From: Sedimentisphaerales bacterium
GTDB lineage: Bacteria > Planctomycetota > Phycisphaerae > Sedimentisphaerales > Anaerobacaceae
Direction: 5' to 3'
DNA length: 64,000 bases
Assembly (NCBI GenBank): GCA_016927855.1
Contig: JAFGLV010000174.1
Location: forward strand, 1 to 64,000
Each line of letters opens with the position of its first letter. The first letter of the stretch is position 1. The notes under the pieces are model-generated. The model had not been told where the DNA came from and did no database searches. It saw only the letters and a list, made by a program, of their open reading frames with translations. The position numbers and the translations under genes are program-made. Below, in pieces: positions 1-64,000 of the stretch.

Positions 1-932
1 TACATGTCCTGCTTGCCGGCGCGGAGCGCACCGTTGTTGGCGCCGACACCGAGCTGGCCACCGTTGTCGGAAGTAAAGACGATCAGTGTGTTGTCACTGA
101 GCCCGGCCTGCCTGACGGCGTCCATGACCTTGCCGATGCCCGCGTCCAGATGCTCGATCAGCGCCACGAGCTTGGCGCGCCTGTCACTGATTCCGCGCTC
201 GCGCTGTCTGACGCGTTCGAGCCATTCGTCCGGCGGCTGGATTGGCGTATGCGGCGCGTTGTAGGCGACGTACAGGAAGAATGGCTGTTTCGCTTGCGCC
301 CGCTGTCGCAGATAGTCGATCGCCCAATCGGTGAACAGGTCGGTCGCGTGACCTTCGGGATCGATCTCGGTATCGTCCAGGCGCATGTAGTTGATGTCGT
401 GCCGGCGATGGCTGTAGTAGTCGTCCATCATATCGCCGAGGAAACCATGGAAGTGGTCGAAGCCGCGTTCGTTCGGTCGGTTGGGCGAGGTCAGGCCCAG
501 GTGCCACTTTCCTACGATAGCGGTGTGATAGCCCGCGCGTTTGAGCAGTTGCGGCAGCAGGACCGCGTGCGGCGACAGGAATCCCCAGTTGTCCTTGAGG
601 TGCGTGCGAATCACGCCGGGCACGCCGACCAGGTCGGGATAGCGACCCGTCAGCAGCGCCGCGCGGGTCGGCGAGCAGACCGGACAGTTCGCATAGAACC
701 GGTCGAAGCGCATCCCGCTTTCCATGAGCGTGTCGATGTTGGGTGTCTTGAGGTCCGTTGCGCCGTAACTCGAGAGATCGCCATAACCCAGATCGTCCAC
801 GAGGATGACGATGATGTTAGGCTTGGCGCCGGAAGTCTGCGCCTTCGCTGCGCGGCCGAACGGAACAGTCAGCGCCGCCGCCAACCCGGCGCTCTTGAGA
901 AAGTCACGTCTGTCGCCGTTCCAGGTGCTCAT
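1..932 (-). CDS. Tat-exported arylsulfatase family protein (3' end beyond window)
   Basis: Formylglycine-dependent sulfatase that should hydrolyse sulfate esters, probably on sulfated polysaccharides, outside the cytoplasm. The N-terminus carries a twin-arginine signal (RRDFLKSAG, residues 8-16) followed by an Ala-rich stretch, then the family start NIIVILVDDLGYGD with its metal-binding Asp pair. The motif CSPTRAALLTGRYP holds the Cys that is converted to formylglycine (C-x-P-T-R class). GKWHLG and HTPIQPP are further sulfatase-specific blocks. About 310 codons are visible and the reading frame runs off the left edge, so the C-terminal third is not seen. The ATG at 932 follows a purine-rich ribosome site (GGACGGAGGA), 20 bp after the stop of the upstream acylase gene, so the two are probably one operon. 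No sulfatase-maturing enzyme is in the window. Confidence 0.93.
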   Translation of the reverse strand, partial: MSTWNGDRRDFLKSAGLAAALTVPFGRAAKAQTSGAKPNIIVILVDDLGYGDLSSYGATDLKTPNIDTLMESGMRFDRFYANCPVCSPTRAALLTGRYPDLVGVPGVIRTHLKDNWGFLSPHAVLLPQLLKRAGYHTAIVGKWHLGLTSPNRPNERGFDHFHGFLGDMMDDYYSHRRHDINYMRLDDTEIDPEGHATDLFTDWAIDYLRQRAQAKQPFFLYVAYNAPHTPIQPPDEWLERVRQRERGISDRRAKLVALIEHLDAGIGKVMDAVRQAGLSDNTLIVFTSDNGGQLGVGANNGALRAGKQDM

Positions 933-952
933 TCCTCCGTCCCTTCCTTGAC

Positions 953-3445
953 TCAGCGTTCAATCGGTCTCAGTTCATCGCGCGACACCGCGATCGCGTC
1001 CACTTGCTCGCGCGACAGCGGGGCGGGACGCAGCTTGCCTTGGCTCCAGAGGTCGTAGTTACTCGGGCGAGAGGGACTCTCGGGGCGTTCGGACAGGCCG
1101 ACGGGCAGTAGCGCGGTCGAACTGTCGGCGTTCGCCATCGTCACGAACTGGGTGTACGACTGTGCTCGCTGCGAGAGGATCGTACCTCCGTCGAGGCAGG
1201 TCAGCGACGGAAACGTGATGTCGCTGGCTTCGTCCAGCGAACCGAAACCGTCGAGTGTAGACATGTAAGGCATCGGCTTTTCGAGCAGTTGTTGCCTGGC
1301 GCGCTCGTTCCAGAGATTGGGATCGTCGCCGTAGTTGGCTTTGCCATAGCGCCAGGCGGCACGGAGCATCAGGTTGACGTACTCGGCTTCCTCGTCGGTC
1401 AGCGCCGCGTTGGGCTCGGCCGCGAGGCGCGTGTCGAGGGTCTGGAGCATGTTGCACAGGCCGCTGACGCCACCGCCGTAGATCGTCGCGGCCGCGAAGT
1501 TCTGCCGGAACGCCATCGGCATCAGGTTGAGAATCTCGGTGCCTTTGATGGACATCTCGGATTTGCTGTCGGCCGCACGCCAGTCTTCCAGATAGTCCAA
1601 CGCCAGCAGTGTGTCCTCTTCCAGCCGGTACTTCTGCACGTCGCGCAGGTGGTATCCCAGCCTGACCAGATCGCGTTTCACAGGAGCGACGGTGTCGTAG
1701 TGAATGTCCAGGACGTCGGCCGGCGTGAAGGTCTCTCGCGCCGTCACGCGCTCCTTGAGGCGCCAGGAGCGGTCGGTGTCGCCCAGACTGCCTGTCGAGA
1801 TACCCATCGAGATCGGGTAGAACGACGTGATCGGACGGTGGTTCGCGCTGACCAGCCAGCCCTGCGCCGGGTTGATGACCTGGGCAAGCAACTCGTGGGG
1901 CAGTATGCCTTGCCAGTCGTTGGCGCTGTCCCACCCTTCGTGAGCCGCGCGCTCGTCCAGCAGGGAATTGGCCGAGCGAATCGGCAGAGCCAGAATCGTC
2001 CTGTATCCGATATTGCCTTGACTGTCCCCGAAGACACAATTGGCGCTGGGGAAGCGCCACCCGCCGCTCGCCTGCTGGAATTCGTAGACGTCCTTAGCAT
2101 GCAGCATCGCCAGCGCGCCGGTAAATGTGTCGTGCTCGGGCTCGCAGATCGGGATGCGTTTCAGCGCCACCTCGTCGCCCCGCCTGACACCCATCGCGAT
2201 TGACGTCACCACCGGTCCCCATTGCGTCTCTCGGACCGTCAGCGTTTCGGCGCGACCGCCTTTGACCTGAATGGTCTCCGTGCGCATGTCCATGTCGCGC
2301 CAGCGACCGTCGAGGAGATACTGGTTTGGACGGTTGGGATCGGTCTTGAGCAGGAAGAGGTCCGCCTGATCGGCGCCCAGCGCCGTCAGGCCCCACGCGA
2401 CGTGCGGCGTGAAACCGATCAGGAGGTTCGGACTGCCCGCGACGCCGATGCCGCGTGCGTTGAAGGTCGCGCCGCTGATATGGTATTCGTAGAACAGCGA
2501 GGGATTGCGCACGAGGGTCTGCGGATCGCTGACCAGCACCGCCGAGCCGTCGGTGGTGCGCGTCTTGCCTACGACCCAGGCATGGCTGAAACGCGGCCCG
2601 GCCGGCACGCGCTGCACCGATCGCGTCACATCTACCTTTCTCGTCAGACCATGCTGCGCTGCGTACTCATACACGCGCTCGACCCATTCGTCGGTGACAT
2701 CGCTTCGCTGGATGACGGAGGCGTCGTCGCGTGCGAAGAGCCCGCTCGCGCTCATCGCTCTCCTGACACCGTCGAGGTCGTCGGGCGCGAAGGAGTGTAC
2801 GACGCGCGTCCCGTCCTTGATCTCGTAATAGGGTATCATCTCGCGCAGGCCGTCGCCGGAGAAGAACAGGCCCATCCGCCACCATGACGCGATGCAATCC
2901 GCCGGCGTCCAACGCTCCGGCCGCAGAGAGTATCTCTCGAACAGATGTAACAAGTCGTTCGGGTGGTTGTGAATGTAGTCGTTCACACCCTGACTGTATG
3001 CCTCCAGCAGCGCTCGCGCTTCGGGATCGAGCCGGTCGGCGGTTTCTTGTGCGGCCCGGTAGTAGCCTATGGTGCGCATCTGGATGTCGCTGCGCAGCGC
3101 CGAGTTGGTGCCTTGCGGTTGCTGTCGTGTTACGCCTACTTTCACGTCACCAACCACCTCGGCCAGCCGGCCCTGGATGATGCGCAGGTTGTAGTACATC
3201 TGGAAGGCGCGGTCCTGTGCGGTGGCATAGCCAAGCCCATACATCGCGCCGGCGTCCGTCTCCGCGAACACGTGCGGCACTCCCCACCGGTCCCGCAGCA
3301 GCTCGACCTGGCCGTACTGCCCGGCCGCGTTTCGCGACGGTGATACATCTGAGGTTTCCGCTCGCCCTTGGCAGCCAAGTAAGGTCAAGACACAGAGCAC
3401 CCAACCTGCGCACGATATGCCTGATTCTCTGGATCCCATCGCCAT
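953..3445 (-). CDS. Penicillin acylase family (Ntn-hydrolase) lipoprotein
   Basis: An 830-residue member of the penicillin/AHL acylase family, which cleaves amide bonds after self-processing into alpha and beta chains. A lipoprotein signal ends at LLGC with Cys25, so the enzyme is probably anchored in the periplasm. The alpha-chain start VELLRDRWGVPHVFA and the block GYATAQDRAFQM (about residues 71-83) are typical. The predicted autoprocessing site is before Ser287 in RFSHAWVVGKTR. Family members usually have Ser-Asn at the new N-terminus; here it is Ser-His. The ATG at 3445 has GGAGG about nine bases upstream. It lies upstream of and co-directional with the sulfatase, which suggests an operon for degrading an external substrate. 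The substrate cannot be read from the sequence. Confidence 0.9.
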   Translation of the reverse strand: MAMGSRESGISCAGWVLCVLTLLGCQGRAETSDVSPSRNAAGQYGQVELLRDRWGVPHVFAETDAGAMYGLGYATAQDRAFQMYYNLRIIQGRLAEVVGDVKVGVTRQQPQGTNSALRSDIQMRTIGYYRAAQETADRLDPEARALLEAYSQGVNDYIHNHPNDLLHLFERYSLRPERWTPADCIASWWRMGLFFSGDGLREMIPYYEIKDGTRVVHSFAPDDLDGVRRAMSASGLFARDDASVIQRSDVTDEWVERVYEYAAQHGLTRKVDVTRSVQRVPAGPRFSHAWVVGKTRTTDGSAVLVSDPQTLVRNPSLFYEYHISGATFNARGIGVAGSPNLLIGFTPHVAWGLTALGADQADLFLLKTDPNRPNQYLLDGRWRDMDMRTETIQVKGGRAETLTVRETQWGPVVTSIAMGVRRGDEVALKRIPICEPEHDTFTGALAMLHAKDVYEFQQASGGWRFPSANCVFGDSQGNIGYRTILALPIRSANSLLDERAAHEGWDSANDWQGILPHELLAQVINPAQGWLVSANHRPITSFYPISMGISTGSLGDTDRSWRLKERVTARETFTPADVLDIHYDTVAPVKRDLVRLGYHLRDVQKYRLEEDTLLALDYLEDWRAADSKSEMSIKGTEILNLMPMAFRQNFAAATIYGGGVSGLCNMLQTLDTRLAAEPNAALTDEEAEYVNLMLRAAWRYGKANYGDDPNLWNERARQQLLEKPMPYMSTLDGFGSLDEASDITFPSLTCLDGGTILSQRAQSYTQFVTMANADSSTALLPVGLSERPESPSRPSNYDLWSQGKLRPAPLSREQVDAIAVSRDELRPIER

Positions 3446-3475
3446 CTGCCTTACCTCCCGATCGCCCTTGCCTTT

Positions 3476-3613
3476 AGAGCGTCTAACCGAACGACCTTTC
3501 TACGGCGATTACGGTACGGACGTCGTAGGGGCAACCCTCTGTGGTTGCCCTGGGCAGGCACGGGGGCCTGCCCCTACACAACCTTTCGCACCAGTCATTC
3601 TGTCAGACGTTCT
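3476..3613. repeat. Nested palindromic repeat, copy A
   Basis: Outer arms 3476-3496 and 3593-3613 are imperfect inverted repeats (AGAGCGTCTAACCGAACGACC-like against its complement). They enclose a 53-bp core at 3525-3577 that starts GTAGGGGC and ends GCCCCTAC. The core is made of two smaller hairpins with GGCAACC/GGTTGCC and GGGCAGGC/GCCTGCCC arms. The same arm-core-arm plan recurs at 14333-14460 and 43114-43237. It fills most of the 654-bp gap between the acylase and the OLD nuclease; I see no gene in that gap. Confidence 0.85.
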
Positions 3614-3792
3614 TGGAGACCGCCACGCGCTGGTCCACGCCCGCGATTCTACTACCGCCAATAGTAGTCAGTCAACAGGAAAGGAGAGAAGATCGGCTCA
3701 GCCGGTTTTGGCGTACATCGGCAGCCCATGGGGAATCCGTCCCCAAACCCCTGAGATTTTCCGCTTTGCGCCAATAGCATGTTCGCCGTTCC

Positions 3793-3840
3793 GTAGCATG
3801 GGCGTCCCGCCCATGAGCACGGGCGAGACGCCCGTGCTAC
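3793..3840. repeat. Palindromic repeat, GTAGCAYGGGCG family
   Basis: Starts GTAGCATGGGCG and ends CGCCCGTGCTAC, so the ends pair. The inside contains two smaller hairpins (GGGCGTCCCGCCC-like and CGGGCGAGACGCCCG). A second member of this family lies at 42172-42244. Probably an intergenic mobile palindrome; no coding potential. Confidence 0.8.
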
Positions 3841-4099
3841 TATGCCCTGACGGGCCCACTACCAACCGCCGCCGTGCCCGACTTTGTCCATTTTCGCCTT
3901 ATCCCGCCCCGTCTTCCGGCCGATAGACACCACCGAATGGAAGCATTGTCGAGGGAAACAGCAGCATAGCGGATTCCCAAGAAGGCAAACGGTACGCACT
4001 GGTTGACGGGAAGATCGAATATGTGGCGACGTCATGCCCGATTCGAGCGCGAAAGGAGTAACGCGTCCCCGGAATACCAGAACAAGCAGGAGTCTTGGC

Positions 4100-6088
4100 A
4101 TGAGACTGAAACACATTAGGATCGAAAACTTCCGGTCATTCAAAGATGAGCCTATTGAGTTCGACGACTACACCTGTCTCGTCGGACCGAATGGCGCCGG
4201 CAAATCAGTGGTCCTTATGGCTCTGAACGTGTTCTTCCAGGAAAATGCGTCAGCGCCCACTGACGTCCGCGTCCTGAGCGAGGAAGACTTCCATCACAAA
4301 AACAAGACAAGTCCGATTAGGATCACGGTCACATTTGAGGACTTGTCGGAGGCAGCACAGAAGGAGTTCCAACTGTACTATCGGCAGCACAAACTGGTGA
4401 TAATTGCCGAAGCCAAGTGGGATGATTCAAGTGGCGGAGCACCGGTCAAGCACTACGGGCTGCGAGACGTGATGCAGGAGTTGTCCCCCTATTTCGAGGC
4501 TGAGAAAGAGGGGACATTGGTTCCTGAACTTAGAGATATATACAATTCTCTGCGTTCTCAATTCGATGAACTGCCCGCAGAAACAACAAAAGCAGCTATG
4601 ACACAGGCCCTTCGAGACTATGAGGAAAAGCATCCGGAGAAATGCACTCTGACACCGGAGTCCAACCAATTCTTCGGATTCACGAGGGGAGCATACCATC
4701 TCGCGAACTACATCCAGTGGGTGTATGTTCCGGCGGTCAAAGATGCTTCCACCGAACAAGAAGAAGGGACCAAGACTGCACTGGGACAACTCCTCGCAAG
4801 GACCGTCAGGACAAAGCTTGATTTCACGGACGCCATCCAAATGCTCAAGCAAGATGTTGAGGAGAGATATGCCACACTCTTGGAAGAGAAAGAGGAGGCG
4901 TTGAAAGGCCTGGAATTGTCGATGCTGAAGCGGCTGCAGGATTACGTTAATCAACGCGCGAGGCTGCAGTTGAAATGGCATTTCGACGCAAAGACATCGA
5001 TCACCATACGTGACCCTCTCGCTCGTGCTGACATCGGCGATGCCGACTTTATAGGAGAAGTCGCGCGCTCCGGCCACGGTCTACAGAGGGGTTTCCTGTT
5101 GGCCATACTGCACGAAATGGCCGGAAATGAAACGCAGAATGGTCCGCGACTACTTCTCGGGTTTGAGGAGCCCGAATTATACCAACACCCTCCACAAGCC
5201 CAACACTTGTCTGATGTTCTCCAGAAGTTGGCATGTACAGAGGGTAACGCCCAGATAATTGTCACTACCCATAGCCCCTATTTTGTGACAGCCAGAGAAT
5301 TCGAAGGAATTCGCTTGTTCCACAAGTGCCCTAAAGGGCACTGCTCCAAGGTGGCAGCCACGACATACAAAGAGGTAGAAAAGCGGCTCAGTGACGCTAT
5401 GGAGGAGGCGCCAATATCGCCAACAAGCCTTATGGCATGCGTCAACCAGATCATGCATCCTTCGCAGAGGGAACTCTTCTTCTCGCCCGTTCCGATCCTC
5501 GTCGAGGGCCCGGAAGACGTGGCTTATATCTCAGCCCATTTGAGACTGTCCGAGAAATGGGATGCTTTCAGGGCATTCGGTTGCCACTTCGTGGTCAGCG
5601 GCGGAAAGGACAATATGGGAAGGTTTGCAGCCATGGCGGCCGATTTGGGAATCCCGGCCTTCGTCATATTCGACTCAGATAATGTCGGTCTTCGAGCAAA
5701 GGTCGAAAGCACCGTGGATGACCCCGGCAAACACCGAGAGGCGAAGGCGAATTTTGACCGCAACTCAAAGACGAATCTATGCCTGTTGCGTTTGTCAGCC
5801 GTTGCCGAACCGGAACCCACATCTGAAGAGACGCTCTGGGGACAAAGAGCCGTCATGTGGGGTGAGAATATCCGTTCTGCCGTTGTGGCAGATTTCGGCG
5901 AACAGATCTGGAACGAGGCAGATAGCGTTGTACGAAATGAGCACCAACTTATGGATCGCGTACGGCAGAAGAATGCGATGCTGATTGCCGCGACCTTGGA
6001 GAAGTTGTGGTCCGCCAGTAAGCAGTCTGCGTCTTTGCTCAAGTTGTGTGCCCTGATGCTGCAATATGCGGAGACAGTAAACAAGTAG
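4100..6088 (+). CDS. OLD-family ATP-dependent endonuclease (ABC ATPase + TOPRIM)
   Basis: A 662-residue overcoming-lysogenization-defect type nuclease. Walker A is GPNGAGKS (residues 29-36), an ABC-like signature region is SGHGLQRG, Walker B is LLLGFEEPELYQHP (near 355), and the H-loop is TTHSPYF (near 390). The C-terminal TOPRIM domain shows VEGPEDVAYI (near 465) and VIFDSD (near 520), the Glu and Asp-x-Asp metal ligands. Proteins of this class cut DNA and many act in phage defence. I chose ATG 4100 rather than the upstream in-frame ATG at 4034 because it has CAGGAG seven bases upstream and begins with the conserved MRLKHIRIENFRSF. The gene looks clearly richer in A+T than its neighbours, consistent with transfer. 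It is followed 12 bp later by a KTSC gene. No UvrD-like helicase (GajB) is next to it, so this is not a standard Gabija pair. Confidence 0.9.
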   Translation: MRLKHIRIENFRSFKDEPIEFDDYTCLVGPNGAGKSVVLMALNVFFQENASAPTDVRVLSEEDFHHKNKTSPIRITVTFEDLSEAAQKEFQLYYRQHKLVIIAEAKWDDSSGGAPVKHYGLRDVMQELSPYFEAEKEGTLVPELRDIYNSLRSQFDELPAETTKAAMTQALRDYEEKHPEKCTLTPESNQFFGFTRGAYHLANYIQWVYVPAVKDASTEQEEGTKTALGQLLARTVRTKLDFTDAIQMLKQDVEERYATLLEEKEEALKGLELSMLKRLQDYVNQRARLQLKWHFDAKTSITIRDPLARADIGDADFIGEVARSGHGLQRGFLLAILHEMAGNETQNGPRLLLGFEEPELYQHPPQAQHLSDVLQKLACTEGNAQIIVTTHSPYFVTAREFEGIRLFHKCPKGHCSKVAATTYKEVEKRLSDAMEEAPISPTSLMACVNQIMHPSQRELFFSPVPILVEGPEDVAYISAHLRLSEKWDAFRAFGCHFVVSGGKDNMGRFAAMAADLGIPAFVIFDSDNVGLRAKVESTVDDPGKHREAKANFDRNSKTNLCLLRLSAVAEPEPTSEETLWGQRAVMWGENIRSAVVADFGEQIWNEADSVVRNEHQLMDRVRQKNAMLIAATLEKLWSASKQSASLLKLCALMLQYAETVNK

Positions 6089-6100
6089 AGAGGTATCGCG

Positions 6101-6313
6101 GTGCAAAGAGAACATGTCGATTCGACGAACATACGGTCGGTGGGATACGATCTTGATTCAGGAACGCTTGAGGTAGAATTCGCATCGGGAGCTATCTATG
6201 TCTACTTCAACGTCCCGGCGCATGTCTATGATGGTCTAATGCGTGCTCCCTCCAAAGGCATGTATTTGAACCAGAATATCAAGAACCGATATTCATATCA
6301 GCAAGTCGCATAG
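6101..6313 (+). CDS. KTSC domain small protein
   Basis: A 70-residue protein that is essentially a lone KTSC domain. The pattern NIRSVGYDLDSGTLEVEF followed by YFNVPAHVYDGLM and GMYLNQNIKNRYSY is the family signature, and the length matches the usual domain. Start is GTG 6101, supported by AGAGAGG upstream and by the family beginning 'xxVDSxNIRSVGYD'. The biochemical role of KTSC is not established. It starts 12 bp after the OLD nuclease and is probably co-transcribed with it, so it may be an accessory or sensor subunit; that is inference. Confidence 0.85.
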   Translation: MQREHVDSTNIRSVGYDLDSGTLEVEFASGAIYVYFNVPAHVYDGLMRAPSKGMYLNQNIKNRYSYQQVA

Positions 6314-6603
6314 CCCAGGGAGGACAGTCTTGTAGGGTGTGCACCACACGCCGCTTCAGAATGAGACGCGGTCCAATCAGTGTGCGGAGCACACGCCACG
6401 CGATCGTATCCTGCGTGACGAAGCGATGAACGTGCCATTGGCTCAAGCTTGTCCTCGCGAAGGCGGGGAGCGGAAAACCTCCCCCCATCCGCCGAAGGCG
6501 GACTTCGGGTGTGCCCGAATCAGGCCGTGCGCAAGACCCGGATGTCCCAAACGCACAGCAAGCCTGTCTTTCTCGATTGCGGACGCCCATCACACTGGGC
6601 CGA

Positions 6604-6825
6604 CTACTCTGCCCACCGAATCGGCGGGACGGATTCGAAGAGCAACTGTTGCATATTGGCTGTCGAGGTCCGTTTGGAGAGGTGCAACATTTCAATGCCC
6701 ACTGCCTGTCCCTTCTCGTTGAAGTCGACAATGATACCCGGCGAGACCTCTTCGGATTCCTTGGCTGGTTCTTCACTCAGGCTTAAATAGAGAGCATCCG
6801 CTTCACGGTCTACTTTCAGTTTCAT
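6604..6825 (-). CDS. DUF2283 family small protein
   Basis: 73 residues starting [18 protein letters not shown], the signature of DUF2283, with the later block [18 protein letters not shown]. Function is unknown for the family, although members often lie beside mobile or toxin-antitoxin genes. The ATG at 6825 lies inside the 3' end of rsmI (23-bp overlap in another frame) and has AGGAG at a good distance, so it is the last gene of a rsmE-rsmI-DUF2283 transcript. The 290 bp to its right, up to the KTSC gene, contain only short imperfect palindromes (for example around 6485-6510). Confidence 0.85.
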
Positions 6826-7522
6826 CGGTTCGATCTCCTTGCTCGCGGTATTCGGCGCCGGCGATGATGACGACGTATTCGCCTTTGGGCTTTTCTTCCA
6901 GGTCGTCGAGCAACTCGGAGAGGCGGCCGCGACGGACCCGCTCGTACATCTTGGTCAGCTCCTTGCAGATCGCGGCGTGACGGTTGCCGAAAACCTCCAG
7001 CGCCTCCGCCAGGAGCTTGCGCAGGCGGTAAGGGCTTTCGTAGTAGATCAGCGTGTGCGGCGAGTCTTTGTCCAGCTCCAGGAAGCGGCGGCGCTTGCCC
7101 GGCTTCACGGGCGGGAAGCCGCGGAACGTGAAACTGTAAACCGGCATGCCCGAGAGCACCAACGCCGTGACGAACGCCGTCGCGCCGGGAATGGCCGTCA
7201 CTTCGAGACCTGCCTTGACCGCCTCCCAGAGGGCGACGAAGCCGGGATCGGAAATGCTGGGTGTGCCGGCACTGGTCACCAGAGCGATTGACTTGCCTTC
7301 CTCCAGCAGGCGGATGATCCGGCCGATGACGCGCTGCTCGTTGTGCTCGTGAAACGCGATCTGAGGCTTCTTGATCTCGAAGTGCTTGAGCAGCAGTCCG
7401 GTGTGGCGCGTGTCCTCGCTCGCGACGTAGTCCACCTGGCGCAGCGTCTCCAGCGCGCGCAGCGTGATGTCGCCCAGGTTGCCGATCGGTGTCGAGACCA
7501 GGAAGAGCTTGCCGGCTTCCAT
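6803..7522 (-). CDS. rsmI: 16S rRNA (cytidine1402-2'-O)-methyltransferase RsmI
   Basis: 239 residues of the tetrapyrrole-methylase fold. Signature blocks are [19 protein letters not shown] at the N-terminus, [16 protein letters not shown], and the SAM-binding region [28 protein letters not shown] and [11 protein letters not shown] are further RsmI blocks. It methylates the 2'-O of C1402 in the ribosomal P site, together with RsmH. ATG 7522 is the likely start; a GTG directly before it (7525) is possible. It starts five bases after the stop of rsmE, so both rRNA methyltransferases share a transcript. The common C-terminal extension of some RsmI proteins is short here. Confidence 0.95.
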
Positions 7523-7526
7523 CACC

Positions 7527-8276
7527 CTATGGCTCCATCTCGCCCAGTTCGTAGAGGACCAGGGCAGGCAGGACCATCGCGGCCGTCTCGGTGCGCAGGA
7601 TACGCGGACCCAGACCGATCGTGACTGCGCCTTTTTCCTCCGCCAAAGCCACCTCCTGCTCGGTGAAACCGCCCTCCGGTCCGATCAGGATCGCGACGGA
7701 GGCGGGAGTTCTGCCATCCTTTACGAGCGCTTCGCGCAGCGTTGGCGAGCCATCGCAGAGCGCCCCGATCAGCACGCGGTCGTATTGGCCGAACCGGGCC
7801 AGTGCGTCGGCCAGCGCGAGCGCCTGCCCGATTTCGGGTATCCGGCCTCGGTGCGACTGCTCGGCGGCTTCCTGTAGGATGCGCCGCCAGCGCGTGATCT
7901 TCTTAGCGTCGATCTGCTTGGCGCGCATCAGGCTACGGTCCGTCTGGACCGGCACGAAGCGCGACACGCCCACCTCGGTGCCTTTCTGCAGCACCCTCTC
8001 GAACTTGTCCCGCGCCAGCAGGCTCTGGAATAAGGTGATTTGCCTTCTCGGTTCACCCGACGCAAGGCGCTTGCCCGTGATGAGGCCGTTCGCCTGGCGG
8101 CTGTTGGCCTCCTGAAGCCTGACGTCGTACTCAAAGCCGGCGTTGTCCAGCACCACGAGGGCAGCGCCCGGTTCGAGTCTGAGCACGTGGCAGATCTGGT
8201 GCGCCTGCTCGGCGTTGAGCCGAACGAAGTTGCCTTCAATACTCGATTCCTCAACGAAAAAACGATTCGTACTCAT
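7527..8276 (-). CDS. rsmE: 16S rRNA (uracil1498-N3)-methyltransferase RsmE
   Basis: 249 residues with an N-terminal PUA-like part ([17 protein letters not shown], then HICHVLRL-type block) and a SPOUT methyltransferase C-terminus. The knot motifs are [13 protein letters not shown] and [12 protein letters not shown], both diagnostic for RsmE. It methylates N3 of U1498 in 16S rRNA using SAM and probably acts as a dimer. It is the first gene of the leftward rsmE-rsmI-DUF2283 operon and diverges from the pseudouridine synthase gene at 8367. No clear Shine-Dalgarno sequence precedes the ATG. Confidence 0.95.
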
Positions 8277-8281
8277 AGAAG

Positions 8282-8354
8282 GGATTGATAATTGGTGATT
8301 GACAATCGATGATTACTACCAGCAACACAACAAATAGTCAATTATCAATAATCC
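8282..8354. repeat. A+T-rich inverted repeat between divergent rRNA-modification genes
   Basis: GGATTGATAATTG at 8282-8294 pairs with CAATTATCAATAATCC at 8339-8354. The segment is strikingly A+T-rich in a G+C-rich region and occupies almost the whole divergent gap between rsmE and the pseudouridine synthase gene, so it must contain or overlap both promoters. It may be a small mobile palindrome or a shared regulatory site. Confidence 0.65.
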
Positions 8355-8366
8355 ATAATCAACCTC

Positions 8367-9083
8367 ATGGTTCCCATCCTCTTCGAAGACGACAGCATCC
8401 TCGCCGTCAGCAAGCCTGAGGGCGTCGCGGCGATTCCCGAGCGCCGCGCCAAAGGCGAGTCGCTGCTGGAAATGCTCTCGGACCTGCGGAGCGAGAGGCT
8501 TTATGTGGTCCATCGAATCGACAAGGAAACCAGCGGCTTGATGGTCTTCGCCAGAAACGCGGCCTTCCATCGCTGGCTCAGCCAGCAGTTCGATCGCCGC
8601 ACGGTCGTCAAGACGTATCTGGCCCTCTGCCACGGAACCATCTCCGACGACCGGGGGACGATTGAGGTTCCCTTAAGGCAGTTCGGATCGGGTCGCGTCG
8701 GCGTCGACGTCAAGCGGGGCAAGCCCAGCGTGACCGACTTCGAGGTTCATCGGCGCTTCGGCTTCTTCACGTTCCCTTCCGCCTGTCCTCACACGGGCCG
8801 GCGCCACCAGATTCGCGTGCACTTCTACCATGTGGGCCACCCCATCGTCGGCGATCCGCTCTATGGCGACAAGGCCCTCCGGCAGGGCTTCGGCCGACTG
8901 ATGCTGCACGCCTGGAGACTCAGCGTGCATTTGCCCTCCAGCCGGACCCTGGAAGCGAGCGTGCCCGAATCCTTCGCTCGGGTTCTGGAGACTGCCAACG
9001 CCATCGGCCTGCCGGCGAGCGCTTCTTCGTTGCCGGGGATAGCGCCACCCGGATCGGGCCAGCCGGGCAACGCGGAAGGCTGA
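8367..9083 (+). CDS. RluA-family RNA pseudouridine synthase
   Basis: 238 residues that isomerise uridine to pseudouridine in rRNA or tRNA. The catalytic motif is HRIDKETSGL at residues 49-58 with Asp52 as nucleophile. The N-terminal ILFEDDSILAVSKPEGV and the later HTGRRHQIRVHF and GDPLYGDK blocks are standard for the RluA/TruC group. There is no S4 domain, so it is a short RluA/TruC-type enzyme; the exact target uridine cannot be told. It diverges from rsmE, so three RNA-modification genes cluster here. The last 20 residues are Ala/Gly/Pro-rich and probably disordered. Confidence 0.92.
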   Translation: MVPILFEDDSILAVSKPEGVAAIPERRAKGESLLEMLSDLRSERLYVVHRIDKETSGLMVFARNAAFHRWLSQQFDRRTVVKTYLALCHGTISDDRGTIEVPLRQFGSGRVGVDVKRGKPSVTDFEVHRRFGFFTFPSACPHTGRRHQIRVHFYHVGHPIVGDPLYGDKALRQGFGRLMLHAWRLSVHLPSSRTLEASVPESFARVLETANAIGLPASASSLPGIAPPGSGQPGNAEG

Positions 9084-9091
9084 AATCGCTC

Positions 9092-9120
9092 TTGACGAAT
9101 GGCGCGAGGGTGGGTATGTA
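9092..9120 (+). promoter_or_regulatory. Sigma-70-type promoter of efp
   Basis: TTGACG at 9092-9097, a 17-bp spacer, and TATGTA at 9115-9120. It begins nine bases after the pseudouridine synthase stop codon and points at efp, giving a leader of about 100 nt. Confidence 0.6.
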
Positions 9121-9136
9121 AACAACCTTTGTGTTC

Positions 9137-9172
9137 GAGGCCGGAAGTCGGACGACTTCACCGAAGGGCCTC
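9137..9172 (+). promoter_or_regulatory. Stable hairpin in the efp 5' leader
   Basis: GAGGCC (9137-9142) pairs with GGCCTC (9167-9172), and inside it GAAGTCG (9144-9150) pairs with CGACTTC (9153-9159) across a tiny loop. There is no following T-run, so it is not an ordinary intrinsic terminator. It sits between the predicted transcription start and the GTG of efp and may control translation of the factor. Confidence 0.5.
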
Positions 9173-9228
9173 CAACCTGAGGTGTGGAACCTGAGAATCC
9201 AGATTGCGGTTTTTCTGAGGATACTGCG

Positions 9229-9789
9229 GTGAAGGCAAGTGATATGCGGCCGGGTATGGCCTGTATGATGGACAACCAGTTGTGCGTATGCGTGCAAGCG
9301 ACCCATGTGACGCCGGGCAACCTGAGGGCCTTCGTCCAGGCCAAGCTGCGCCGGCTCTCCGACGGCGCCATGCTGGAGAAGCGCCTGCGCTCGACCGAAG
9401 ACGTCGAGCAGGCCTTCCTCGACCGCCGCGATATGGAGTACCTCTACTCCGACAACACCGGCCACATCCTCATGGACACCAAGACGTTCGACCAGGTGAC
9501 CGTCACCGACGACCTGATCGGTGACGCGATCAAGTACTGCAAGCCCAACACCGTCGTCACGACGCTCGTCCACAGCGGCAACATCGTCAGCCTCGAACTG
9601 CCGAACACCGTGGAGCTGGAGGTCACCGAGTGCGATCCCGGCATCAAAGGCGCCACGGCCACCAACCAGATGAAAGACGCCGTCCTCGAAACCGGCCTCA
9701 AGACCCGCGTCCCGCCTTTCATCAACATCGGCGACCTCGTCCGCATCAACACCACCGACGGCGCGTACCTCAGCCGTGCGAAGGGATAG
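9229..9789 (+). CDS. efp: Translation elongation factor P
   Basis: 186 residues with the three-domain EF-P layout; it binds the ribosome between the P and E sites to relieve stalling at polyproline. Recognised by the KOW-like N-terminus, the middle block EYLYSDNTGHILMDT, and the C-terminal LPNTVELEVTECDPGIKGATA followed by TGLKTRVPPFI. I chose GTG 9229 because TGAGGA lies eight bases upstream and the resulting length matches the family; an in-frame ATG at 9184 would add a non-conserved tail. Oddity: the tip of domain I reads TPGNLRAF where most EF-P have PGKG, so the residue normally beta-lysylated or hydroxylated is Asn. No EpmA, EarP or similar modifier is nearby. Confidence 0.95.
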   Translation: MKASDMRPGMACMMDNQLCVCVQATHVTPGNLRAFVQAKLRRLSDGAMLEKRLRSTEDVEQAFLDRRDMEYLYSDNTGHILMDTKTFDQVTVTDDLIGDAIKYCKPNTVVTTLVHSGNIVSLELPNTVELEVTECDPGIKGATATNQMKDAVLETGLKTRVPPFINIGDLVRINTTDGAYLSRAKG

Positions 9790-9839
9790 GGTAGTCCTTG
9801 TGAGGGTTCGCCGGCCTGACCGGCTTGAGGCTGCCTGGA

Positions 9840-10619
9840 TTATCCGGAAAACGAATTCAATACTTCATCGAGATAGTTGCCTATCCTGTTTCGGTCGCCA
9901 AGGTCCGAGAACTGCTTGCCAACCGCGTCTGAAAAGCGCGCGAGGATGCTACGGTTAATCTGCGTCTGGTCCTCAAAGATGGCCATGCTGTTGAACCTCC
10001 TGCCCCACTTCTCGAACTGAAGGATCGTAGTATGGGCAGCCGAGCACTTGAGGTCATTGCTGACTGCAAAGATGAACAAGGGACGAACAGTCCCATTCAC
10101 CCGGCAGTCGACAGGATAGAATTGTTTCTGGTCATGCTCCGGGTCCGTATAGTCGAGAGTCAACCTTTGCCCAGGTATCTTCTCGCTTACAAGTTGACGA
10201 AAGTCCTCCATGAATGTTGACTTGGCACGCTCCCGAGTCAGGAATCTTATGTCAGTGATCTTGGTGAGACCCTGTAAGAATGAGAAGAGCGCGTCGCCGA
10301 ACGCACCCTCAGGGACGTCAAGTCTGATTTCGCCCGAGTCGTTGACCATGGCGAAGCTCAGAAGCGTCTGGTCAACGATACTCCTCCGTGTACCGTGCGA
10401 GACATCCAGGTTGTCATAACTTATGTGCATGAACGTATGACCCTCATCCGTGAGGATCCACCGGTCATTTGATTCACGTTTCAAGACGACGACGAAATGA
10501 TCGCCATCATCGAACATGAAAGGCGTATAGACAATGTACCGCTGCAAACCCTGGTCTTCGATATCAATCTCATCGCATATCTTCCGCCTGAATTCTTCGC
10601 GCAATTCCACCAGGTTCAT
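9840..10619 (-). CDS. DUF1828/DUF1829 domain protein
   Basis: 259 residues. The N-terminal half, with YIVYTPFMFDDGDHFVV and RWILTDEGHTFMHISY, fits DUF1828; the C-terminal half (from about residue 150, with TLDYTDPEHDQKQFYPVD and SNDLKCSAAHTTILQFEKW) fits DUF1829. These domains usually occur together and are found in bacteria, plasmids and phages; no activity is known. The ATG overlaps the stop of the upstream gene by four bases, so the two are translationally coupled. Base composition is more A+T-rich than the flanks, which suggests acquisition. Could be part of a defence or toxin-antitoxin style module, but this is only context-based. Confidence 0.75.
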   Translation of the reverse strand: MNLVELREEFRRKICDEIDIEDQGLQRYIVYTPFMFDDGDHFVVVLKRESNDRWILTDEGHTFMHISYDNLDVSHGTRRSIVDQTLLSFAMVNDSGEIRLDVPEGAFGDALFSFLQGLTKITDIRFLTRERAKSTFMEDFRQLVSEKIPGQRLTLDYTDPEHDQKQFYPVDCRVNGTVRPLFIFAVSNDLKCSAAHTTILQFEKWGRRFNSMAIFEDQTQINRSILARFSDAVGKQFSDLGDRNRIGNYLDEVLNSFSG

Positions 10620-11140
10620 TTTGAACCTCCCGGGCCATCGAATAAAGGCAAGTGCTCTTCGGGTATCATGAAACCGTTCGCTCTGAGGAATTCCTCCAGA
10701 GCAGTATCAAACGATGAGTACGTCTTTGTCACTTCAGCAAATCCATCAATTTCGAATCCTTGCCGCTGATATCGCTCCGTAGCCATGTGAATATGAAACA
10801 GGTTCCGGAAACGGGCGTTTTCGTCGCCGGTGGACTTCTCCAATCTGTTTGTGTGTTCCGACGGGTGCTTTCCGTTGTAGCGACACAGCCGAAACTCGTT
10901 CCCGTCTTTGTCCTTGAGCGTCAGAATAATCGAGAAGTCCAACACGTTCAACGTGCTCTGGCGCAGTACGATCCTGAACGTATTGCCGTTCGCCCCAGAA
11001 ACCTCGCAGTCGCGCTGGAGGTGTTTCGAGTCGGTCTTCGGGAGCAGCTTGAGTCGAGTTCTCCAGTTGTCCGGCAGCGTCTTGCGTTCTGTCAGCAGGG
11101 CGTTGATTTCGCTGTCTTCCAGTATTCTTACTCTACGCAT
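10616..11140 (-). CDS. Uncharacterised protein coupled to the DUF1828 gene (DUF6978-like)
   Basis: 174 residues, no signal peptide or membrane segment. Visible features are an N-terminal helical stretch, a beta-rich middle (TFRIVLRQSTLNVLDFSIIL, then GNEFRLCRYNG), a histidine pair FHIHMATERYQ, and a C-terminal helix SFDTALEEFLRANG. It resembles proteins I know as DUF6978, which also sit beside DUF1828 genes; treat this family name as tentative. It is the first gene of a two-gene leftward unit and ends in an ATGA overlap with the DUF1828 gene, so the two products are probably made in fixed ratio and may form a complex. Confidence 0.7.
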   Translation of the reverse strand: MRRVRILEDSEINALLTERKTLPDNWRTRLKLLPKTDSKHLQRDCEVSGANGNTFRIVLRQSTLNVLDFSIILTLKDKDGNEFRLCRYNGKHPSEHTNRLEKSTGDENARFRNLFHIHMATERYQRQGFEIDGFAEVTKTYSSFDTALEEFLRANGFMIPEEHLPLFDGPGGSK

Positions 11141-11324
11141 CTTGGGCTCGATAACCCTCCAGTCTCAAAATCGGGCATTGGCCGCAAGTATCTGCACATT
11201 TTCTTGAGACGCCCATGGCTGCCCGCCAGCCGATGCTATTGTACCACATCGCACGGCCGAAAGGACAGGGCTCTCAGCAGTATTTGCAGCCCAGCGCCAG
11301 TATGGGACTACCACTCCACAGGCC

Positions 11325-11759
11325 TTAGTCGGGTGCATCCTGTTCTTCGGCCAGGATGGCGAGGATGCGGCTGGCGGTTTCGGGGGGCAGCGGGCGGACT
11401 GGCGAGGCGGTCGGCTGGGGCGGGATAGCGGTGGGTCTCGGCGCGGCGGGGCCTTGCGCGGCGAGGATGTCGAGGCTGGCTTTGCGTGTGGTTTCTCCCT
11501 TGTCGGTGGCTTGGCTCAATCCGACGAGCGTTGTGGCTGCCTGGTGAGCGGCGCGGGCGAGGATGATACGGCCGGCTCGGTAGGCTTGGGCGATCCGGTT
11601 CTCGAAGGCCTCCAGGAAGCGCTCGTCGGCCAGCCAGCGGGCGTATAGCTCCCGGCTGACCTTGTGTTTGGCGAGCACCTGCTGTTCGTTCGCACCGTCT
11701 GCAAAGAGGTCTTCGATCAGGGCGCGCTGTCGTCTGGTTAATGACTTGGGCTTGGACAT
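11325..11759 (-). CDS. Phage terminase small subunit-like HTH protein
   Basis: 144 residues starting MSKPKSLTRRQRALIEDLF. The N-terminal 70 residues form a helix-turn-helix of the terminase-small-subunit or transposon type (GANEQQVLAKHKVSRELYARWL), followed by a helical segment (AYRAGRIILARAAHQAATTL) and a Pro/Ala-rich tail. Such stand-alone proteins are scattered through planctomycete genomes. No terminase large subunit, portal or capsid gene is near, so it is either a domesticated regulator or a phage remnant. The ATG is preceded by a GGAGG-like sequence (AATGGAGGTGAACC). Confidence 0.65.
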   Translation of the reverse strand: MSKPKSLTRRQRALIEDLFADGANEQQVLAKHKVSRELYARWLADERFLEAFENRIAQAYRAGRIILARAAHQAATTLVGLSQATDKGETTRKASLDILAAQGPAAPRPTAIPPQPTASPVRPLPPETASRILAILAEEQDAPD

Positions 11760-11976
11760 GGTTCACCTCCATTTCGAGAGTGTCTCTGGGAACGGGTCGA
11801 TGATAGAACGGGCCGCTGATCGCCTTTGATGCGGCTACGGCTTGATCGAGCAGATTTGCCGTTGCACGGTGCCAACTTGCGGTATAGTTTGTATGTTTGA
11901 TTGGGGGCCGGGTTCCGCGCCGCGAGTGCAGCGCAGAGGCCAGAAAAGAAACGAGTGTGTTGCGAAGGAGTCGCAG

Positions 11977-12513
11977 ATGAACGCGAAAGGAATTACAGCT
12001 CTGGCGTTGCTGGCTGCTCTGGCAATGGCTGTCGGCGGTTGCTCGCACGGACGAGGCGTCGAGATGGGTGTGTTCGGAGCCGGGTTGGACAGCAGGGACT
12101 TGGGTGAAGGCTTCGGCGGCGGCGTCAAGCTGGAACTGAATCCGCTCGATCGGATCAGCGTGGACGCGCGCGTCAGCTACATCAACTTCGACGACACCGA
12201 TGTCGAGGTGATGCCGGTGGAAGCGGCCGGTCTGTTCAACTTCCCGATGCTGGGCGAGCGGATCGTCCCGTATGCAGGCGCCGGTGTAGGCTACTACCAC
12301 TTCGACGGCAACGGCGCCGACATCGACGACGAGTTCGGTTTCTTCCCGCTGGCGGGTCTGGAGATCGGCCTGCAACGGCTTTCCATCTTGGCCGAGGCGC
12401 GCTGGCTGTTCCTCCAGACCGACGTCGACGCGGCCAAGGCGGAACTCGCTAACATCACCAAGGCCAATATCGACAGCCTCGGGATCAACATCGGTGTGCT
12501 CTACAGATTCTGA
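11977..12513 (+). CDS. Outer-membrane beta-barrel lipoprotein
   Basis: 178 residues. An N-terminal lipoprotein signal ends in a Gly-Gly-Cys lipobox (AMAVGGC, Cys near residue 24). The rest alternates hydrophobic and polar residues as in small beta-barrels (IVPYAGAGVGYYHFDG, ISVDARVSYINFDD, final residues GVLYRF with terminal Phe, as outer-membrane proteins require). Start ATG 11977 is supported by GAAGGAG six bases upstream and by the signal peptide; the open frame extends further left without a good start. Probably an OmpA/OmpW-like structural or sensing barrel; substrate unknown. Confidence 0.75.
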   Translation: MNAKGITALALLAALAMAVGGCSHGRGVEMGVFGAGLDSRDLGEGFGGGVKLELNPLDRISVDARVSYINFDDTDVEVMPVEAAGLFNFPMLGERIVPYAGAGVGYYHFDGNGADIDDEFGFFPLAGLEIGLQRLSILAEARWLFLQTDVDAAKAELANITKANIDSLGINIGVLYRF

Positions 12514-12584
12514 CGGAAGACTATCTCAGCGGGCCGGAGACGGCGGGGCTCCAAGATGGTGAACCCTGCCGCGCTCTTCCCGCA

Positions 12585-12710
12585 TCATTCCGTCTTGATC
12601 TGCACCTTTCTGGCGGCTTGCCGGGCCTCAGGCGTCTTGGGTAGGTGGATGGTCGAGACCCCGTTCTTGAACTGGGCGTCGGTCTTGCCTTCGTCCACCT
12701 CGCAGCTCAA
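12585..12710 (-). pseudogene. Hsp20 small heat-shock protein remnant (C-terminal part only)
   Basis: On the minus strand about 41 codons plus a stop remain. They read as the end of an alpha-crystallin domain: CEVDEGKTDAQFKNGVSTIH, then LPKTPEARQAARKVQIKTE. This matches the Hsp20 pattern 'P.EVD.....A.F.nGVL.I.LPK' and the I-x-I-like tail. The upstream two thirds of the gene are missing and the frame continues into sequence without Hsp20 character, where the PAP2 gene now starts. A broken copy, probably truncated by the event that brought in the PAP2/SDR pair. Confidence 0.65.
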
Positions 12711-12752
12711 GGGGCTTGCCGTGAGGCAAGTTTCCTGGTACACACATCCCCT

Positions 12753-13535
12753 ATGCGACCGACAGCACAAGATAGGGCCGCTGCGCCGGCGCGATTGCGT
12801 GGCGTGTGGAAATGGCTGGGACAAAACGTCGATCTGGCGATGATCCTGGCTTTGGCGTGCGTTCTCGTCGGCGCCTGGGTGGTAGGGGAGTTGGCTGACG
12901 AGGTCATGGAGGGCACCACGCAGCGGTTCGATGAATGGGCAGTCCAGCACCTCCGTTCGCCGCAGGATCCGCGGCAGTCAATCGGCCCGGCGTGGTTCGA
13001 GGCGATGTGGACCGACCTGACGTCCTTGGGCAGCGCGTCGGTGCTGGCGCTGGTGACCCTCGCCTGTGCCGGATATCTCCTGATGTCCCGGCACTATCGC
13101 ACCCTGGTGGTACTCGCAGCGGTCGTCGGAGGCGGCGTGATCCTGACGTTTGCCATGAAGGCCTTCTTTGATCGGCCTCGTCCGGAGTACGCAGCTCACG
13201 TGCCCTACGTCGTGACCGCGAGTTTTCCCAGTGGCCACTCGATGCTCTCGGCGGTCGTCTATATGGCGCTGGCGGTCCTGCTGGCCCGGACCAGCAGCGC
13301 GCTGCGTTTCCAGGTGTACTTCATCAGTTGCGGCCTGATCGTTACGTTGCTGGTGGGCTTTAGCCGCGTCTACCTGGGAGTGCACTACCCCACGGACGTG
13401 CTGGCGGGTTGGAGCGCCGGTCTGACCTGGGCGGCGTTGTGCTGGCTGGTCGTCTATTGCCTCCAGAAGGCCGGTGTCATTGAGAGGCCCGACACACAGG
13501 ACGGCACCGATGCGCCGCCTGAGGGGACAGGCTGA
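12753..13535 (+). CDS. PAP2-family membrane phosphatase
   Basis: 260 residues with about five or six membrane segments. The acid phosphatase triad motifs are all present: K136-x4-RP (KAFFDRPRP), PSGH at 159-162, and SRVYLGVHYPTD with Arg205, His211 and Asp215. Such enzymes dephosphorylate lipid phosphates, for example phosphatidic acid, phosphatidylglycerol phosphate or undecaprenyl pyrophosphate, on the outer face of the inner membrane. ATG 12753 is my choice because the upstream in-frame extension is antisense to the Hsp20 remnant; no strong ribosome site is visible. Its stop overlaps the next ATG by one base (TGATG), so it is coupled to the SDR gene. Confidence 0.88.
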   Translation: MRPTAQDRAAAPARLRGVWKWLGQNVDLAMILALACVLVGAWVVGELADEVMEGTTQRFDEWAVQHLRSPQDPRQSIGPAWFEAMWTDLTSLGSASVLALVTLACAGYLLMSRHYRTLVVLAAVVGGGVILTFAMKAFFDRPRPEYAAHVPYVVTASFPSGHSMLSAVVYMALAVLLARTSSALRFQVYFISCGLIVTLLVGFSRVYLGVHYPTDVLAGWSAGLTWAALCWLVVYCLQKAGVIERPDTQDGTDAPPEGTG

Positions 13536-14332
13536 TGGGCGATCGCAAGGCAACGGCACTCGTCACGGGTGCATCGAGCGGAATCGGAGCCGAGCTGGCG
13601 CGGGTCCATGCAGCACGCGGCGGAGACCTTGTCATCCTGGCCCGGCGGGCGGAACGTCTGGAAGCACTCAAAGCGGAACTGGAAAGCGCCTACCGGGCCA
13701 GTGTTTACGTGCTCGTCGAAGACCTGGCTGACCCTGAGGCGCCGCAGCGCATCTACGACGAAATCAAGTCGCGTAGTATCCAGATCGACTATCTGATGAA
13801 CAACGCCGGCTTCGGTTTTCGCGGCGCTTTCCACGAGCAGGATTGGGAGCGCAACCAGGCGATGATCCAGGTGAATATCACGGCTCTGGCGGCTCTGACG
13901 CGGCTGTTCGCGCCGGAGATGGTGGCCCGCCGGGACGGCCGGATTCTCAACGTCGCTTCGATGGCCGGCTTCCTGCCGGGACCGCTGCAATCGGTCTACT
14001 ACGCCAGCAAGGCGTTCGTGGTCTCGTTCACGGAGGCCTTGGCGAACGAGCTGGCCGGCACTGGTGTCACGATTACCGCTTTGTGTCCCGGTCCCGTGGA
14101 GACGGAATTCGTCGAGCGTGCCGGTCTGGAGAATGTGCACGGTTTCGCCAAAGGCGTCTCCGCGCGCGAGGTCGCCGAGTGCGGCTACGACGCTATGCTC
14201 AAGGGCAGGACCCTCATCGTCCCCGGCCTGCTCAACGCGATGCTTATCCAGCTTCTCCGCTTCGCTCCCCGCAAGATCGCCGCCCGCATTTCCCGCCGCA
14301 TGATGGACGAACGCTACGCCGATGGACGCTAA
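13535..14332 (+). CDS. Short-chain dehydrogenase/reductase
   Basis: 265 residues of the classical SDR fold. NAD(P) binding: TGASSGIG at 11-18; NNAG at 89-92; catalytic Ser142, Tyr155 and Lys159 (YYASK). The sequence is close to the DltE/YqjQ-like group with a C-terminal helix rich in Arg. It is translationally coupled to the PAP2 phosphatase by a TGATG overlap, which suggests a joint role in lipid or isoprenoid metabolism, but the substrate cannot be told. The palindromic repeat copy B begins directly after its stop codon. Confidence 0.9.
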   Translation: MGDRKATALVTGASSGIGAELARVHAARGGDLVILARRAERLEALKAELESAYRASVYVLVEDLADPEAPQRIYDEIKSRSIQIDYLMNNAGFGFRGAFHEQDWERNQAMIQVNITALAALTRLFAPEMVARRDGRILNVASMAGFLPGPLQSVYYASKAFVVSFTEALANELAGTGVTITALCPGPVETEFVERAGLENVHGFAKGVSAREVAECGYDAMLKGRTLIVPGLLNAMLIQLLRFAPRKIAARISRRMMDERYADGR

Positions 14333-14460
14333 GACCGTCTAATGGAATGACCGGGGTCGATGTGTAGGGGCAGGCCCCTGTGCCTGCCCGGGCAACCACA
14401 GGGGGTTGCCCCTACAACGCCTACAGCGCTATCACCGTGCAAGGATCATTCTGCTAAGGG
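14333..14460. repeat. Nested palindromic repeat, copy B (core inverted)
   Basis: Outer arms GACCGTCTAATGGAATGACC (14333-14352) and AGGATCATTCTGCTAAGGG (14442-14460) enclose the core at 14364-14415. Relative to copies A and C the core is in the opposite orientation. The right arm contains the stop codon of lepB (14454-14456) and the left arm abuts the SDR stop, so the element fills the convergent gap and could also end both transcripts. Confidence 0.85.
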
Positions 14461-15575
14461 CCCTTATGGCCGTACAAGGGAGGCGTATTGAGGGGCCAGA
14501 GTACGCGCACGACTTTGCCGACGATGGCCTCTCCAGGTATAGCTCCGTAGCAGCGGCTATCGAGACCGTTGATCCGGTTGTCACCCAGGACGAAATAGCA
14601 GCCTTCCGGGATGCGGTACGGCTCAGTGACGCCATAGGCAGAGTACGGTGCACTGTACTTGGAAATCACTTTGGACGAAAGGGAGCGATGAGGTGTTCCG
14701 CGCGGTTCGCGACATTCCCCGTCGATCCAAACCAATCCTTCACGCACCTGCACCGTCTGCCCGCCGGTTGCCGCGATACGGTGACATACCACCGTCCTGT
14801 CGCTGACCAGAGGGTGATCCGGCGGGGTGAGTATGACGATGTCACCTGCGGCAGGTCCCTGACCTTGATAGATGAGCTTGTTGCTGACCACGCGGGTCCC
14901 ATTCCGTATCGTGGGCGCCATGCTATTGCCGCCCATACGATAGACTTCGCAAACGTACGGTCTTACGGCTAGCCATACCAGAGCGTGATTCATGGCGGGT
15001 ATCCCGATAGCGACCGCGGCCAACGCGATCAGCGCCGGTCTGAGGCTGGGCCGATCGTCACCGGTCGCGAAATATGCGTGAAAACCAGCGACGGCGCGAA
15101 GCGCTAGGAGAGCGATACCGGAGTAAGAGCCTTGGTGCCCCGCAAGAGCGCCGGCGAGGGTAACAACCACGCCTCCTATGAACCATCTGCCCAGATACAG
15201 GTGTCCAACGCCGGGCACAACCAGAGTATAAAAAACCGCGCGCCACGGGTTCTTGCCTTGAGTTCGCGCGCTCTCGAAATCGGCGGTGTTGCCCCTCTTG
15301 GCGACACGGAATGCAGCTACGATGGCCCCTATCCACAGGGTGACATAGCCCAGCAACACCGCGACAAACGCCACTGTAGGCACTTGCGCCATAACGAGAG
15401 AAGCTACAAGCCCCACGCTGAGCAGCACCCACAAGAGGATAAGGGTCATCCCTGTGCGCCAAGAACCGCAATACCACTGCCCTGCGCCCGGCACCAATAG
15501 GGAGAAGCTAGCCGCCAGCCACGGCTCCTTGTTACCATTTGTTTCCTGATTGGCGTTGTCAGTCGTTGTCTGCAT
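14454..15575 (-). CDS. lepB: Signal peptidase I with N-terminal multi-TM extension
   Basis: 373 residues if started at ATG 15575. The N-terminal half has several hydrophobic segments including two copies of a LVPGAGQWYCG / VVPGVGHLYLG motif, as in small membrane proteins of the TM2 type. The peptidase half has box B GGNSMAPTI (nucleophile Ser218 in this numbering), box C GDIVIL and box E VLGDNRINGLDSR. It should cleave signal peptides from exported proteins. Oddity: where bacterial enzymes have Lys-Arg (catalytic Lys), this protein reads CHRIAATGG, so the Lys is His. The farther in-frame ATG at 15626 lies inside the predicted -10 hexamer, so it cannot be used from that promoter; ATG 15575 has GGAG five bases upstream. 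Confidence 0.88.
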   Translation of the reverse strand: MQTTTDNANQETNGNKEPWLAASFSLLVPGAGQWYCGSWRTGMTLILLWVLLSVGLVASLVMAQVPTVAFVAVLLGYVTLWIGAIVAAFRVAKRGNTADFESARTQGKNPWRAVFYTLVVPGVGHLYLGRWFIGGVVVTLAGALAGHQGSYSGIALLALRAVAGFHAYFATGDDRPSLRPALIALAAVAIGIPAMNHALVWLAVRPYVCEVYRMGGNSMAPTIRNGTRVVSNKLIYQGQGPAAGDIVILTPPDHPLVSDRTVVCHRIAATGGQTVQVREGLVWIDGECREPRGTPHRSLSSKVISKYSAPYSAYGVTEPYRIPEGCYFVLGDNRINGLDSRCYGAIPGEAIVGKVVRVLWPLNTPPLYGHKGP

Positions 15576-15624
15576 ACGTCTCCGCTTGGTCGTCTTCTGA
15601 GGAACTACCGCATTCAACGTAGGC

Positions 15625-15654
15625 ATTATACTCTATCGGTGTAGCGTGGGACAA
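15625..15654 (-). promoter_or_regulatory. Promoter of lepB
   Basis: On the minus strand TTGTCC (15654-15649), an 18-bp spacer and a perfect TATAAT (15630-15625). The TATAAT overlaps an ATG that would otherwise be taken as the start of lepB; transcription would begin downstream of it. Confidence 0.6.
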
Positions 15655-15783
15655 GGATGTTTGCCGGGAGGTGTCGATTGGGCGAACGCGCGGGCCTCGA
15701 CGACGTACGAGACAAGTGCCGGGCGCGGTGGTGGCCCGCGACCGGTAGGAGCGCAGCGACGATCGCAAGCGAAAGGAGTGACG

Positions 15784-16983
15784 ATGGCGCATTACAACTA
15801 TCTGATCATTGGTGGCGGGATGACAGCGGACGCGGCGGTGCAGGGGATTCGCCAGGTGGACTCCACAGGCACGATCGGGATCATCAGCGCTGATCGGGAT
15901 GCGCCGTACGACAGGCCGCCGCTGTCAAAAGGGCTCTGGAAAGGCAAGCCGCTCGACGGCATCTGGCGCAAAACCAAGGATCACAACGTGAAGCTTCACC
16001 TGGGCTGCCGTGCCGGGAAATTCGACGCCAAAGGCAAGCAGGTCACCGACGAGAAGGGCAACACCTACACGTTCGATAAGCTGCTACTGGCGACGGGAGG
16101 CACGCCGCGACGATTGCCCTTCGGCGAGGGTCACATCATCTATTACCGCACCGCCGAGGATTACCGGCACCTCCGCGCGCTGGCGCAAAAAGGCAAGCGG
16201 TTCGCGGTGATCGGAGGCGGTTTCATCGGCTCGGAGATCGCGGCCGCGCTGGCGATGAACGATGTGCAGGTCGTGATGATCTTTCCCGAGAGCGGCATCG
16301 GCGCCCTGCCTTATCCGCGCGAGCTGTCCGACTTCCTGACCGGGTACTACCGAGACCAAGGCGTCGAGGTCCTGCCCGGCGAATCGGTCGAGGGTCTGGA
16401 AAGGCAAGGCGACCAGTCCGTCCTGACCACCTCCAACCAGCGTCGCATTGTCGTCGATGGCGTGGTGGCCGGGATCGGCATCGAGCCCAACATGGAGTTG
16501 GCCAGGCAGGCGGGATTGAAAGTGGACAACGGCATTGTGGTAGACGAGTTCCTGCGCGGCAGCACCGCCGATGTCTACGCGGCCGGCGACGTCGCCAACT
16601 TCCACAATCCGGCGCTGGACCGGCGGCTGCGCGTCGAGCACGAGGACAACGCCAACACGATGGGCAAGCAGGCCGGTCGCAACATGGCCGGGAAAGACGA
16701 GCCCTACCATCATTTGCCCTATTTCTATTCGGACCTCTTTGACCTAGGCTACGAGGCGGTGGGTTTGTTGGATTCGCGCCTGGAGACCTTCTCCGACTGG
16801 AACAAACCTTTCCGGAAGGGAGCGGTCTACTATCTTCGGGACGGCCGGGTACGCGGCGTGTTATTGTGGAACGTCTGGGACCAGGTCCCGGCCGCGCGCG
16901 AGCTGATCGCTGAGCGGGGTCCGTTCAGTCGGGACGACCTCAAAGGCCGCCTGCCGCGCGTGCTGCAGTCGGCCTCGAAATAG
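15784..16983 (+). CDS. NAD(P)/FAD-dependent oxidoreductase (ferredoxin-reductase / AIF-like)
   Basis: 399 residues. FAD site YLIIGGGMTADAAV near the N-terminus, DRPPLSKGLW as in rubredoxin and ferredoxin reductases, second Rossmann fold FAVIGGGFIGSEIAAAL (about 141-157) for NAD(P)H, and DVYAAGDVANF for the FAD tail. The C-terminal 80 residues form the reductase-specific domain. It should pass electrons from NAD(P)H to a ferredoxin, rubredoxin or similar acceptor. ATG 15784 has AAAGGAG six bases upstream. It lies divergent from lepB and beside stress-type genes, so an oxidative-stress role is possible but not shown. Confidence 0.9.
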   Translation: MAHYNYLIIGGGMTADAAVQGIRQVDSTGTIGIISADRDAPYDRPPLSKGLWKGKPLDGIWRKTKDHNVKLHLGCRAGKFDAKGKQVTDEKGNTYTFDKLLLATGGTPRRLPFGEGHIIYYRTAEDYRHLRALAQKGKRFAVIGGGFIGSEIAAALAMNDVQVVMIFPESGIGALPYPRELSDFLTGYYRDQGVEVLPGESVEGLERQGDQSVLTTSNQRRIVVDGVVAGIGIEPNMELARQAGLKVDNGIVVDEFLRGSTADVYAAGDVANFHNPALDRRLRVEHEDNANTMGKQAGRNMAGKDEPYHHLPYFYSDLFDLGYEAVGLLDSRLETFSDWNKPFRKGAVYYLRDGRVRGVLLWNVWDQVPAARELIAERGPFSRDDLKGRLPRVLQSASK

Positions 16984-17009
16984 GCGCGACGCACTGAGCG
17001 ATGGACTGT

Positions 17010-17399
17010 CTAACGTGCGCCCACCAACTCGGTCACGTCGTCCACGACCATCAGGACTCGCTCCTCGACCTGCGGGAAATGCTGGTGCGCCTCGATGGGC
17101 GAGTAGCCGTTTAGAACCGCCGTCGGATCCGCCTGGACGGCGCGCCCGGTAACCTGATAACCATGGCCAGTTTCTGCATCCCAGACCAACAGCGCCAGCT
17201 TCGGCTCGGTCGCCGGGTTCTCCGGCAGTGACACCGGAGTCCACGCCTTGATGGATATCCATTCCGTGCCGGCCTGGCTACATTCCTCCACGAGGGCTAC
17301 GGAGGGCCTGGTGGTTTCGTCCACCATCACCACGAAGGTGAATCCCGTTCGCCTGGCCACCGCCATGACATGCTCGATTTGGTGTTCTGTCACCTTCAT
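17010..17399 (-). CDS. Pyridoxamine 5'-phosphate oxidase-like (split-barrel) protein
   Basis: 129 residues, beta-rich, with the pattern RRTGFTFVVMVDETTRPSVA, then ISIKAWTPVSLPENPATEPKLALLVWDAETGHGYQVTGRA (given in parts). This looks like the FMN-binding split barrel of the pyridoxamine oxidase-like group, where a strand pair is followed by a small-molecule binding loop. Assignment rests on pattern, not on a unique motif. It follows the hydrolase gene by 48 bp on the same strand and forms the end of a phosphoribosyltransferase-hydrolase-split-barrel unit. Confidence 0.6.
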   Translation of the reverse strand: MKVTEHQIEHVMAVARRTGFTFVVMVDETTRPSVALVEECSQAGTEWISIKAWTPVSLPENPATEPKLALLVWDAETGHGYQVTGRAVQADPTAVLNGYSPIEAHQHFPQVEERVLMVVDDVTELVGAR

Positions 17400-17447
17400 G
17401 TGCCACCTCAGGGGAAAGTCCGATTTCGATTGGGGCTATGTCCGGAA

Positions 17448-18143
17448 TCAGCGCCGCTCAACGTGGGCTGCGTGGGTGGGAGCCACCGCCATGTATCGGC
17501 GGAACCAGGCAGTCGCGTGATTCGCCACCGCCGCGAGCGTGCCGGGCTCCTCGAAAAGGTGTGACGCGCCGGGAACCACGATAAGCTCGCAGGTCGTATG
17601 GAGGCTCTTGGCGGCCTCCGTGTTCATGTCCAGGACGATCCGGTCCTTGCCTCCGACGAGCAGGAGCACCGGCGCCTCCACTTCGGGCAGGATACGCACA
17701 GCGAGGTCAGGCCGGCCTCCACGGCTGACGACTGCCTTGACGATCTGGGGTCGTTGCACCGCCGCGACCAGAGCCGCCGCGGCGCCGGTGCTGGCGCCGA
17801 AGTACCCGATGTCCAGGCCGGCAGTCCGCCGGTCGGACAGGACCCACTCCGTCGCCGAATCCAGGCGACCGGCCAGCAGCGGAATGTCGAACCGCAGCTT
17901 CCCGGTGTTCGCGTCGATCCGCTCTTCATCGGCAGTCAGCAGGTCCATGAGCACCGTCCCGAACCCGACCTCGTTCAACTTGCCGGCTACGTACCGGTTG
18001 CGCGGACTGTGCCGACTGCTGCCGGCGCCGTGCGCGAACAACACGAGCGAGCGACACTCACTCGGGAGCGCCAAGATCGCCTCCAGCGGCGCCGCGTCAG
18101 TCTCGATAACCAACTCTTCTGGCGAAAAGCCCTTGCGTACCAT
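17448..18143 (-). CDS. Alpha/beta hydrolase (dienelactone hydrolase-like)
   Basis: 231 residues of the alpha/beta-hydrolase fold. Nucleophile elbow GYFGASTGAAAAL with Ser118, acid Asp167 in GGKDRIVL and His195 in PGASHLFEEPG complete the triad. LFAHGAGSSRHSPRN holds the oxyanion loop. Related genes are very often next to, or fused with, the phosphoribosyltransferase found here 30 bp upstream; the pair is widespread in stress-response islands of diverse bacteria. The physiological substrate is not known. Confidence 0.88.
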   Translation of the reverse strand: MVRKGFSPEELVIETDAAPLEAILALPSECRSLVLFAHGAGSSRHSPRNRYVAGKLNEVGFGTVLMDLLTADEERIDANTGKLRFDIPLLAGRLDSATEWVLSDRRTAGLDIGYFGASTGAAAALVAAVQRPQIVKAVVSRGGRPDLAVRILPEVEAPVLLLVGGKDRIVLDMNTEAAKSLHTTCELIVVPGASHLFEEPGTLAAVANHATAWFRRYMAVAPTHAAHVERR

Positions 18144-18173
18144 GTCACGTCTCCCGTCGAACTATGACTGTGG

Positions 18174-18884
18174 CTACCCGGAATGATTCGGATCGCGTCC
18201 GCTCGCGCGCCGACCACCGTTCGAACGAGATCGCCTTCTGCGTTGGGCGCGGAGGATTCTGAGCACCTCGTCGTCGTCGACCTGCTCGAATGTCTCATAG
18301 AACTGCCCGATGGAACGCAGCGACTCCGTCGCCAGCAGGCAAACGACCTCATCCGCTTCGCGTCCGAGCCGGTCGATCACGCGCGGCGCGCCGACCGGGA
18401 TGGCTGCGATCGTGCGGCTGGGGTTTTCTGCGGCCACAGCCCAGAGCGTCGCCAGCATGGTCGCGCCGGTAGCGACGCCGTCATCGACGACAACTACTGT
18501 CCGGCCTGTCGGCGCCGCCTGGGGCAGCACGCGACGATACCGGTTGTGGCGGACCCGGATTTCCTCAAGCTGTCGCGTCTGCTCCTGCGCCATGTAGGCG
18601 TCGTCTGCGCCGACCTCCGCAGCGATCTCTTCGTTGATGAAGAGCTTGCCGTCCTCAGAGACCGCGCCGACCGCCAACTCGCGGTTGCCCGGCGCGCCGA
18701 TCTTGCGGGTCAGCACGATGTCCAGGTCGCACCCCAGAACTCGCGCGATCACGTCGGCAATCACTACGCCGCCGCGCGGAATACCCAGAATCAAGGCGCC
18801 GCCAACGTCGTGCGCCGCCAACTCGCGGCACAGCAGTCCGGCTGCCTCCACGCGATTGGCGAATTGTCTGGTGAACACCGCCAT
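18174..18884 (-). CDS. Phosphoribosyltransferase family protein
   Basis: 236 residues. The PRPP-binding loop is VVVVDDGVATGATM (about 130-143), preceded by the pyrophosphate loop region ILGIPRGGVVIADVIA and the block LDIVLTRKIGAPGNREL. Family members are annotated generally as phosphoribosyltransferases of unknown substrate. I prefer ATG 18884 (MAVFTRQFANRVEAAG) because GAGGA lies just upstream and homologues begin there with a phenylalanine-rich stretch; an ATG at 18938 would add 18 residues. It leads the three-gene leftward unit with the hydrolase and the split-barrel protein. The tail is Arg-rich and likely disordered. Confidence 0.88.
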   Translation of the reverse strand: MAVFTRQFANRVEAAGLLCRELAAHDVGGALILGIPRGGVVIADVIARVLGCDLDIVLTRKIGAPGNRELAVGAVSEDGKLFINEEIAAEVGADDAYMAQEQTRQLEEIRVRHNRYRRVLPQAAPTGRTVVVVDDGVATGATMLATLWAVAAENPSRTIAAIPVGAPRVIDRLGREADEVVCLLATESLRSIGQFYETFEQVDDDEVLRILRAQRRRRSRSNGGRRASGRDPNHSG

Positions 18885-19108
18885 CTCGTCCTCGACTGCA
18901 ACGTGCGACTCTCTTGAGGCGATCGCGTACGCACCCATTGGTCGGTGCGCTTTGTCCGCCCCATAGGGTTACGTGCAATGCGCCTGCTCACAAAGCGTAT
19001 TCCCGATGCGCTTACGACTGTACCCCGGTGCCGTTCGTTAGGCCGGCATGAGCATTTCGCCGATGGCGCTGTAGGCAAATGGATCATCCAATTCGGACAG
19101 GTCTTGGC

Positions 19109-19137
19109 TTGACAATCCGAGCTTGAAATGATATAGT
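19109..19137 (+). promoter_or_regulatory. Strong consensus-like promoter of the first Cys-rich mini-protein
   Basis: Perfect TTGACA at 19109-19114, 17-bp spacer, TATAGT at 19132-19137. It is the best promoter match I saw in the window. It directs transcription rightwards from about 19144, which leaves roughly 250 nt of untranslated leader before the ATG at 19398. Confidence 0.75.
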
Positions 19138-19143
19138 AAGAAG

Positions 19144-19397
19144 TGCAGTGAACCGAAGGACGAGTGGTGAGAAAGGACCAAGTCGCTTTCCCCGCCACGA
19201 GAGGGGACGGAACCCCGAAAGGGATGACTGCGAATGGAGCGCCTGTGCGTCCATTCGAGGAGAATCCCCACCCCGGTGAAGGAAATGTATTGCTGCCCGG
19301 CGCGGGGCGCGCCCGTGCGACGTTTTCGCCAAGCAGGAAGCCCAGTGCGAATCGAGCGGGCCATCGTCTCTTTCGGTGATGAGAAGGGTGTCAGGGT
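19144..19397 (+). promoter_or_regulatory. Long structured 5' leader (candidate cis-regulatory RNA)
   Basis: No convincing reading frame. Several helices are visible, the clearest being CGAATGGA (near 19231) pairing with TCCATTCG (near 19251) with an inner CGC/GCG and a CTGT loop. A CCCC/GGGG pair precedes it. No known riboswitch class is recognisable to me. Position between a strong promoter and a small gene suggests a regulatory leader. Confidence 0.45.
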
Positions 19398-19610
19398 ATG
19401 GCAAGCGCGTACCACATCGAATGTCCGTGTTGCGGCGAAGTACACGCCGTCCACATCCCGACTCGTTTCTCAGGCGTACGAAGCGTACACCTGAACGATC
19501 GCGGTCTGTTCTTCAACTACGTCGGTCTGTTCCAGCAGTTATACGAAGAGATCGAGAGCCGCTGTCCTAACACCAGACAGCTCTATCATATTGTCTGCGA
19601 CCGCGCCTAA
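19398..19610 (+). CDS. Cys-rich mini-protein, paralog 1
   Basis: 70 residues, family not recognised. Conserved with paralog 2 are ECPCCGEVHAVHIPTRF near the N-terminus (Cys9, Cys11, Cys12, His16), then NYVGLF and RCPNTRQLYHIVC (Cys56, Cys67). The Cys/His set suggests a small metal-binding (zinc-ribbon-like) domain. The ATG is preceded by AGAAGGG. The frame is confirmed by the paralog about 600 bp further on, which is similar in protein sequence but sits in a different DNA context. Cytoplasmic, with no signal peptide. Neighbours give no functional hint. Confidence 0.8.
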   Translation: MASAYHIECPCCGEVHAVHIPTRFSGVRSVHLNDRGLFFNYVGLFQQLYEEIESRCPNTRQLYHIVCDRA

Positions 19611-19614
19611 CCCT

Positions 19615-19662
19615 AATCCTGCTCGAAGACCTCCTTTGTGGAGGACCGGCGGGATTCGTTTT
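19615..19662 (+). terminator. Candidate two-part terminator after paralog 1
   Basis: AATCCTGC (19615-19622) pairs with GCGGGATT (19649-19656); inside, CCTCC (19630-19634) pairs with GGAGG (19640-19644). CGTTTTG follows. It starts four bases after the stop codon region of paralog 1. The T-run is short, so this could also be part of a larger RNA structure leading into paralog 2. Confidence 0.45.
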
Positions 19663-19996
19663 GCAGCGCTGCCCAGGGCCGGCGTTGGCCGGGCAGGACG
19701 ACGCGGAAGTGCCGTATTCGATTTGAAAGGTATCACGGATGAGCGGAGCGAAACGGTTACGTCGTTTCGATCCGGGAGCGGTCGCCCGTACGGGAAAGGC
19801 TTCCCGCGGTTTTCCTAATGACGGACATGGGGGTTTTTCTTTGTCCTGAAACGTTTTCATACGGACTGAGCCGATCATCCCTCGGCCCTGGGCCTCACGA
19901 CCCCCTCTGAGGACATTGACTCGGCCAGACCCTCGACCATCGCCCGGGCCGGACGGTGTGTGACACGTGCCGGCCAGGCAGAAAAGGTGTACTGCG
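19663..19996 (+). promoter_or_regulatory. Structured spacer upstream of paralog 2
   Basis: About 330 bases without a gene. Visible helices: CTGCCC/GGGCAG at 19669-19696 with an inner GGCC pair, CGAAACG (19749-19755) with CGTTTCG (19763-19769), and a GGGAA/TTCCC hairpin near 19793-19807. I see no good promoter match. It is either a second leader RNA or read-through spacer. Confidence 0.4.
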
Positions 19997-20215
19997 ATGG
20001 CAAATCATCATCAGATCAAGTGTCCTTGTTGCGGTCAAATCCATGGGGTAGATGTACCGAGTCGCTTCGCGCGCGTCCGTCGCGTCCACTTGAAGGGACG
20101 CGGCCCGTTCCTCAACTACGTCGGTTTCTTCCACCGTCTTTGCGAGCAGATCGAAAGGCGCTGCCCCAATACCCGGCAGCTCTACCACATCGTGTGCCAG
20201 CGCACCCAGCGCTGA
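19997..20215 (+). CDS. Cys-rich mini-protein, paralog 2
   Basis: 72 residues starting MANHHQIKCPCCGQIHGVD; an in-frame ATG at 19967 would add ten residues not shared with paralog 1. Shared blocks are CPCCG, the P-[ST]-R-F step, VHLxxRGxFxNYVGxF, and RCPNTRQLYHIVC. Roughly two thirds of positions are the same as in paralog 1, with all Cys except none lost. An AAAAGG sequence lies upstream of the ATG. The tail is slightly longer and basic. The tandem duplication with conserved metal-type residues argues for a real, selected protein. Function unknown. Confidence 0.8.
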   Translation: MANHHQIKCPCCGQIHGVDVPSRFARVRRVHLKGRGPFLNYVGFFHRLCEQIERRCPNTRQLYHIVCQRTQR

Positions 20216-20520
20216 GCGCCGATAGCGCCGCCGAAGGTGGTTAGAACCGGCTCCCCAGGTTGTGACCGCGCTTAGGCGTTTCTGACCAGGCTCTCGAGCA
20301 GCTTGGGTCCTCTGTCGCGCCGGAGGCAGAACGCAGGCGCCCCTTCTCCTGGCCCGGACGACTGTCCCTCACGGTTGCATTCGTGCTCCCGCCCTCTTTT
20401 CTGTTGTGCCTCTATCTCCGAACGACGTGCACGTTATAATAATTTCCTGCGCCCATTTTGCGAGGGTAAGGGGACTTATAGGCACAAAGGGAAACAGGCC
20501 TGTTTCTTCGATGGCACCGA
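20216..20520. other. Intergenic region before ECF locus 1
   Basis: About 305 bases without a gene. The only notable feature is TATAAT at 20436-20441, about 80 bases before the sigma factor start, without a good -35 box. It could be the sigma-operon promoter. Confidence 0.4.
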
Positions 20521-21072
20521 ATGAACGAACCGACGGATGAGATTCTGGTCCAGCAGGCGTTGCAGGGCGATACGGGCGGCTTCGCCAAGCTGATCGGTCG
20601 CTATTACCCGGCGCTGGTGGCGCTGGCCCACGCGGTCGTGGCCGACCGGCATCTGGCCGAGGACATCGCCCAGGAGGCGGTCGCGGAGGCCTGCCGGCGG
20701 CTGCGAACGTTGCGTCAGCCTCAGCGTTTCGGCGCCTGGCTGGGCACGATCTGCCGGAACGTCGCCAAGGACACGCTCACCGAGCGCCGACGCCACCGCA
20801 CGGCACCCGTAGAGATGCAATCCATTGCGTCTGCACCGACCGGCCGCGACGGTGACGCCGACGAGGCGGCGCAGTTGACCGATGCGGTATGCCGGCTGCC
20901 CGAGCACCTGCGCCAGGTGGTGTTCATGCGGTACTACAACGCGATGACGTACGAGCAGATGTCCAATGTGCTGGGCCTCTCGCCGCAGGCGATCAACGGG
21001 AGGCTCCGACGGGCCCGAAGGCAGATCGCCAGGTCCATGAAGGCCAATGGTTTCGGGGACAACGATCGATGA
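20521..21072 (+). CDS. ECF sigma factor, locus 1
   Basis: 183 residues. Region 2 is visible as LIGRYYPALVALAHAVVADRHLAEDIAQEAV and region 4 as LPEHLRQVVFMRYYNAMTYEQMSNVLGLS followed by INGRLRRARRQIAR (quoted in parts). It should direct RNA polymerase to a small regulon, probably envelope-related. Its stop overlaps the next start by four bases (ATGA), so sigma and partner are translationally coupled. As in planctomycetes generally, no classical zinc anti-sigma is fused; the partner's N-terminal cytoplasmic part is the likely inhibitor. Confidence 0.92.
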   Translation: MNEPTDEILVQQALQGDTGGFAKLIGRYYPALVALAHAVVADRHLAEDIAQEAVAEACRRLRTLRQPQRFGAWLGTICRNVAKDTLTERRRHRTAPVEMQSIASAPTGRDGDADEAAQLTDAVCRLPEHLRQVVFMRYYNAMTYEQMSNVLGLSPQAINGRLRRARRQIARSMKANGFGDNDR

Positions 21073-22133
21073 AGCGCCAACATGATGACAAGCGGCTCGA
21101 CGAAATGCTCGCAGCGCATCTGCGCCAGGAGGCGGCGAGGTTTGACTTCGACGCATGGGCCGAACGTTTTCCCCACGAGGCCCGGCGAGCCGCTGCGGGC
21201 TTCCCACCGGCGGCACCGCGTCCCACGGTTCAATTCAGGCAGATTTGGAGGACTATCATGACAAGTCGATATGCGAGATATGCCGGCATTGCGATTGTCG
21301 TTGTCGTATCGCTGTGTTTCCTGTTTCCCAGCGGCAACGGGTTTATCCCCGAGAGCATCGCCTGGGCGGATGTGCAGAAGGCTCTCCAAGAGCAAACACA
21401 GGTCCGTGTGACAGGCACGCGCAACTGCTACTTTGGAGACGACGAGGCGCCCACCTACAAACTGGGCGTGGAGAAACTACTGTCTCTTTCCTACGGATAC
21501 ACCGACCGCACGTATACCGAAGACGGCACGCTCATCATTGAATTCTCCTTCCATTTGCCCAGCGGCACGGCGACCGTGTTATTCCCGACCGTCAAGAAAT
21601 ACTATCGTACGCAGATTCCGGCGGACCATCGTGACCGCGTTCTGCAGATGACCCCGCAGGACTGCTTCAACTGGCTCTGGGCGTCCGGCAGCTATCGCGA
21701 GATCGGCCCCAAGCAGGTCCAGGGCATCGAGGCCGTTGGCTTTGAGGTCCCCGATATCGTCCACCGCTTCCTCGGTCTCGACGGCCTGGGGCTGGACGCG
21801 AAACTGGTGAATTTCTTCTTCCGGATCCAGTCGATGAGCGTCCGGATATGGGCGGACCCGGAGAGGCGGTTGCCGATCTACCTTGAGGGAGAGGGTGAAA
21901 TCAGCCCCTGTCTGCTTACGGGCTACCGGAAGATGAAACTCTGTGAGATCGATGACTTTTTCGACTTTGACGCTGACCTCGACGAGAGCCTCTTCAATCC
22001 GCAAATACCGGAAGGCTTTGAACCGCTGGCCGTTCCCGGCGCGGCCAAGGCGGGTGCCGCCATGACGTCGTTGGCCTTGGCAGGCTTGCCTGTTCTGGTC
22101 GTCCGGCGCTGGCGTCGACGTAGAGCGCGGTAG
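21069..22133 (+). CDS. Membrane-anchored sigma partner with LolA/RseB-like periplasmic domain
   Basis: 354 residues. The cytoplasmic N-terminus (about 1-68) is charged and helical. A single TM segment follows (YAGIAIVVVVSLCFLF), then SIAWADVQKALQEQTQVRVTG, which begins a beta-rich domain resembling LolA/RseB-type lipoprotein-binding folds. The C-terminus has a second hydrophobic segment (MTSLALAGLPVLVV) and a run of Arg, a stop-transfer or sorting-type end. By position and coupling it is the anti-sigma of the upstream ECF factor, sensing an envelope signal. The fold assignment is by pattern only. ATG 21069 is fixed by the ATGA overlap. Confidence 0.7.
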   Translation: MKRQHDDKRLDEMLAAHLRQEAARFDFDAWAERFPHEARRAAAGFPPAAPRPTVQFRQIWRTIMTSRYARYAGIAIVVVVSLCFLFPSGNGFIPESIAWADVQKALQEQTQVRVTGTRNCYFGDDEAPTYKLGVEKLLSLSYGYTDRTYTEDGTLIIEFSFHLPSGTATVLFPTVKKYYRTQIPADHRDRVLQMTPQDCFNWLWASGSYREIGPKQVQGIEAVGFEVPDIVHRFLGLDGLGLDAKLVNFFFRIQSMSVRIWADPERRLPIYLEGEGEISPCLLTGYRKMKLCEIDDFFDFDADLDESLFNPQIPEGFEPLAVPGAAKAGAAMTSLALAGLPVLVVRRWRRRRAR

Positions 22134-22308
22134 ACGACACGTGCGCACGAATGGCAGAAGGGCTGTAGGCTTGGGCGTACAGCCCTTTCTCGTTACGCGA
22201 CACCTGTTGCCGTACCAGGCAGACGCCGTTAAGATGGCAGCACGCGCGCCGTGATGGGCGTGGGTCAAGTTAGTGCAGTCGAGACAGGATGTCGAAGGAG
22301 AACAGGCC

Positions 22309-22878
22309 ATGAAAGGCAAGTTGGCGGTTGGGTTGGTCTCCACGATCGTGCTGGCCGCGGGCTGCGCGACACGGCCGGAGAAGATCGCTTCGCGGGACCT
22401 GCTCTCGGCGAAAGTCGAACGGGCAATAGCGCTGTTCAAAGCGACGGACCCGAGCATCCAGGCGTACTTCGACAGTTCCTACGCCTACGCGGTCCTCCCG
22501 GAGGTCACCAAGGGAGCACTCTTAGTCGGCGGCGCCTACGGTCGCGGCGAGGTTTTTTCCCGAGGCGTCAAGATCGGCTACTGCAGCATGTCGCAGGCGA
22601 GCCTGGGCTTCTCCTTTGGGGGCCAGTATTTCCGCGAGATCATCTTCTTCCAGGACGAGGCTACGTTCGAGCGATTCACAGCGGGCAGTTTCACGATGTC
22701 CGCCCAGCTCACGGCGGTGGCATTGACCGCCGGCTCGGCCAGCCGGACCGACTATCACTACGGCCTGGCGGTCTTCATCGCCGCCGACCAGGGCCTGATG
22801 GTCGATGCCTCCGTCGGTGGCCAGAAGTTCCAATACGATCCCGCCTTCGTCATGCGCGACGAGTCGTCCACACCCTGA
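22309..22878 (+). CDS. SYLF-domain (Ysc84-like) lipoprotein
   Basis: 189 residues. Lipoprotein signal ending IVLAAGC (Cys near 19). The rest is the SYLF/DUF500 lipid-binding domain: SYAYAVLPEVTKGALLVGGA, then GRGEVFSRG and GYCSMSQASLGFSFGGQ, and the C-terminal GLAVFIAADQGLMVDASVGG. Bacterial members are periplasmic and may bind phospholipids. ATG 22309 has GAAGGAG eight bases upstream and gives a proper signal peptide. It stands alone, downstream of ECF locus 1, and could be in its regulon. Confidence 0.88.
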   Translation: MKGKLAVGLVSTIVLAAGCATRPEKIASRDLLSAKVERAIALFKATDPSIQAYFDSSYAYAVLPEVTKGALLVGGAYGRGEVFSRGVKIGYCSMSQASLGFSFGGQYFREIIFFQDEATFERFTAGSFTMSAQLTAVALTAGSASRTDYHYGLAVFIAADQGLMVDASVGGQKFQYDPAFVMRDESSTP

Positions 22879-23019
22879 CCACACGATCGTCCGTCGGTGT
22901 CCTTTTCTCCGTCGGTGAGCGGTAGTGGAGCAGGGCGGCCGCCGCGTGCTCACATCTCCCCGCACACCGAGAGAGCGTTGAGCTATACACCCCCGCGTCG
23001 CCAATTCGGTATTTTGCGC

Positions 23020-23047
23020 TTGACAAATTCGCTTTCTGTGTTACAAT
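23020..23047 (+). promoter_or_regulatory. Promoter with long leader for the Thr/Glu-rich secreted protein
   Basis: TTGACA at 23020-23025, 16-bp spacer, TACAAT at 23042-23047. The start would be near 23054, leaving about 215 nt before the ATG at 23269. The leader holds GCGGCGT/ACGCCGC (near 23051 and 23080) and other pairings. The 390 bases between the SYLF gene and this gene contain nothing else I can name. Confidence 0.65.
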
Positions 23048-23268
23048 ACGCGGCGTGTGGGGAAAGATGTTTGAAGCCTACGCCGCTTCCACGAAGCGGG
23101 TTCGGCATCGTGGCGAGGGCGGCGTCGGGCTCTGCTCCAGTGCCTCAGGAGGAGGCCGAAGAACAAGAATCAGAGCAATGATCTCTGTCTGTTCGAGCGC
23201 GGGTGCGCGCGTTGCCCCAGCGAGCCGGACAGGCTGGTAGTAGCGGCCTAAGACGACAAGGAGGTTGG

Positions 23269-23964
23269 ATGATGGTCAAGACATGTCTATTGTTCACGGC
23301 GGTGACGATGCTGGTGGTGCCGGTCTGCTATGGGGCTGTGGGACAGGCCGGCGAAGGGGGCCTGCATGCTCAAATCGGGCAGGGCAGTGAGAATGCCTCT
23401 GGGACTCCAGGAACGAGAATCGGTCAGACGACCGATGTCGGATGGGGCATTGCCGATCAGGTGCGCTCGCAAATGGCGAATCAGAACGCTGTCGGCGCTT
23501 CGGTTGGCATGCCACAGCGGATCCAGGAACGTTTGGCGAACCGACTGGCAGCGGCTGCCGGGAACCCACCCGAGGAATCGGAAGCGGCAGACTCAGAGGC
23601 AGCAGGCCCTGATACAGAGACGTCAGACGAAGCTGTCGTCAACGGGGCCCATCGGCCGTTCTTTATTTCTGGTCTCATCGATGCAGAGCTGGTTACGCAA
23701 GACCAAGTAGACGAAATGCGAACGGCTGGCGCCGGTTGGGGCGCCATCAGAATCAGTACACTGTTGGCTGACAGGATCAACGAAACGACCGAGCCGACGG
23801 AAACGGTTGAAACAACCGAGACGACCGAAACGACGGAACCGACCGAAACGGCCACAATGACGCCGCTCGGCATCTTCAATACCCATCAGGACGGCATGGG
23901 CTTCGGACAAATTGCCCTGACCCACGAACTGAAACCGGGGCACTTGCTCGTAAGTGCCAATTAA
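23269..23964 (+). CDS. Secreted protein with Thr/Glu-rich linker, unknown function
   Basis: 231 residues, not recognised. A signal peptide (LLFTAVTMLVVPVCYGAVG) is followed by a Gly/Gln-rich part, a helical part (QRIQERLANRLAAAAG), an acidic linker, a conserved-looking block ISGLIDAELVTQDQVDEMR plus GAGWGAIRISTLLADRI, and a low-complexity stretch of repeating Thr-Glu-Thr and Glu-Pro-Thr units around residues 180-205. The ATG (23269, or 23272) has AAGGAGG upstream. It is probably a cell-surface or matrix protein; the block before the linker might be a small helical domain. Confidence 0.7.
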   Translation: MMVKTCLLFTAVTMLVVPVCYGAVGQAGEGGLHAQIGQGSENASGTPGTRIGQTTDVGWGIADQVRSQMANQNAVGASVGMPQRIQERLANRLAAAAGNPPEESEAADSEAAGPDTETSDEAVVNGAHRPFFISGLIDAELVTQDQVDEMRTAGAGWGAIRISTLLADRINETTEPTETVETTETTETTEPTETATMTPLGIFNTHQDGMGFGQIALTHELKPGHLLVSAN

Positions 23965-24546
23965 CCGTGTCCTCCCGAAGGGTTGCCCTCTTCGTGGAAG
24001 GGATGTGTGCACGGCCCGCGTTGCTGGGCACACATCCCGCGTCGGCGGTCCGCCGTTACTCCCGGCGATCCACGCAGTAAGGCGGTGCCCCGAACGGTCG
24101 GTTTCGTTTCGCAACGGTCCGGCACTTGTGCCGCCGGGACGCTCGCTCCATTGGCTTGGCTCGAAGACAGGGCTGCCATCGGTACACGTGGCGCGCCCAT
24201 AGCGGGCCCCCAAGGGCCTGTGGACCCCCGGTCGAGCCGGCGCGGGTGGTATAAGTCGGTCTCTTGCGACACCACGGCGAATCTGCGCTCGCTGCGCAGG
24301 CACCAAGAAGTCAGTCTCGCAAACCAGAATACGTAGTTCTACGTATACCTTCGGCCAGCCGAGATGCAGTATCATACACATGGCGTTTTGCCATTTCGGA
24401 GGGTCGAAGCATGAACGCGGACCCGTCTCATCAGGCAGCTTGGCGGCGCGGCCATCCCACGACGTGCCAGCTTACCGGCACCCGCCAGAGTCTCTCTTAC
24501 CTCAGCGCGCGGAGGTCTTTGCGCTTGCTTGAAGGCCGCACCCGCC
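23965..24546. other. Gene-free region with strong hairpin and regulatory box
   Basis: About 580 bases. At 24000-24038 GGGATGTGTG pairs perfectly with CACACATCCC (ten base pairs, 19-nt loop), possibly ending the upstream transcript although no T-run follows. From 24328 the regulatory copy described separately begins. The short open frames here look random. Confidence 0.5.
24328..24403 (+). promoter_or_regulatory. Duplicated upstream region, copy 1
   Basis: Box AATACGTAGTT at 24328-24338, then TATCAT at 24370-24375, then TTTCGGAGGG (ribosome site) at 24394-24403 and ATG at 24411. The same elements with nearly the same spacing occur upstream of the intact PD40-LamG gene (26412-26488). Here the ATG leads into no long frame, so the original gene is gone. 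Confidence 0.65.
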
Positions 24547-24606
24547 ACCTTCTTCACCGGCCTGATCGACGACGTGCGGATCTATGGCCGAGCTATGGCA
24601 CCCTGA
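24547..24606 (+). pseudogene. C-terminal remnant of a LamG protein
   Basis: Nineteen codons and a stop that read TFFTGLIDDVRIYGRAMAP, almost the same as the last residues of the two LamG proteins downstream (ending RIYTRAVTP and RIYNRAVAP). Nothing before it in this frame belongs to the family. With the orphan upstream box at 24328 it marks a third family member lost by internal deletion. Confidence 0.8.
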
Positions 24607-24625
24607 GAACGCAAAGGACAATACG

Positions 24626-26343
24626 ATGAAGAGGGCAATTCTACTCACGCTGGTGGCGGCATCGAATCCCGCCGCTCTGATTCATGCCGCAGGAGATATC
24701 TGGACGTACAAGACCGACATGCCAACCAAGAGAGTGATGGCTGGGGGCGGGGTCGTGAACGGGAAGATCTACGTGGTTGGTGGGTCCCTGGAGAACTACA
24801 GCGCCGCAACGACCGCAGAAATGTACGATCCCACCGCCGATGCGTGGATCAAGGTGGCAAGTATGCCAGCGGGGCGCGTGGGGCCTTCCACTATAACTCA
24901 TGGCGGGAAAATCTACGTGTTTGGAGGAGCCCATCCGAATGCATATGCGACGGCCACAAAGACTGTCTTCGTTTACGATCCGCTGACGAATACCTGGACT
25001 CAAAAGGGCGACATGCCCTATCCCAACGCGTGGTGTGGTGTCGCGGTTGTGGACGGCACGATCTATCTTATCGGCGGGCTGCTCAGTGCGTCGAGTACGC
25101 CTATCTCCACCGTCCTGGCCTACGACCCTCTGGCGGATACTTGGACACAGAAGGCCGATATGCCCACAGCTCGCGGCGGCCTCTCCGCTTGCGCCATAGA
25201 CGGGAAAATCTATGCTATCGGAGGAGCCCGAGAGGATTGGGCGGTGTCCTCTTACCGGCGCGTGGAAGTTTATGATCCGTCAACGGATACCTGGACCCGC
25301 AGATCAGATATGCCGACGGCGCGCTGGGGTCTGGGCACATGCGTGGTGGATGGGAAGATCTATGCAATAGGCGGTAGATTCGGACCTGACGTCTGCGCTG
25401 CCAACGAGGTCTATGATCCCTCCACTGACACTTGGGAGGCAAGGTCGCCCATGCAACAGAAGCGGAACGGCTGCCTCGTATGCCTAGTCGGAAGCAGGAT
25501 ATACTCGATTGGTGGAGTGTACATAGTTCCTCAGGAGACGTTCCTCGCGACGGTGGAGGAGTACGACACGGGTCTCGGCGTTCCGCTGCCGGACTTCAAC
25601 GCTGATGGCGTGGTATAGACATCGCTGACCTCTTACGGCTGATCGAATCGTGGGGCCAGAACGACCCGGCGGTGGACCTCGCGCCAGCGCCGTTCGGCGA
25701 CGGCGTCGTCGATCGAGCCGACCTGGAGGTTCTGATGGCGTACTGGCACCAAGAGTTCCAGGACCCGGCCCTGATTGCTCACTGGAAGCTGGATGAAACC
25801 GAAGGTGTCGATGCCCTGGATAGCGCCGGTGACCATCACGGAATCGTCATCGGCGCGCCGACATGGCAGCCTGACGCTGGAAAGGTAGGCGGTGTGCTGG
25901 AGTTCGACGGAGCAACCTGTGTGTTGACGGACTCGGTCCTCAATCCCAATGCCGGCATGTTCAGCGTTTTGGCCTGGATCAAAGGCGGTGCTCCTGGGCA
26001 GGTCTTCGTCTCCCAGGTCGACGGCGCTGACTGGTTGCTGGCCGATCCTGCAACGGGTACTCTGATGACCGATCTAAAGGAATTGACCACGCGTCGTCCC
26101 ATGGCGCTACACTCGTCGGCCCTCATCGCCGACGGGGATTGGCACCGCGTCGGGCTCGTCTGGGACGGCACGAACAGAATGCTCTATGTAGACGGCGTGG
26201 CGGTCGCAGCCGACACCCAGTCAGACCTGCCCGACTGCGACGGCGGTCTGCACCTCGGCTGTGGCAAAGACGCCGTACCAGGCACATTCTTCACCGGCCT
26301 GATCGACGACGTCCGCATCTACACCCGCGCGGTTACGCCATGA
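24626..26343 (+). pseudogene. Kelch-dockerin-LamG secreted protein, frameshifted
   Basis: Frame 1 (24626-25618) has a signal peptide and about six Kelch repeats, each with a YxVGG or YAIGG turn and VxVYDPxTDTWT. It reaches DFNADGVV, the first calcium loop of a dockerin-like pair, and then stops at TAG (25616-25618). From 25618 the next frame continues exactly as expected: DIADLLRLIESWGQND, a second loop GDGVVDRADLEVLMAYW, then a LamG domain ending RIYTRAVTP at 26343. A two-base TA surplus at about 25614-25617 explains the break. It is a recent pseudogene, an assembly error, or a two-piece product. The intact protein would be about 570 residues, secreted, and would bind glycans or cell-surface partners. 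Confidence 0.85.
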
Positions 26344-26411
26344 GAGGATCAGCCTGGGCAACGGTGTTGCCCACGCCGGTCTTGCCCCGGGCGGGTGCAG
26401 TGTACGCCAGA

Positions 26412-26488
26412 AATACGTAGTTTCCGCAAGTGATTCTGCGGCCGGAATCGGGTATCATGGAGATACTGGGGGTTCCTCTTTCGGAGGG
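26412..26488 (+). promoter_or_regulatory. Duplicated upstream region, copy 2
   Basis: AATACGTAGTT at 26412-26422, TATCAT at 26453-26458 and TTTCGGAGGG at 26479-26488, seven bases before ATG 26496. Agreement with copy 1 (box-to-TATCAT distance 41 against 42) while the sequence between has diverged indicates that these three blocks are functional. Confidence 0.7.
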
Positions 26489-26495
26489 CTGAAAG

Positions 26496-28214
26496 ATGGA
26501 GAGTCACCGGCCCATGATCGGCAGAAAGGAAAGGCAAGAGATGAAACCGCGAAACCGTGCCAGAATCACCCTCGTGCCCGTTGTCTTTGTGGTTGCTCTT
26601 ATGCTCTTTGGTGGGGGGGCTGCGAACGCAGATTACACCTTCGGTGAACTCGCCAATCTGGGGCCGACGGTCAATAGCTCGGCTCGTGACGAGGAACCGG
26701 GCCTCTCGGCAGACGGCCTGACGATATACTACTGCTCACTTCGGTCCGGGGGCTCCGGCAATTATGACCTGTGGGCGATCACCAGAGCGACCACGCAGGC
26801 CCCCTGGGGGACCCCCGTCAACCTCGGCTCCACCGTTAATAGCTCATCTCATGACTTCTCCCCGGATGTCTCAGCCGACGGCTTGTCACTCTACTTCGGC
26901 TCTGACCGACCCGGCGGATACGGCGGCTACGACATATGGGTATCACGGAGGGATTCGACAGAAGACCCCTGGGGTGCGCCGGCAAACCTTGGGCCCATGG
27001 TCAACACTTCAGAACCTGAGGGATGCCCGGCTATCTCGGACGATGGACGGGAGGTGTACTTCTGGTCCGGCCGAGCCGGTGGCTATGGCGATGCCGATAT
27101 ATGGGTGGCCAGACGGCCAACAGCACAGGACGACTGGGGTGCGCCGGAGAATCTCGGGTCGGCCATCAACGGCTCGACCACCGAGTTGTGTTGCGATATC
27201 ACCGCCGACAACCGCTGTCTCGTCTTTGTCTCCACCCGGTCAGGTGGCTACGGGGGCACCTATGGGGATATCTGGATCACGACTCGGCGCACGATAGATG
27301 ACCGGTGGGGGCCGCCCATGAATGCCGGGCCCATCGTGAACAGTTCGACGACCGACAACGGACCTTTCCTGTCGGTCGGTGGTTCCACTCTCTACTTCAG
27401 TTCCGAGCGGCCCGGCGGAAGCGGCGGCGCCGATATGTGGCAGGTGTCAATCAGCCCAGTCGTTGACTTCAGCGGCGACGGGAGCGTCGATGGCGAAGAC
27501 CTTCTCATCATGGCCGCACATTGGGGCGAAGTCTATCCGCCCTGCGACATCGGCCCCGCGCCCTTTGGCGACGGCGTGGTGGATCTCCAAGACGTCATCG
27601 TTCTGGCCGGGTACATCGGCAAGGAGGTGAACGACCCGACGTTAATCGCTCACTGGGCCTTAGACGAAAGTGAGGGCACTGAGGCGTTGGACAGCGCTGG
27701 CACGTACCACGGTGCGGTGATAGGCGCGCCCACATGGCGACCCGACGGCGGAAAGGCAGGCGGCGCCCTAGAGTTCGACGGAGCCACCTGCGTGCTAACG
27801 GATTCGGTCCTCAATCCCAATGCCGGTCCGTTCAGCCTCTTGGCCTGGGTCAAAGGCGGGGGGCCAGGGCAGGTTATCGTCTCCCAGGCCGGTGGCGCCG
27901 ACTGGCTGCTGGCCGACCCGGCGACCGGTGCGCTGATGACCGATCTAAAGGAATTGACCACGCGCCGCCCCACGGCGCTGCACTCGTCGGCCCTCATCAC
28001 CGACGGGGATTGGCACCGCGTCGGGCTCGTCTGGGACGGTGCGACTCGAATGCTCTGTGTGGACGGTGAGCAGGTCGCCATCGATACCCAGTCCGACCTG
28101 CCGGACAGTGACGGCGGTCTCTACCTCGGCTGCGGCCATGACGCGTTGCCGGGCACCTTCTTCACCGGCCTGATCGACGACATGCGCATCTACAACCGCG
28201 CGGTTGCGCCGTGA
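26496..28214 (+). CDS. PD40 propeller - dockerin-like - LamG secreted protein
   Basis: 572 residues. After a signal peptide (PVVFVVALMLFGGGAANA) come about five PD40/TolB-like propeller blades with the pattern LSADGLTIYYCSLRSGGSG and YDLWAITRAT. Near residues 325-375 there are two dockerin-like loops (DFSGDGSVDGEDLLIMAAHW; GDGVVDLQDVIVLAGY). The C-terminal 190 residues are a LamG (concanavalin-like) domain ending TFFTGLIDDMRIYNRAVAP. It is probably a secreted, surface-assembled glycan-binding protein. The start at 26496 is supported by the duplicated ribosome site; a second ATG at 26541 is possible. The LamG part is nearly identical in DNA to that of the frameshifted neighbour, so conversion or recent duplication is likely. 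Confidence 0.88.
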   Translation: MESHRPMIGRKERQEMKPRNRARITLVPVVFVVALMLFGGGAANADYTFGELANLGPTVNSSARDEEPGLSADGLTIYYCSLRSGGSGNYDLWAITRATTQAPWGTPVNLGSTVNSSSHDFSPDVSADGLSLYFGSDRPGGYGGYDIWVSRRDSTEDPWGAPANLGPMVNTSEPEGCPAISDDGREVYFWSGRAGGYGDADIWVARRPTAQDDWGAPENLGSAINGSTTELCCDITADNRCLVFVSTRSGGYGGTYGDIWITTRRTIDDRWGPPMNAGPIVNSSTTDNGPFLSVGGSTLYFSSERPGGSGGADMWQVSISPVVDFSGDGSVDGEDLLIMAAHWGEVYPPCDIGPAPFGDGVVDLQDVIVLAGYIGKEVNDPTLIAHWALDESEGTEALDSAGTYHGAVIGAPTWRPDGGKAGGALEFDGATCVLTDSVLNPNAGPFSLLAWVKGGGPGQVIVSQAGGADWLLADPATGALMTDLKELTTRRPTALHSSALITDGDWHRVGLVWDGATRMLCVDGEQVAIDTQSDLPDSDGGLYLGCGHDALPGTFFTGLIDDMRIYNRAVAP

Positions 28215-28251
28215 AGGGTGGGTGAGCTCTCTCATTGTGTGGAGGGCCACG

Positions 28252-28593
28252 CTATGAGCGGGCGACTTCGAGCCAGTATTGGCCGATGGCTTTGCAGAAG
28301 GTCACAACGGCCAGGACGGCGCAATGGCGGTGTTCTGATGGCAACTGAGGTAGCGCGTCCAGGACGTACTTCGGGCTGATCGACAGGGCCTCTCGCAGCG
28401 ATTTATCCTGCACGTACTGTGCGACGGTGCGGCCGCAGAGCCGGGTGAACTCGCAGCCGTCGGTGTGATAGCGGACCGTGCGGATGACGTCGTCCTCGAT
28501 GACCAGGTAGAACTCCATCGTGTCGCCGCAAGGGCCGGTATGCCAGGCCCCGGCCGATGGATCGGTCATCCGTCCCCAAAACTCGTCTTCCAC
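28252..28593 (-). CDS. NifU/IscU-like iron-sulfur scaffold protein
   Basis: About 113 residues from GTG 28593 (VEDEFWGRMTDPSAGAW). The scaffold's three Cys are visible in TGPCGDTMEFYL, HTDGCEF and HRHCAVLAVV, matching the NifU N-terminal pattern including the 'CGD' Asp. Between them EDDVIRTVRYHTDGC and KSLREALSISPKYVLDALPQL also fit. It would hold [2Fe-2S] clusters during assembly. The open frame extends further upstream but that part overlaps the end of the ParB-like gene and is not conserved. No cysteine desulfurase is adjacent, so it may belong to a radical-SAM or anaerobic-type Fe-S system elsewhere. Confidence 0.8.
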   Translation of the reverse strand: MEDEFWGRMTDPSAGAWHTGPCGDTMEFYLVIEDDVIRTVRYHTDGCEFTRLCGRTVAQYVQDKSLREALSISPKYVLDALPQLPSEHRHCAVLAVVTFCKAIGQYWLEVARS

Positions 28594-28769
28594 GATCGTA
28601 CGGCCTCGACTTGTACTCGGCGGGACCTTCGCCCACACGCGAACGGGTCCTGCGGAGGAAAGTGTCACCGGCAACAGTATACATCCTGGCCACCGGATAG
28701 AGAAAAAGCAAAACTCTATGAACTTGTCAAAGATCGCCGGCGCTCGCGGCGATGACCGGCCGATCAGGG

Positions 28770-29387
28770 TCACTGCCGACTGGCGAAGCACTCGGCCAGA
28801 CGCGCCAAAGCAGCGGCGCGTTTCGCGGCGCGGGTGGGTTCGGAGGATCGCGCCACTGTCGCGGTCAGCGCTTCCTCAATGATGCGCTGCTGGGCCTCGT
28901 TGACGAAGAAGACCAGCGGTGTCGCATACAAGGGCTGTCGGCTTCGTACCTTCGTCGAGCTCAGCTTGCGGCTCATGAGTCTCTGGAGTTGACCTTGCGT
29001 TTGTGCGACGAGTTTGGCGAGGTCGTGCAAAGGTCTCTTGCGGCACAGACGGCGCAGGACCGTCAACTTCTTCTCCAGGACGTCGCGTCCGCTCAGGCGG
29101 TTGAGGGTAGCCAGCAGAATGTCGGTCTGCTCGTCGTTCACTCTCCAGACCACTGCTTGCGCGGTGTCGTGACCGAGTTGGCGCAGGGCCTGGCAGCGAT
29201 GATGACCGTTGATGATCTGGAATTGGTCCCGCCGGTCGGGGTGACGCCGGACCACGAGCGGCTCATAGTGGCCCGTACGCTCGATGTTTCGCACGAGCTT
29301 GGCGAAGTTCGCGCGGCTCATGCGGTTGGCGTTGTCGGGGTGCGGCACGAGCTTGTCCAGCGGGATGCGTCGCATGCAGTCGTTCAT
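28770..29387 (-). CDS. ParB/sulfiredoxin-like nuclease domain protein
   Basis: 205 residues. The N-terminal ParB-type domain shows IPLDKLVPHPDNANRMS, then LVRNIERTGHYEPLVVR and IINGHHRCQALRQLGHD (residues 58-74), the 'GHHR' nucleotide-binding motif of ParB/Srx proteins. The C-terminal half is basic and helical without a recognised domain, so this is not a chromosome-partition ParB (no centromere HTH of that type and no ParA nearby). It is the last gene of an operon; its ATG overlaps the GNAT stop by four bases. In phages and mobile elements such domains act as nucleases or in DNA modification. Confidence 0.82.
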   Translation of the reverse strand: MNDCMRRIPLDKLVPHPDNANRMSRANFAKLVRNIERTGHYEPLVVRRHPDRRDQFQIINGHHRCQALRQLGHDTAQAVVWRVNDEQTDILLATLNRLSGRDVLEKKLTVLRRLCRKRPLHDLAKLVAQTQGQLQRLMSRKLSSTKVRSRQPLYATPLVFFVNEAQQRIIEEALTATVARSSEPTRAAKRAAALARLAECFASRQ

Positions 29388-30142
29388 GGCAGAGTGACCT
29401 CCAGCTTGGGATGGAACCAGATGTAATAGACCGGACGATGGGTGAGCTTGCCCAGAATGTAACGCGTACGCTCCAGGCCTGCCGGCATGACGCGGCGCCG
29501 GCCGTGACTCTTCAGAAAGCGCTCGATGTGCGTCTCGATGAATTCCAGCGCGGACGGTCGCAACGCGTTGAGCGTTTCCTGCACCGACTTGGGGTCGATG
29601 AGCCGGTTCTCTTCGATCCCGATGGCACTGAACGCCTCGATCAACTCGGCGTGCGAAAGCCGCACACGAGGTGTGCGCGCTTCGTCCAGCGGTTTCATAC
29701 CGGCGCGCTCGAGAAACGGATTGACCTTGGGCATGACACCGAGAGCCTCGATGATCGGCACGTTCATCCTGGGCATGGTCTCGCGCACCAGCCGGGTCGC
29801 CAGGCCGATGCCACGAAAACGCGGCTCGATGACTACCCGCGCCAAGCAGCGCACGTTGCGATTGATCAGCGACAGTTGGGTCTGGCGGTCGAAGTCAGCA
29901 AAGACGCCACCGGTCGCGGCGCGACGCTGCTCGACGCGTGGCGAAGGCATCGCATAGACGATTGCCCCGGCGGGTTTGTCGCCCAGTCCGGCAAGTCGGT
30001 GCTTCGGTCGCAAGACGAATACTGCTTTGACCGCCACCGGACAACTGTCGCGATAGTGATGGGCCGCCAGTTGACGATAGTCCACCAGGCTGCCTGTCAC
30101 GACTTCGAGTGTCTGGTGTAGAGAGCAAGTGTGCATATTCAC
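29384..30142 (-). CDS. GNAT-fold protein of the COG2401/Mom-like type
   Basis: 252 residues. Acyl-CoA binding motif A reads ARVVIEPRFRGIGLATRLV (about 101-119) with the R-x-x-G-x-G/A loop. Before it are AAHHYRDSCPVAVKAVF and PAGAIVYAMPSP, and after it NPFLERAGMKP. The HHYR...P element and the following GxIxYxxP strand resemble the GNAT half of COG2401 proteins ('ABC-type ATPase with predicted acetyltransferase domain') and, more distantly, phage Mom. It overlaps both neighbours by four bases (ABC ATPase upstream, ParB-like gene downstream). A nucleic-acid base-modifying role is a hypothesis. Confidence 0.75.
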   Translation of the reverse strand: MNMHTCSLHQTLEVVTGSLVDYRQLAAHHYRDSCPVAVKAVFVLRPKHRLAGLGDKPAGAIVYAMPSPRVEQRRAATGGVFADFDRQTQLSLINRNVRCLARVVIEPRFRGIGLATRLVRETMPRMNVPIIEALGVMPKVNPFLERAGMKPLDEARTPRVRLSHAELIEAFSAIGIEENRLIDPKSVQETLNALRPSALEFIETHIERFLKSHGRRRVMPAGLERTRYILGKLTHRPVYYIWFHPKLEVTLP

Positions 30143-30783
30143 CTCGCGGTTCTGTAGACGACCTGGGCCGCGCCGCCGAAGTCCTTCGTGACCACCACGT
30201 CGGGAGCGAGGTCGAGCAGAAAGTCTCGGTGGCTGGAGGCCAGGACGAACGTCGTGTCTGTGCGTTTGGCGAACCGGTGGATGTTGAAGGCCAGTGTCGC
30301 GGCGGTGATCCGGTCCAGTTCGGAGCCGAATTCGTCGGCAAAGATGAAGCGCTTGCCGGTGGCCAGTGCCTGCGCCAGGCGGAAGCGATAGCGCTGTCCT
30401 TCGCTGAGGTTGCAGGGTCGGTTGACCACGCTGAACGCGTCGCCCAGGCCCACGGTGCTCAGCGTGCGCAACGTTGCGACGACGTCGCTCTCGAAGCAGT
30501 CGATGACGGTCCTGTCGTCGGGTAGAGGCATTTGCGTGAGACGGACCGCGTCGCCAGCAGGAACCTGTCGCTCCAGCTCGTGCAGCAGGACGCTCTTGCC
30601 TGAGCCGGAAGGACCGGTGATGTAAACGATGTCACCCGGGCTGACCTCGATGCAGCAGGAATGGGTGGGTGCGTGGTCGCTCAGCCGGTCTAACGCCAGG
30701 CCGAACATGCGGCACACCTGCACCGTGCGTTTGCTGACGGGACCTTGCCAGGGAAAATGCTTGCTGACTGTGTAGGTTGGCAT
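30139..30783 (-). CDS. Stand-alone ABC ATPase domain (COG2401-like partner)
   Basis: 214 residues, one soluble ABC domain. Walker A GPSGSGKS (57-64), signature NLSEGQRYRFRLAQAL (LSEGQ 126-130), Walker B RFIFADEF (about 145-152), and SSH at 183-185 as H-loop. No membrane or permease gene is near, so it is not a transporter. The N-terminus (SKHFPWQGPVSKRTVQVCRM) is shared with COG2401 fusions, in which this ATPase and a GNAT domain form one chain; here they are two genes overlapping by four bases. ATG 30783 has AAGGA upstream and lies six bases after the HTH gene. Confidence 0.85.
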   Translation of the reverse strand: MPTYTVSKHFPWQGPVSKRTVQVCRMFGLALDRLSDHAPTHSCCIEVSPGDIVYITGPSGSGKSVLLHELERQVPAGDAVRLTQMPLPDDRTVIDCFESDVVATLRTLSTVGLGDAFSVVNRPCNLSEGQRYRFRLAQALATGKRFIFADEFGSELDRITAATLAFNIHRFAKRTDTTFVLASSHRDFLLDLAPDVVVTKDFGGAAQVVYRTAR

Positions 30784-30789
30784 GGGTGA

Positions 30790-31242
30790 CTATCCTTTCT
30801 CCTCGTCGGTCTGATGCGGCGTGGTCGCGGCGGATGCACACGCGCGCGCCTTCCTGATCGCCGCGCGGACGCGATATCTGCCGAGATTGCGCCGGCGTCG
30901 GATCTTGGAGATCGACAGGCCGCGCACGAAATAATCCTTGACGACGCGCAGCTCCAGCGTGCTGAACTGCTGTCGATGCGCCAGGCACACGGGGTACGTC
31001 GGGTCGGTCAGGCGTTGGATGATCGCGCGTATCCGGCGCGCTACGCTGGAGGGATTGACGGCCGCCAGCGTGGCGATCCGCCGGACGGTCTCGCCGCCTT
31101 CGAGATACATCGCAATCAAGGCTCGGTCTTCTCCGCCCAGGAGATTGCCTCTCAGGCGGAACAGCTCCCTGACGTCCCGTTCGCTGGGCGTGCAGACGGG
31201 ATCGGAGGACACCGCTTCCAGCGATTCACAAAGGCCTTTCAT
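30790..31242 (-). CDS. HTH regulator (sigma region 4-like), first gene of ABC/GNAT/ParB operon
   Basis: 150 residues from ATG 31242 (MKGLCESLEAVSSD). Two helix-turn-helix segments can be seen: GETVRRIATLAAVNPSSVARR and, near the C-terminus, GLSISKIRRRRNLGRYRVRA. The middle reads like sigma-70 region 4 or a phage late regulator. The open frame continues upstream to 31302, but that extension is made of the palindromic promoter sequence and is unlikely to be translated. It probably regulates its own operon by binding the inverted repeat just upstream. Confidence 0.72.
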   Translation of the reverse strand: MKGLCESLEAVSSDPVCTPSERDVRELFRLRGNLLGGEDRALIAMYLEGGETVRRIATLAAVNPSSVARRIRAIIQRLTDPTYPVCLAHRQQFSTLELRVVKDYFVRGLSISKIRRRRNLGRYRVRAAIRKARACASAATTPHQTDEEKG

Positions 31243-31274
31243 CGCGCCGCTCCGCCGGGCCCGCCCGCATACTC

Positions 31275-31300
31275 GTATGTTATATAGACATACAACATAC
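31275..31300 (-). promoter_or_regulatory. Inverted repeat overlapping the operon promoter
   Basis: GTATGTT (31275-31281) and AACATAC (31294-31300) are a perfect inverted repeat. On the minus strand the centre gives TATATAACA-type -10 sequence with TTAAAC about 19 bases upstream. An operator over a promoter, just before the HTH gene, fits autoregulation. The rest of 31243-31564 has no gene. Confidence 0.55.
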
Positions 31301-31564
31301 ATCTGGTTTAACTTCTCAAGCGGTCGGCGTCAAGGGGAAGTTTGCAACTTTATGAACTTTCATGGGATTTTTCCAATGGGTTCACCTGGGGGCAGGGTGC
31401 CCGGCGCCCGGGTCGGTGCGAACAGGTTTGACAGGCGACCGAGCCAGGCATAAAGTACGGCGGGGCTCGCACTTGCGCGCGTGGCGTGACGGCGGCCCCC
31501 GCAGCGGCGTCGGATCGGTGCTCTCACGGACAGGGACGATACCGACCGGCGCGGAAACCGTGCT

Positions 31565-33841
31565 ATGGAAGATTTTGTTGGGCTCCTGATTTTTCTGGCG
31601 GTGGTGTGTCTGCTGTCGGCGCCGATGGCGGTGATCCTGAGCCTGGTCGCGCTGCACCGCATCGCGCGCCTGCGCCGGGAGATGGAATCCCGGGCAATAG
31701 CGCCGAGCGTCTTCGATGCGCCCCAGCGACCGGCACGTCTTGGGCGCGAGCCACTGATCGTGGACGAGCGGCCGCCGGTCCAAGCGCCGCCGGCAGCATC
31801 CCTGGAGCGAATCGCTCAAAGCCAGCCAACTACCCTGCAGCGCCAATCGCTGAGCCTGGAGCAGCGCATCGGCACGCGTTGGGTGCTCGCGGCCGGCGTG
31901 ATCATCCTCATCTTCGCGGTGGGCTTCTTCCTCAAGTATGCCTACGACAGGCAGTGGATCGGACCGCTGGGCCGGGTCGCGGTCGCCGCGAGTGGTGGCG
32001 GTCTGGCTCTGGGTATCGGCGAACTGACGCGCCGGCGCGGCTACGACGTGGTAGCCAAGGGCGTCACGGCGTTGGGTTTTGCCATCCTTTATGCGACGGT
32101 CTTTGCGGCCCACCGCTGGTACGACCTGATCGACTCGGCGCTCGCCTACGGCCTGGCTATCTCGCTGACCGTCGCCGCGATGTCATACGCCGTGCTTCTC
32201 AACGAAGTCGTTGCCGCGCTGCTGGCGCTGGTCGGCGGCTACGTCACACCGGTGGTCCTGTCGACCGGCGCCAACGAACCGACGACGCTGTTCGGTTATG
32301 TCCTGGTCCTCAGCGTCGGTGCCATTCTCTGCGCCTATTGGCGTCGCTGGGCGCCGGTCAACCTGCTGGCGTTTGCTGGCACCGTGGTGCTGTATACCGG
32401 CTGGTTCGAGCGTTTCTACCGCCCCGTCATGCTCGAGGTGTCGTCACCGCCGCAGCTTGCGGTCGCGCTGTTCTGGTTGGCGGTGTTCTTCCTCATCTTT
32501 CTTGCTTTGCCTTTGCTGCACACGCTCAAGAAGCGGATCAACTCAGCCTTGCAGGATATGGTGCTGGTGCTGGCGGACGCGGCGGTGGTATTTTACTACT
32601 TCTGGACCATCCTGGTCGGTCACCACCGGCAATGGCTGGCGCTTTGTAGCCTCCTCATGGGCGGCGCCTATCTGGCTATGACGGGATTGGTGTTCGTCCG
32701 TTGCCGCCAGGATGCGGACCTGCGTCACGCGTTGCTGGCGGTCGCGCTGGTGTTCGTGACACTGGCCGTGCCGCTTTATTTCGAGACGTACGCCGTCACG
32801 CTGGCTTGGGCCGCTCTGGGTGTTGTTCTGGCGGTGATTGCGCTGCGCTATCGCAGCCGGCTGCTGCACCTGGCCGCCGGCCTGCTGCTGGCGCTGACGA
32901 TCGGCAGGCTGGTCTCCGATCTGCCTTTGCACCGCCAGCCATTCCGCGCGATTCTGAACGCTGACTTTGCCATCTGGTGTTTCGTTGCGGCCGCCGCGCT
33001 CACCGGCCACGTTCTCTACCGTCTCGACCGAGGTCTGGAGGCAACCGTTCGCAGTTTCGCCGTGCAGGGCCTGTACGCCGTCGGATTGCTCCTTCTGTCC
33101 GCAGCGCTGACGATGGAGATGTGGTACCACGCCCGTCTGAACTTCATGAGCGCCGACACGGGTTTCTTCGTAGGCCAGATGTTGCTGGTGCTTCCTCTCT
33201 TTATGCTCTTGTTCGTCGCCAGGCCGATCTGTCCGCGCGGCCTCTTGTGCCGGCTTCTGGGTGGGGCGCTCGGCGCGGCCGCGTCGATCTACCTGGTCTT
33301 CATGTATCCGCAACTGCACGAGTACAGCTTCACGATCTTCCTGAACGGAGGATTCATTCGCGCCGGCGTGTTGGTGGCCGGCCTGTTTACCGCGGCGTGG
33401 CTGTTGCGCCGCTCTGAGCGCGAGCAGGCCGACGACATCCCGGGATTGCCCAAGGCATTCGTCCTGGCCGCGATCATCGTGCTATGGGTCCTGCTGACCG
33501 AAGAGGTATGGCTGTACTGTCGCGCCGCGCAGACCGACGGCAACTGGCAGCTCCTGGCGCACATGTACATCTCGATCGCGTGGGCGCTGTACGCGACGGC
33601 GCTGATTGTCGTCGGCTTCTGGCGCAACGTCAGGGTGCTGCGCTACCTGGCGCTGGCCATCTTCCTCCTGCTGCTGGCCAAGATCTTCCTGCTCGACACG
33701 CGACAGCTCGAAAGCATCTACCGCATAGCCGGCTTTCTCGCGACCGGCCTGGCGCTGGTCGGCGTCTCCTATCTCTATCAGTACCTCAAGAAGCAAGGCT
33801 TCTTCGACAAGATGCTTTCCGACAAAAGCACGAGCGTATGA
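31565..33841 (+). CDS. DUF2339 multi-spanning membrane protein
   Basis: 758 residues with around two dozen hydrophobic segments. One TM segment at the N-terminus, a Pro-rich cytoplasmic linker with coiled-coil-like start (LHRIARLRREMESR), then the conserved DUF2339 opening RIGTRWVLAAGVIILIFAVG and FFLKYAYDRQWIGPLGRV. Later LRYLALAIFLLLLAKIFLLD and GLALVGVSYLYQYL are typical. Function is unknown; members are proposed to act in envelope or polysaccharide biology. Stands alone after an intergenic region, followed by a palindromic repeat. Confidence 0.9.
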   Translation: MEDFVGLLIFLAVVCLLSAPMAVILSLVALHRIARLRREMESRAIAPSVFDAPQRPARLGREPLIVDERPPVQAPPAASLERIAQSQPTTLQRQSLSLEQRIGTRWVLAAGVIILIFAVGFFLKYAYDRQWIGPLGRVAVAASGGGLALGIGELTRRRGYDVVAKGVTALGFAILYATVFAAHRWYDLIDSALAYGLAISLTVAAMSYAVLLNEVVAALLALVGGYVTPVVLSTGANEPTTLFGYVLVLSVGAILCAYWRRWAPVNLLAFAGTVVLYTGWFERFYRPVMLEVSSPPQLAVALFWLAVFFLIFLALPLLHTLKKRINSALQDMVLVLADAAVVFYYFWTILVGHHRQWLALCSLLMGGAYLAMTGLVFVRCRQDADLRHALLAVALVFVTLAVPLYFETYAVTLAWAALGVVLAVIALRYRSRLLHLAAGLLLALTIGRLVSDLPLHRQPFRAILNADFAIWCFVAAAALTGHVLYRLDRGLEATVRSFAVQGLYAVGLLLLSAALTMEMWYHARLNFMSADTGFFVGQMLLVLPLFMLLFVARPICPRGLLCRLLGGALGAAASIYLVFMYPQLHEYSFTIFLNGGFIRAGVLVAGLFTAAWLLRRSEREQADDIPGLPKAFVLAAIIVLWVLLTEEVWLYCRAAQTDGNWQLLAHMYISIAWALYATALIVVGFWRNVRVLRYLALAIFLLLLAKIFLLDTRQLESIYRIAGFLATGLALVGVSYLYQYLKKQGFFDKMLSDKSTSV

Positions 33842-33873
33842 TGATAATTCCGAGTTGCACAGACACGCTGTCT

Positions 33874-33965
33874 TGTCATCCTGAACGAAGTGAATGACCT
33901 GGTCGGCGAATGAGAGACCACGCCTCTGCGGAGGCCAGATCCTTCGGCTTCGCCTCAGGATGACA
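33874..33965. repeat. Palindromic repeat, TGTCATCCTGA family
   Basis: TGTCATCCTGA at 33874-33884 pairs with TCAGGATGACA at 33955-33965; inside are further short hairpins (GAACGAAGTGAA..., CTTCGGCTTCG). The same type of element is common between genes in many environmental genomes. It fills the gap between the DUF2339 and DUF4186 genes. Confidence 0.85.
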
Positions 33966-33987
33966 GAGTCTCTGAGGTGAGTCTGCT

Positions 33988-34341
33988 GTGCGAGACATGG
34001 ATGAACTATTTGCGGCGTTGTGTCGGTCGCAGTTTCGCAGCCGGTTTCGCCTGAAGGGCAAGGAGAGCGAGTACCTGCGCGTGCGTGGTCTGGAGACAAT
34101 CCTCGATCACGCGCAACAGTTCGTGCGCGAGCGCCTGGCGGACGCCGAGCCGCCAAACGACGGCAGGCAAACGCCGATGCGCAATCACCCTGTCTTCATC
34201 GCTCAGCACGCCACCGCGACCTGCTGTCGGGGTTGCCTGGAGAAATGGCATCATATCCCCAAGGGCAGGCCACTGACGGAAGCTGAAATTGCCTACCTCG
34301 TTTCGGTCATCGAGCGCTGGTTGCGCCTGCAGCAGGCTTGA
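33988..34341 (+). CDS. DUF4186 family protein
   Basis: 117 residues. LFAALCRSQFRSRFRLKGKE, then GLETILDHAQQFVRERLADA and the invariant-looking TPMRNHPVFIAQHATATCCR followed by GCLEKWHHIPKG identify DUF4186. Two Cys and several His in the last block suggest a metal or redox site. No function is known. Start is GTG 33988; an ATG nine bases further (33997) is an alternative. It is a single gene between two repeats. Confidence 0.9.
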   Translation: MRDMDELFAALCRSQFRSRFRLKGKESEYLRVRGLETILDHAQQFVRERLADAEPPNDGRQTPMRNHPVFIAQHATATCCRGCLEKWHHIPKGRPLTEAEIAYLVSVIERWLRLQQA

Positions 34342-34454
34342 CCGGCTCGGGCGGGGCAAAAAAACCGGCCTGGTCCGGAAAAACGTTGGCTTCCGAGAGG
34401 CCGCGGCCTATACTGGCTCAGGTCGGGAGAGGTTGCAGTCAAGAGGTCAAAACG

Positions 34455-35426
34455 ATGGAACGGACTCCGAAAGTCGTTGTGATCGGCAGCACTTACGTGG
34501 ACATGGCGTTCAAGTGCGGCCGGATTCCGCCGGCGGGCCAGTTGGTCAGCGGCTCGGCTCTGGCGTACACGCTGGCCGGGCCCGGACCCACCCAGGCGGT
34601 GCAGGCAGCGCTGTGTGGCTGCCGCGTTCATCTGATCAGCAAGGTCGGAGGCGACCCGTTCGGCCAGATGGCCCGCAAGAGCCTGGCCGACTACAAGATC
34701 AACATGGATCACGTCTACACCGCCGAAGCCAAGAACACCGGTGTCGTGGTGACTTTGGTCAATGCTGCCGGCGAGAACGCCATCTGCCACTACACCGGTG
34801 CCAACTGCGCCCTCCAGCCTGGCGAGATTGAAGCGGCCGAGGAATTGATTGCGGAGGCGGATATCTGCCTGCTGCACGGATGCCTGCCTCAAGACGCGAT
34901 TATCGCGGCGTTGCGCTGTGCCGGCCTGCACGGCACGAAGACGATTCTCAATCCAGCCCGGCCCACCGAGCACGAAAACCGCCAGAGCGTCGATCTGCCG
35001 GCCGAGTACTTCTCCGCCGATGTCCTTATACCGAACCTGTCCGAAGCCGCCGCCATCACGGACCAACTGGCCGCGACCATCCGGACCGCCAAGCTCATCG
35101 GTTCGGACCTGGTGGCGCGCGGGGCCCGCTGTGCGGCCATCACGTTGGGCCGGCGCGGGTGCATGGTGGTGGACCGTGACAGTGCCGACCACATTCCTGC
35201 CTTCGAGGTCGATATGGTCGACCATACCGGCAGCGGCGATGCCTTTGCCGGCGCCTTGGCGGCCTATTGCGCCGTCAAGCGCGACGTCCGCGAAGGCGTC
35301 AAGTTCGCCTCGGCCGCCGGAGCGCTCACCTGCACGAAGTTCGGCGCGATCGAAGCGCTGCCCTCCAAAGCCGAGATCATCCAGCTTCTCCAGAAAGAGG
35401 ATATCGACCTGCTCCACGAGGGTTGA
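34455..35426 (+). CDS. PfkB-family carbohydrate kinase
   Basis: 323 residues of the ribokinase fold. N-terminal VVVIGSTYVDMAF; C-terminal signature DHTGSGDAFAGAL with catalytic Asp262 and anion hole GSGD. It would phosphorylate a sugar or nucleoside with ATP. Ribokinases normally have GGKGANQA at the substrate loop; here the position reads AGPGPTQA, so Lys and Asn are missing and the substrate is probably not ribose. ATG 34455 has AAGAGG upstream. Single gene between DUF4186 and a palindromic repeat, near the GH2 and SDR genes, so a sugar-catabolism role is plausible. Confidence 0.9.
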   Translation: MERTPKVVVIGSTYVDMAFKCGRIPPAGQLVSGSALAYTLAGPGPTQAVQAALCGCRVHLISKVGGDPFGQMARKSLADYKINMDHVYTAEAKNTGVVVTLVNAAGENAICHYTGANCALQPGEIEAAEELIAEADICLLHGCLPQDAIIAALRCAGLHGTKTILNPARPTEHENRQSVDLPAEYFSADVLIPNLSEAAAITDQLAATIRTAKLIGSDLVARGARCAAITLGRRGCMVVDRDSADHIPAFEVDMVDHTGSGDAFAGALAAYCAVKRDVREGVKFASAAGALTCTKFGAIEALPSKAEIIQLLQKEDIDLLHEG

Positions 35427-35429
35427 CCG

Positions 35430-35516
35430 TTTGTAGTGGCGCCGTCAGACGCTATCTTGGATCGTCTGCAATGGCTCACTCGGGCGTTGAATAGGCCCTT
35501 ACGGGCCCACTACAAA
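35430..35516. repeat. Palindromic repeat, TTTGTAGTGG family
   Basis: TTTGTAGTGG (35430-35439) pairs with CCACTACAAA (35507-35516); an inner GGCCC/GGGCC hairpin lies near the right end. It begins four bases after the PfkB stop codon. A half-site resembling its right end (CGGGCCCACTACCA) is at 3850-3863. Confidence 0.75.
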
Positions 35517-35619
35517 CACCGCCGAGGCCGGATGTGGCACATTTCTCGCTTTCCTGCTTCGAGTCTTGCTCCGTCTGTTGCTATAATCCCGGGACAGGTC
35601 TTTCCATAGAGGTGCATCG

Positions 35620-36354
35620 ATGCCGCAACGCCTGAAAGGAAAAGTGGCTCTCGTGACCGGCGCCAGTCGCGGAATCGGCCGGGCGATCGCCGTGGCGCTC
35701 GGCGCCGAAGGCGCCACGGTCGTCCTGTCGGGACGCTCGGTGCCGGACCTGAAGACAACGAGCCAGCAGGTGAGCGCTGCAGGCGGCGCAGCGGAGGTTG
35801 TCCCGGCCGAGTTGGAGGACGAAGCGTCGATTCGGAATCTCGTCGCAGAGACGAATCGGCGCTGCGGGCGGCTCGATATCCTCGTTAACAATGCTGGTAT
35901 CACGCATTCGGCGCCGCTAGCAGAAACGACGACCGAGGACCTGGACCGCTGTTGGGCGATCAACGCGCGAGCGCCGTTCATCCTCTGTCGCGAGACGCTG
36001 CCTTTGCTCAAGCAGGCCGAACGCGGGTATATCGTCAACATCGCTTCCGTGGTCAGTGTCAAGGGTTATCCGCTCCAGAGCGCGTATACCGCGTCCAAGC
36101 ACGCGCTACGCGGGATGAGCATGTCCCTGGCGGAGGAGCTGCGTGGTAGCAACGTTCGCGTGCACGTGATCTGTCCCGGCGGGGTCGACACCGAACTGGT
36201 CTCGCGCGTACGTCCCGACATTGAGAAGGCCGATCTTATCGGTCCTGAGGAAATAGCCGAGCTGGTCGTTTATCTCGTCACGCACCAGGGCAACGCGGTG
36301 CTCGACGAATTGCACGTGCGAAGGGCGACGTCGTCGCCGTGGTTTGTTTCGTGA
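35620..36354 (+). CDS. Short-chain dehydrogenase/reductase (FabG-like)
   Basis: 244 residues. TGASRGIG at 13-20, NNAG at 90-93, Ser143, Tyr156 and Lys160 (YTASK) make the classical SDR active site. The C-terminus (after GPEEIAELVVYLVTH) is typical for FabG-like 3-ketoacyl or sugar-alcohol dehydrogenases. The ATG is preceded by AGAGGTGC. Its stop is 10 bp before the GH2 start, so both are likely co-transcribed and the enzyme may oxidise a sugar released by the hydrolase; that is inference. Confidence 0.9.
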   Translation: MPQRLKGKVALVTGASRGIGRAIAVALGAEGATVVLSGRSVPDLKTTSQQVSAAGGAAEVVPAELEDEASIRNLVAETNRRCGRLDILVNNAGITHSAPLAETTTEDLDRCWAINARAPFILCRETLPLLKQAERGYIVNIASVVSVKGYPLQSAYTASKHALRGMSMSLAEELRGSNVRVHVICPGGVDTELVSRVRPDIEKADLIGPEEIAELVVYLVTHQGNAVLDELHVRRATSSPWFVS

Positions 36355-36364
36355 GGATGTGAGC

Positions 36365-39121
36365 ATGGGTGGCATGCGTAAGATGGCCGCGATGGTGTTG
36401 CTGGTTATCGGTACGAGCGTCGCGGCCGGGCAGGAGTCGCAGATCGTCTACCTGTCAGGGCGCGGAAACGACGATCCGGTCCGGTGGGACTTCTTCTGCA
36501 CCGCCGGGCAAAACAGCGAACAATGGACCACGATCGACGTGCCGTCGAACTGGGAGTTGAAGGGCTTCGGTTCGTACAACTACGGTCACGACCGGCGCAA
36601 GTCCGACGAGCAAGGCAAGTACAAACGTAGCTTCTCAGTCCCTGACGCCTGGCAGGCCCAGCGCATCTTCCTCGTCTTCGAAGGCGTCATGACGGACACC
36701 GAAGTCTGGGTCAACGGCCGGTCGGCCGGACCGAAGCACCAGGGAGGTTTCTACCGCTTCAAGTACGAGATTACCGATCTCGTCCAGCCGGGCGAGAACC
36801 TGCTGCAAGTGACGGTCAGCAAGGTCTCGTCCGATCGGAGCGTCGAGCAGGCGGAACGCCAGGCCGACTACTGGGTCTTTGGCGGCATATACCGACCTGT
36901 CTATCTCGAGGTCGTGCCCAAGGAGCTTATCGAATGGGTTGCGGTCGACGCGCGGGCCGACGGGACCTTCCACATGGATGTCCATCTCAACGGGAGCGCT
37001 ACGGCCGATGCGGTCAGATGCGAGATTGTAGGGCCGGGTGGCGGTCAACTCGGGCAGCCCGCCGAGACCACAATCGGCCAAGGCGCGAACATCGCAACCA
37101 TCCGCACCCAAGTGAGCGGGCACGAGAGGTGGACCGCTGAGACACCGAACCTGTACAGCGCAAAGGTCACCTTGCTCAAAGGCTCGGAGGTTCTGCACAC
37201 GATCACGCAACGGTTTGGCTTTCGCACGTTCGAGGTCCGGCCGCGTGACGGCTTGTACCTCAACGGCCAGAAGATCCGCCTCAAGGGTGTCTGCCGGCAC
37301 AGCTTCTGGCCTGACTCGGGACGCTGTCTCAGTCGCAAGATCAATTACGACGACGTGCGCCTGATCAAGGAGATGAACATGAACGCGGTGCGCATGTCCC
37401 ACTACCCGCCGGACCAGGACTTCCTTGATGCATGCGACGAGCTGGGCCTCTATGTGCTCGACGAGCTGGCCGGCTGGCAGAAGCCGCCCTACGATACTGA
37501 GATCGGCAAGAAGCTCGTCGCCGAGATGGTCCCTCGCGACGTCTGCCATCCGTGCATCCTCTTCTGGGACAACGCCAACGAAGGCGGCTGGAACCGCGAC
37601 CTGGACGGCGAGTTCGCGCTCTACGATCTGCAGCAGCGAACGGTCCTGCACCCTTGGGAGCTCTTCGGCGGGATCGACACGGACCACTACGAGAGCTACG
37701 CGAGCACGCTGAACAAGCTCGCCAGCGGCAATCTGCATATGCCGACCGAGTTCCTGCACGGCCTCTACGACGGCGGTCACGGCGCCGGACTGAACGACTA
37801 CTGGACCGCGATGACCGCTTCGCCCATGGGTGCCGGCGGGTTCCTCTGGGCGCTGGTCGATGAAGGCGTCGTGCGCACCGACGAAGGCGGGCGCATCGAT
37901 GTGCGCGGCAACCTCGCGCCCGACGGCATCGTCGGTCCCTACCGCCAGAAGGAGGCGAGCTTCTACACCATCAAGGAGATCTGGTCGCCGATCCGGATTC
38001 CACTCGAACGCCTCCCCTCCGGCTTCGACGGCAAGCTGCCCGTGGAGAACCACTACGACTTCACGAATCTCAGCGCGTGCCGTTTCACCCTTGAGCTGGT
38101 GAACTTCCCTGACCCCGAGCAAGAGCGCGGCGGTCATGAGATCGTCGCGGAGCGGACCGTCGGCGCGACAGACGTGCCGCCGCACGGGAAAGGCACTTTG
38201 TCTCTGCCGCTGCCTGCCTATTGGCGCGACGCCGAAGCCCTCCACCTGACGGCTCGCGGTCCCGGCGGTGAGGAAATCTGGACGTGGTCCTGGGACCTCC
38301 AGAGCCTGGCCCACTACCGCAACGCCTGCGTCGAGACCGAATCGGAGGCCGGGACGCAACCGCGCGTTGATCCACAAGAGGACGGCATGCAGGTCCACGC
38401 CGGCGATCTGACACTCGGATTCGCGACGACCGGTCGGCTCGCTTACGTCAGCGTTGGCGACAGACGCATGGCCTTCGAAGGACCCGAGCTGCCGGTCGGC
38501 ACGATGCAGCCTGCCAGGGTGACGGTCTCGGAAATGGGTGACGCTGTCGTCCTCGACGGCGAGTACAAAGGCAACCTGAGACGCGCCTGCTGGACCGTTT
38601 ACCCGACGGGATGGGTTCGCTTGGACTACGAGCTCGCGCTGGAAGGGCAGTTCGACCTGTTCGGGATCAGCTTCGACTACCCCGAAGAGAAGATGCGTTC
38701 GATGCGCTGGCTGGGACGCGGGCCCTATCGCGTCTGGAAGAACCGGATGCAGGGTGGCAAGCTCGATGCGTGGACCAACGCCTACAAGGACCACGTGCCC
38801 GGCCAGACGTGGGACTTTCCCGAGTTCGAAGGGTACTACCGCGACTGGCACTGGGTGACCTTCGAGACCGAGGAAGGCGATATCACGATCGTCAACGACA
38901 CCGATAATCTGTTCCTGGGTGTCTACACGCCCAACGACGGACCCGCTCCGGCCAACACGAAGCTCGACGCCCCGCCGACCGGCATTGCCCTGCTCCATGG
39001 TATCCCGCCGATCGGCACCAAATTCCAGAAGCCAGGCGCCCTCGGACCGGAAGGACAGCAGAACACCGCCTCCGGCGCCTATCGCGGCAGCGTGTGGTTC
39101 AAGTTTGACGTTACGCCGTAG
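36365..39121 (+). CDS. Glycoside hydrolase family 2 (beta-galactosidase-like), secreted
   Basis: 918 residues from ATG 36365 with a signal peptide (MAAMVLLVIGTSVAAG). N-terminal jelly roll (DVPSNWELKGFGSYNYGH, then VFEGVMTDTEVWVNG), immunoglobulin-like domains, TIM barrel with KGVCRHSFWPDSGR. Acid/base Glu406 in WDNANEGGWN and likely nucleophile Glu462 in MPTEFLHG, followed by GGFLWALVDEG. A galactose-mutarotase-like beta domain follows (GRGPYRVWKNR). It should release beta-linked sugars, for example galactose, from polysaccharides in the periplasm or outside. The stop codon TAG lies within the first bases of a palindromic repeat, so the original C-terminus may have been altered. Confidence 0.92.
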   Translation: MGGMRKMAAMVLLVIGTSVAAGQESQIVYLSGRGNDDPVRWDFFCTAGQNSEQWTTIDVPSNWELKGFGSYNYGHDRRKSDEQGKYKRSFSVPDAWQAQRIFLVFEGVMTDTEVWVNGRSAGPKHQGGFYRFKYEITDLVQPGENLLQVTVSKVSSDRSVEQAERQADYWVFGGIYRPVYLEVVPKELIEWVAVDARADGTFHMDVHLNGSATADAVRCEIVGPGGGQLGQPAETTIGQGANIATIRTQVSGHERWTAETPNLYSAKVTLLKGSEVLHTITQRFGFRTFEVRPRDGLYLNGQKIRLKGVCRHSFWPDSGRCLSRKINYDDVRLIKEMNMNAVRMSHYPPDQDFLDACDELGLYVLDELAGWQKPPYDTEIGKKLVAEMVPRDVCHPCILFWDNANEGGWNRDLDGEFALYDLQQRTVLHPWELFGGIDTDHYESYASTLNKLASGNLHMPTEFLHGLYDGGHGAGLNDYWTAMTASPMGAGGFLWALVDEGVVRTDEGGRIDVRGNLAPDGIVGPYRQKEASFYTIKEIWSPIRIPLERLPSGFDGKLPVENHYDFTNLSACRFTLELVNFPDPEQERGGHEIVAERTVGATDVPPHGKGTLSLPLPAYWRDAEALHLTARGPGGEEIWTWSWDLQSLAHYRNACVETESEAGTQPRVDPQEDGMQVHAGDLTLGFATTGRLAYVSVGDRRMAFEGPELPVGTMQPARVTVSEMGDAVVLDGEYKGNLRRACWTVYPTGWVRLDYELALEGQFDLFGISFDYPEEKMRSMRWLGRGPYRVWKNRMQGGKLDAWTNAYKDHVPGQTWDFPEFEGYYRDWHWVTFETEEGDITIVNDTDNLFLGVYTPNDGPAPANTKLDAPPTGIALLHGIPPIGTKFQKPGALGPEGQQNTASGAYRGSVWFKFDVTP

Positions 39122-39169
39122 GGGGCAACCTGTGGTTGCCCAGGGCGGGCACAGGGACCCGCCCCCTAC
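39118..39169. repeat. Palindromic core repeat, copy D (overlaps GH2 stop)
   Basis: Begins GTAGGGGGC and ends GCCCCCTAC with the same two inner hairpins as the core of copies A-C but without outer arms. The TAG at 39119-39121 inside the first arm is the stop codon of the GH2 gene. Confidence 0.85.
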
Positions 39170-39233
39170 GAGCGCACTGCCAACGAGATTCGAGTCCAGG
39201 TAGGATGGGCAACTCGTTGCCCATGCGGAACCT

Positions 39234-39683
39234 ATGAGAGCAGTGATTCAGCGTGTCACGCAAGCGAAAGTCGAGGTCGAAGGCCGGATCATCGGCCAGA
39301 TCGAGCGAGGCCTGCTGGTCTATCTCGGCGTCGGCAGGGACGACACCGCCAAGGACGCCGAACTCATGGCCGACAAGCTCGTGAACCTGCGCATCTTCGC
39401 GGACGCGGCAGGTAAGATGAACCGCAGCGTGATCGACGTCGCCGGCGGGATTCTGCTGATCAGCAATTTCACGCTGCTGGGCGACTGTCGCAAAGGCCGC
39501 CGGCCCAGCTTCGACGCGGCGGGCCTCCCCGAGCCGGCCGAAGCGCTTTACGAAAAGGTCGCCGAACTGATCGCAGCCAGTGACGTCCCCGTTGCGAGAG
39601 GCTCCTTCGGCGCCTACATGCAGGTGACCAGCGTCAACGACGGTCCCGTCACCTTCCTGCTCGACAGCACCCGCCTCTTTTAG
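39234..39683 (+). CDS. dtd: D-aminoacyl-tRNA deacylase
   Basis: 149 residues, the usual length. MRAVIQRVTQAKVEVEG, then GLLVYLGVGRDDTAKDAELM, LISNFTLLGD with KGRRPSF, and the C-terminal NDGPVTFLLDS with the Gly-Pro cis motif that selects D-amino acids. It removes D-amino acids (and Gly from tRNA-Ala) mischarged on tRNA. The usual S-Q-F-T is S-N-F-T here. The TAG stop abuts another palindromic repeat. Single gene, with no operon partner in sight. Confidence 0.95.
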   Translation: MRAVIQRVTQAKVEVEGRIIGQIERGLLVYLGVGRDDTAKDAELMADKLVNLRIFADAAGKMNRSVIDVAGGILLISNFTLLGDCRKGRRPSFDAAGLPEPAEALYEKVAELIAASDVPVARGSFGAYMQVTSVNDGPVTFLLDSTRLF

Positions 39684-39780
39684 TGTCGCGGGCATCTTGC
39701 CCGCGCGTCCCGAAGGTGTTCCGCCTTCGAATCGAGGGCAAGATGCCCACGGCACGCGCGGGCGAGGACGCCCGCGACAC
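39683..39780. repeat. Palindromic repeat, GTGTCGCGGGC family
   Basis: GTGTCGCGGGC at the left end pairs with GCCCGCGACAC at 39770-39780. Inside are GGGCATCTTGCCC and CGAAGGTGTTCCGCCTTCG hairpins. It separates dtd from the convergent secretin-domain gene and could terminate both. Confidence 0.85.
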
Positions 39781-39785
39781 GATTA

Positions 39786-40991
39786 TTACCTCGCTGAAGT
39801 CGTGTCTACTTCCGGAAGGACCACCAGCGCTCCCATGGCGTGCGTCCCAGAGCGGTCCCGGTTGTAGCCGATGATAATGGGCTTGCCGACCTGGCCGCGC
39901 ACGGCATTGCTCAGGATCTCCGTCACTTTGCCGCCCTCCGGCGCTTCGCGGATGATTCGGATGAGGAACGTGGCGTGGTCTCCCTGCTCGGGTTGGGCAT
40001 CCAATGAGAGCTTCCAAGGCCCGATCGGCACGTTGACTTGGCCGGGCAGCGAGATGTTGCCGAACCAATAGCCGACGGTCTGCGTCGCTTCGCCCAGCAG
40101 CCTGCGGAGGTGTTCCTGCAGCGGCGCCGGCAACTGCGTGACCTGTGCGGCCGGGACCGCGGAGGTGAAGCTATCGTCCTCCCAGCGCAGTTCCTTCATC
40201 TTGGCGTCGGGGAAGGACTCGATGGTACGTGCGATCAATTCGTTCGAGGGCGCTTGCCCCTGGAGCGTGAGCTCGGATCGGCCGTTCGACAGCCTGTGCT
40301 GGTGGATGGCGCCGACCTGCAAGTGCGAGTCTTGTATCGCGCGCATGATGTCGTCCGCCAGAAACTCCGTGGAGTTCTCGACGACGACGGTAAACGCCTT
40401 GAGGTTCGGGTCTTCCGGCGGCAGTTCCAGCATGTACACGCGATACATCATCTGGGGAGGGATCGTGTAGGTATCCAGCTCGCTAATCAGGTTCTCGATC
40501 TCACGCCGACGAGCTGCCGGTGCCGATACGACAATCGAATTCGTCTGTTCGTTGGCAGAGACCACGACTTCCCTGGGCGGGGTCACGGCCTTGAGGATCT
40601 CCGCCACCTTGAGGGCACGAGCCGACTGCAGGTGGTAGACCCGTACATCCATCGGGCCGGCCGGTGCGCCGGAACTGGGCCTGTCCAGATCGGCAAGCAC
40701 GTCTTCGACCCGCTCATGGTGCTCCGCCGTTGCGCTCACGATCAAGGAATTGGTGCGTTTGTCCGGGACGAAGTTGGCCGCGATCTGCGGACTCATGGTT
40801 CTGAAAACGTCCAGTACGGTCACGGCATCACAGTACTTGAGTTGATACACCCTTGAGACGACACCCGCGTCAGTTTTGGGTTGCGTGACGACTGCAGAGG
40901 CTCCCGGCGTCTGGGTGGTCTCCATAGCCCACAACATGCCTGGAGGCGACAACACGGCCAAACACACGATCGACAGCATTCGCATCTTCAT
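39786..40991 (-). CDS. Secretin N-domain (GspD/PilQ-like) protein, no beta-barrel
   Basis: 401 residues with a signal peptide (MLSIVCLAVLSPPGMLWA). Two consecutive secretin-type N domains are visible: VYQLKYCDAVTVLDVFRTMS with RTNSLIVSATAEHHERVEDVL, and VYHLQSARALKVAEILKAVT with QTNSIVVSAPAARRREIENL. The membrane-inserting secretin barrel domain is absent, so it is not a full secretin; the C-terminal 200 residues are unrecognised. It is third in the sigma / TM-protein / secretin-domain operon, with AAGGAG before the ATG at 40991. A periplasmic ring-like or sensing role linked to the ECF factor is possible. Confidence 0.78.
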   Translation of the reverse strand: MKMRMLSIVCLAVLSPPGMLWAMETTQTPGASAVVTQPKTDAGVVSRVYQLKYCDAVTVLDVFRTMSPQIAANFVPDKRTNSLIVSATAEHHERVEDVLADLDRPSSGAPAGPMDVRVYHLQSARALKVAEILKAVTPPREVVVSANEQTNSIVVSAPAARRREIENLISELDTYTIPPQMMYRVYMLELPPEDPNLKAFTVVVENSTEFLADDIMRAIQDSHLQVGAIHQHRLSNGRSELTLQGQAPSNELIARTIESFPDAKMKELRWEDDSFTSAVPAAQVTQLPAPLQEHLRRLLGEATQTVGYWFGNISLPGQVNVPIGPWKLSLDAQPEQGDHATFLIRIIREAPEGGKVTEILSNAVRGQVGKPIIIGYNRDRSGTHAMGALVVLPEVDTTSAR

Positions 40992-41007
40992 GGTCCAATC
41001 TCCTTTT

Positions 41008-41529
41008 TCAAAGGTTCCACACGACGTAGATTTCGCCTTCGTCCAGCGTTCCATACAGGACGCGCTGCGGCGGGGAAGACTCCTGTTTCTTCTCGACGAC
41101 CACTTTCGGGTTTTCGACTTGCGGGTATAGCTCTTGCAGGACCTTGCCGGTATAGGTCCGAGCGTACGGAGTGTGTTCCACCGCGAACTGTGGCTCTGCC
41201 GCCTTCGCCGCAGGCGTAATCGACTGATCTCCGACGTAAACAAGCATGAGCAGCCCTCCGAGGATCATGCCGAGGGCAAACGTCACGGCCGGTCGCCGCA
41301 GCAGGGCCAGCCACGCCCAGATCCCTGGCCGCTCGTACGAAGGCGCCTGCCAGGCGCGTCGGAAGATGTCCGCCTTCTCCCTCGCTGACAACTCAGGCAC
41401 CGGTGCTTGGTCCATCTGCTCGACGATCACGAGAAAGGACTCGTACTCTCTCTGTAACTCCTCTGGTGAAGCGAACTTGCCGCCGAAAAGCGTCTCGAAC
41501 TCATCTAAGGAAAAACGTGAATCGTTCAT
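41008..41529 (-). CDS. Single-TM partner of ECF sigma factor, locus 2
   Basis: 173 residues. Cytoplasmic N-terminus of about 80 residues with an acidic helical pattern (RFSLDEFETLFGGKFASPEE), one TM segment (VTFALGMILGGLLMLVYVG), and a short periplasmic tail ending LYGTLDEGEIYVVWNL. It overlaps the sigma gene by four bases, so by position it is the anti-sigma. No zinc-finger motif is present. Sixteen bases separate it from the secretin-domain gene. Confidence 0.68.
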   Translation of the reverse strand: MNDSRFSLDEFETLFGGKFASPEELQREYESFLVIVEQMDQAPVPELSAREKADIFRRAWQAPSYERPGIWAWLALLRRPAVTFALGMILGGLLMLVYVGDQSITPAAKAAEPQFAVEHTPYARTYTGKVLQELYPQVENPKVVVEKKQESSPPQRVLYGTLDEGEIYVVWNL

Positions 41530-42113
41530 GGTCCAAACCCCTGTTGATTCGACTCGACTGCCAGCTTCGCGCGCAGCGCGACCAGACAGCGCCGGATGTG
41601 CGTGCGAACCGTGCCCTCGCGACAGCCCAACGCCGCCGCGATCTCGGCGGGAGTCATGCCTTCAAGATACCGCAGCACGAACGCGGTCCGCTGGTTCACT
41701 GTGATTTCTTTCAGCGCCTTTTCGATCCGCTGTCGAGTGAGCGCATCGTCCAGTTCTTGTCCATCATCTGGCTCTTCGGCCGGGAGCGACTCGACCGGGA
41801 CTTCGTCGATGTCGATATGCCTGCCGCGTCGACGCCATTTTCGGTAGCAGTCGATTGCCGTATTGGCCGCGACGCAGTTCAGCCACGCGGCGAACGACTC
41901 TTCGCACTCGAACTGACCGAGACTGCGGAACACCTTGAACCACACCTCCTGGACGCAGTCGGCCACCTGCGTGCGATCGAGCACGATCCGATAGCAGATA
42001 CGATGGACCCGGTCGATGTGCCGGTGGTATAGCCGTGCCGCCGCGTCTCTGTCACCGCGCCGTGCCGCCTCGACCAAAGCCGTATCGGGGATCGAATCGT
42101 GCCTGTCCTTCAT
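41526..42113 (-). CDS. ECF sigma factor, locus 2
   Basis: 195 residues from ATG 42113 (MKDRHDSIPDTALVEAARRG). Region 2: AARLYHRHIDRVHRICYRIV with DCVQEVWFKVFRSLGQF; region 4: NQRTAFVLRYLEGMTPAEIAAALGC with GTVRTHIRRCLVALR (in parts). The longer open frame to 42239 is rejected because its first 42 codons come from the neighbouring palindromic repeat. It drives a three-gene operon. Confidence 0.92.
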   Translation of the reverse strand: MKDRHDSIPDTALVEAARRGDRDAAARLYHRHIDRVHRICYRIVLDRTQVADCVQEVWFKVFRSLGQFECEESFAAWLNCVAANTAIDCYRKWRRRGRHIDIDEVPVESLPAEEPDDGQELDDALTRQRIEKALKEITVNQRTAFVLRYLEGMTPAEIAAALGCREGTVRTHIRRCLVALRAKLAVESNQQGFGP

Positions 42114-42171
42114 TCCTACAGTATGTACGCACGAGGAGCGGAAAGTGAATACAACAGATGTGAGAATTTCC

Positions 42172-42244
42172 GTAGCACGGGCGTCTCGCCCGTGAGAGCA
42201 GGGCCATTTAGCCCTGCGGGACATGGGCGGGACGCCCATGCTAC
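42172..42244. repeat. Palindromic repeat, GTAGCAYGGGCG family
   Basis: Starts GTAGCACGGGCG and ends CGCCCATGCTAC, with an inner GCAGGGC/GCCCTGC hairpin. Second member of the family seen at 3793-3840. It lies between the divergent-end of the sigma gene and the 3' end of the PEP-CTERM gene. Confidence 0.85.
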
Positions 42245-42248
42245 GATA

Positions 42249-42809
42249 CTACGAACGGTGTTTGGCTCGGCGCAAAGCCAAGGCGCCGAGGCCCAGCAGC
42301 AGGACGCTGGTCGGCTCCGGTGTCGGCACGACCGGCACCGGGACGGGAACCGGCACGGTTTTGGCTCCGCCTCCTCCCGAGACGCTAAAGCCGGGGCTCT
42401 TGAGATCGGTCAGGGAAGGCAACAACTGACTGGGACCTCCGCCTCCGCCGCTCAGCGCGAGCGTTCTCTCCATGCCGTTGTCCCGAACGGAGCGAAAGAC
42501 TGCGACCACGATCTTCGCGGCGTCCACCTTCACGGTGGTCTGCCGGCTCTTGGGGTCGGAGACGTCGCCGATCCAGTAGGCGAACTGGTAGCCCGGCTGC
42601 GGGCTGGCCGACAGCGTCACGATCGAATTGGCGCTGTAACGGTGCGTACCGACCCTCGGCGTCACCGTGCCGGCCTTGACCGGACTGTGCTCGATGCACA
42701 GATCGTAGGCTGCCGTCCATGGGGACTCCGGCTCCGTGGCGCGGACCGCCGTCACCGTGGACAGGAATCCCACCATCAGCGCCACCAGTTGTATCGTACG
42801 TCGCTTCAT
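42249..42809 (-). CDS. PEP-CTERM sorted protein with InlB-type repeat
   Basis: 186 residues. A signal peptide is followed by a single domain like the divergent InlB B-repeat (GTVTPRVGTHRYSANSIVTL, then GYQFAYWIGDVSD and VDAAKIVVAVF). A Gly/Pro/Val-rich linker leads to the sorting signal PTPEPTSVLLLGLGALALRR ending in basic residues, the PEP-CTERM pattern recognised by exosortase/EpsH. It would be processed at Pro-Glu-Pro and released to the exopolysaccharide or surface. No exosortase gene is in the window. A sigma-70-like promoter lies 124 bp upstream. Confidence 0.9.
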   Translation of the reverse strand: MKRRTIQLVALMVGFLSTVTAVRATEPESPWTAAYDLCIEHSPVKAGTVTPRVGTHRYSANSIVTLSASPQPGYQFAYWIGDVSDPKSRQTTVKVDAAKIVVAVFRSVRDNGMERTLALSGGGGGPSQLLPSLTDLKSPGFSVSGGGGAKTVPVPVPVPVVPTPEPTSVLLLGLGALALRRAKHRS

Positions 42810-42932
42810 CTCTTCCTTGCCCGTTTCCTGGACGTAGCGAGCAAGCGAACCCCCAAAAGACCGAGTGCCGACGACAGACGACGGGCCACGGATGGCTCAG
42901 GCTTCCATTCCCTGTCGCTCGACTGTTTCTAT

Positions 42933-42961
42933 AGGATACCGGATTCAGCCTGAATAGTCAA
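42933..42961 (-). promoter_or_regulatory. Promoter of the PEP-CTERM gene
   Basis: On the minus strand TTGACT (42961-42956), 17-bp spacer, TATCCT (42938-42933). The remaining bases to 43113 show no gene. Confidence 0.55.
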
Positions 42962-43113
42962 TGCTTGGAGGCCCTCGTCGCGACGCGTGACGCGATTCCG
43001 ATAACCTGCAGGCACGTCGCCCCGACACGGCGCGGTTCTCGGACCGTAAGGCGTCGCCGTCGAAAGCCCAGGAGGATTTTCTCGCGCGGGGCAGGAGCGA
43101 TTATGTGCCTCCA

Positions 43114-43237
43114 AGAGCCTCTAACAGAATGACCTGTCGCGCTACGGACGTTGTAGGGGCCACCCCCTTGTGGTTGCCCTGGGCAGGCACGGGGACCTGC
43201 CCCCTACCCATCCACCGGTCATTCTGTCAGGCGCTCT
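43114..43237. repeat. Nested palindromic repeat, copy C (best preserved)
   Basis: Outer arms 43114-43134 (AGAGCCTCTAACAGAATGACC) and 43217-43237 match as inverted repeats at 18 of 21 positions. Core 43153-43207 runs GTAGGGGC to CCCCCTAC. The stop codon of the PP-loop gene (43236-43238) is formed at the edge of the right arm. Confidence 0.88.
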
Positions 43238-44519
43238 AAGTGGGGCGCGATGGTGCGGGGGCCGAAACGCCGGTTCGACTCGCGGCGTTGCACTCGCGGC
43301 CGGTTGACTGGCGACGACTCAGAGGCGAGCCGCGAAACAGCCCGCGGAGGCGGTTGCGCAGCGGTATGAAAGGAAGCTTCATCTGTTTGTACTTCCACCG
43401 GATGCGGTTAAGCCGGATCGCGGTGTGCATGGCTTTGACCCAATCGGGTGTCCCCAGCCCATGCTGTTGAGCGCCTCGTATGATCTCCATCCAGCGGCGT
43501 GCGCTCTGTTCCGAGTGCAGGTGGGTGCGGCGAATCTGCCACGCCTTGACATCCCTCTCGAACGTCGGTGGCAAGTCGACGCCGGCGACACGGAAAGAAA
43601 GGATCGTGCGAATGCACTTCTCGCACCGGCAGCAATTGGCGTGGCTGCCCCAGTTGACCAGACAGACGTGCAGGTGGCGCATCGCCTCGGGCCATTGCGC
43701 CAGCAGTTGAATCTTCTCGAAGCGCGTGGTCTCAGGTCCGTCGTCAATGACCTGGAAGTGCCGGCTGCTCAGCAGCGGGTTACTGACGGGGTGGCTGCCC
43801 CAGGCGACCTGCATCCGCGTGTACGGGACGTCGTTCGGGAATAGAGCGACGTCGAATCGGGCCGACAACAGGCGCAAGGCGCTGTTGAGGAACGTGCCGA
43901 AGCTGTGGTACCAGATCGTCGGCAGTTCGTGTAGATTGGCCGTGATCGGCACGCAGGGCAGGTCCAGGCTCCGCGCCATGGCGCGTGCGTCAGCCAGCAG
44001 CCCTTCGTACATGCCGTTGCTGTTCTCCTGCTCCAGCGTAATGTCGAATCCATGCAGGACGATCGTCGCGCCGATGGGTCGGCTCTGACGACCTGCGAGG
44101 CGCCGGGTGTGGCGAAACACCGTGAACGATGAATCCACCCCGCAGGACAGCGGCGCGATCGCCTGTCCGGCGACGGAGGGGGCCGGGGCTTCGGTTTCTT
44201 CGCGCGCACGAATATCCACCGGCTGGTAGAGGTCCGGCCGCCACGCGCGCCACAGCGCCATGTATTGCTCCAGGTTCGCCAGCAGCGACGGGGAGACCGT
44301 GCCCTCGACTATCACGTCGCGCTGCCATTGCATGATCGGAAACAGAAACGCGATAACGAACGGGTCCGCCCACGGCGTCACGGCGTCGCGCCACTCCGCA
44401 GGCAGTCTCCACCAAAGCCGCTGGCGTTCTCCTGCCGGATGCTCGAGCACCGCGGCCAGTTCCAGAATCGGCCCATCCGCGCGGACGGGCTCCAGGGTCA
44501 ATCGCACCGGTGGGCTCAT
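43236..44519 (-). CDS. PP-loop ATPase (QueC/asparagine-synthase-like)
   Basis: 427 residues. The ATP-pyrophosphatase loop is PLSCGVDSSFTVFRH (usual SGGxDS has Cys for the second Gly). A Cys-rich block NWGSHANCCRCEKCIRTIL, with CCxxCxKC, probably binds zinc as in QueC-like proteins. It lacks other QueC hallmarks, so I call it a PP-loop enzyme of unknown substrate; relatives occur in polysaccharide and natural-product loci, where they adenylate a carboxylate or amide. The stop is at the edge of repeat copy C. Its ATG overlaps the beta-helix gene stop by four bases, so the two are co-translated. Confidence 0.75.
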   Translation of the reverse strand: MSPPVRLTLEPVRADGPILELAAVLEHPAGERQRLWWRLPAEWRDAVTPWADPFVIAFLFPIMQWQRDVIVEGTVSPSLLANLEQYMALWRAWRPDLYQPVDIRAREETEAPAPSVAGQAIAPLSCGVDSSFTVFRHTRRLAGRQSRPIGATIVLHGFDITLEQENSNGMYEGLLADARAMARSLDLPCVPITANLHELPTIWYHSFGTFLNSALRLLSARFDVALFPNDVPYTRMQVAWGSHPVSNPLLSSRHFQVIDDGPETTRFEKIQLLAQWPEAMRHLHVCLVNWGSHANCCRCEKCIRTILSFRVAGVDLPPTFERDVKAWQIRRTHLHSEQSARRWMEIIRGAQQHGLGTPDWVKAMHTAIRLNRIRWKYKQMKLPFIPLRNRLRGLFRGSPLSRRQSTGRECNAASRTGVSAPAPSRPT

Positions 44520-46507
44520 GGTTTCTTCGGGCCTATCTGATCGAAAGGAATGGGCTTGAAGCCGCTGAGGGTATATGCCGGCGATTCGTCACGCAGAGCG
44601 AGGTTCAAGGCTGCCTCATCGACGAAACACGGATCGCGGTCTTCGATGTTGTCGGTGAAGGTGTAGAAATCGAAGCCGCCGCTGCCGCCCAGGCTGTTCT
44701 TTTCGAGCCAGCGTTGGTTTCGCCAGCCGATATTCCGCGCGATGATGCAGCCCTCGGGTTCCTTGGCGCGGTCGTAGCCGTTATCGAGGAGGTGGGCCAG
44801 GCGCGGGTAGCGCTCGCTCCACGGGGGCTGGGTGTAGTTGTACCGCTGGATCTTGGCGAGCAGGTTCCAGCTTTGCTGGTCCTTGTCCGCCCAGACGGTG
44901 CCGCGGCGGTCGGTGAAGTGGGCCGAGCCGCACTTGGCGATGACGTTGTTCTCGATCGTGTTGTCGCGTCCGCCGCCGCACATGATCGCGCGCCCGCTGA
45001 TTTCGTAGAAGATGTTGCCGAACACGGTGATCCCGCTGGCACAGTCGTCGAGGTAGACTGCATGGACGCCATTGCTGCCGGGCAGGTGGCTGCGGATGTG
45101 GTGGAAGAAGTTGTTGCGAATCACGTTGCCGCGCAGACCCCAGTCCCGGCCGCAGTAGACCGAGCCGGCATCGTCCACTTCGTAGCAGACATCGTGGATC
45201 TCGTTCAGCTCGATCAGATGCTCGTTGCCGCCGAACAGGATCGCCGAGTGGGGAGCGTCGTAAAGCAGGTTGTGCGCCGCGACGTTCCCGACGCCGTCCA
45301 GGCGGATCGCAGGCGCGTAGGTCCGCTGCCAGCGGCCAAAATCGTGGATCGTGCAGTCGCGCACGAAGTTCTCGCCCGGTGTCAGTTGCTTGCGGTTGCC
45401 ACCACTGACGGAGACACCGGTCTGACCGATTCCGCTGATCGTGCAACGCTCGACACCGTTGCGCATGCCGGAGACCTCGATGCCGGTTCCTCGTATGTTG
45501 CGAATCAGGCAGTCGGCAATCAGATTATCGTGCCCGCCGTCGATCTCGATTCCAGAGTCGGTGCCCATCTCAACGGTCAGATTCTCAATGCGGACATGGG
45601 CGGCATTGTCGAGCCGTATGATCGGTGCGTCCAACGTCGACAGGAGAATCTCCGCTTCGTCCATCTCCGCCGGTGGCCAAAAGCACAGGATGTACTCTTC
45701 ACGGTCGACATACCACTCGCCCGGCTGGTCGATTTCTTCGGCCAGGTTGATGACGTAATAGGGCTTGTCCGCGCGGATGCCGTAGGGTGGTGTCTTCTCG
45801 GCGGTGATGGTCTTGTTCTGGGTATCGATCTTAGCGATCTTGACGATCTGGTTCGACCAGCCGTGACACCAGTAGCCCAGGGCGCAAGCATCCGGCGCCT
45901 TGAGCCATTGCTCGGGACGCGGATCGTCGTAACCGAACGTGATGTCATTCTCAGCCGAGGTCGTCCGCACGAACCCTTCATTGGGCCACCGCGCCAGTTG
46001 CATCAACTCGCCATTGAAGCTCAACTCGTTCCGCAGTGGGTCCGTTGACCTGCGAAGCTCCCTGAGGACAAGTGCCGCTTTGCACCTTCCTCGGGCCTCT
46101 CCCCTGAGTCGGTCTCGAATCACATAGCGCCAATCAGGCCCAACGATGAATCCGCTTTGCCCGTCGGGGCCTGTCCTCGCGCGGGGACCGAAGGCGTTGG
46201 CCGATATCTCGCGACCACCAATCAGGCGGACGGTCTCGCCTGGATAGGCGCGGTAGACAGTACCTGGATCCTGCTCGGTCAGTGTGAACGCTTGCGAGCG
46301 GAAGTGCTTGCCGCCTCGAATCACGACGGTCGCGCCCTCGGGTCGAGTCTCTCGGATGGCATCCCGGGCCTTTTCCAGTGTGGCAAAGGGCTTTTCGATC
46401 GTTCCGGGATTGGCGTCATTGCCCTCCACGGCGACGTAGTAATCGCGCGCCCAGGCGACGGAGCCACACAGAACGATCCCCAGCACCAGCAGCGTCTTTC
46501 GCATCAT
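44516..46507 (-). CDS. Right-handed parallel beta-helix protein (polysaccharide lyase-like), secreted
   Basis: 663 residues with a signal peptide (TLLVLGIVLCGSVAWA). It opens DYYVAVEGNDANPGTIEKPF and TLEKARDAIRETRP, the typical start of beta-helix enzymes in planctomycete and Bacteroidetes polysaccharide loci. Repeated units such as NLIADCLIRNIRGTGIEVSG and NVIRNNFFHHIRSHLPGSN form the helix rungs. The last 120 residues are a C-terminal domain. It could be an alginate/pectin-type lyase or epimerase; catalytic residues cannot be assigned. ATG 46507 or the next codon (MMR). It is the upstream gene of the PP-loop pair. Confidence 0.85.
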   Translation of the reverse strand: MMRKTLLVLGIVLCGSVAWARDYYVAVEGNDANPGTIEKPFATLEKARDAIRETRPEGATVVIRGGKHFRSQAFTLTEQDPGTVYRAYPGETVRLIGGREISANAFGPRARTGPDGQSGFIVGPDWRYVIRDRLRGEARGRCKAALVLRELRRSTDPLRNELSFNGELMQLARWPNEGFVRTTSAENDITFGYDDPRPEQWLKAPDACALGYWCHGWSNQIVKIAKIDTQNKTITAEKTPPYGIRADKPYYVINLAEEIDQPGEWYVDREEYILCFWPPAEMDEAEILLSTLDAPIIRLDNAAHVRIENLTVEMGTDSGIEIDGGHDNLIADCLIRNIRGTGIEVSGMRNGVERCTISGIGQTGVSVSGGNRKQLTPGENFVRDCTIHDFGRWQRTYAPAIRLDGVGNVAAHNLLYDAPHSAILFGGNEHLIELNEIHDVCYEVDDAGSVYCGRDWGLRGNVIRNNFFHHIRSHLPGSNGVHAVYLDDCASGITVFGNIFYEISGRAIMCGGGRDNTIENNVIAKCGSAHFTDRRGTVWADKDQQSWNLLAKIQRYNYTQPPWSERYPRLAHLLDNGYDRAKEPEGCIIARNIGWRNQRWLEKNSLGGSGGFDFYTFTDNIEDRDPCFVDEAALNLALRDESPAYTLSGFKPIPFDQIGPKKP

Positions 46508-46580
46508 GCATCTCCTCTAACCGGATTTCTGGCAGCGGCGCAAGCCCAGCCGTCGGGAGACACAGGATACCACAACGCTG

Positions 46581-47636
46581 TCAGTCCTGCGAGTCCTTGG
46601 CCTCGATCCGATAGAGGATGACCTTGTTTTGATATACTGCCGGTGGGACGGTGTCCCCCCACCCATGCTCGAGCACACCGGTTGTCCCGCGGATTCTCTC
46701 TTCGTCCTGCTCCAGAGCCTTCTTCAGTTTCTTGACGGAGTCCTCCCGCTCCGTCCGCAGGCGAACCAGGTCCCAGAAGCGTTGCTGTTCGTCGCGGACC
46801 TGCCTGATCGCCTGACGGCGAGCCTCCAGACCGCTCAGTTCGATCGTCTGCTCGATGCGCTGCGCTTCGAGTGTCTCGATCACGTCGTTGTCCAAGTCCT
46901 GCCTGGCAAGATACTCGTTGATCACCTTGAGCTTGCCGCGCACGCCGGCCAGGTCGATATCGAGCGTTTTGATCTGCCGGTCCATTTGCAGGACGAGTTC
47001 CTTGGCCAGTTGCGACGCCTCTTCATCGGTGTTGAGCGGGTAAGTGGATTTCTTCGCTCTCTCGTAGCTTTGCTGCGCCTGCTCCAACAGCTTCTGCTGC
47101 TCGGGCAGGGCCTTCTGGTTCTCTGCGAGTCTTTGCCTGTACTCAGTCAACTCGCGCTGGTACATGGCCGTGCTTCTCTGGGCGTTCGCGGCAAAGCTGT
47201 CGATCAATGCCCAGGCCATGATCTTTGCGTCTTGCTCGCTGACGGCATAGAAGTTGACGGAGTAATGATTGGGGATGTTAGCCGCGCTGGTATCGACCCA
47301 GGCGCCAAAACCCCGGGCCAGGAAGTCGCGCTGGGCGGGTGAGAGCTTCTGGGCCAACGGTCGATCCAGCGCCATCCCCAGAACCTGTGCCGCCCTCTCA
47401 TACATCCGCCCGCGGGGCAGGATGATGCGCGCCATGTACTGGGGCCGAACCGAGCCCGGGTCGTCATACATGACCGTTTTGCCCTCCACCTCAGCGCTGA
47501 CGGTCCACCTTGGGGTGAGGGTGCTCATCTCGAATTGTGGTTGCGGCGCGACGTAGTTGGGCTCGGTCTCGGCGGCGGCGCAGAAAGCGATACTCGCCAC
47601 GGAGACAACCAGCATGAGGGTCAATCGAACGGACAT
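46581..47636 (-). CDS. Periplasmic coiled-coil protein in ECF locus 3
   Basis: 351 residues, family not recognised. Signal peptide (MLVVSVASIAFCAAAE), a globular part to about residue 150 (YMARIILPRGRMYERAAQVL), then a long heptad-rich region (residues 165-315: QRLAENQKALPEQQKLLEQA, and later LRTEREDSVKKLKKALEQDE) predicted to form coiled coils. It resembles the periplasmic part of polysaccharide chain-length or Wzc-type proteins but has no TM pair. It is 12 bp downstream of the zinc anti-sigma gene, so it is the third member of the locus. Confidence 0.7.
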   Translation of the reverse strand: MSVRLTLMLVVSVASIAFCAAAETEPNYVAPQPQFEMSTLTPRWTVSAEVEGKTVMYDDPGSVRPQYMARIILPRGRMYERAAQVLGMALDRPLAQKLSPAQRDFLARGFGAWVDTSAANIPNHYSVNFYAVSEQDAKIMAWALIDSFAANAQRSTAMYQRELTEYRQRLAENQKALPEQQKLLEQAQQSYERAKKSTYPLNTDEEASQLAKELVLQMDRQIKTLDIDLAGVRGKLKVINEYLARQDLDNDVIETLEAQRIEQTIELSGLEARRQAIRQVRDEQQRFWDLVRLRTEREDSVKKLKKALEQDEERIRGTTGVLEHGWGDTVPPAVYQNKVILYRIEAKDSQD

Positions 47637-47648
47637 CTTCTTCTCTCC

Positions 47649-48155
47649 TTACCTAAGGGTTTTCAGCTTCGCGCGTGCCTGAACGGCGGCTTCAGTATCG
47701 GGATATTTCGCCAGGATGTAGCGGTACTGGCTCTCAGCGACATCGCGGAGCGTTGTCTGTTCCTGCAGTTCATCGGTCGCAGCCAGCAGCCGTGCCGCCG
47801 AGCCGGCCGCAACGATACGCTGTTCCATCTCCGCCAGCGTGAGTGTCCCTGGCCTCGGTTTTGGGCGGCCGGTCGAGAACCAAGCGGCTCCGACCGCCAG
47901 CACGACACCCGCGGCGACGGCAACGTAGCGCCAAAGCCCGCGCGAACGGATGGGAACCACCTGGGTGCTGTGCAGGTTGTCTTGCCAGAGGATCGTCGCA
48001 CACCGTATGGATTGCCTCAGGTCTTCGACCAACCTGCGGCAGCGCAGGCACCGTTCCAGGTGCGACGTGACTTGCCCGGCGACGTCGTCAGCCAGGACGC
48101 CGTCGGCGACATCCACCAGCAGCTCTTCGATTTCTCCACAGCAATCTCGATTCAT
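47649..48155 (-). CDS. Zinc-binding anti-sigma factor, locus 3
   Basis: 168 residues from ATG 48155 (MNRDCCGEIEELLVDV). The ZAS motif is HLERCLRCRRLVEDL (H-x3-C-x2-C, about 32-39), preceded by acidic helices. One TM segment (YVAVAAGVVLAVGAAWF) and a periplasmic helical tail with a TPR-like end (SQYRYILAKYPDTEAAVQA). A classical membrane anti-sigma that should hold the ECF factor upstream. It overlaps the sigma stop by four bases. A longer open frame to 48467 is rejected, as the first 104 codons are antisense-like shadow of the sigma gene. Confidence 0.88.
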   Translation of the reverse strand: MNRDCCGEIEELLVDVADGVLADDVAGQVTSHLERCLRCRRLVEDLRQSIRCATILWQDNLHSTQVVPIRSRGLWRYVAVAAGVVLAVGAAWFSTGRPKPRPGTLTLAEMEQRIVAAGSAARLLAATDELQEQTTLRDVAESQYRYILAKYPDTEAAVQARAKLKTLR

Positions 48156-48742
48156 CGTTCTATCCCCCGTCGCGCCAGGGCTTTCGCCAGCGCGATTCGT
48201 CCTTTGTGCAACAGGCTGCGTACCGTTGACGCCGGCAGTTGCAGGATGTCGCCGATCTCGGCAGAGCTGAGGTCGCAGAAGTACCGCAGTGCCAGCGGCC
48301 TGAGAAGCTCGTCGTCCAGGTTGCCCAACGCCGCCTGGACGGCCTGAATTTGCTCCGACGATACAGCACTCTCGACGGGTCCGTCCGCCGTGGGGCGGCC
48401 TCCGCGTTCGACCAGAGCCGGGACCTGCTGACGGAACCGCAGGCGGCGTCGATGCTCCGTGATGCACTCATTCGTTGTCACTCGGATCAGCCAGCGCCGA
48501 CATTGGCAACGATCCGCAAACGCACTGGGCTCCCTTAGGCACTTGACCGACACCGTCTGGAGGACGTCTTCAGCGTCGGTCCCGCGCAGACCCAGGCCGG
48601 CGACGACCTTCCGCAGCAGGTCCCTCTCCGCCAGAAACGCCTCCGCGAGCCTGACTCCGCTCGGGTCCCTGCCGACCGACTCCGTTACCTCTGAGTTTTC
48701 CAGCGCCACGATCTCCACGTGTCCTCCACGGCCAGCGCTCAT
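48152..48742 (-). CDS. ECF sigma factor, locus 3
   Basis: 196 residues. Region 2: AEAFLAERDLLRKVVAGLGL with TDAEDVLQTVSVKCL; region 4: LLRPLALRYFCDLSSAEIGD and ILQLPASTVRSLLHKGR. The unusual region 2.2 (no classic DAED-QE triplet, but DAEDVLQ) fits planctomycete ECF groups. It leads the sigma/anti-sigma/coiled-coil operon. Confidence 0.9.
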   Translation of the reverse strand: MSAGRGGHVEIVALENSEVTESVGRDPSGVRLAEAFLAERDLLRKVVAGLGLRGTDAEDVLQTVSVKCLREPSAFADRCQCRRWLIRVTTNECITEHRRRLRFRQQVPALVERGGRPTADGPVESAVSSEQIQAVQAALGNLDDELLRPLALRYFCDLSSAEIGDILQLPASTVRSLLHKGRIALAKALARRGIER

Positions 48743-48956
48743 TCATCTACCTTAACGCGCCGCAACGGCCACCTGTTGAGGAAAATCTCGGTGTATGACC
48801 CGGAACGACTGCTCCCGGTGCCCCCGAATCGTGCCCAGTGCTCTAAAGAGTGCTTGACGCCGGCGGGGCCGGACGGCATTTTATGGTGACTTCTGGGCGC
48901 TGGATTGTGTTCAGCTCAGGCAAAAATGCGAAGTATCCAAGTACGGGGCGCTACTC

Positions 48957-50306
48957 ATGGCAGAGACTTCTCCCTCCACCGTTCACAGCCCGACGCAGAC
49001 GACCCCGCTGGTCCCGCGGGGAATCCTCTTTCCTTTCATTCTATTGACCAGCCTGTTTGCATGGTGGGGTCTGGCCAACAATATGACCGATACCCTGCTG
49101 GCGACGTTCAAGCGGATCATGAGCATGTCCGACGCCAAGACAGCCTTGATTCAGGTCGTCTGCTACGGTGCCGGTTACGGCCTCCTGGCCATACCTGCCG
49201 CCATCTTCATCAAGAAGTACACCTACAAGTCGGGTGTTCTCCTGGGACTGGGATGTTACTCTTTGGGTTGCATGCTGTTCTTTCCGGCGAAGCTGACAGC
49301 CAACTACTACTGCTTCCTGGCGGCGATATGGATTCTCTTTGGCGGGCTGTCGATCCTGGAAACGGCCGCCAATCCCTATATTCTCTCCATGGGACCGGAA
49401 GAGACGGCCACGCGACGGCTGAACTTCGCCCAGTCGTTCAATCCCATCGGCTCGATCATGGGAGTAATCGTCGCCAAGATATTCTTCCTCTCGAAACTCA
49501 ACACGGCCAGTGCAGAGGAGCGGGCGGCCATGAGCCCGGAGCAATTGAAGGCGATCCAAGCGGGAGAGTTGAATGCCGTGACAGTGACTTATGTGACGGT
49601 TGGACTCATTTTGCTTGTCACCTGGGTCTTGATCGCCATCAACAAGAAGATGCCCAAGACGCATGAAGCCGGTGGACCGCTAAACCTGGGCCCTACCTTC
49701 AAACGGTTGATCCACAACCGGCACTACGTGTGGGGCGTCATCGCCCAATTCTTCTACGTGGGCGCTCAAATCGGCGTGTGGTCATACACGATTCGCTATG
49801 TCATGCAGGAGTTGAAACTGGAGGAGATGGTTGTTCCCGGAGGTAAGACGGCCGAGGACATGGCAGCCACCTACTACACGGCTGCTCTGGTGTTGTTCAC
49901 GCTCTCACGCTTCGCCTGCACCTGGGCCATGAGGTATGTCACGCCGGCCAATCTGCTCACGCTCTTGTCCACTGTTGCTGTGGCGTTGACTGCTACCGTC
50001 ATCTACGTGGGGGGGCGCCTCGGCGTGTACGCGCTGGTGGGCATCTCGGGCTGCATGTCGTTGATGTTCCCGACGATATTCGGTTTGGCCTGTCGCGGCC
50101 TGGGTGAGGACACCAAGATCGCCGGGTCAGGGTTGATCATGGCCATTCTCGGTGCGGCCGTCGTCACGCAGATCCAAGGTACCCTGTCCGATGCCCTCAA
50201 GAGCATCAATCTGGCGTATTGGGTGCCGCTGGTTTGCTTCATTGTCATCGCGTACTACGGGGCGGTGGCGTGCCGCAAGGATTTGCCGGGCACCAAGGCG
50301 GAATGA
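48957..50306 (+). CDS. MFS sugar permease (FucP-like)
   Basis: 449 residues with 12 hydrophobic segments. LTSLFAWWGLANNMTDTLLA, with its NN-M-TD motif, and ILETAANPYILSMGPEE (ETAANPY motif) are the hallmarks of the fucose/glucose-galactose H+ symporter group. It should import a deoxy- or hexose sugar, in keeping with the polysaccharide-degrading genes in the window. The ATG has no strong ribosome site. A clean intrinsic terminator follows. Exact sugar not assignable. Confidence 0.9.
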   Translation: MAETSPSTVHSPTQTTPLVPRGILFPFILLTSLFAWWGLANNMTDTLLATFKRIMSMSDAKTALIQVVCYGAGYGLLAIPAAIFIKKYTYKSGVLLGLGCYSLGCMLFFPAKLTANYYCFLAAIWILFGGLSILETAANPYILSMGPEETATRRLNFAQSFNPIGSIMGVIVAKIFFLSKLNTASAEERAAMSPEQLKAIQAGELNAVTVTYVTVGLILLVTWVLIAINKKMPKTHEAGGPLNLGPTFKRLIHNRHYVWGVIAQFFYVGAQIGVWSYTIRYVMQELKLEEMVVPGGKTAEDMAATYYTAALVLFTLSRFACTWAMRYVTPANLLTLLSTVAVALTATVIYVGGRLGVYALVGISGCMSLMFPTIFGLACRGLGEDTKIAGSGLIMAILGAAVVTQIQGTLSDALKSINLAYWVPLVCFIVIAYYGAVACRKDLPGTKAE

Positions 50307-50334
50307 TCGCGCCGTCAGGATGAGCGCGACAGAC

Positions 50335-50373
50335 AAGCCGGTCGAGTCTTGTGAGAGACCCGACCGGCTTTTG
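50335..50373 (+). terminator. Intrinsic terminator of the permease gene
   Basis: AAGCCGGTCG (50335-50344) pairs with CGACCGGCTT (50361-50370) with an inner GTC/GAC pair, followed by TTTTGT. The arms A..T also allow function for the convergent DUF481 transcript. Confidence 0.85.
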
Positions 50374-50397
50374 TCATGTAGGGGCCGCAGCGGCCGA

Positions 50398-51426
50398 TCA
50401 GAACGTCATGCCGACGCTGAGGATGTACTTGACGTCGGTGCTGGTTCGTCCCGTCGCGGGCGTCGCGTCATAATTGAAGATCGCCTTGAGGCTGGCGAAC
50501 ATGGTCTTGGTCAGGCTGGCCTGGAGGTCGGCGGTGGTGGTCAGGTAATAGTCGCCGAAATCGTCGAAAGACGGATAGTACTTCAGGTCGTGAATGAACT
50601 TGACGGTGTTCGTCAGTTGCCGGTCGAAGTTGTAGCCCGCCTGGAGGGACAGCTCGCTGTTGCTGGTGGGCTGGTTGGCGAATTTCTCGTAGACCGACGC
50701 GACACCGAGGTTGGTCGAGAAGTTCATCTCAGGCGATTCGATCCACTGATAACCGCCGCCGCCGCCGACCACGACCCGGCGTTCCAGGAGGGCGACGCCG
50801 TCCTTCTCGTAGCGGCCGTTGCCGAACACGAAGAACTTCTTCGAGACGAAGTAGTCGTACTGGGCTTGCGCGCGCCACCAGTCTTCCGTCGTGACTTTCA
50901 GTCCGGTGGCCGGGTCTTCCTGTCGGCCTTTGGCGTAGTCGAAGCCGGCCGTGATGCGATCCTTCTCGCCGCGCCGCGCCACACTGGCGCTGGCGTTGGC
51001 GGTCAGCGTGCTGGTGTTGCCACTGGTGGCGATGACACCGGCCGAGAGACTCCCGGTCCATTTGGGCGCGGGCTTGGGTGGCGGATTGATCGCGACCAGG
51101 TCGGTCAACTGGAACGTCTGGGCGCGGAGCGTCCCGTCGGTCTCGATGCCGAACTGGTCGGGCTGGCCGGCTTCGATCCTCCGGTCGAAGGTCGTCCCGT
51201 CCCTCAGGTGCACCTCGACGCGATCGGTCGTCGCGAGGGTCTGGACGTCCGTCAGGGCGATCGTCACCTCGCCGGCAACGGGGGACTTGAGCACGAGCTT
51301 GCCGTCGGTCAGGTGCAGGATCGTGCCGCTGAGGCGATCCCCGTTGGTGAGGAAGACTTCGTCGGCCCCGGCCGTGGCACAAAACAGGACCGCACACAAC
51401 AGCATGGGGTACAGAGACTGGCGCAT
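50398..51426 (-). CDS. DUF481 (YdiY-like) outer-membrane protein
   Basis: 342 residues from ATG 51426 with signal peptide (LLCAVLFCATAGADE). An Hfq-like SH3 segment (EVFLTNGDRLSGTILHLTDG, residues 21-60) is followed by the DUF481 beta-barrel (WTGSLSAGVIATSGNTSTLT, AQYDYFVSKKFFVFGNGRYE, terminal SVGMTF). These barrels are induced by salt or envelope stress in some bacteria. AAAGGAGGTG lies upstream of the ATG. It is followed in the same direction by no gene within its operon; MscS lies directly upstream, 50 bp away. Confidence 0.88.
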   Translation of the reverse strand: MRQSLYPMLLCAVLFCATAGADEVFLTNGDRLSGTILHLTDGKLVLKSPVAGEVTIALTDVQTLATTDRVEVHLRDGTTFDRRIEAGQPDQFGIETDGTLRAQTFQLTDLVAINPPPKPAPKWTGSLSAGVIATSGNTSTLTANASASVARRGEKDRITAGFDYAKGRQEDPATGLKVTTEDWWRAQAQYDYFVSKKFFVFGNGRYEKDGVALLERRVVVGGGGGYQWIESPEMNFSTNLGVASVYEKFANQPTSNSELSLQAGYNFDRQLTNTVKFIHDLKYYPSFDDFGDYYLTTTADLQASLTKTMFASLKAIFNYDATPATGRTSTDVKYILSVGMTF

Positions 51427-51476
51427 TGCACACCTCCTTTGAATAAGAGCACTCACTGGGTCTTTCGCGTTCTTCT

Positions 51477-52469
51477 CTACGCCTTGTGTGACTTCGGTGT
51501 CGCTGCCATGCTCCCGTCCTTGAGATGCACATCGTGCTGTGGGAAAGGTATCGTGATACCGTTCTCTTCGAGGGCCACCTTGATCCCGGCGGTCAGGTCG
51601 AACCAGGTGTTCCAGTAGTCGGCCACCTTGACCCAGGGTCGGACCACGAAGTTGACGCTGCTGTCGGCCAGCGCCGAGACCGCCACCACCGGGGCCGGGT
51701 CAGCCAGGATCCGCTCGTCGGCCGCCAGCACCGTCTCGATGACCTGCTTGGCCTTCTTGAGGTCGTCCTCGTATGAGATGCCGAACACCATGTCAAGTCG
51801 GCGCGTGCCGTTGATCGTGTAATTGCTGATCGTGCCGCCCATGACCTGGGCGTTGGGCACGATGATGCGCACGTTGTCGGGCGAACTCAAGACGGTCGTG
51901 AAGATCGCGACGTCCTTGACCGTTCCCTTGACGCCGCCGACCTCGACGAAGTCACCGACGCGGATGGGCTTGAAGATGAGCATCAGCACGCCCGCGGCGA
52001 AGTTGGCCAGCGAGCCCTGCAACGCCAAACCAACCGCCAGGCCGGCGGCAGCGATCAAGGCGATGAACGACGCGGTCTGGATCCCGATCTGTGCCATAGC
52101 CGCGATGATGACGAAGGTCAGCAGGGCTACGTAGCACAGGTCCTTGACGAACCGCACCAGCATTTCGTCCATCTTGGCCCTGGTCATCGCGGCACCGGCA
52201 AGCTTTGCCAGCAGCCTGGCCACCCAGCGGCCAACGACGAAGATAATGATCGCGCCGACGATCTTCAGGCCGTATTCCGCCAGGAAGGTGTAGATGCGCG
52301 TCCACACAGCCTCCACGGTGTCGACATTGAGTTTGGTCAGGTCTATGGTCCCGCCGGCGCCCTCGTTGGGGTCCCCTCCCGCCGCGGCGCGCGCCGCCGT
52401 GACCCCGAACCGCGTCACCAGGAACACCGCCAGCCCTACCTTCGCCACCAGCGCTTTGTACGTTCTCAT
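51477..52469 (-). CDS. Small-conductance mechanosensitive channel (MscS family)
   Basis: 330 residues from ATG 52469 (AAAGGA nearby). TM helices near residues 45-65 and 85-110 and the pore helix LAVGLALQGSLANFAAGVLM, then FKPIRVGDFVEVGG and the beta domain IIVPNAQVMGGTISNYT. An N-terminal signal-like helix precedes them. It opens on membrane tension and protects from hypo-osmotic shock. Located directly upstream of the DUF481 porin gene and on the same strand, so both may be part of an osmotic response. The ORF continues to 52496 without support. Confidence 0.92.
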   Translation of the reverse strand: MRTYKALVAKVGLAVFLVTRFGVTAARAAAGGDPNEGAGGTIDLTKLNVDTVEAVWTRIYTFLAEYGLKIVGAIIIFVVGRWVARLLAKLAGAAMTRAKMDEMLVRFVKDLCYVALLTFVIIAAMAQIGIQTASFIALIAAAGLAVGLALQGSLANFAAGVLMLIFKPIRVGDFVEVGGVKGTVKDVAIFTTVLSSPDNVRIIVPNAQVMGGTISNYTINGTRRLDMVFGISYEDDLKKAKQVIETVLAADERILADPAPVVAVSALADSSVNFVVRPWVKVADYWNTWFDLTAGIKVALEENGITIPFPQHDVHLKDGSMAATPKSHKA

Positions 52470-52900
52470 GGTTTGTCCTTTCACATCCGTGGTCATCTCC
52501 CGCGCGACGGCATACGCTCAGATACGTCGTCACAAGAGCTTCATGCTGCGGAAACCTATCGACGCGTCCCAGACGCGCCGCCAAGGCAGTTGGGTGACGT
52601 CCTTGTCGCTTTCGACTGCCACTCAAGACGAGGTGTGTTTCTTCCCCTTTCCAGCGGGCCTGCGAGTTGGCGGCCTCACAACGGGATTATAGTAGTGCCG
52701 TCGCCGTTGGCAAGTTCTTCCGGTCGGCTTTTTTTTAGCCGGGGGGCTCCCGCCCGGCGGCGCCCAACCCCGTGCGGACCGGTCAGGAGACTCTGGAGGT
52801 GGTTTGCCGGGCCCGAGCCCCGGCGGCGCCGGGGGAGAATAGGGGTTTCTATTCTGGCCGCTGGCTCTTATAATGCGTTTGGATCGTTGAGAGTGTGTGT
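52470..52900. other. Intergenic region with promoter of ECF locus 4
   Basis: 431 bases without a gene. TATAAT at 52869-52874 lies 27 bases before the sigma ATG; the -35 box is poor, suggesting an activated or alternative promoter. A run of eight or more T's (52727 region) follows a G+C-rich inverted stretch. Confidence 0.5.
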
Positions 52901-53512
52901 ATGAGACGCAGTGGCGAAAAACTGACCGATGCCCAGCTCTTGCAGAGCTATATGAACGGCGACGAAGAGGCCTTTCGCGAGATCGTCGGCCGCTACAAGA
53001 ACAGCCTGTACGTGTTCTTGAAGCAGTTTCTCAACCGGACCGACCTGGTCGAAGACGTGTTCCAGGAGACGTTTTTGCAGCTTTTCAACAGCCGGGAGAG
53101 CTTCGATCCGGACCGGCCGCTGCGACCCTGGCTGTTCACCATCGCTGCCAACAAGGCCAAAGACGCCCTGCGCAAGGCCCAGCGCACCAGCGCCGTGCCC
53201 ATCGGCACCATCTCGGAATCGCAGGAGATGTCGTTCGACGAGATGCTGGACTCCCTCGGCTCCGATAATACCATGCCCTACGAGGAACTGGAGCGGAGCG
53301 AGACCGCCGCACGAGTCAACGAGGTCATGGCTCAGATGCCTGAAACCCTGCGGGAGATCCTCTCAATGGCCTATTTTAGCAGATTTTCGTATAAACAAAT
53401 GGCCGAGATACTCAGTATACCTATTGGAACTGTCAAGAGCCGACTCCATACAGCCGTGGCGCGCTTCGCCAAAGATTACCGCGCATCCATTGGGAGCAAA
53501 GAGGTCAAATGA
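52901..53512 (+). CDS. ECF sigma factor, locus 4
   Basis: 203 residues from ATG 52901 (or GTG 52895). Region 2: EEAFREIVGRYKNSLYVFLK with LVEDVFQETFLQLFN; a Ser/Glu-rich linker; region 4: ETLREILSMAYFSRFSYKQM with ILSIPIGTVKSRLHTAVARF. It starts just 20 bases after a TATAAT, so a short leader. It overlaps its partner by four bases. Confidence 0.93.
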   Translation: MRRSGEKLTDAQLLQSYMNGDEEAFREIVGRYKNSLYVFLKQFLNRTDLVEDVFQETFLQLFNSRESFDPDRPLRPWLFTIAANKAKDALRKAQRTSAVPIGTISESQEMSFDEMLDSLGSDNTMPYEELERSETAARVNEVMAQMPETLREILSMAYFSRFSYKQMAEILSIPIGTVKSRLHTAVARFAKDYRASIGSKEVK

Positions 53513-54555
53513 CGTCTCTCAGTCGTCAGCAGAAGCAACTGTTGTTTGACTACGCTTTGGGCCTCACATCCGAATCTGAGAACGCCGAAGCGGAGCGTTT
53601 GCTTTCCTCCAGCGAAGAGGCCTCTCAAGTCTATCATGTCTTTAAGGCTGCTCTGGAGCCTCTCGATTCCTATGAGGTCGAGGCTTGTCCCGACGAATTG
53701 GCGGATGGTACGGTAGACCGCCTGGCCCGACTCGCGCATGGCGGTGTCGCACAGCGGGGGCAAGACCCGCTGGCGCCATTCGAAACCGGCAGTCCGACAA
53801 TCCTGAGAGTGCCGTTCTGGCGCAACTGGGGCGATCTGGCCGCCGTCGCGGCCGCGGTCATTCTATTCGTCGGCGTGCTGCTCCCGACCCTGGGTTTTGC
53901 TCGGCAGAAGTACTTCCAGACCCGTTGCCAGGCCCAGCTCGACGGTGTCTACGAGGGGCTGGTTGTCTATGCCGACGATCACGACGGGAGCTTGCCCACG
54001 GTACCGACGACGCCTGGCGCGCCTTGGTGGAAGGTCGGTTATCAGGGTGCAGAGAACCACTCCAACACGCGCCGGGCCTGGCAATTGGTTCGTCAGAGGT
54101 ACGTCCCGCTGGAGCGGTTCGTCTGTCCCGGCCGCCGGGAGAGCCGCAGCGTGCCGTTCGACTCTATCGAAATCGAGAAGTACAGCGACTTCCCAAGTCG
54201 CGTATATATCCACTTCAGCATGGGTTTGGGCTGCCCCGAGGCGCCCGAGCAGGCTCTGACCCAGAAGAAAGTCATTCTTGCCGACCTCAACCCGCTCTCG
54301 GAGAGACTGCCGGCGTCGTACGCTGAGCCTCTGCGGTTGCGGATGAGCCGGGAATTGCTTTCCTCCAACAGCACCAGCCACAATCGTCGCGGCCAGAACA
54401 TCTTGCTCTGCGACGGCTCCGTCCGCTTCGTTCGCCAGCGCCGCACCGGCTTTTCCGACGATGATTTCTACTCCCTCGCGGAAATGTCCGACGGCTGCGA
54501 AGTCACCGGCTGCGAAGTCCCCTCCTGCGCTACCGACGCCTTTCTCGTCCCGTAG
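53509..54555 (+). CDS. Membrane partner of ECF locus 4 with H-X-DG processing-type domain
   Basis: 348 residues. Cytoplasmic N-terminus about 100 residues, beginning SLSRQQKQLLFDYALGLTS (anti-sigma-like helical region), one TM segment (LAAVAAAVILFVGVLLPTL), then a periplasmic domain. The periplasmic C-terminus ends HNRRGQNILLCDGSVRFVRQ, the H-X9/10-DG motif of prepilin-type processing-associated (DUF1559-like) proteins, and holds Cys that may form a disulfide. Unlike classical DUF1559 proteins it has no prepilin leader. The sigma stop overlaps its ATG, so it is the anti-sigma; the periplasmic domain is probably the sensor. Confidence 0.75.
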   Translation: MTSLSRQQKQLLFDYALGLTSESENAEAERLLSSSEEASQVYHVFKAALEPLDSYEVEACPDELADGTVDRLARLAHGGVAQRGQDPLAPFETGSPTILRVPFWRNWGDLAAVAAAVILFVGVLLPTLGFARQKYFQTRCQAQLDGVYEGLVVYADDHDGSLPTVPTTPGAPWWKVGYQGAENHSNTRRAWQLVRQRYVPLERFVCPGRRESRSVPFDSIEIEKYSDFPSRVYIHFSMGLGCPEAPEQALTQKKVILADLNPLSERLPASYAEPLRLRMSRELLSSNSTSHNRRGQNILLCDGSVRFVRQRRTGFSDDDFYSLAEMSDGCEVTGCEVPSCATDAFLVP

Positions 54556-54640
54556 TCCCTACCTGCCCTCCCTCTCTACTGCCATCCGGAAGAGGTGCGG
54601 ATGCAGTGCACGTCTGCAGGCAAAGCGGATGCTTCGTCTT

Positions 54641-54792
54641 CTTGTCATGTCGAGCGGAACGAAGTGGAGTCGAGACATCTGGCTGCGAATGAGGCAGCCC
54701 CGCTCTTCCTCGGCCAGATTTCTCCATTCCGGTCTGCCCGTTCGACTTCGCTCAGGGCAGGCTCCGTGGCAGCCCTCCAGTCGAAATGACAA
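54641..54792. repeat. Palindromic repeat, CTTGTCATGTCGA family
   Basis: CTTGTCATGTCGA at the left end pairs with TCGAAATGACAAG (to 54792). It contains inner hairpins (GTCTGCCCG/CGGGCAGG-like near 54733-54760). It fills most of the 300-bp gap between ECF locus 4 and queG; no gene is seen in that gap. Confidence 0.8.
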
Positions 54793-54856
54793 GCACGGCT
54801 ACGGAGTAGCAGAATCTGCCTTGCGGACGGGAAGGTCAGGCGGCACGCGCGAAGTG

Positions 54857-55846
54857 CTAGCGATTCAGGTTCTGTATGCATATCCGCGCGTTGCGCTTGA
54901 GGCGCTCGATACCGAGGCGGTAGATGGGGGAGCCGGCAAATTCTGCTTCGAACGATTCAGGCGCCATCTCCAGGATGCGCTGCAAATGCACCCTCTGCCT
55001 ATCCGGATAGAAGCGGAAGCGCTCGTTCGCACAGGATGGAGCGGCGTCACGGTAAGGACAGGCCAGCACGCATTCGTCGCAGCCGAAAAGCCGGTCGCCG
55101 ATCCGTGCCGCCAGCTCCGGGTCGATCGCGCCTCTGTGCTCGATCGTCAGGTAGCTGATACACCGGTTCGCGTCGAAGCGGCCATCGGCGCGTAGCGCTG
55201 CTGTGGGGCACGCGCGCACGCAGCGGTCGCAGCCGGCACACGTTGACGCGGTAGAGACGCAACATCTTGCGTCTTCATCCGTTCGTAATAGAGCGCTCGT
55301 AACAATCTCGCCCAGCAGGACCTGGGGACCGAGCGTCGGGTGGATGAGCGTATGGCTACGGCCGATGAAGCCCAGACCGGCACGCAGCGCCAAAGCGCGC
55401 TCGGCCAGCGGGACCGAATCGACGCAGACTTTGAAACGCATCGCTTTCGCCGTCCGCTCGCGCATGAATACCGCCAGCTCGTGCAGCAAGGGCTTCATGA
55501 AATCGTGATAGTCCTCGTAGCAGGCATATTGCGCCACCCTCCCGACCGGTCCGGTAGGGGCAACCCCCTGTGGTTGCCCAGGGCAGGCACAGGGGCCTGC
55601 CCCTACAAGCGGTTTGTAGTTCAGCGCGACTACTACGACGGACTGCGCCCCGACGAGCAGCGCGCCAGGACTGAGGCGCTTCTCGACGTTGCGGCGCATG
55701 TAGTCCATCTGGCCGGCATGGCCAGAGTCGAGCCAGGTGTGAAAACGTTCGACCTGGGCCGGTTCGATAGGCGCGGCGTCGGTGATACCGACCGCGTCGA
55801 AGCCCAACTCTCGCGCCTTATCCTTAATCTGCTGTTCCAGACCCAT
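54857..55846 (-). CDS. queG: Epoxyqueuosine reductase with in-frame palindromic insert
   Basis: 329 residues from ATG 55846. It reduces epoxyqueuosine to queuosine in tRNA, using cobalamin and two [4Fe-4S] clusters. The clusters are CAGCDRCVRACP (Cys203, 206, 209, 213) and GCDECVLACP (Cys256, 259, 263); Asp143 in CVDSVPLAER is the proton donor region. Residues 81-98 (VGAGPCACPGQPQGVAPT) are encoded by palindromic repeat copy E, inserted in frame between ALNYKP and GRVAQYA, where other QueG proteins have a short loop. The rest of the protein is intact, so it may still work. An excellent TATAAT lies eight bases upstream of the ATG and no ribosome site is seen, which suggests a leaderless mRNA. 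The open frame to 56188 is not used. Confidence 0.92.
   Translation of the reverse strand: MGLEQQIKDKARELGFDAVGITDAAPIEPAQVERFHTWLDSGHAGQMDYMRRNVEKRLSPGALLVGAQSVVVVALNYKPLVGAGPCACPGQPQGVAPTGPVGRVAQYACYEDYHDFMKPLLHELAVFMRERTAKAMRFKVCVDSVPLAERALALRAGLGFIGRSHTLIHPTLGPQVLLGEIVTSALLRTDEDARCCVSTASTCAGCDRCVRACPTAALRADGRFDANRCISYLTIEHRGAIDPELAARIGDRLFGCDECVLACPYRDAAPSCANERFRFYPDRQRVHLQRILEMAPESFEAEFAGSPIYRLGIERLKRNARICIQNLNR
55554..55606. repeat. Palindromic core repeat, copy E, inside queG
   Basis: A 53-bp core starting GTAGGGGC and ending GCCCCTAC, almost identical to the core of copies A-C, located within the queG reading frame. It is read on the minus strand as 18 codons without a stop. Outer arms are absent. 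Confidence 0.9.
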
Positions 55847-55916
55847 GCCGATGATTATACTACGTCCCGGCCCATATCCGAACACGATCACGTACGCAGC
55901 GAAACGGAGGTCCCTC

Positions 55917-58610
55917 ATGGCCTGCAAGTACCAAATCGGTATGGTAGTGATTGCCGCTCTTCTGGCGTTGTTCGCGACGCCCGCTCCGGCAAAGACCGTC
56001 GCGGTATGGGATTTCGCCGCAGGGCTGCACGGTTGGATCGGCAACCGGTTCGTCGAGGATCTGCGCGTCACGGACGAAGGTGTCAGCTTCGTCTCGACCG
56101 GCATCGATCCCTGGATCGAAGGGCCTGCGCTCGACATGACGGCAGACGAGCTTACGCGCGTTACCCTGACGATGACGTCAACCGCCAACGGCAGCGGCGA
56201 GCTGTTTTACGGCAGGCAGTTCCAGGCCGGCCGCTCGGTACGCTTCGTGGTGCAGAACGACGGGCAGTGGCATGAGTATGTTTTGATGATAACCGAGCCC
56301 CTTGAGACAGGCGCGCGCTTGCGACTCGACCCGGCCGCCGGTCCCGGTCGCATCGTCGTCAGGTCCATTCGCGTCGAGTCGCTGCCTCGCATCCAGCCGC
56401 CCACGCCGGTCAAGCCGAAAAGGCCGAACGTGACAGCAAGACAAGGCCTTTCCGTGAGCTCAGGTGGATTGGCGCTGGAACACTCGCGCACCACCTGGGG
56501 CGACTTCATGGTCAAAGTCGGCAACCACGAAATGGCGTCAGGCTACCAGGCGGAGCAGATCGGTCTGGTGCTTGATGGCAAGCCTAAATGGTTGCGCCTC
56601 GACGAAACCAGTGGAGACACCGTATCTTGCGTCTCGACGAGCGACGGCTCCATCCTGTGCACAGCGATCCTGACCGACAGCGAAAGCGGACGTTGGCGGG
56701 TCAGCCGGCGCTTCGCTGCCGGGCCGGCCACCGATACGATCACCATCGAAACGCAATTCACCGTCGACCGGGAGCGCGAGGTAGTGTACCTGCCCTGGCT
56801 GACGATCTTTCCAGGACTGGGCACCTTTGGGCAGCGCAAGACGCAGGCACTGTTTGCTGGTCTGGAGTACCTGGCTGACGAGCCGAGTAGCAGCACGGCC
56901 GATATCACCACGCCGGAGCACGTTCGGCGCGCGCCGGATCCGGTCAAGGCGACGTTGCCACTCATGGCGCTGGCTCACGAGGGCCGGTACATCGGGCTGA
57001 TCTGGGAGCCGTCGGACACAGTCGCGGCGTTGATCGACTCGCCTGACACGATCTACGGTTCCAACGCTCACGTAATGGCGCTGAACGGACCGGCGGTGGG
57101 GACCCTGCGGTTCGAAAACGATCTGGTGGCGCACACCCCGTTCAAACTGGCCGCGAATGAGACCTTCAGATCGCGCGTCACCCTCATCGGTGGCACCGGC
57201 GACACCGTGGTACCGGCCATCCGACAGTACGTCGCTCTCAAGGGACTGCCCGAGGTGCCGCAGTTCGAAGGCGGATTCGACGCGGCGGTGACGCTGCTCG
57301 CTCACGGCTGGCTCGATTCGGATATCAACGCAGACGGCTTATACCGACATGCGGTCTGGGGCAGCAGTTTCGGCCCCCAACCGGCGGCGGATGCACCCAT
57401 GTACATGGACTGGCTGGCGAGCCATACCTCAGATGCCGATCTGGCGGTCAAACTGGGTCAAGGGCGCGATCTGGCGCTGAGCAAGCTGCCGATGGGCCAG
57501 CCTTACCTGAGCAGCGTCTCGCACGTGCGGACTCCCGCGCCGCCACTTGTGTTCGGCCGGGTCGAGGCGTACGTCAGAGCCAGGCGCGCCGAAGCGACCG
57601 GATTGTTGAACCAGTTCGACGAAAACGGGATCAAGCGCTATCGCGCCGGCAACGTCGACTATGGCAAGACGCACTTTGCCGACCATGCCAACGGCCTGGC
57701 CGCGGCCGATGTCGCGCGCATTCTCGAAGCCGCGACCCTGAGCGCCGATCTGCAGTTGACCGAACAGGCGTTGACCTTGCTCGACAAGCAGACGGCGCTC
57801 TATGCCGATACGGTCCCGCGCGGCGCGCAGACCTGGGAAGTCCCGTTGCACACGCCGGATATCCTCGCGTCGGCGCACCTGGTCAAGGCCTACACGCTGG
57901 GCTTTCTTCTTTCGGGCAGGCCGGAGCATCTCGACCAGGCGCGCTACTGGGCGTGGACCGGCGTACCTTTCGTCTACCTCTACAATCCGACGACCGGGAC
58001 CATCGGGCCTTACGCGACCATTGCCGTGCTCGGCGCGACGAACTGGCAGGCGCCGGTCTGGTTCGGCCGGCCGGTGCAATGGTGCGGCCTGGTCTACGCC
58101 TCCGCGCTGCACTCGCTGAGCCGGTACGATCCGGGTGGACCCTGGCGGCAAATCGCCCAAGGGATCACCGCCACCGGCTTGCAGATGAGTTGGCCTGCGA
58201 CCGATGAGAAACGTCAGGGTCTGCTACCCGACATCTTTGAGCTGCGCGCTCAGTATCGCGACGGCCCGGCCATCATTCCGGGGACGGTCCAGGCGCACGT
58301 GCCGGGACTATTCGGGCAGGGTCGATTGTACGACGTCCGCCGACTGGGCGCGCGGAGCATCTTCGTCCATGCTCCCTGCACGATCCGCGACGTGCAGGAC
58401 GGTCCCGAATCAGCCACGTTCGTGGTCGAAGGCTGGCCCGGCCGCTCCTGTTACGTACTCGTCAGCGGCCTGACGAAAGAGCCCTCGGCGGTGACCGTCC
58501 AAGCGCCCGATGCCGCGCGCACAGAGGGACCCCAAACGCAATTTGACCCCGATCAGCGACTACTGGTTGTCTCGGTGACCGGAACCTCGACGATTGGGTT
58601 GCGTTACTAG
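55917..58610 (+). CDS. Large secreted protein, possibly carbohydrate-active, unknown family
   Basis: 897 residues from ATG 55917, with GGAGG upstream and a signal peptide (GMVVIAALLALFATPAPA). The first 170 residues look like a carbohydrate-binding or sandwich domain (KTVAVWDFAAGLHGWIGNR). The middle is a beta-supersandwich-like region (LPWLTIFPGLGTFGQRKTQA). Residues about 570-760 contain many helices with WAWTGVPFVYLYNP and FGRPVQWCGLVYASALHS, reminiscent of an alpha/alpha-toroid glycosidase or lyase. No catalytic motif can be named. It diverges from queG across a 70-bp gap. It is likely a secreted enzyme for polysaccharide breakdown. Confidence 0.7.
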   Translation: MACKYQIGMVVIAALLALFATPAPAKTVAVWDFAAGLHGWIGNRFVEDLRVTDEGVSFVSTGIDPWIEGPALDMTADELTRVTLTMTSTANGSGELFYGRQFQAGRSVRFVVQNDGQWHEYVLMITEPLETGARLRLDPAAGPGRIVVRSIRVESLPRIQPPTPVKPKRPNVTARQGLSVSSGGLALEHSRTTWGDFMVKVGNHEMASGYQAEQIGLVLDGKPKWLRLDETSGDTVSCVSTSDGSILCTAILTDSESGRWRVSRRFAAGPATDTITIETQFTVDREREVVYLPWLTIFPGLGTFGQRKTQALFAGLEYLADEPSSSTADITTPEHVRRAPDPVKATLPLMALAHEGRYIGLIWEPSDTVAALIDSPDTIYGSNAHVMALNGPAVGTLRFENDLVAHTPFKLAANETFRSRVTLIGGTGDTVVPAIRQYVALKGLPEVPQFEGGFDAAVTLLAHGWLDSDINADGLYRHAVWGSSFGPQPAADAPMYMDWLASHTSDADLAVKLGQGRDLALSKLPMGQPYLSSVSHVRTPAPPLVFGRVEAYVRARRAEATGLLNQFDENGIKRYRAGNVDYGKTHFADHANGLAAADVARILEAATLSADLQLTEQALTLLDKQTALYADTVPRGAQTWEVPLHTPDILASAHLVKAYTLGFLLSGRPEHLDQARYWAWTGVPFVYLYNPTTGTIGPYATIAVLGATNWQAPVWFGRPVQWCGLVYASALHSLSRYDPGGPWRQIAQGITATGLQMSWPATDEKRQGLLPDIFELRAQYRDGPAIIPGTVQAHVPGLFGQGRLYDVRRLGARSIFVHAPCTIRDVQDGPESATFVVEGWPGRSCYVLVSGLTKEPSAVTVQAPDAARTEGPQTQFDPDQRLLVVSVTGTSTIGLRY

Positions 58611-58840
58611 AGTCTGGGGGGTTTTCACCGGTGGGCGCGGAAAAGCGCGGCGAGCCCCTCCCTCACGACCAGTGCACCCAAGAAATGACCGCCGTCGTGA
58701 CTGTCTCTCGGCCGATGCATCCCTCAAGAGTCTTGCTCGGTTCTTTCGGGGATAATCCTCGACCATCATTGCCGCTTCGCGGCACGACAATTGGCGTCGT
58801 TGTTTCCTCGTCAATGAGAACTGCTGGAAAGGGGCTGTCT

Positions 58841-59743
58841 ATGGTGCGAAAGATCAAGAAAGTCCTCAGGAGCAAGCCCACCATCGAAGGGGCGGGCGTA
58901 CACCTGAAGCGCGCGTTCGGCTACGACCACGTTCCTCAATTGGACCCGTTCCTGCTGCTCGACGATTTTCGCTCCGAGAGCCCTGATAGGTACCTGGCCG
59001 GCTTCCCCTGGCATCCTCATCGGGGCATCGAGACGATCACCTACATGCTCGAAGGCTCCGTCGAGCACGGCGACAGCCTGGGCAATCGCGGCGTCATTTC
59101 GGTCGGCCAGGTGCAGTGGATGACCGCCGGCAGCGGCATCATTCACCAGGAAATGCCCAAGGGCGACCGCGCGGGCCGCATGGGCGGTTTCCAGCTCTGG
59201 GCTAACCTGCCGGCGTCCCAGAAGATGATGGACCCGCGCTACCGCGATATCAAGGAGACGATGATCCCGCACGTCACGACCGACAACGGCGCCGAAGTGA
59301 GAGTCATTTGTGGCAAAGTCGGCAAGGTCACAGGGCCCGTCACGGATGTGGTGATCGAGCCGGAGTACCTCGACGTATCCGTCCCGGCCGATGTCACTTT
59401 TCGTCATGCGGTTAAGGACAGTCACGCGGTCTTTGCGTACGTCATCGAGGGTGAAGCCTACTTCGACAAAGGCAGGGACTCGTACGCTTACGAGGTCGAG
59501 GGCGCGAACTATTTCGACTTCGACCGCGAGTGCCTGATCCATTCGGAAAGCCTGGTGATGTTCGACGAGGGCGACGAGGTGCACGTGACGACGAAGGACA
59601 AGCCGGTCAGGTTTCTCTTGATTTCCGGCCAGCCCCTTCACGAACCCGTCGCGTGGTATGGTCCCATCGTGATGAACACCCAGGAGGAGCTGAGAATGGC
59701 TTTCGAGGAATATCGCAACGGGACGTTCATCAAGCACAAGTAG
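58841..59743 (+). CDS. Pirin family protein
   Basis: 300 residues from ATG 58841, which has AAAGGGG upstream; an ATG at 58814 is less likely. Two cupin domains. The metal site in the first is FPWHPHRGIETITYMLEGSVEHGD (His at the WHPHRG step, quoted in parts) with GSGIIHQEMP. Bacterial pirins bind Fe and can have quercetinase activity or act as redox-responsive cofactors. Single gene; followed by a short direct/inverted repeat. Confidence 0.93.
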   Translation: MVRKIKKVLRSKPTIEGAGVHLKRAFGYDHVPQLDPFLLLDDFRSESPDRYLAGFPWHPHRGIETITYMLEGSVEHGDSLGNRGVISVGQVQWMTAGSGIIHQEMPKGDRAGRMGGFQLWANLPASQKMMDPRYRDIKETMIPHVTTDNGAEVRVICGKVGKVTGPVTDVVIEPEYLDVSVPADVTFRHAVKDSHAVFAYVIEGEAYFDKGRDSYAYEVEGANYFDFDRECLIHSESLVMFDEGDEVHVTTKDKPVRFLLISGQPLHEPVAWYGPIVMNTQEELRMAFEEYRNGTFIKHK

Positions 59744-59749
59744 GCACCC

Positions 59750-59810
59750 GTGAAGCGTGAAGGGTGAAGCGTAGGGTTTTGGCACGCTTCACGAGATACG
59801 CTTCACGCGG
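59750..59810. repeat. Short clustered repeat GTGAAGCGT / ACGCTTCAC
   Basis: CGTGAAGCGT, TGAAGCGT and their inverse ACGCTTCACG repeated four times within about 60 bases after the pirin gene. Could work as a terminator or be a degenerate palindromic repeat. Confidence 0.6.
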
Positions 59811-59897
59811 TATGGTTCGCGCGCCGTCGGACAGACGTCGAAGACGTACGCAATTCAATGAGACGCAGCGGCCGAGGCCACGTAGTGACCGCCTCCA

Positions 59898-62393
59898 TTA
59901 TTCAATGGCCTGGATCTCTTCGCGCGTGTGGAAGCTACCACGCGGGTCCTTTTCGACGCGGTAAACGGCCCGGTACATCCGCCCGGACGGCAGACGCGGG
60001 CTCTGGAGGACCCAACGACCTTGCTCGGGATCGCAATCGACTAGCGCGTAGGAAGTCACCACCTGGTTCGGATCGACACCGGGCATGATGAACCAATGTC
60101 GGATGATCTCTGTGTCACTGCCCCGGACGTGGTTTATCCGCCATGAGCCGCCCTCGGTGGCCCAACGAGCCAATGCCTCCGGGTTGGCTGGAAGGGCGTC
60201 GTGCTTCTGGCAGTACATGTTGAGCACCGCAGGGATGTAGCCGTGCAGACGGGCGTACACGACACGATCGGCGCGCTCCGCCAGCGACAGACGCCTTTCC
60301 TGGTCAAATCGGGTCAGGTAGGGAGCAAAGTCCAGTTCTGACAAGGCCAACGCCTCCCACGCCTGACCGCCGGTCACCTCGTCCACGAAGGCGCTGAAGG
60401 TCTGGCTGATTTGCTGCCACGTGGTTTGGGCACGCTCAACCTCTTGCATGTCCTCCGCATGCCGCGCTGCGTCAAGGGCTTCTCCCACAACGAACAATCG
60501 CGCGGCGAATTGACGGCCTGCTTCGGCCATATCCTCCGGCAGCTCGCGCCTTGTGGCCGAAACGTCTCGTACCGCGGCGCGACCGTCCACAATGTCCACG
60601 ATTCGCACCACAGCCTCGTTCTGCGGGGCGCGCGTGTCGCCCGTGAGGGCCAGAGAAGTGCCAGCATCCAGCCAGACGATGGGCGATATGGGCCCCTCGC
60701 AAACCGGCTGGTCGTTGCCCGTCTCGGTGTGGAGCAAATGAAACATCTGCTCCTTCCCGCGGAGCTCCCAATACGCCACGAAGGAGCCGTCCGGGCTGAA
60801 CATGGGCAGCACCGCGCCTGCGTCCGTGAGGGAGGTGACCTGTCGGGCGGGGCCGCTCGGCAGGGACGCCCGGTACAGATTCCCGGTGGACGGCACGCCT
60901 TGATACCAGCGACCGCCGCGGGCTAAACCCGAGCTGTAGACGATCTCCTGACCCTCCGGTGCGAACACGGCACCAGCGCCGTGGAGGCCGGTCTCGACCA
61001 CCTCGCCAGCCAGGGTGTCCACCAGGACCAGCCAGTGGTCGGTCACATAGCCCTCGCTCTTGGATACGACCAGCCAGCGGGAGTCGGGCGACCAGTTGGG
61101 ACACGTCTTGATCGCCCCGTCCAGCATCCGAGCCACCTGGGCCGATTCGATGTCGATCACGAACAGGCCGAATTCGGGCTGCGGTCCCGCTTGCCGGCTT
61201 CCAACAAAAGCGAGCTTACGTCGGTCCGGCGACATCGACAGGTACAGGGGATCGCAATCCTCCATGTGGGGGGCGTGCGTCTTTGCGCCGGTCTTAAGGT
61301 TCACCAGGAAGACTTGATCTTCGGCAAGGGGTCGGCCCGCGCTGCCGATCCCGCCGCCGACGTGCGTGTGGATCAGACTGCCCACGCCGATCAGGGCCAG
61401 GTCCCCGTCGACGCGCAGGATGACCCTCGCCCACGAGCCGACAAAGTCCGTGACATGTCGAGGCTCGCCGTCTTGACCATCCATCGCCCAGAGGGAGTGA
61501 AGCATCGACGGAACCACCGGCAGCAAATACAGGATGGTCGGTCCACCCCGGCTGCCCGGTTCACCCAGCCATTGTCGTGTGTACTCCGTGTTGGGCACGG
61601 CAGCCACCGTGGCCGTATCTGGGCCCACTACGCTGCGTTGAGTGGCATGGATGGTCTGCGGCCCGTTCCCTCCGCAGACCTGTACCGTCCCTGACAGCAC
61701 CGTCAGTACGGTAAACGCCTTCTGTACAATCTCTTTCGTGGACATGGTTGGTGCCTCCGCTGGGTTTGGATGGGGAAATGCCTGACAGTTGAATTGCGTC
61801 CCGAGGACGTTCAGCAGGGCCGTCGGGGTCTCCACGGCAAAGAGCTGGCCGGGGCTCGCAGTGATATTGGCGCGCAGCTCGCCTCGCAGCAGCCGCAGGG
61901 TGGGCTTCGCCTCGGATCGAAGACTGCCGCATTCGATCTGCGTCCCCTGGCAGAGCCATACCTCGCTCTGGTCGTGCAGGCGGATCCGGGCGCCCCCCGC
62001 AGGTCCGACAGACAGAGTGTCTCCGGTGTGTATGGATTCGCCCGAAGCCAGGGCGCGCTCGCGGCCCTGCGGGTCCGTGCCGGCACAACGGCCCCGTGCA
62101 ATTTCCACCCATCCGAAGACGGGCAGGACCGTCGGTTGGTGACGTTCGACTTTCTGGGGCTGCGGCAAGCCCGGTCTGAGTATGAGCACCAGCGCGACAA
62201 CGGCCGCCGCTGATGCACCGGCCGCCAACCACCACAGTCGGCGGTCTCGCCTTCCGACCTCTCGGCGCTTGTCGGCGTGGTCTTCTTCGCCTCCCAGAGA
62301 GGCCTCGATGTTCTGCCAGATGGCGCGTCGACGGGTGCGGTCCATCTGAGGCGGCTTGGGGGCCCGCTTGAGAAAGGCTTCAATGTCATTCAT
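59898..62393 (-). CDS. FecR-domain / PD40 propeller membrane partner of ECF locus 5
   Basis: 831 residues from ATG 62393. A cytoplasmic N-terminus (IEAFLKRAPKPPQMDRTRRR), one TM segment (WWLAAGASAAAVVALVLIL), a FecR-type domain (ASGESIHTGDTLSVGPAGGA, LLRGELRANITAS, TALLNVLGTQFNC), then several PD40/TolB-like propeller blades (LYLSMSPDRRKLAFVGSRQA; CPNWSPDSRWLVVSKSEG). The last 200 residues are helical. FecR proteins relay an outer signal to an ECF factor, so this is a sensor with a propeller as periplasmic input. It overlaps the sigma stop by four bases (ATGA). Confidence 0.88.
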   Translation of the reverse strand: MNDIEAFLKRAPKPPQMDRTRRRAIWQNIEASLGGEEDHADKRREVGRRDRRLWWLAAGASAAAVVALVLILRPGLPQPQKVERHQPTVLPVFGWVEIARGRCAGTDPQGRERALASGESIHTGDTLSVGPAGGARIRLHDQSEVWLCQGTQIECGSLRSEAKPTLRLLRGELRANITASPGQLFAVETPTALLNVLGTQFNCQAFPHPNPAEAPTMSTKEIVQKAFTVLTVLSGTVQVCGGNGPQTIHATQRSVVGPDTATVAAVPNTEYTRQWLGEPGSRGGPTILYLLPVVPSMLHSLWAMDGQDGEPRHVTDFVGSWARVILRVDGDLALIGVGSLIHTHVGGGIGSAGRPLAEDQVFLVNLKTGAKTHAPHMEDCDPLYLSMSPDRRKLAFVGSRQAGPQPEFGLFVIDIESAQVARMLDGAIKTCPNWSPDSRWLVVSKSEGYVTDHWLVLVDTLAGEVVETGLHGAGAVFAPEGQEIVYSSGLARGGRWYQGVPSTGNLYRASLPSGPARQVTSLTDAGAVLPMFSPDGSFVAYWELRGKEQMFHLLHTETGNDQPVCEGPISPIVWLDAGTSLALTGDTRAPQNEAVVRIVDIVDGRAAVRDVSATRRELPEDMAEAGRQFAARLFVVGEALDAARHAEDMQEVERAQTTWQQISQTFSAFVDEVTGGQAWEALALSELDFAPYLTRFDQERRLSLAERADRVVYARLHGYIPAVLNMYCQKHDALPANPEALARWATEGGSWRINHVRGSDTEIIRHWFIMPGVDPNQVVTSYALVDCDPEQGRWVLQSPRLPSGRMYRAVYRVEKDPRGSFHTREEIQAIE

Positions 62394-62956
62394 TCGTTTG
62401 CTGCCCATGACTGCATCCTGTCGGCATCCGGCGGTTCCTCTGTATCAGCGATGCGCGTGTAGGCCTTGCGAAACGCGGCCCGCGCCCGGGTCAGCACCGA
62501 CTCCGTGGCCTTAGCCGTCAGGGCCAGTCGTTCGGAGATCGCCTGGACGGTCAGACCTTCACAATACTTCAGCCGCAGCGCCAGCTCCCATTGCGGCCTC
62601 AAAGAGGACAAGGCGACCCCGATCATGAGCTCTTGCTCTTCGGAAATGATCCTGTCATCGACGGCACGAGCGGAGTCCACTGTCTCGGACATACCGTGGC
62701 CTCTTCCAGGCCCCACCGCCTGCGACAGAACGACCCGGTCGCTCCGTCGGCGAGCGGCCCGCCCGCGCCGGGCCAGAATCCGCAGTGCAATTCCTTTGAG
62801 CCAGGCCAGCAGGCCGGCGATGTCTCCCTGATACCCGTGAATGCTCTCCAGAGCTCGCTGGAACACCTCTTGGGTGATATCCTCAGCGACGTCCGCCCGG
62901 GCCCGGCAGCGGTAGTATGCATAACGGTAGACCTCATCCACGAGCGTCTCGTACAT
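62390..62956 (-). CDS. ECF sigma factor, locus 5
   Basis: 188 residues from ATG 62956 (MYETLVDEVYRYAYYRCRAR), the usual start of region 2; an open frame continues to 63133 with weak support. Region 2: VAEDITQEVFQRALESIHGY; region 4: LRPQWELALRLKYCEGLTVQ with AISERLALTAKATESVLTRA. The linker is long. It is coupled to the FecR/propeller gene. About 300 bases upstream contain a small gene on the other strand and no clear promoter. Confidence 0.88.
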   Translation of the reverse strand: MYETLVDEVYRYAYYRCRARADVAEDITQEVFQRALESIHGYQGDIAGLLAWLKGIALRILARRGRAARRRSDRVVLSQAVGPGRGHGMSETVDSARAVDDRIISEEQELMIGVALSSLRPQWELALRLKYCEGLTVQAISERLALTAKATESVLTRARAAFRKAYTRIADTEEPPDADRMQSWAANE

Positions 62957-63258
62957 GCAACGCCATCCCTCACGCTCTCGGCGCTTAAGCGCGCCGATAC
63001 TGAAACCACGTTCCGGCAAATTCGGTCCTCCGCTCTTCTGCCAGCCTTCTACGCTTGAAGGCTTCTCTTTTCCTTTTGCCCCAAGGGCCCTGAATCCTTC
63101 CAAGAATCCCGCATTTTCCCAGATATTGTACACCCAGAGGGGAAGTGGGTTCCAGGGACCGCCTAATCGCCGTCTGAAAAGACTGCCTCGAAGTGCAGGT
63201 CTCTTACCCGCATGGCAGCGCCGACCGCGCCCGCGCCGTTATCCCCGGCGCCGCCGAC

Positions 63259-63426
63259 ATGCCCCAGACCGACTTGACCGAAGAGATCGTCCAGTTGTAT
63301 GCAGAAGTCGAGCAATCCCTCCAGAATGCAGCCGCGGCCGGACAGAGACCTCAGACGGCTGTGGACAAGATGAAGGTCGCTCGGCTGGAAGCAGAGATCG
63401 ACCTGCTGCGCGAGCAACTCGATTAG
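63259..63426 (+). CDS. Small helical protein, uncertain
   Basis: 55 residues from ATG 63259 (MPQTDLTEEIVQLYAEVEQS), or 77 from 63193. Amphipathic, with a C-terminal heptad pattern (KMKVARLEAEIDLLREQLD). Codon choice looks coding but nothing recognisable and no ribosome site is clear. It lies between the sigma locus 5 and the MacB permease. Could be a small coiled-coil protein or spurious. Confidence 0.4.
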   Translation: MPQTDLTEEIVQLYAEVEQSLQNAAAAGQRPQTAVDKMKVARLEAEIDLLREQLD

Positions 63427-63580
63427 TACGTGGTCGTGAGGACGCGCGGCGATCCTCTGCGCGCGGCGACGAGCTTGTGGCTGACCGCGATAGGATCGGG
63501 AGGCAACGAAGCGGCGTGCGGTGCACACCCTACCGCCACTTCCAGCCCGCCCCGTTGTCATCGTGATCTCGCAGGCAGCG

Positions 63581-64000
63581 TCATTCGTGGCGCAGCGCCT
63601 CGATGGGATCGAGGCGGGCCGCCTTGAGGGCGGGGAAGTAGCCGAAGACCACGCCCACCGCGGCCGAGAACAAGAAGGCAATGACCGCGATGCCCGGATC
63701 GAACACGAAGGGAATCCGTAGAACGCTCTTGAGGCCGAACGAAGCCCCCAGGCCCAGCAGGATGCCGAACAGGCCGCCCAGAGACGACAGCGCCACCGCC
63801 TCGACCAGGAACTGCAGAAGCACCTCACGCTCCAGGGCCCCGATGGCCAGCCGGGTGCCAATCTCGCGCGTCCGCTCGGTGACGGAGACGAGCATGATGT
63901 TCATGATGCCGATCCCACCGACCACCAGACTGACGGCTGCAACGGCGCCGAGCAGGCCCGTGAGCACCTGCGTTGTGCCGGTGAGCATTGTGCTGATTTC
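63581..64000 (-). CDS. MacB/FtsX-type ABC transporter permease (N-terminal part outside window)
   Basis: 140 residues of the C-terminal end. Helices of the FtsX permease: [20 protein letters not shown], then [20 protein letters not shown] with the conserved E-R-x-x-E-I-G step, [20 protein letters not shown], and [20 protein letters not shown] at the C-terminus. MacB-like transporters export peptides, lipoproteins or toxins. The frame runs off the right edge; the partner ATPase and fusion protein would lie beyond it. Confidence 0.88.

Follow-up and report, generated by a model that had tools for sequence, protein, structure and literature searches.

Background

The window analysed here, 64,000 nucleotides of a Sedimentisphaerales genome, contains a palindrome of 53 bp that lies in frame inside queG, the gene for tRNA epoxyqueuosine reductase. 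The locus raises the question of what the palindrome is, how it came to lie in a conserved enzyme gene and what it means for the enzyme.

An in-frame REP in a protein gene is of a kind already published. In 2013, Di Nocera et al. (PMC3733652, main text) described GTAG REPs in frame in ORFs ('REP-decorated proteins'), with inserts of 20-30 aa in known enzymes, including the tRNA-modifying truB and truA. In 2018, Quentin et al. (PMC6006769) described in-frame REPs inside RAYT ORFs. In view of these two reports, the queG case is not a new type. What is new here is that many unrelated repeats have landed recurrently in the loops of QueG.

Results and discussion

The host gene and the in-frame palindrome

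The identity of queG is clear. The gene product scored 276 bits against the TIGR00276 equivalog (cutoff 200) and contains the Pfam domains QueG_DUF1730 and Fer4_16. Its AlphaFold model matched 5d6s with a TM of 0.83, and its fold resembles the epoxyqueuosine reductases of S. thermophilus and B. subtilis (TM about 0.83). The invariant residues C141, D143 and E149 and every Fe-S cysteine are intact. The source genome (G000) is a 5.3-Mb MAG in 180 contigs with 87% completeness (about 13% missing), and this was the sole full-length queG found in it; the other matches to the query were short REPIN fragments. As the catalytic and Fe-S residues are intact and no other full-length copy was found, the decorated QueG probably has to work, and we infer that it still does.

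The initial annotation, that the palindrome is in frame in queG and introduces no stop, was confirmed. The 53-mer at positions 55554-55606 is GTAGGGGCAACCCCCTGTGGTTGCCCAGGGCAGGCACAGGGGCCTGCCCCTAC, with the ends GTAGGGGC...GCCCCTAC. It starts at codon phase 0 in the TIGR00276 gene and runs from V81 into T98, of which it supplies two bases, the first and the second; its translation, VGAGPCACPGQPQGVAPT, is open throughout. The features of the locus and of the window are listed in Table 1.

Table 1. Features of the queG locus and related elements in the window
Feature	Position	Strand	Remarks
REPIN copy, 53 bp	3525..3577	+	In longer palindromic frame (..ACCGAACGACC/..GTCATTCTGTCAG)
REPIN copy, 52 bp	14364..14415	+	
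Degenerate copy of second REP family	20809..20832	+	GTAGAGATGCAATCCATTGCGTCT
925-codon ORF	36344..39121	+	Ends at TAG of the 39118 REP; glycoside hydrolase 2-like by inspection
Degenerate REPIN copy	39118..39169	+	GTAG end is the TAG stop of the 925-codon ORF
Degenerate REPIN copy	43153..43206	+	Within longer palindrome AACAGAATGACC...GGTCATTCTGTCAG
queG, tRNA epoxyqueuosine reductase	54857..55846	-	329 codons; two in-frame REP insertions
Second REP in queG, other GTAG family (GTAGAGACGCAACATCTTGCGTCT/TC)	55251..55276	+	Encodes part of DEDARCCVSTAST
REPIN (REP doublet, 53 bp) in queG	55554..55606	-	Encodes residues 81-98, VGAGPCACPGQPQGVAPT
REP half 1, GTAGGGGCAACCCCCTGTGGTTGCCC	55554..55579	+	
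REP half 2, GTAGGGGCAGGCCCCTGTGCCTGCCC	55581..55606	-	Orientation opposite to that of half 1; one base separates the two halves

The insert had been placed between ALNYKP and GRVAQYA. The place is right, but one L and GPV are part of the host sequence, so that the context reads ALNYKPL / insert / GPVGRVAQYA. As 53 is not a multiple of 3 and the loop from LNY to DYH has 41 residues here, compared with mostly 29-33 among 76 distinct loops of the family, QueG has not simply gained 18 residues. About 10 loop residues that are common in relatives are absent from it. An alignment gap falling exactly at residues 81-98, which the initial annotation had proposed as a check, was not seen; the entire loop is hypervariable, and the relatives carry other sequences in it. 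No empty-site queG allele was found among the relatives compared, the nearest QueG being 66% identical. Since a clean empty site was not seen and the loop lacks these residues, the insertion was probably accompanied by a loss or an exchange of loop sequence.

The palindrome is a GTAG-tagged REPIN

The 53 bp form a doublet of 26+1+26 nt, composed of two inverted GTAG-tagged hairpins. Each half has the tetranucleotide GTAG at its foot, followed by an 8-bp hairpin. Folded as single-stranded DNA, the doublet formed one long hairpin of -24.1 kcal/mol (z -5 compared with shuffles). The stems covary: among 55 distinct halves from several genomes, stem positions 9-11/20-22 were paired in 93%, whereas independent columns at the three variable stem positions predict 76, 69 and 43%.

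A genome-wide search for the two-ended pattern gave 49 perfect-ended copies; the reversed control pattern gave 0. Of these copies, 47 are 53 bp long and 10 equal the consensus. At least 11 genome copies are a single mismatch away from the queG copy; the REPIN family has thus spread recently. In the window, GTAGGGGC occurs 8 times (1.3 expected by chance). Taken together, these counts and the fold rule out a chance resemblance. All four additional window copies named in the initial annotation exist (3525, 14364, 39118 and 43153), but the one at 39118 is not purely intergenic. No consistent target-site duplication of 1-2 bp was observed across the 49 copies, and an Rfam search gave sub-threshold chance matches to miRNA models and nothing else.

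Outside this genome, the GTAGGGGC doublet was found in 15 of the 99 genomes searched, all from the family or order of the window, and, through a peptide scan, in six further MAGs, Nitrospirota among them. One of these six MAGs has an intergenic copy identical to the queG REPIN at 53 of 53 bases.

About thirty intergenic copies have longer palindromic flanks. Such flanks are absent at queG, where the unit is therefore the 53-bp core. In G000, two families of larger palindromes enclose the REPIN (copies L053-L098 and the window copies at 3525, 14364 and 43153); the arms of the nesting palindromes are TAACAGAATGAYC...GGTCATTCTGTTAG in about thirty copies and TTTGTAGTGACGCC...ACTACAAAC in another group. 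The window also contains another dispersed palindrome, CATGGGCGGGACGCCCATGCTACG, as an inverted pair (3781-3815 and 42222-42256), and, at 25651-27821, a 300-bp direct repeat (68% identical, spacing 1871 bp) of tandem duplicated gene segments.

On each strand, two of the three frames of the REPIN are stop-free, and the sole stop codon is the TAG within the GTAG foot. Since on either strand the TAG-reading frame alone is closed, the element is well suited to survive in genes. By its foot, stem, inverted doublet and dispersal, together with the REP-flanked RAYT genes described below, the element is a GTAG-tagged REPIN.

RAYT genes as the likely mobiliser

A Pfam Y1_Tnp search of G000 gave seven matches, none directly flanked by GTAGGGGC. 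The cognate RAYTs of this genome score weakly with Y1_Tnp and were recovered by using a GTAGGGGC-flanked RAYT as the query: two Nitrospirota MAGs have small HUH transposases with GTAGGGGC REPs flanking and inside the gene, and the Nitrospirota RAYT identified three relatives in G000, the C40, C39 and C73 genes. The C40 RAYT (L245) has 79-bp REPINs on its 5' and 3' sides, the GTAGGGGCAACCCCCTGTGGTTGCCC half of which is identical to that of the queG copy. The REPs flanking the C39 RAYT (L244) are GTAGGGGCGAATAATCATTCGCCC. The C73 RAYT is intact and is flanked by another REP, GTAGAGACGCAA. One in-frame TAG interrupts the C40 gene, where relatives have the W of LWQRNY, and one interrupts the C39 gene, after VEAC; both ORFs are otherwise intact. 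To judge from these sequences, the C40 and C39 RAYTs may be inactive. The REPIN mobiliser may be dead, or it may be located in the missing part (about 13%) of the MAG.

RAYTs of the same type in G083, G023, G036, G104, G005, G099 and G101 are flanked by GTAGGGGC-type REPs, contain them, or both. REPs lie in frame within the RAYT ORF between the HUH and Y motifs, a trait of subclass 2.4; the internal REPs map to around +260 to +400 in these ORFs (L246, L247, L248, L226, L231, L228, L222 and L220). The single perfect doublet of G005 is inside its RAYT ORF. The motifs of the relatives are MPNHIHGI, LWQRNY and YIANNP, and those in G000 are NHIH and YISDNP, with TAG for W, in C40, and NHVH, WQ and YIADNP in C39. 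Judged by motifs and gene anatomy, the cognate RAYTs are assigned to TnpA-REP subclass 2.4 (RAYT group 4).

Other RAYTs, flanked by GTAG REPs of their own, were also observed (L007 at G000 C39:45657, L139 and L154, with GTAGCCCAGCC.., GTAGGGTGTGCA.. and GTAGGATGGGCA..); these genomes thus contain several REP-RAYT systems side by side.

A second REP and the variable loops of QueG

A second REP, from another GTAG family, is in frame in the same gene. Its positions 55251-55274 are identical at 24 of 24 bases to a REP that lies beside the intact C73 RAYT in G000, and 0 occurrences are expected in the window by chance. It lies in a low-confidence loop ahead of the first Fe-S cysteine of QueG and brings two cysteines beside the Fe-S motif. 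These comparisons indicate that queG is decorated by two different RAYT-REP families.

The initial annotation had suggested modelling the structure to see whether the insert is a surface loop. In the model, the insert lies in a low-pLDDT loop that connects the strand with NYKP at its end to the one that begins with GRVA. The pLDDT is 59 for residues 81-90, 67 for residues 91-100 and below 50 for residues 193-199, and about 90 or more over most of the remainder. Both REP sites are the places of largest length variation in the QueG alignment.

The loop fillings in the QueG proteins of relatives are unrelated in sequence and length, and many are short and repeat-free. Others, in other genera, are expanded and hold different repeats. 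The QueG loop of L174 holds the CATTGCGAGCGAAGCGAAGCAATCTC repeat, to which the genome of L174 has 14 more matches, and that of L160 holds TTCCCGCGTTCGCGGGAA and an array of ATCGAGAATCGA, both found elsewhere in its genome. In L322, the loop contains an HGQDARAT-encoding repeat that is present at other loci. An ACAGAGG array fills the loop of L046 and is also found in L093, and, by inspection, L317 has an inverted pair of GTAGGGTGGGC REPs. In the second loop, L174, L035 and L301 have CHSERSEES-like translations of further repeats (assigned by inspection). Both QueG sites are hypervariable loops in which unrelated repeats have landed recurrently.

Other decorated genes

The search by peptide for other hosts of the element, also proposed in the initial annotation, gave in-frame copies in further genes of the same genome and of other MAGs. 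In G000, the same REPIN is found in a pdxB-like dehydrogenase gene, an M56 peptidase gene and a GH106-type gene; a membrane protein without a Pfam match (L108) is probably decorated as well. Relatives in Sedimentisphaerales have the REPIN in an MsrB-MsrA fusion, in the linker between the domains. In the Nitrospirota MAGs, it is found in tgt, lpxK, a histidine phosphatase gene and a histidine kinase gene, and Pfam domains surround the insert. Many of the long ORFs that overlie intergenic copies looked spurious (arginine-rich and antisense to real genes) and were left out of the gene count.

In Nitrospirota tgt (L251-L280), the loop before LFGIVQG is another hot spot and holds at least 12 different repetitive fillings, palindromic or minisatellite, which include one REPIN and one single GTAGGGGC REP (L259); the plain loop is RCLEAKNENQALFG. 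Compared with the E. coli length, tgt seemed to have gained exactly 18 aa, but the loops of close relatives, which range from 43 to 80 residues in the stretch measured, do not bear this out. TGT, like QueG, is a queuosine enzyme.

Origin of the insertions

The explanation that we hold with high confidence is that a RAYT-linked REPIN landed in frame in a tolerant loop of queG with near-neutral effect, and that a second RAYT family did likewise. REPINs are non-autonomous palindromic elements, and the transposases that copy or move them are RAYTs (TnpA-REP, HUH Y1). A single copy would have entered the queG coding sequence, carried there by the RAYT itself, and would have survived owing to its two stop-free frames per strand and to a disordered loop that accepts almost any length or sequence. 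A REP of the second RAYT family would then have landed in frame in the other tolerant loop. The 18-residue Gly/Pro/Cys-rich segment of QueG is most likely near-neutral ballast.

The REPIN could also have been placed in the loop by a process independent of a transposase, such as template switching or recombination between repeats. Besides REPs, relatives have minisatellites, tandem or inverted, in their loops, and in other QueG and TGT proteins the loop inserts that resemble minisatellites seem to arise in this manner. About 10 host residues are missing from the loop, which argues against a clean insertion, and both cognate RAYTs in the assembly (C40 and C39) have a stop. The REPIN in queG, however, is complete, its two GTAG ends are exact and it carries none of the flanks of the other copies, and we regard a transposase-independent origin as rather unlikely. 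It is very improbable that the insert is a selected adaptive or regulatory module, in which an mRNA hairpin or a Cys/Pro-rich peptide alters expression or the binding of a metal or a partner. Such a role would fit the strong hairpin within the queG ORF, the two cysteines added beside the Fe-S motif by the second insert and the repeated hits on the same loops in many relatives. Yet what fills the loop differs between relatives without any relation in sequence or length, in many of them the loop is short and repeat-free, and the occurrence of the same peptides in unrelated proteins speaks for tolerance rather than for a QueG-specific role. As the fillings are unrelated, the sequences compared do not support a function for the inserted peptide.

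A repeat from elsewhere joined into queG during assembly is a conceivable error in a MAG of 180 contigs, but the repeat of 53 bp is shorter than the usual read length, the queG frame is unchanged on either side of it, and similar in-frame insertions are present in several independent assemblies; an artefact is thus extremely unlikely. We give just as little credence to a Rickettsia-type palindromic element (RPE) in place of a REPIN. Like an RPE, the queG element is palindromic, dispersed and in frame within ORFs; it is, however, GTAG-tagged, 53 bp long and RAYT-linked, and its ends are GTAG/CTAC, not CGTC. The likeness to Rickettsia palindromic elements drawn in the initial annotation holds in that a mobile palindrome has become a protein segment, but the closer identity is a GTAG REPIN of a RAYT system.

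The insertion of RAYT-linked REPs into tolerant loops may be part of a wider pattern. It is possible, although on the whole doubtful, that the loops of certain housekeeping enzymes, QueG in Sedimentisphaerales and TGT in Nitrospirota, are standing acceptors of mobile palindromes whatever their origin, with subclass-2.4 REPINs as favoured entrants. Such REPINs would enter proteins well by virtue of source copies that lie within the RAYT frame, where the VGA...APT frame is kept stop-free. If this is true, REPINs would be a continuous source of ready-made protein loops.

Comparison with known systems and significance

As in the REP-decorated proteins of PMC3733652, the REP is wholly inside a conserved gene, queG, and the frame is kept on both sides. 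The elements in the main text of that paper share with ours the GTAG foot, the hairpin, the inverted dimers and GTAG ends that serve as TAG stops; GTAGGGGC was not found in that main text. Unlike the cases described there, two REP families are present here in one enzyme, and the site is an acceptor that recurs across a bacterial family. The RAYTs agree with group 4/subclass 2.4 (PMC6006769) in their NH[IFV]H, WQ and YIxNNP motifs and in their double-foot REPs. That paper describes the subclass mainly from Cyanobacteria and Bacteroidetes, whereas ours are from Planctomycetota (Sedimentisphaerales) and Nitrospirota MAGs; a further difference is that the two GTAGGGGC-flanked RAYTs of G000 each have one TAG. 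The REPINs of Bertels and Rainey (2011, PMC3116915) are likewise inverted doublets that form one long hairpin, are dispersed and are RAYT-linked. Nearly all of those in SBW25 lie outside genes; several of the REPINs described here are in frame within genes.

Rickettsia palindromic elements (PMC10969869, and the main text of PMC3733652) share the presence of a palindrome in frame in unrelated genes. They differ in sequence superfamily, in being often longer and in having no linked RAYT: the first-described RPEs are about 150 bp (PMC10969869), and according to the main text of PMC3733652, RPE-4 and RPE-6 are members of the CGTC superfamily and flank no RAYT.

Our literature search for queuosine genes with REPs gave nothing relevant. 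We did not find in the literature a description of one enzyme decorated by two RAYT families, or of unrelated repeats that recurrently enter the loops of QueG and TGT.

The queG locus is a multiply supported case, outside Rickettsia, of mobile non-coding palindromes becoming protein in a conserved enzyme, and the likely mobiliser of the queG REPIN is in the same genome. The two loops of QueG, which many unrelated repeats fill within one bacterial family, are a natural experiment on how far an enzyme tolerates foreign sequence, and their fillings could show whether such inserts ever gain function.
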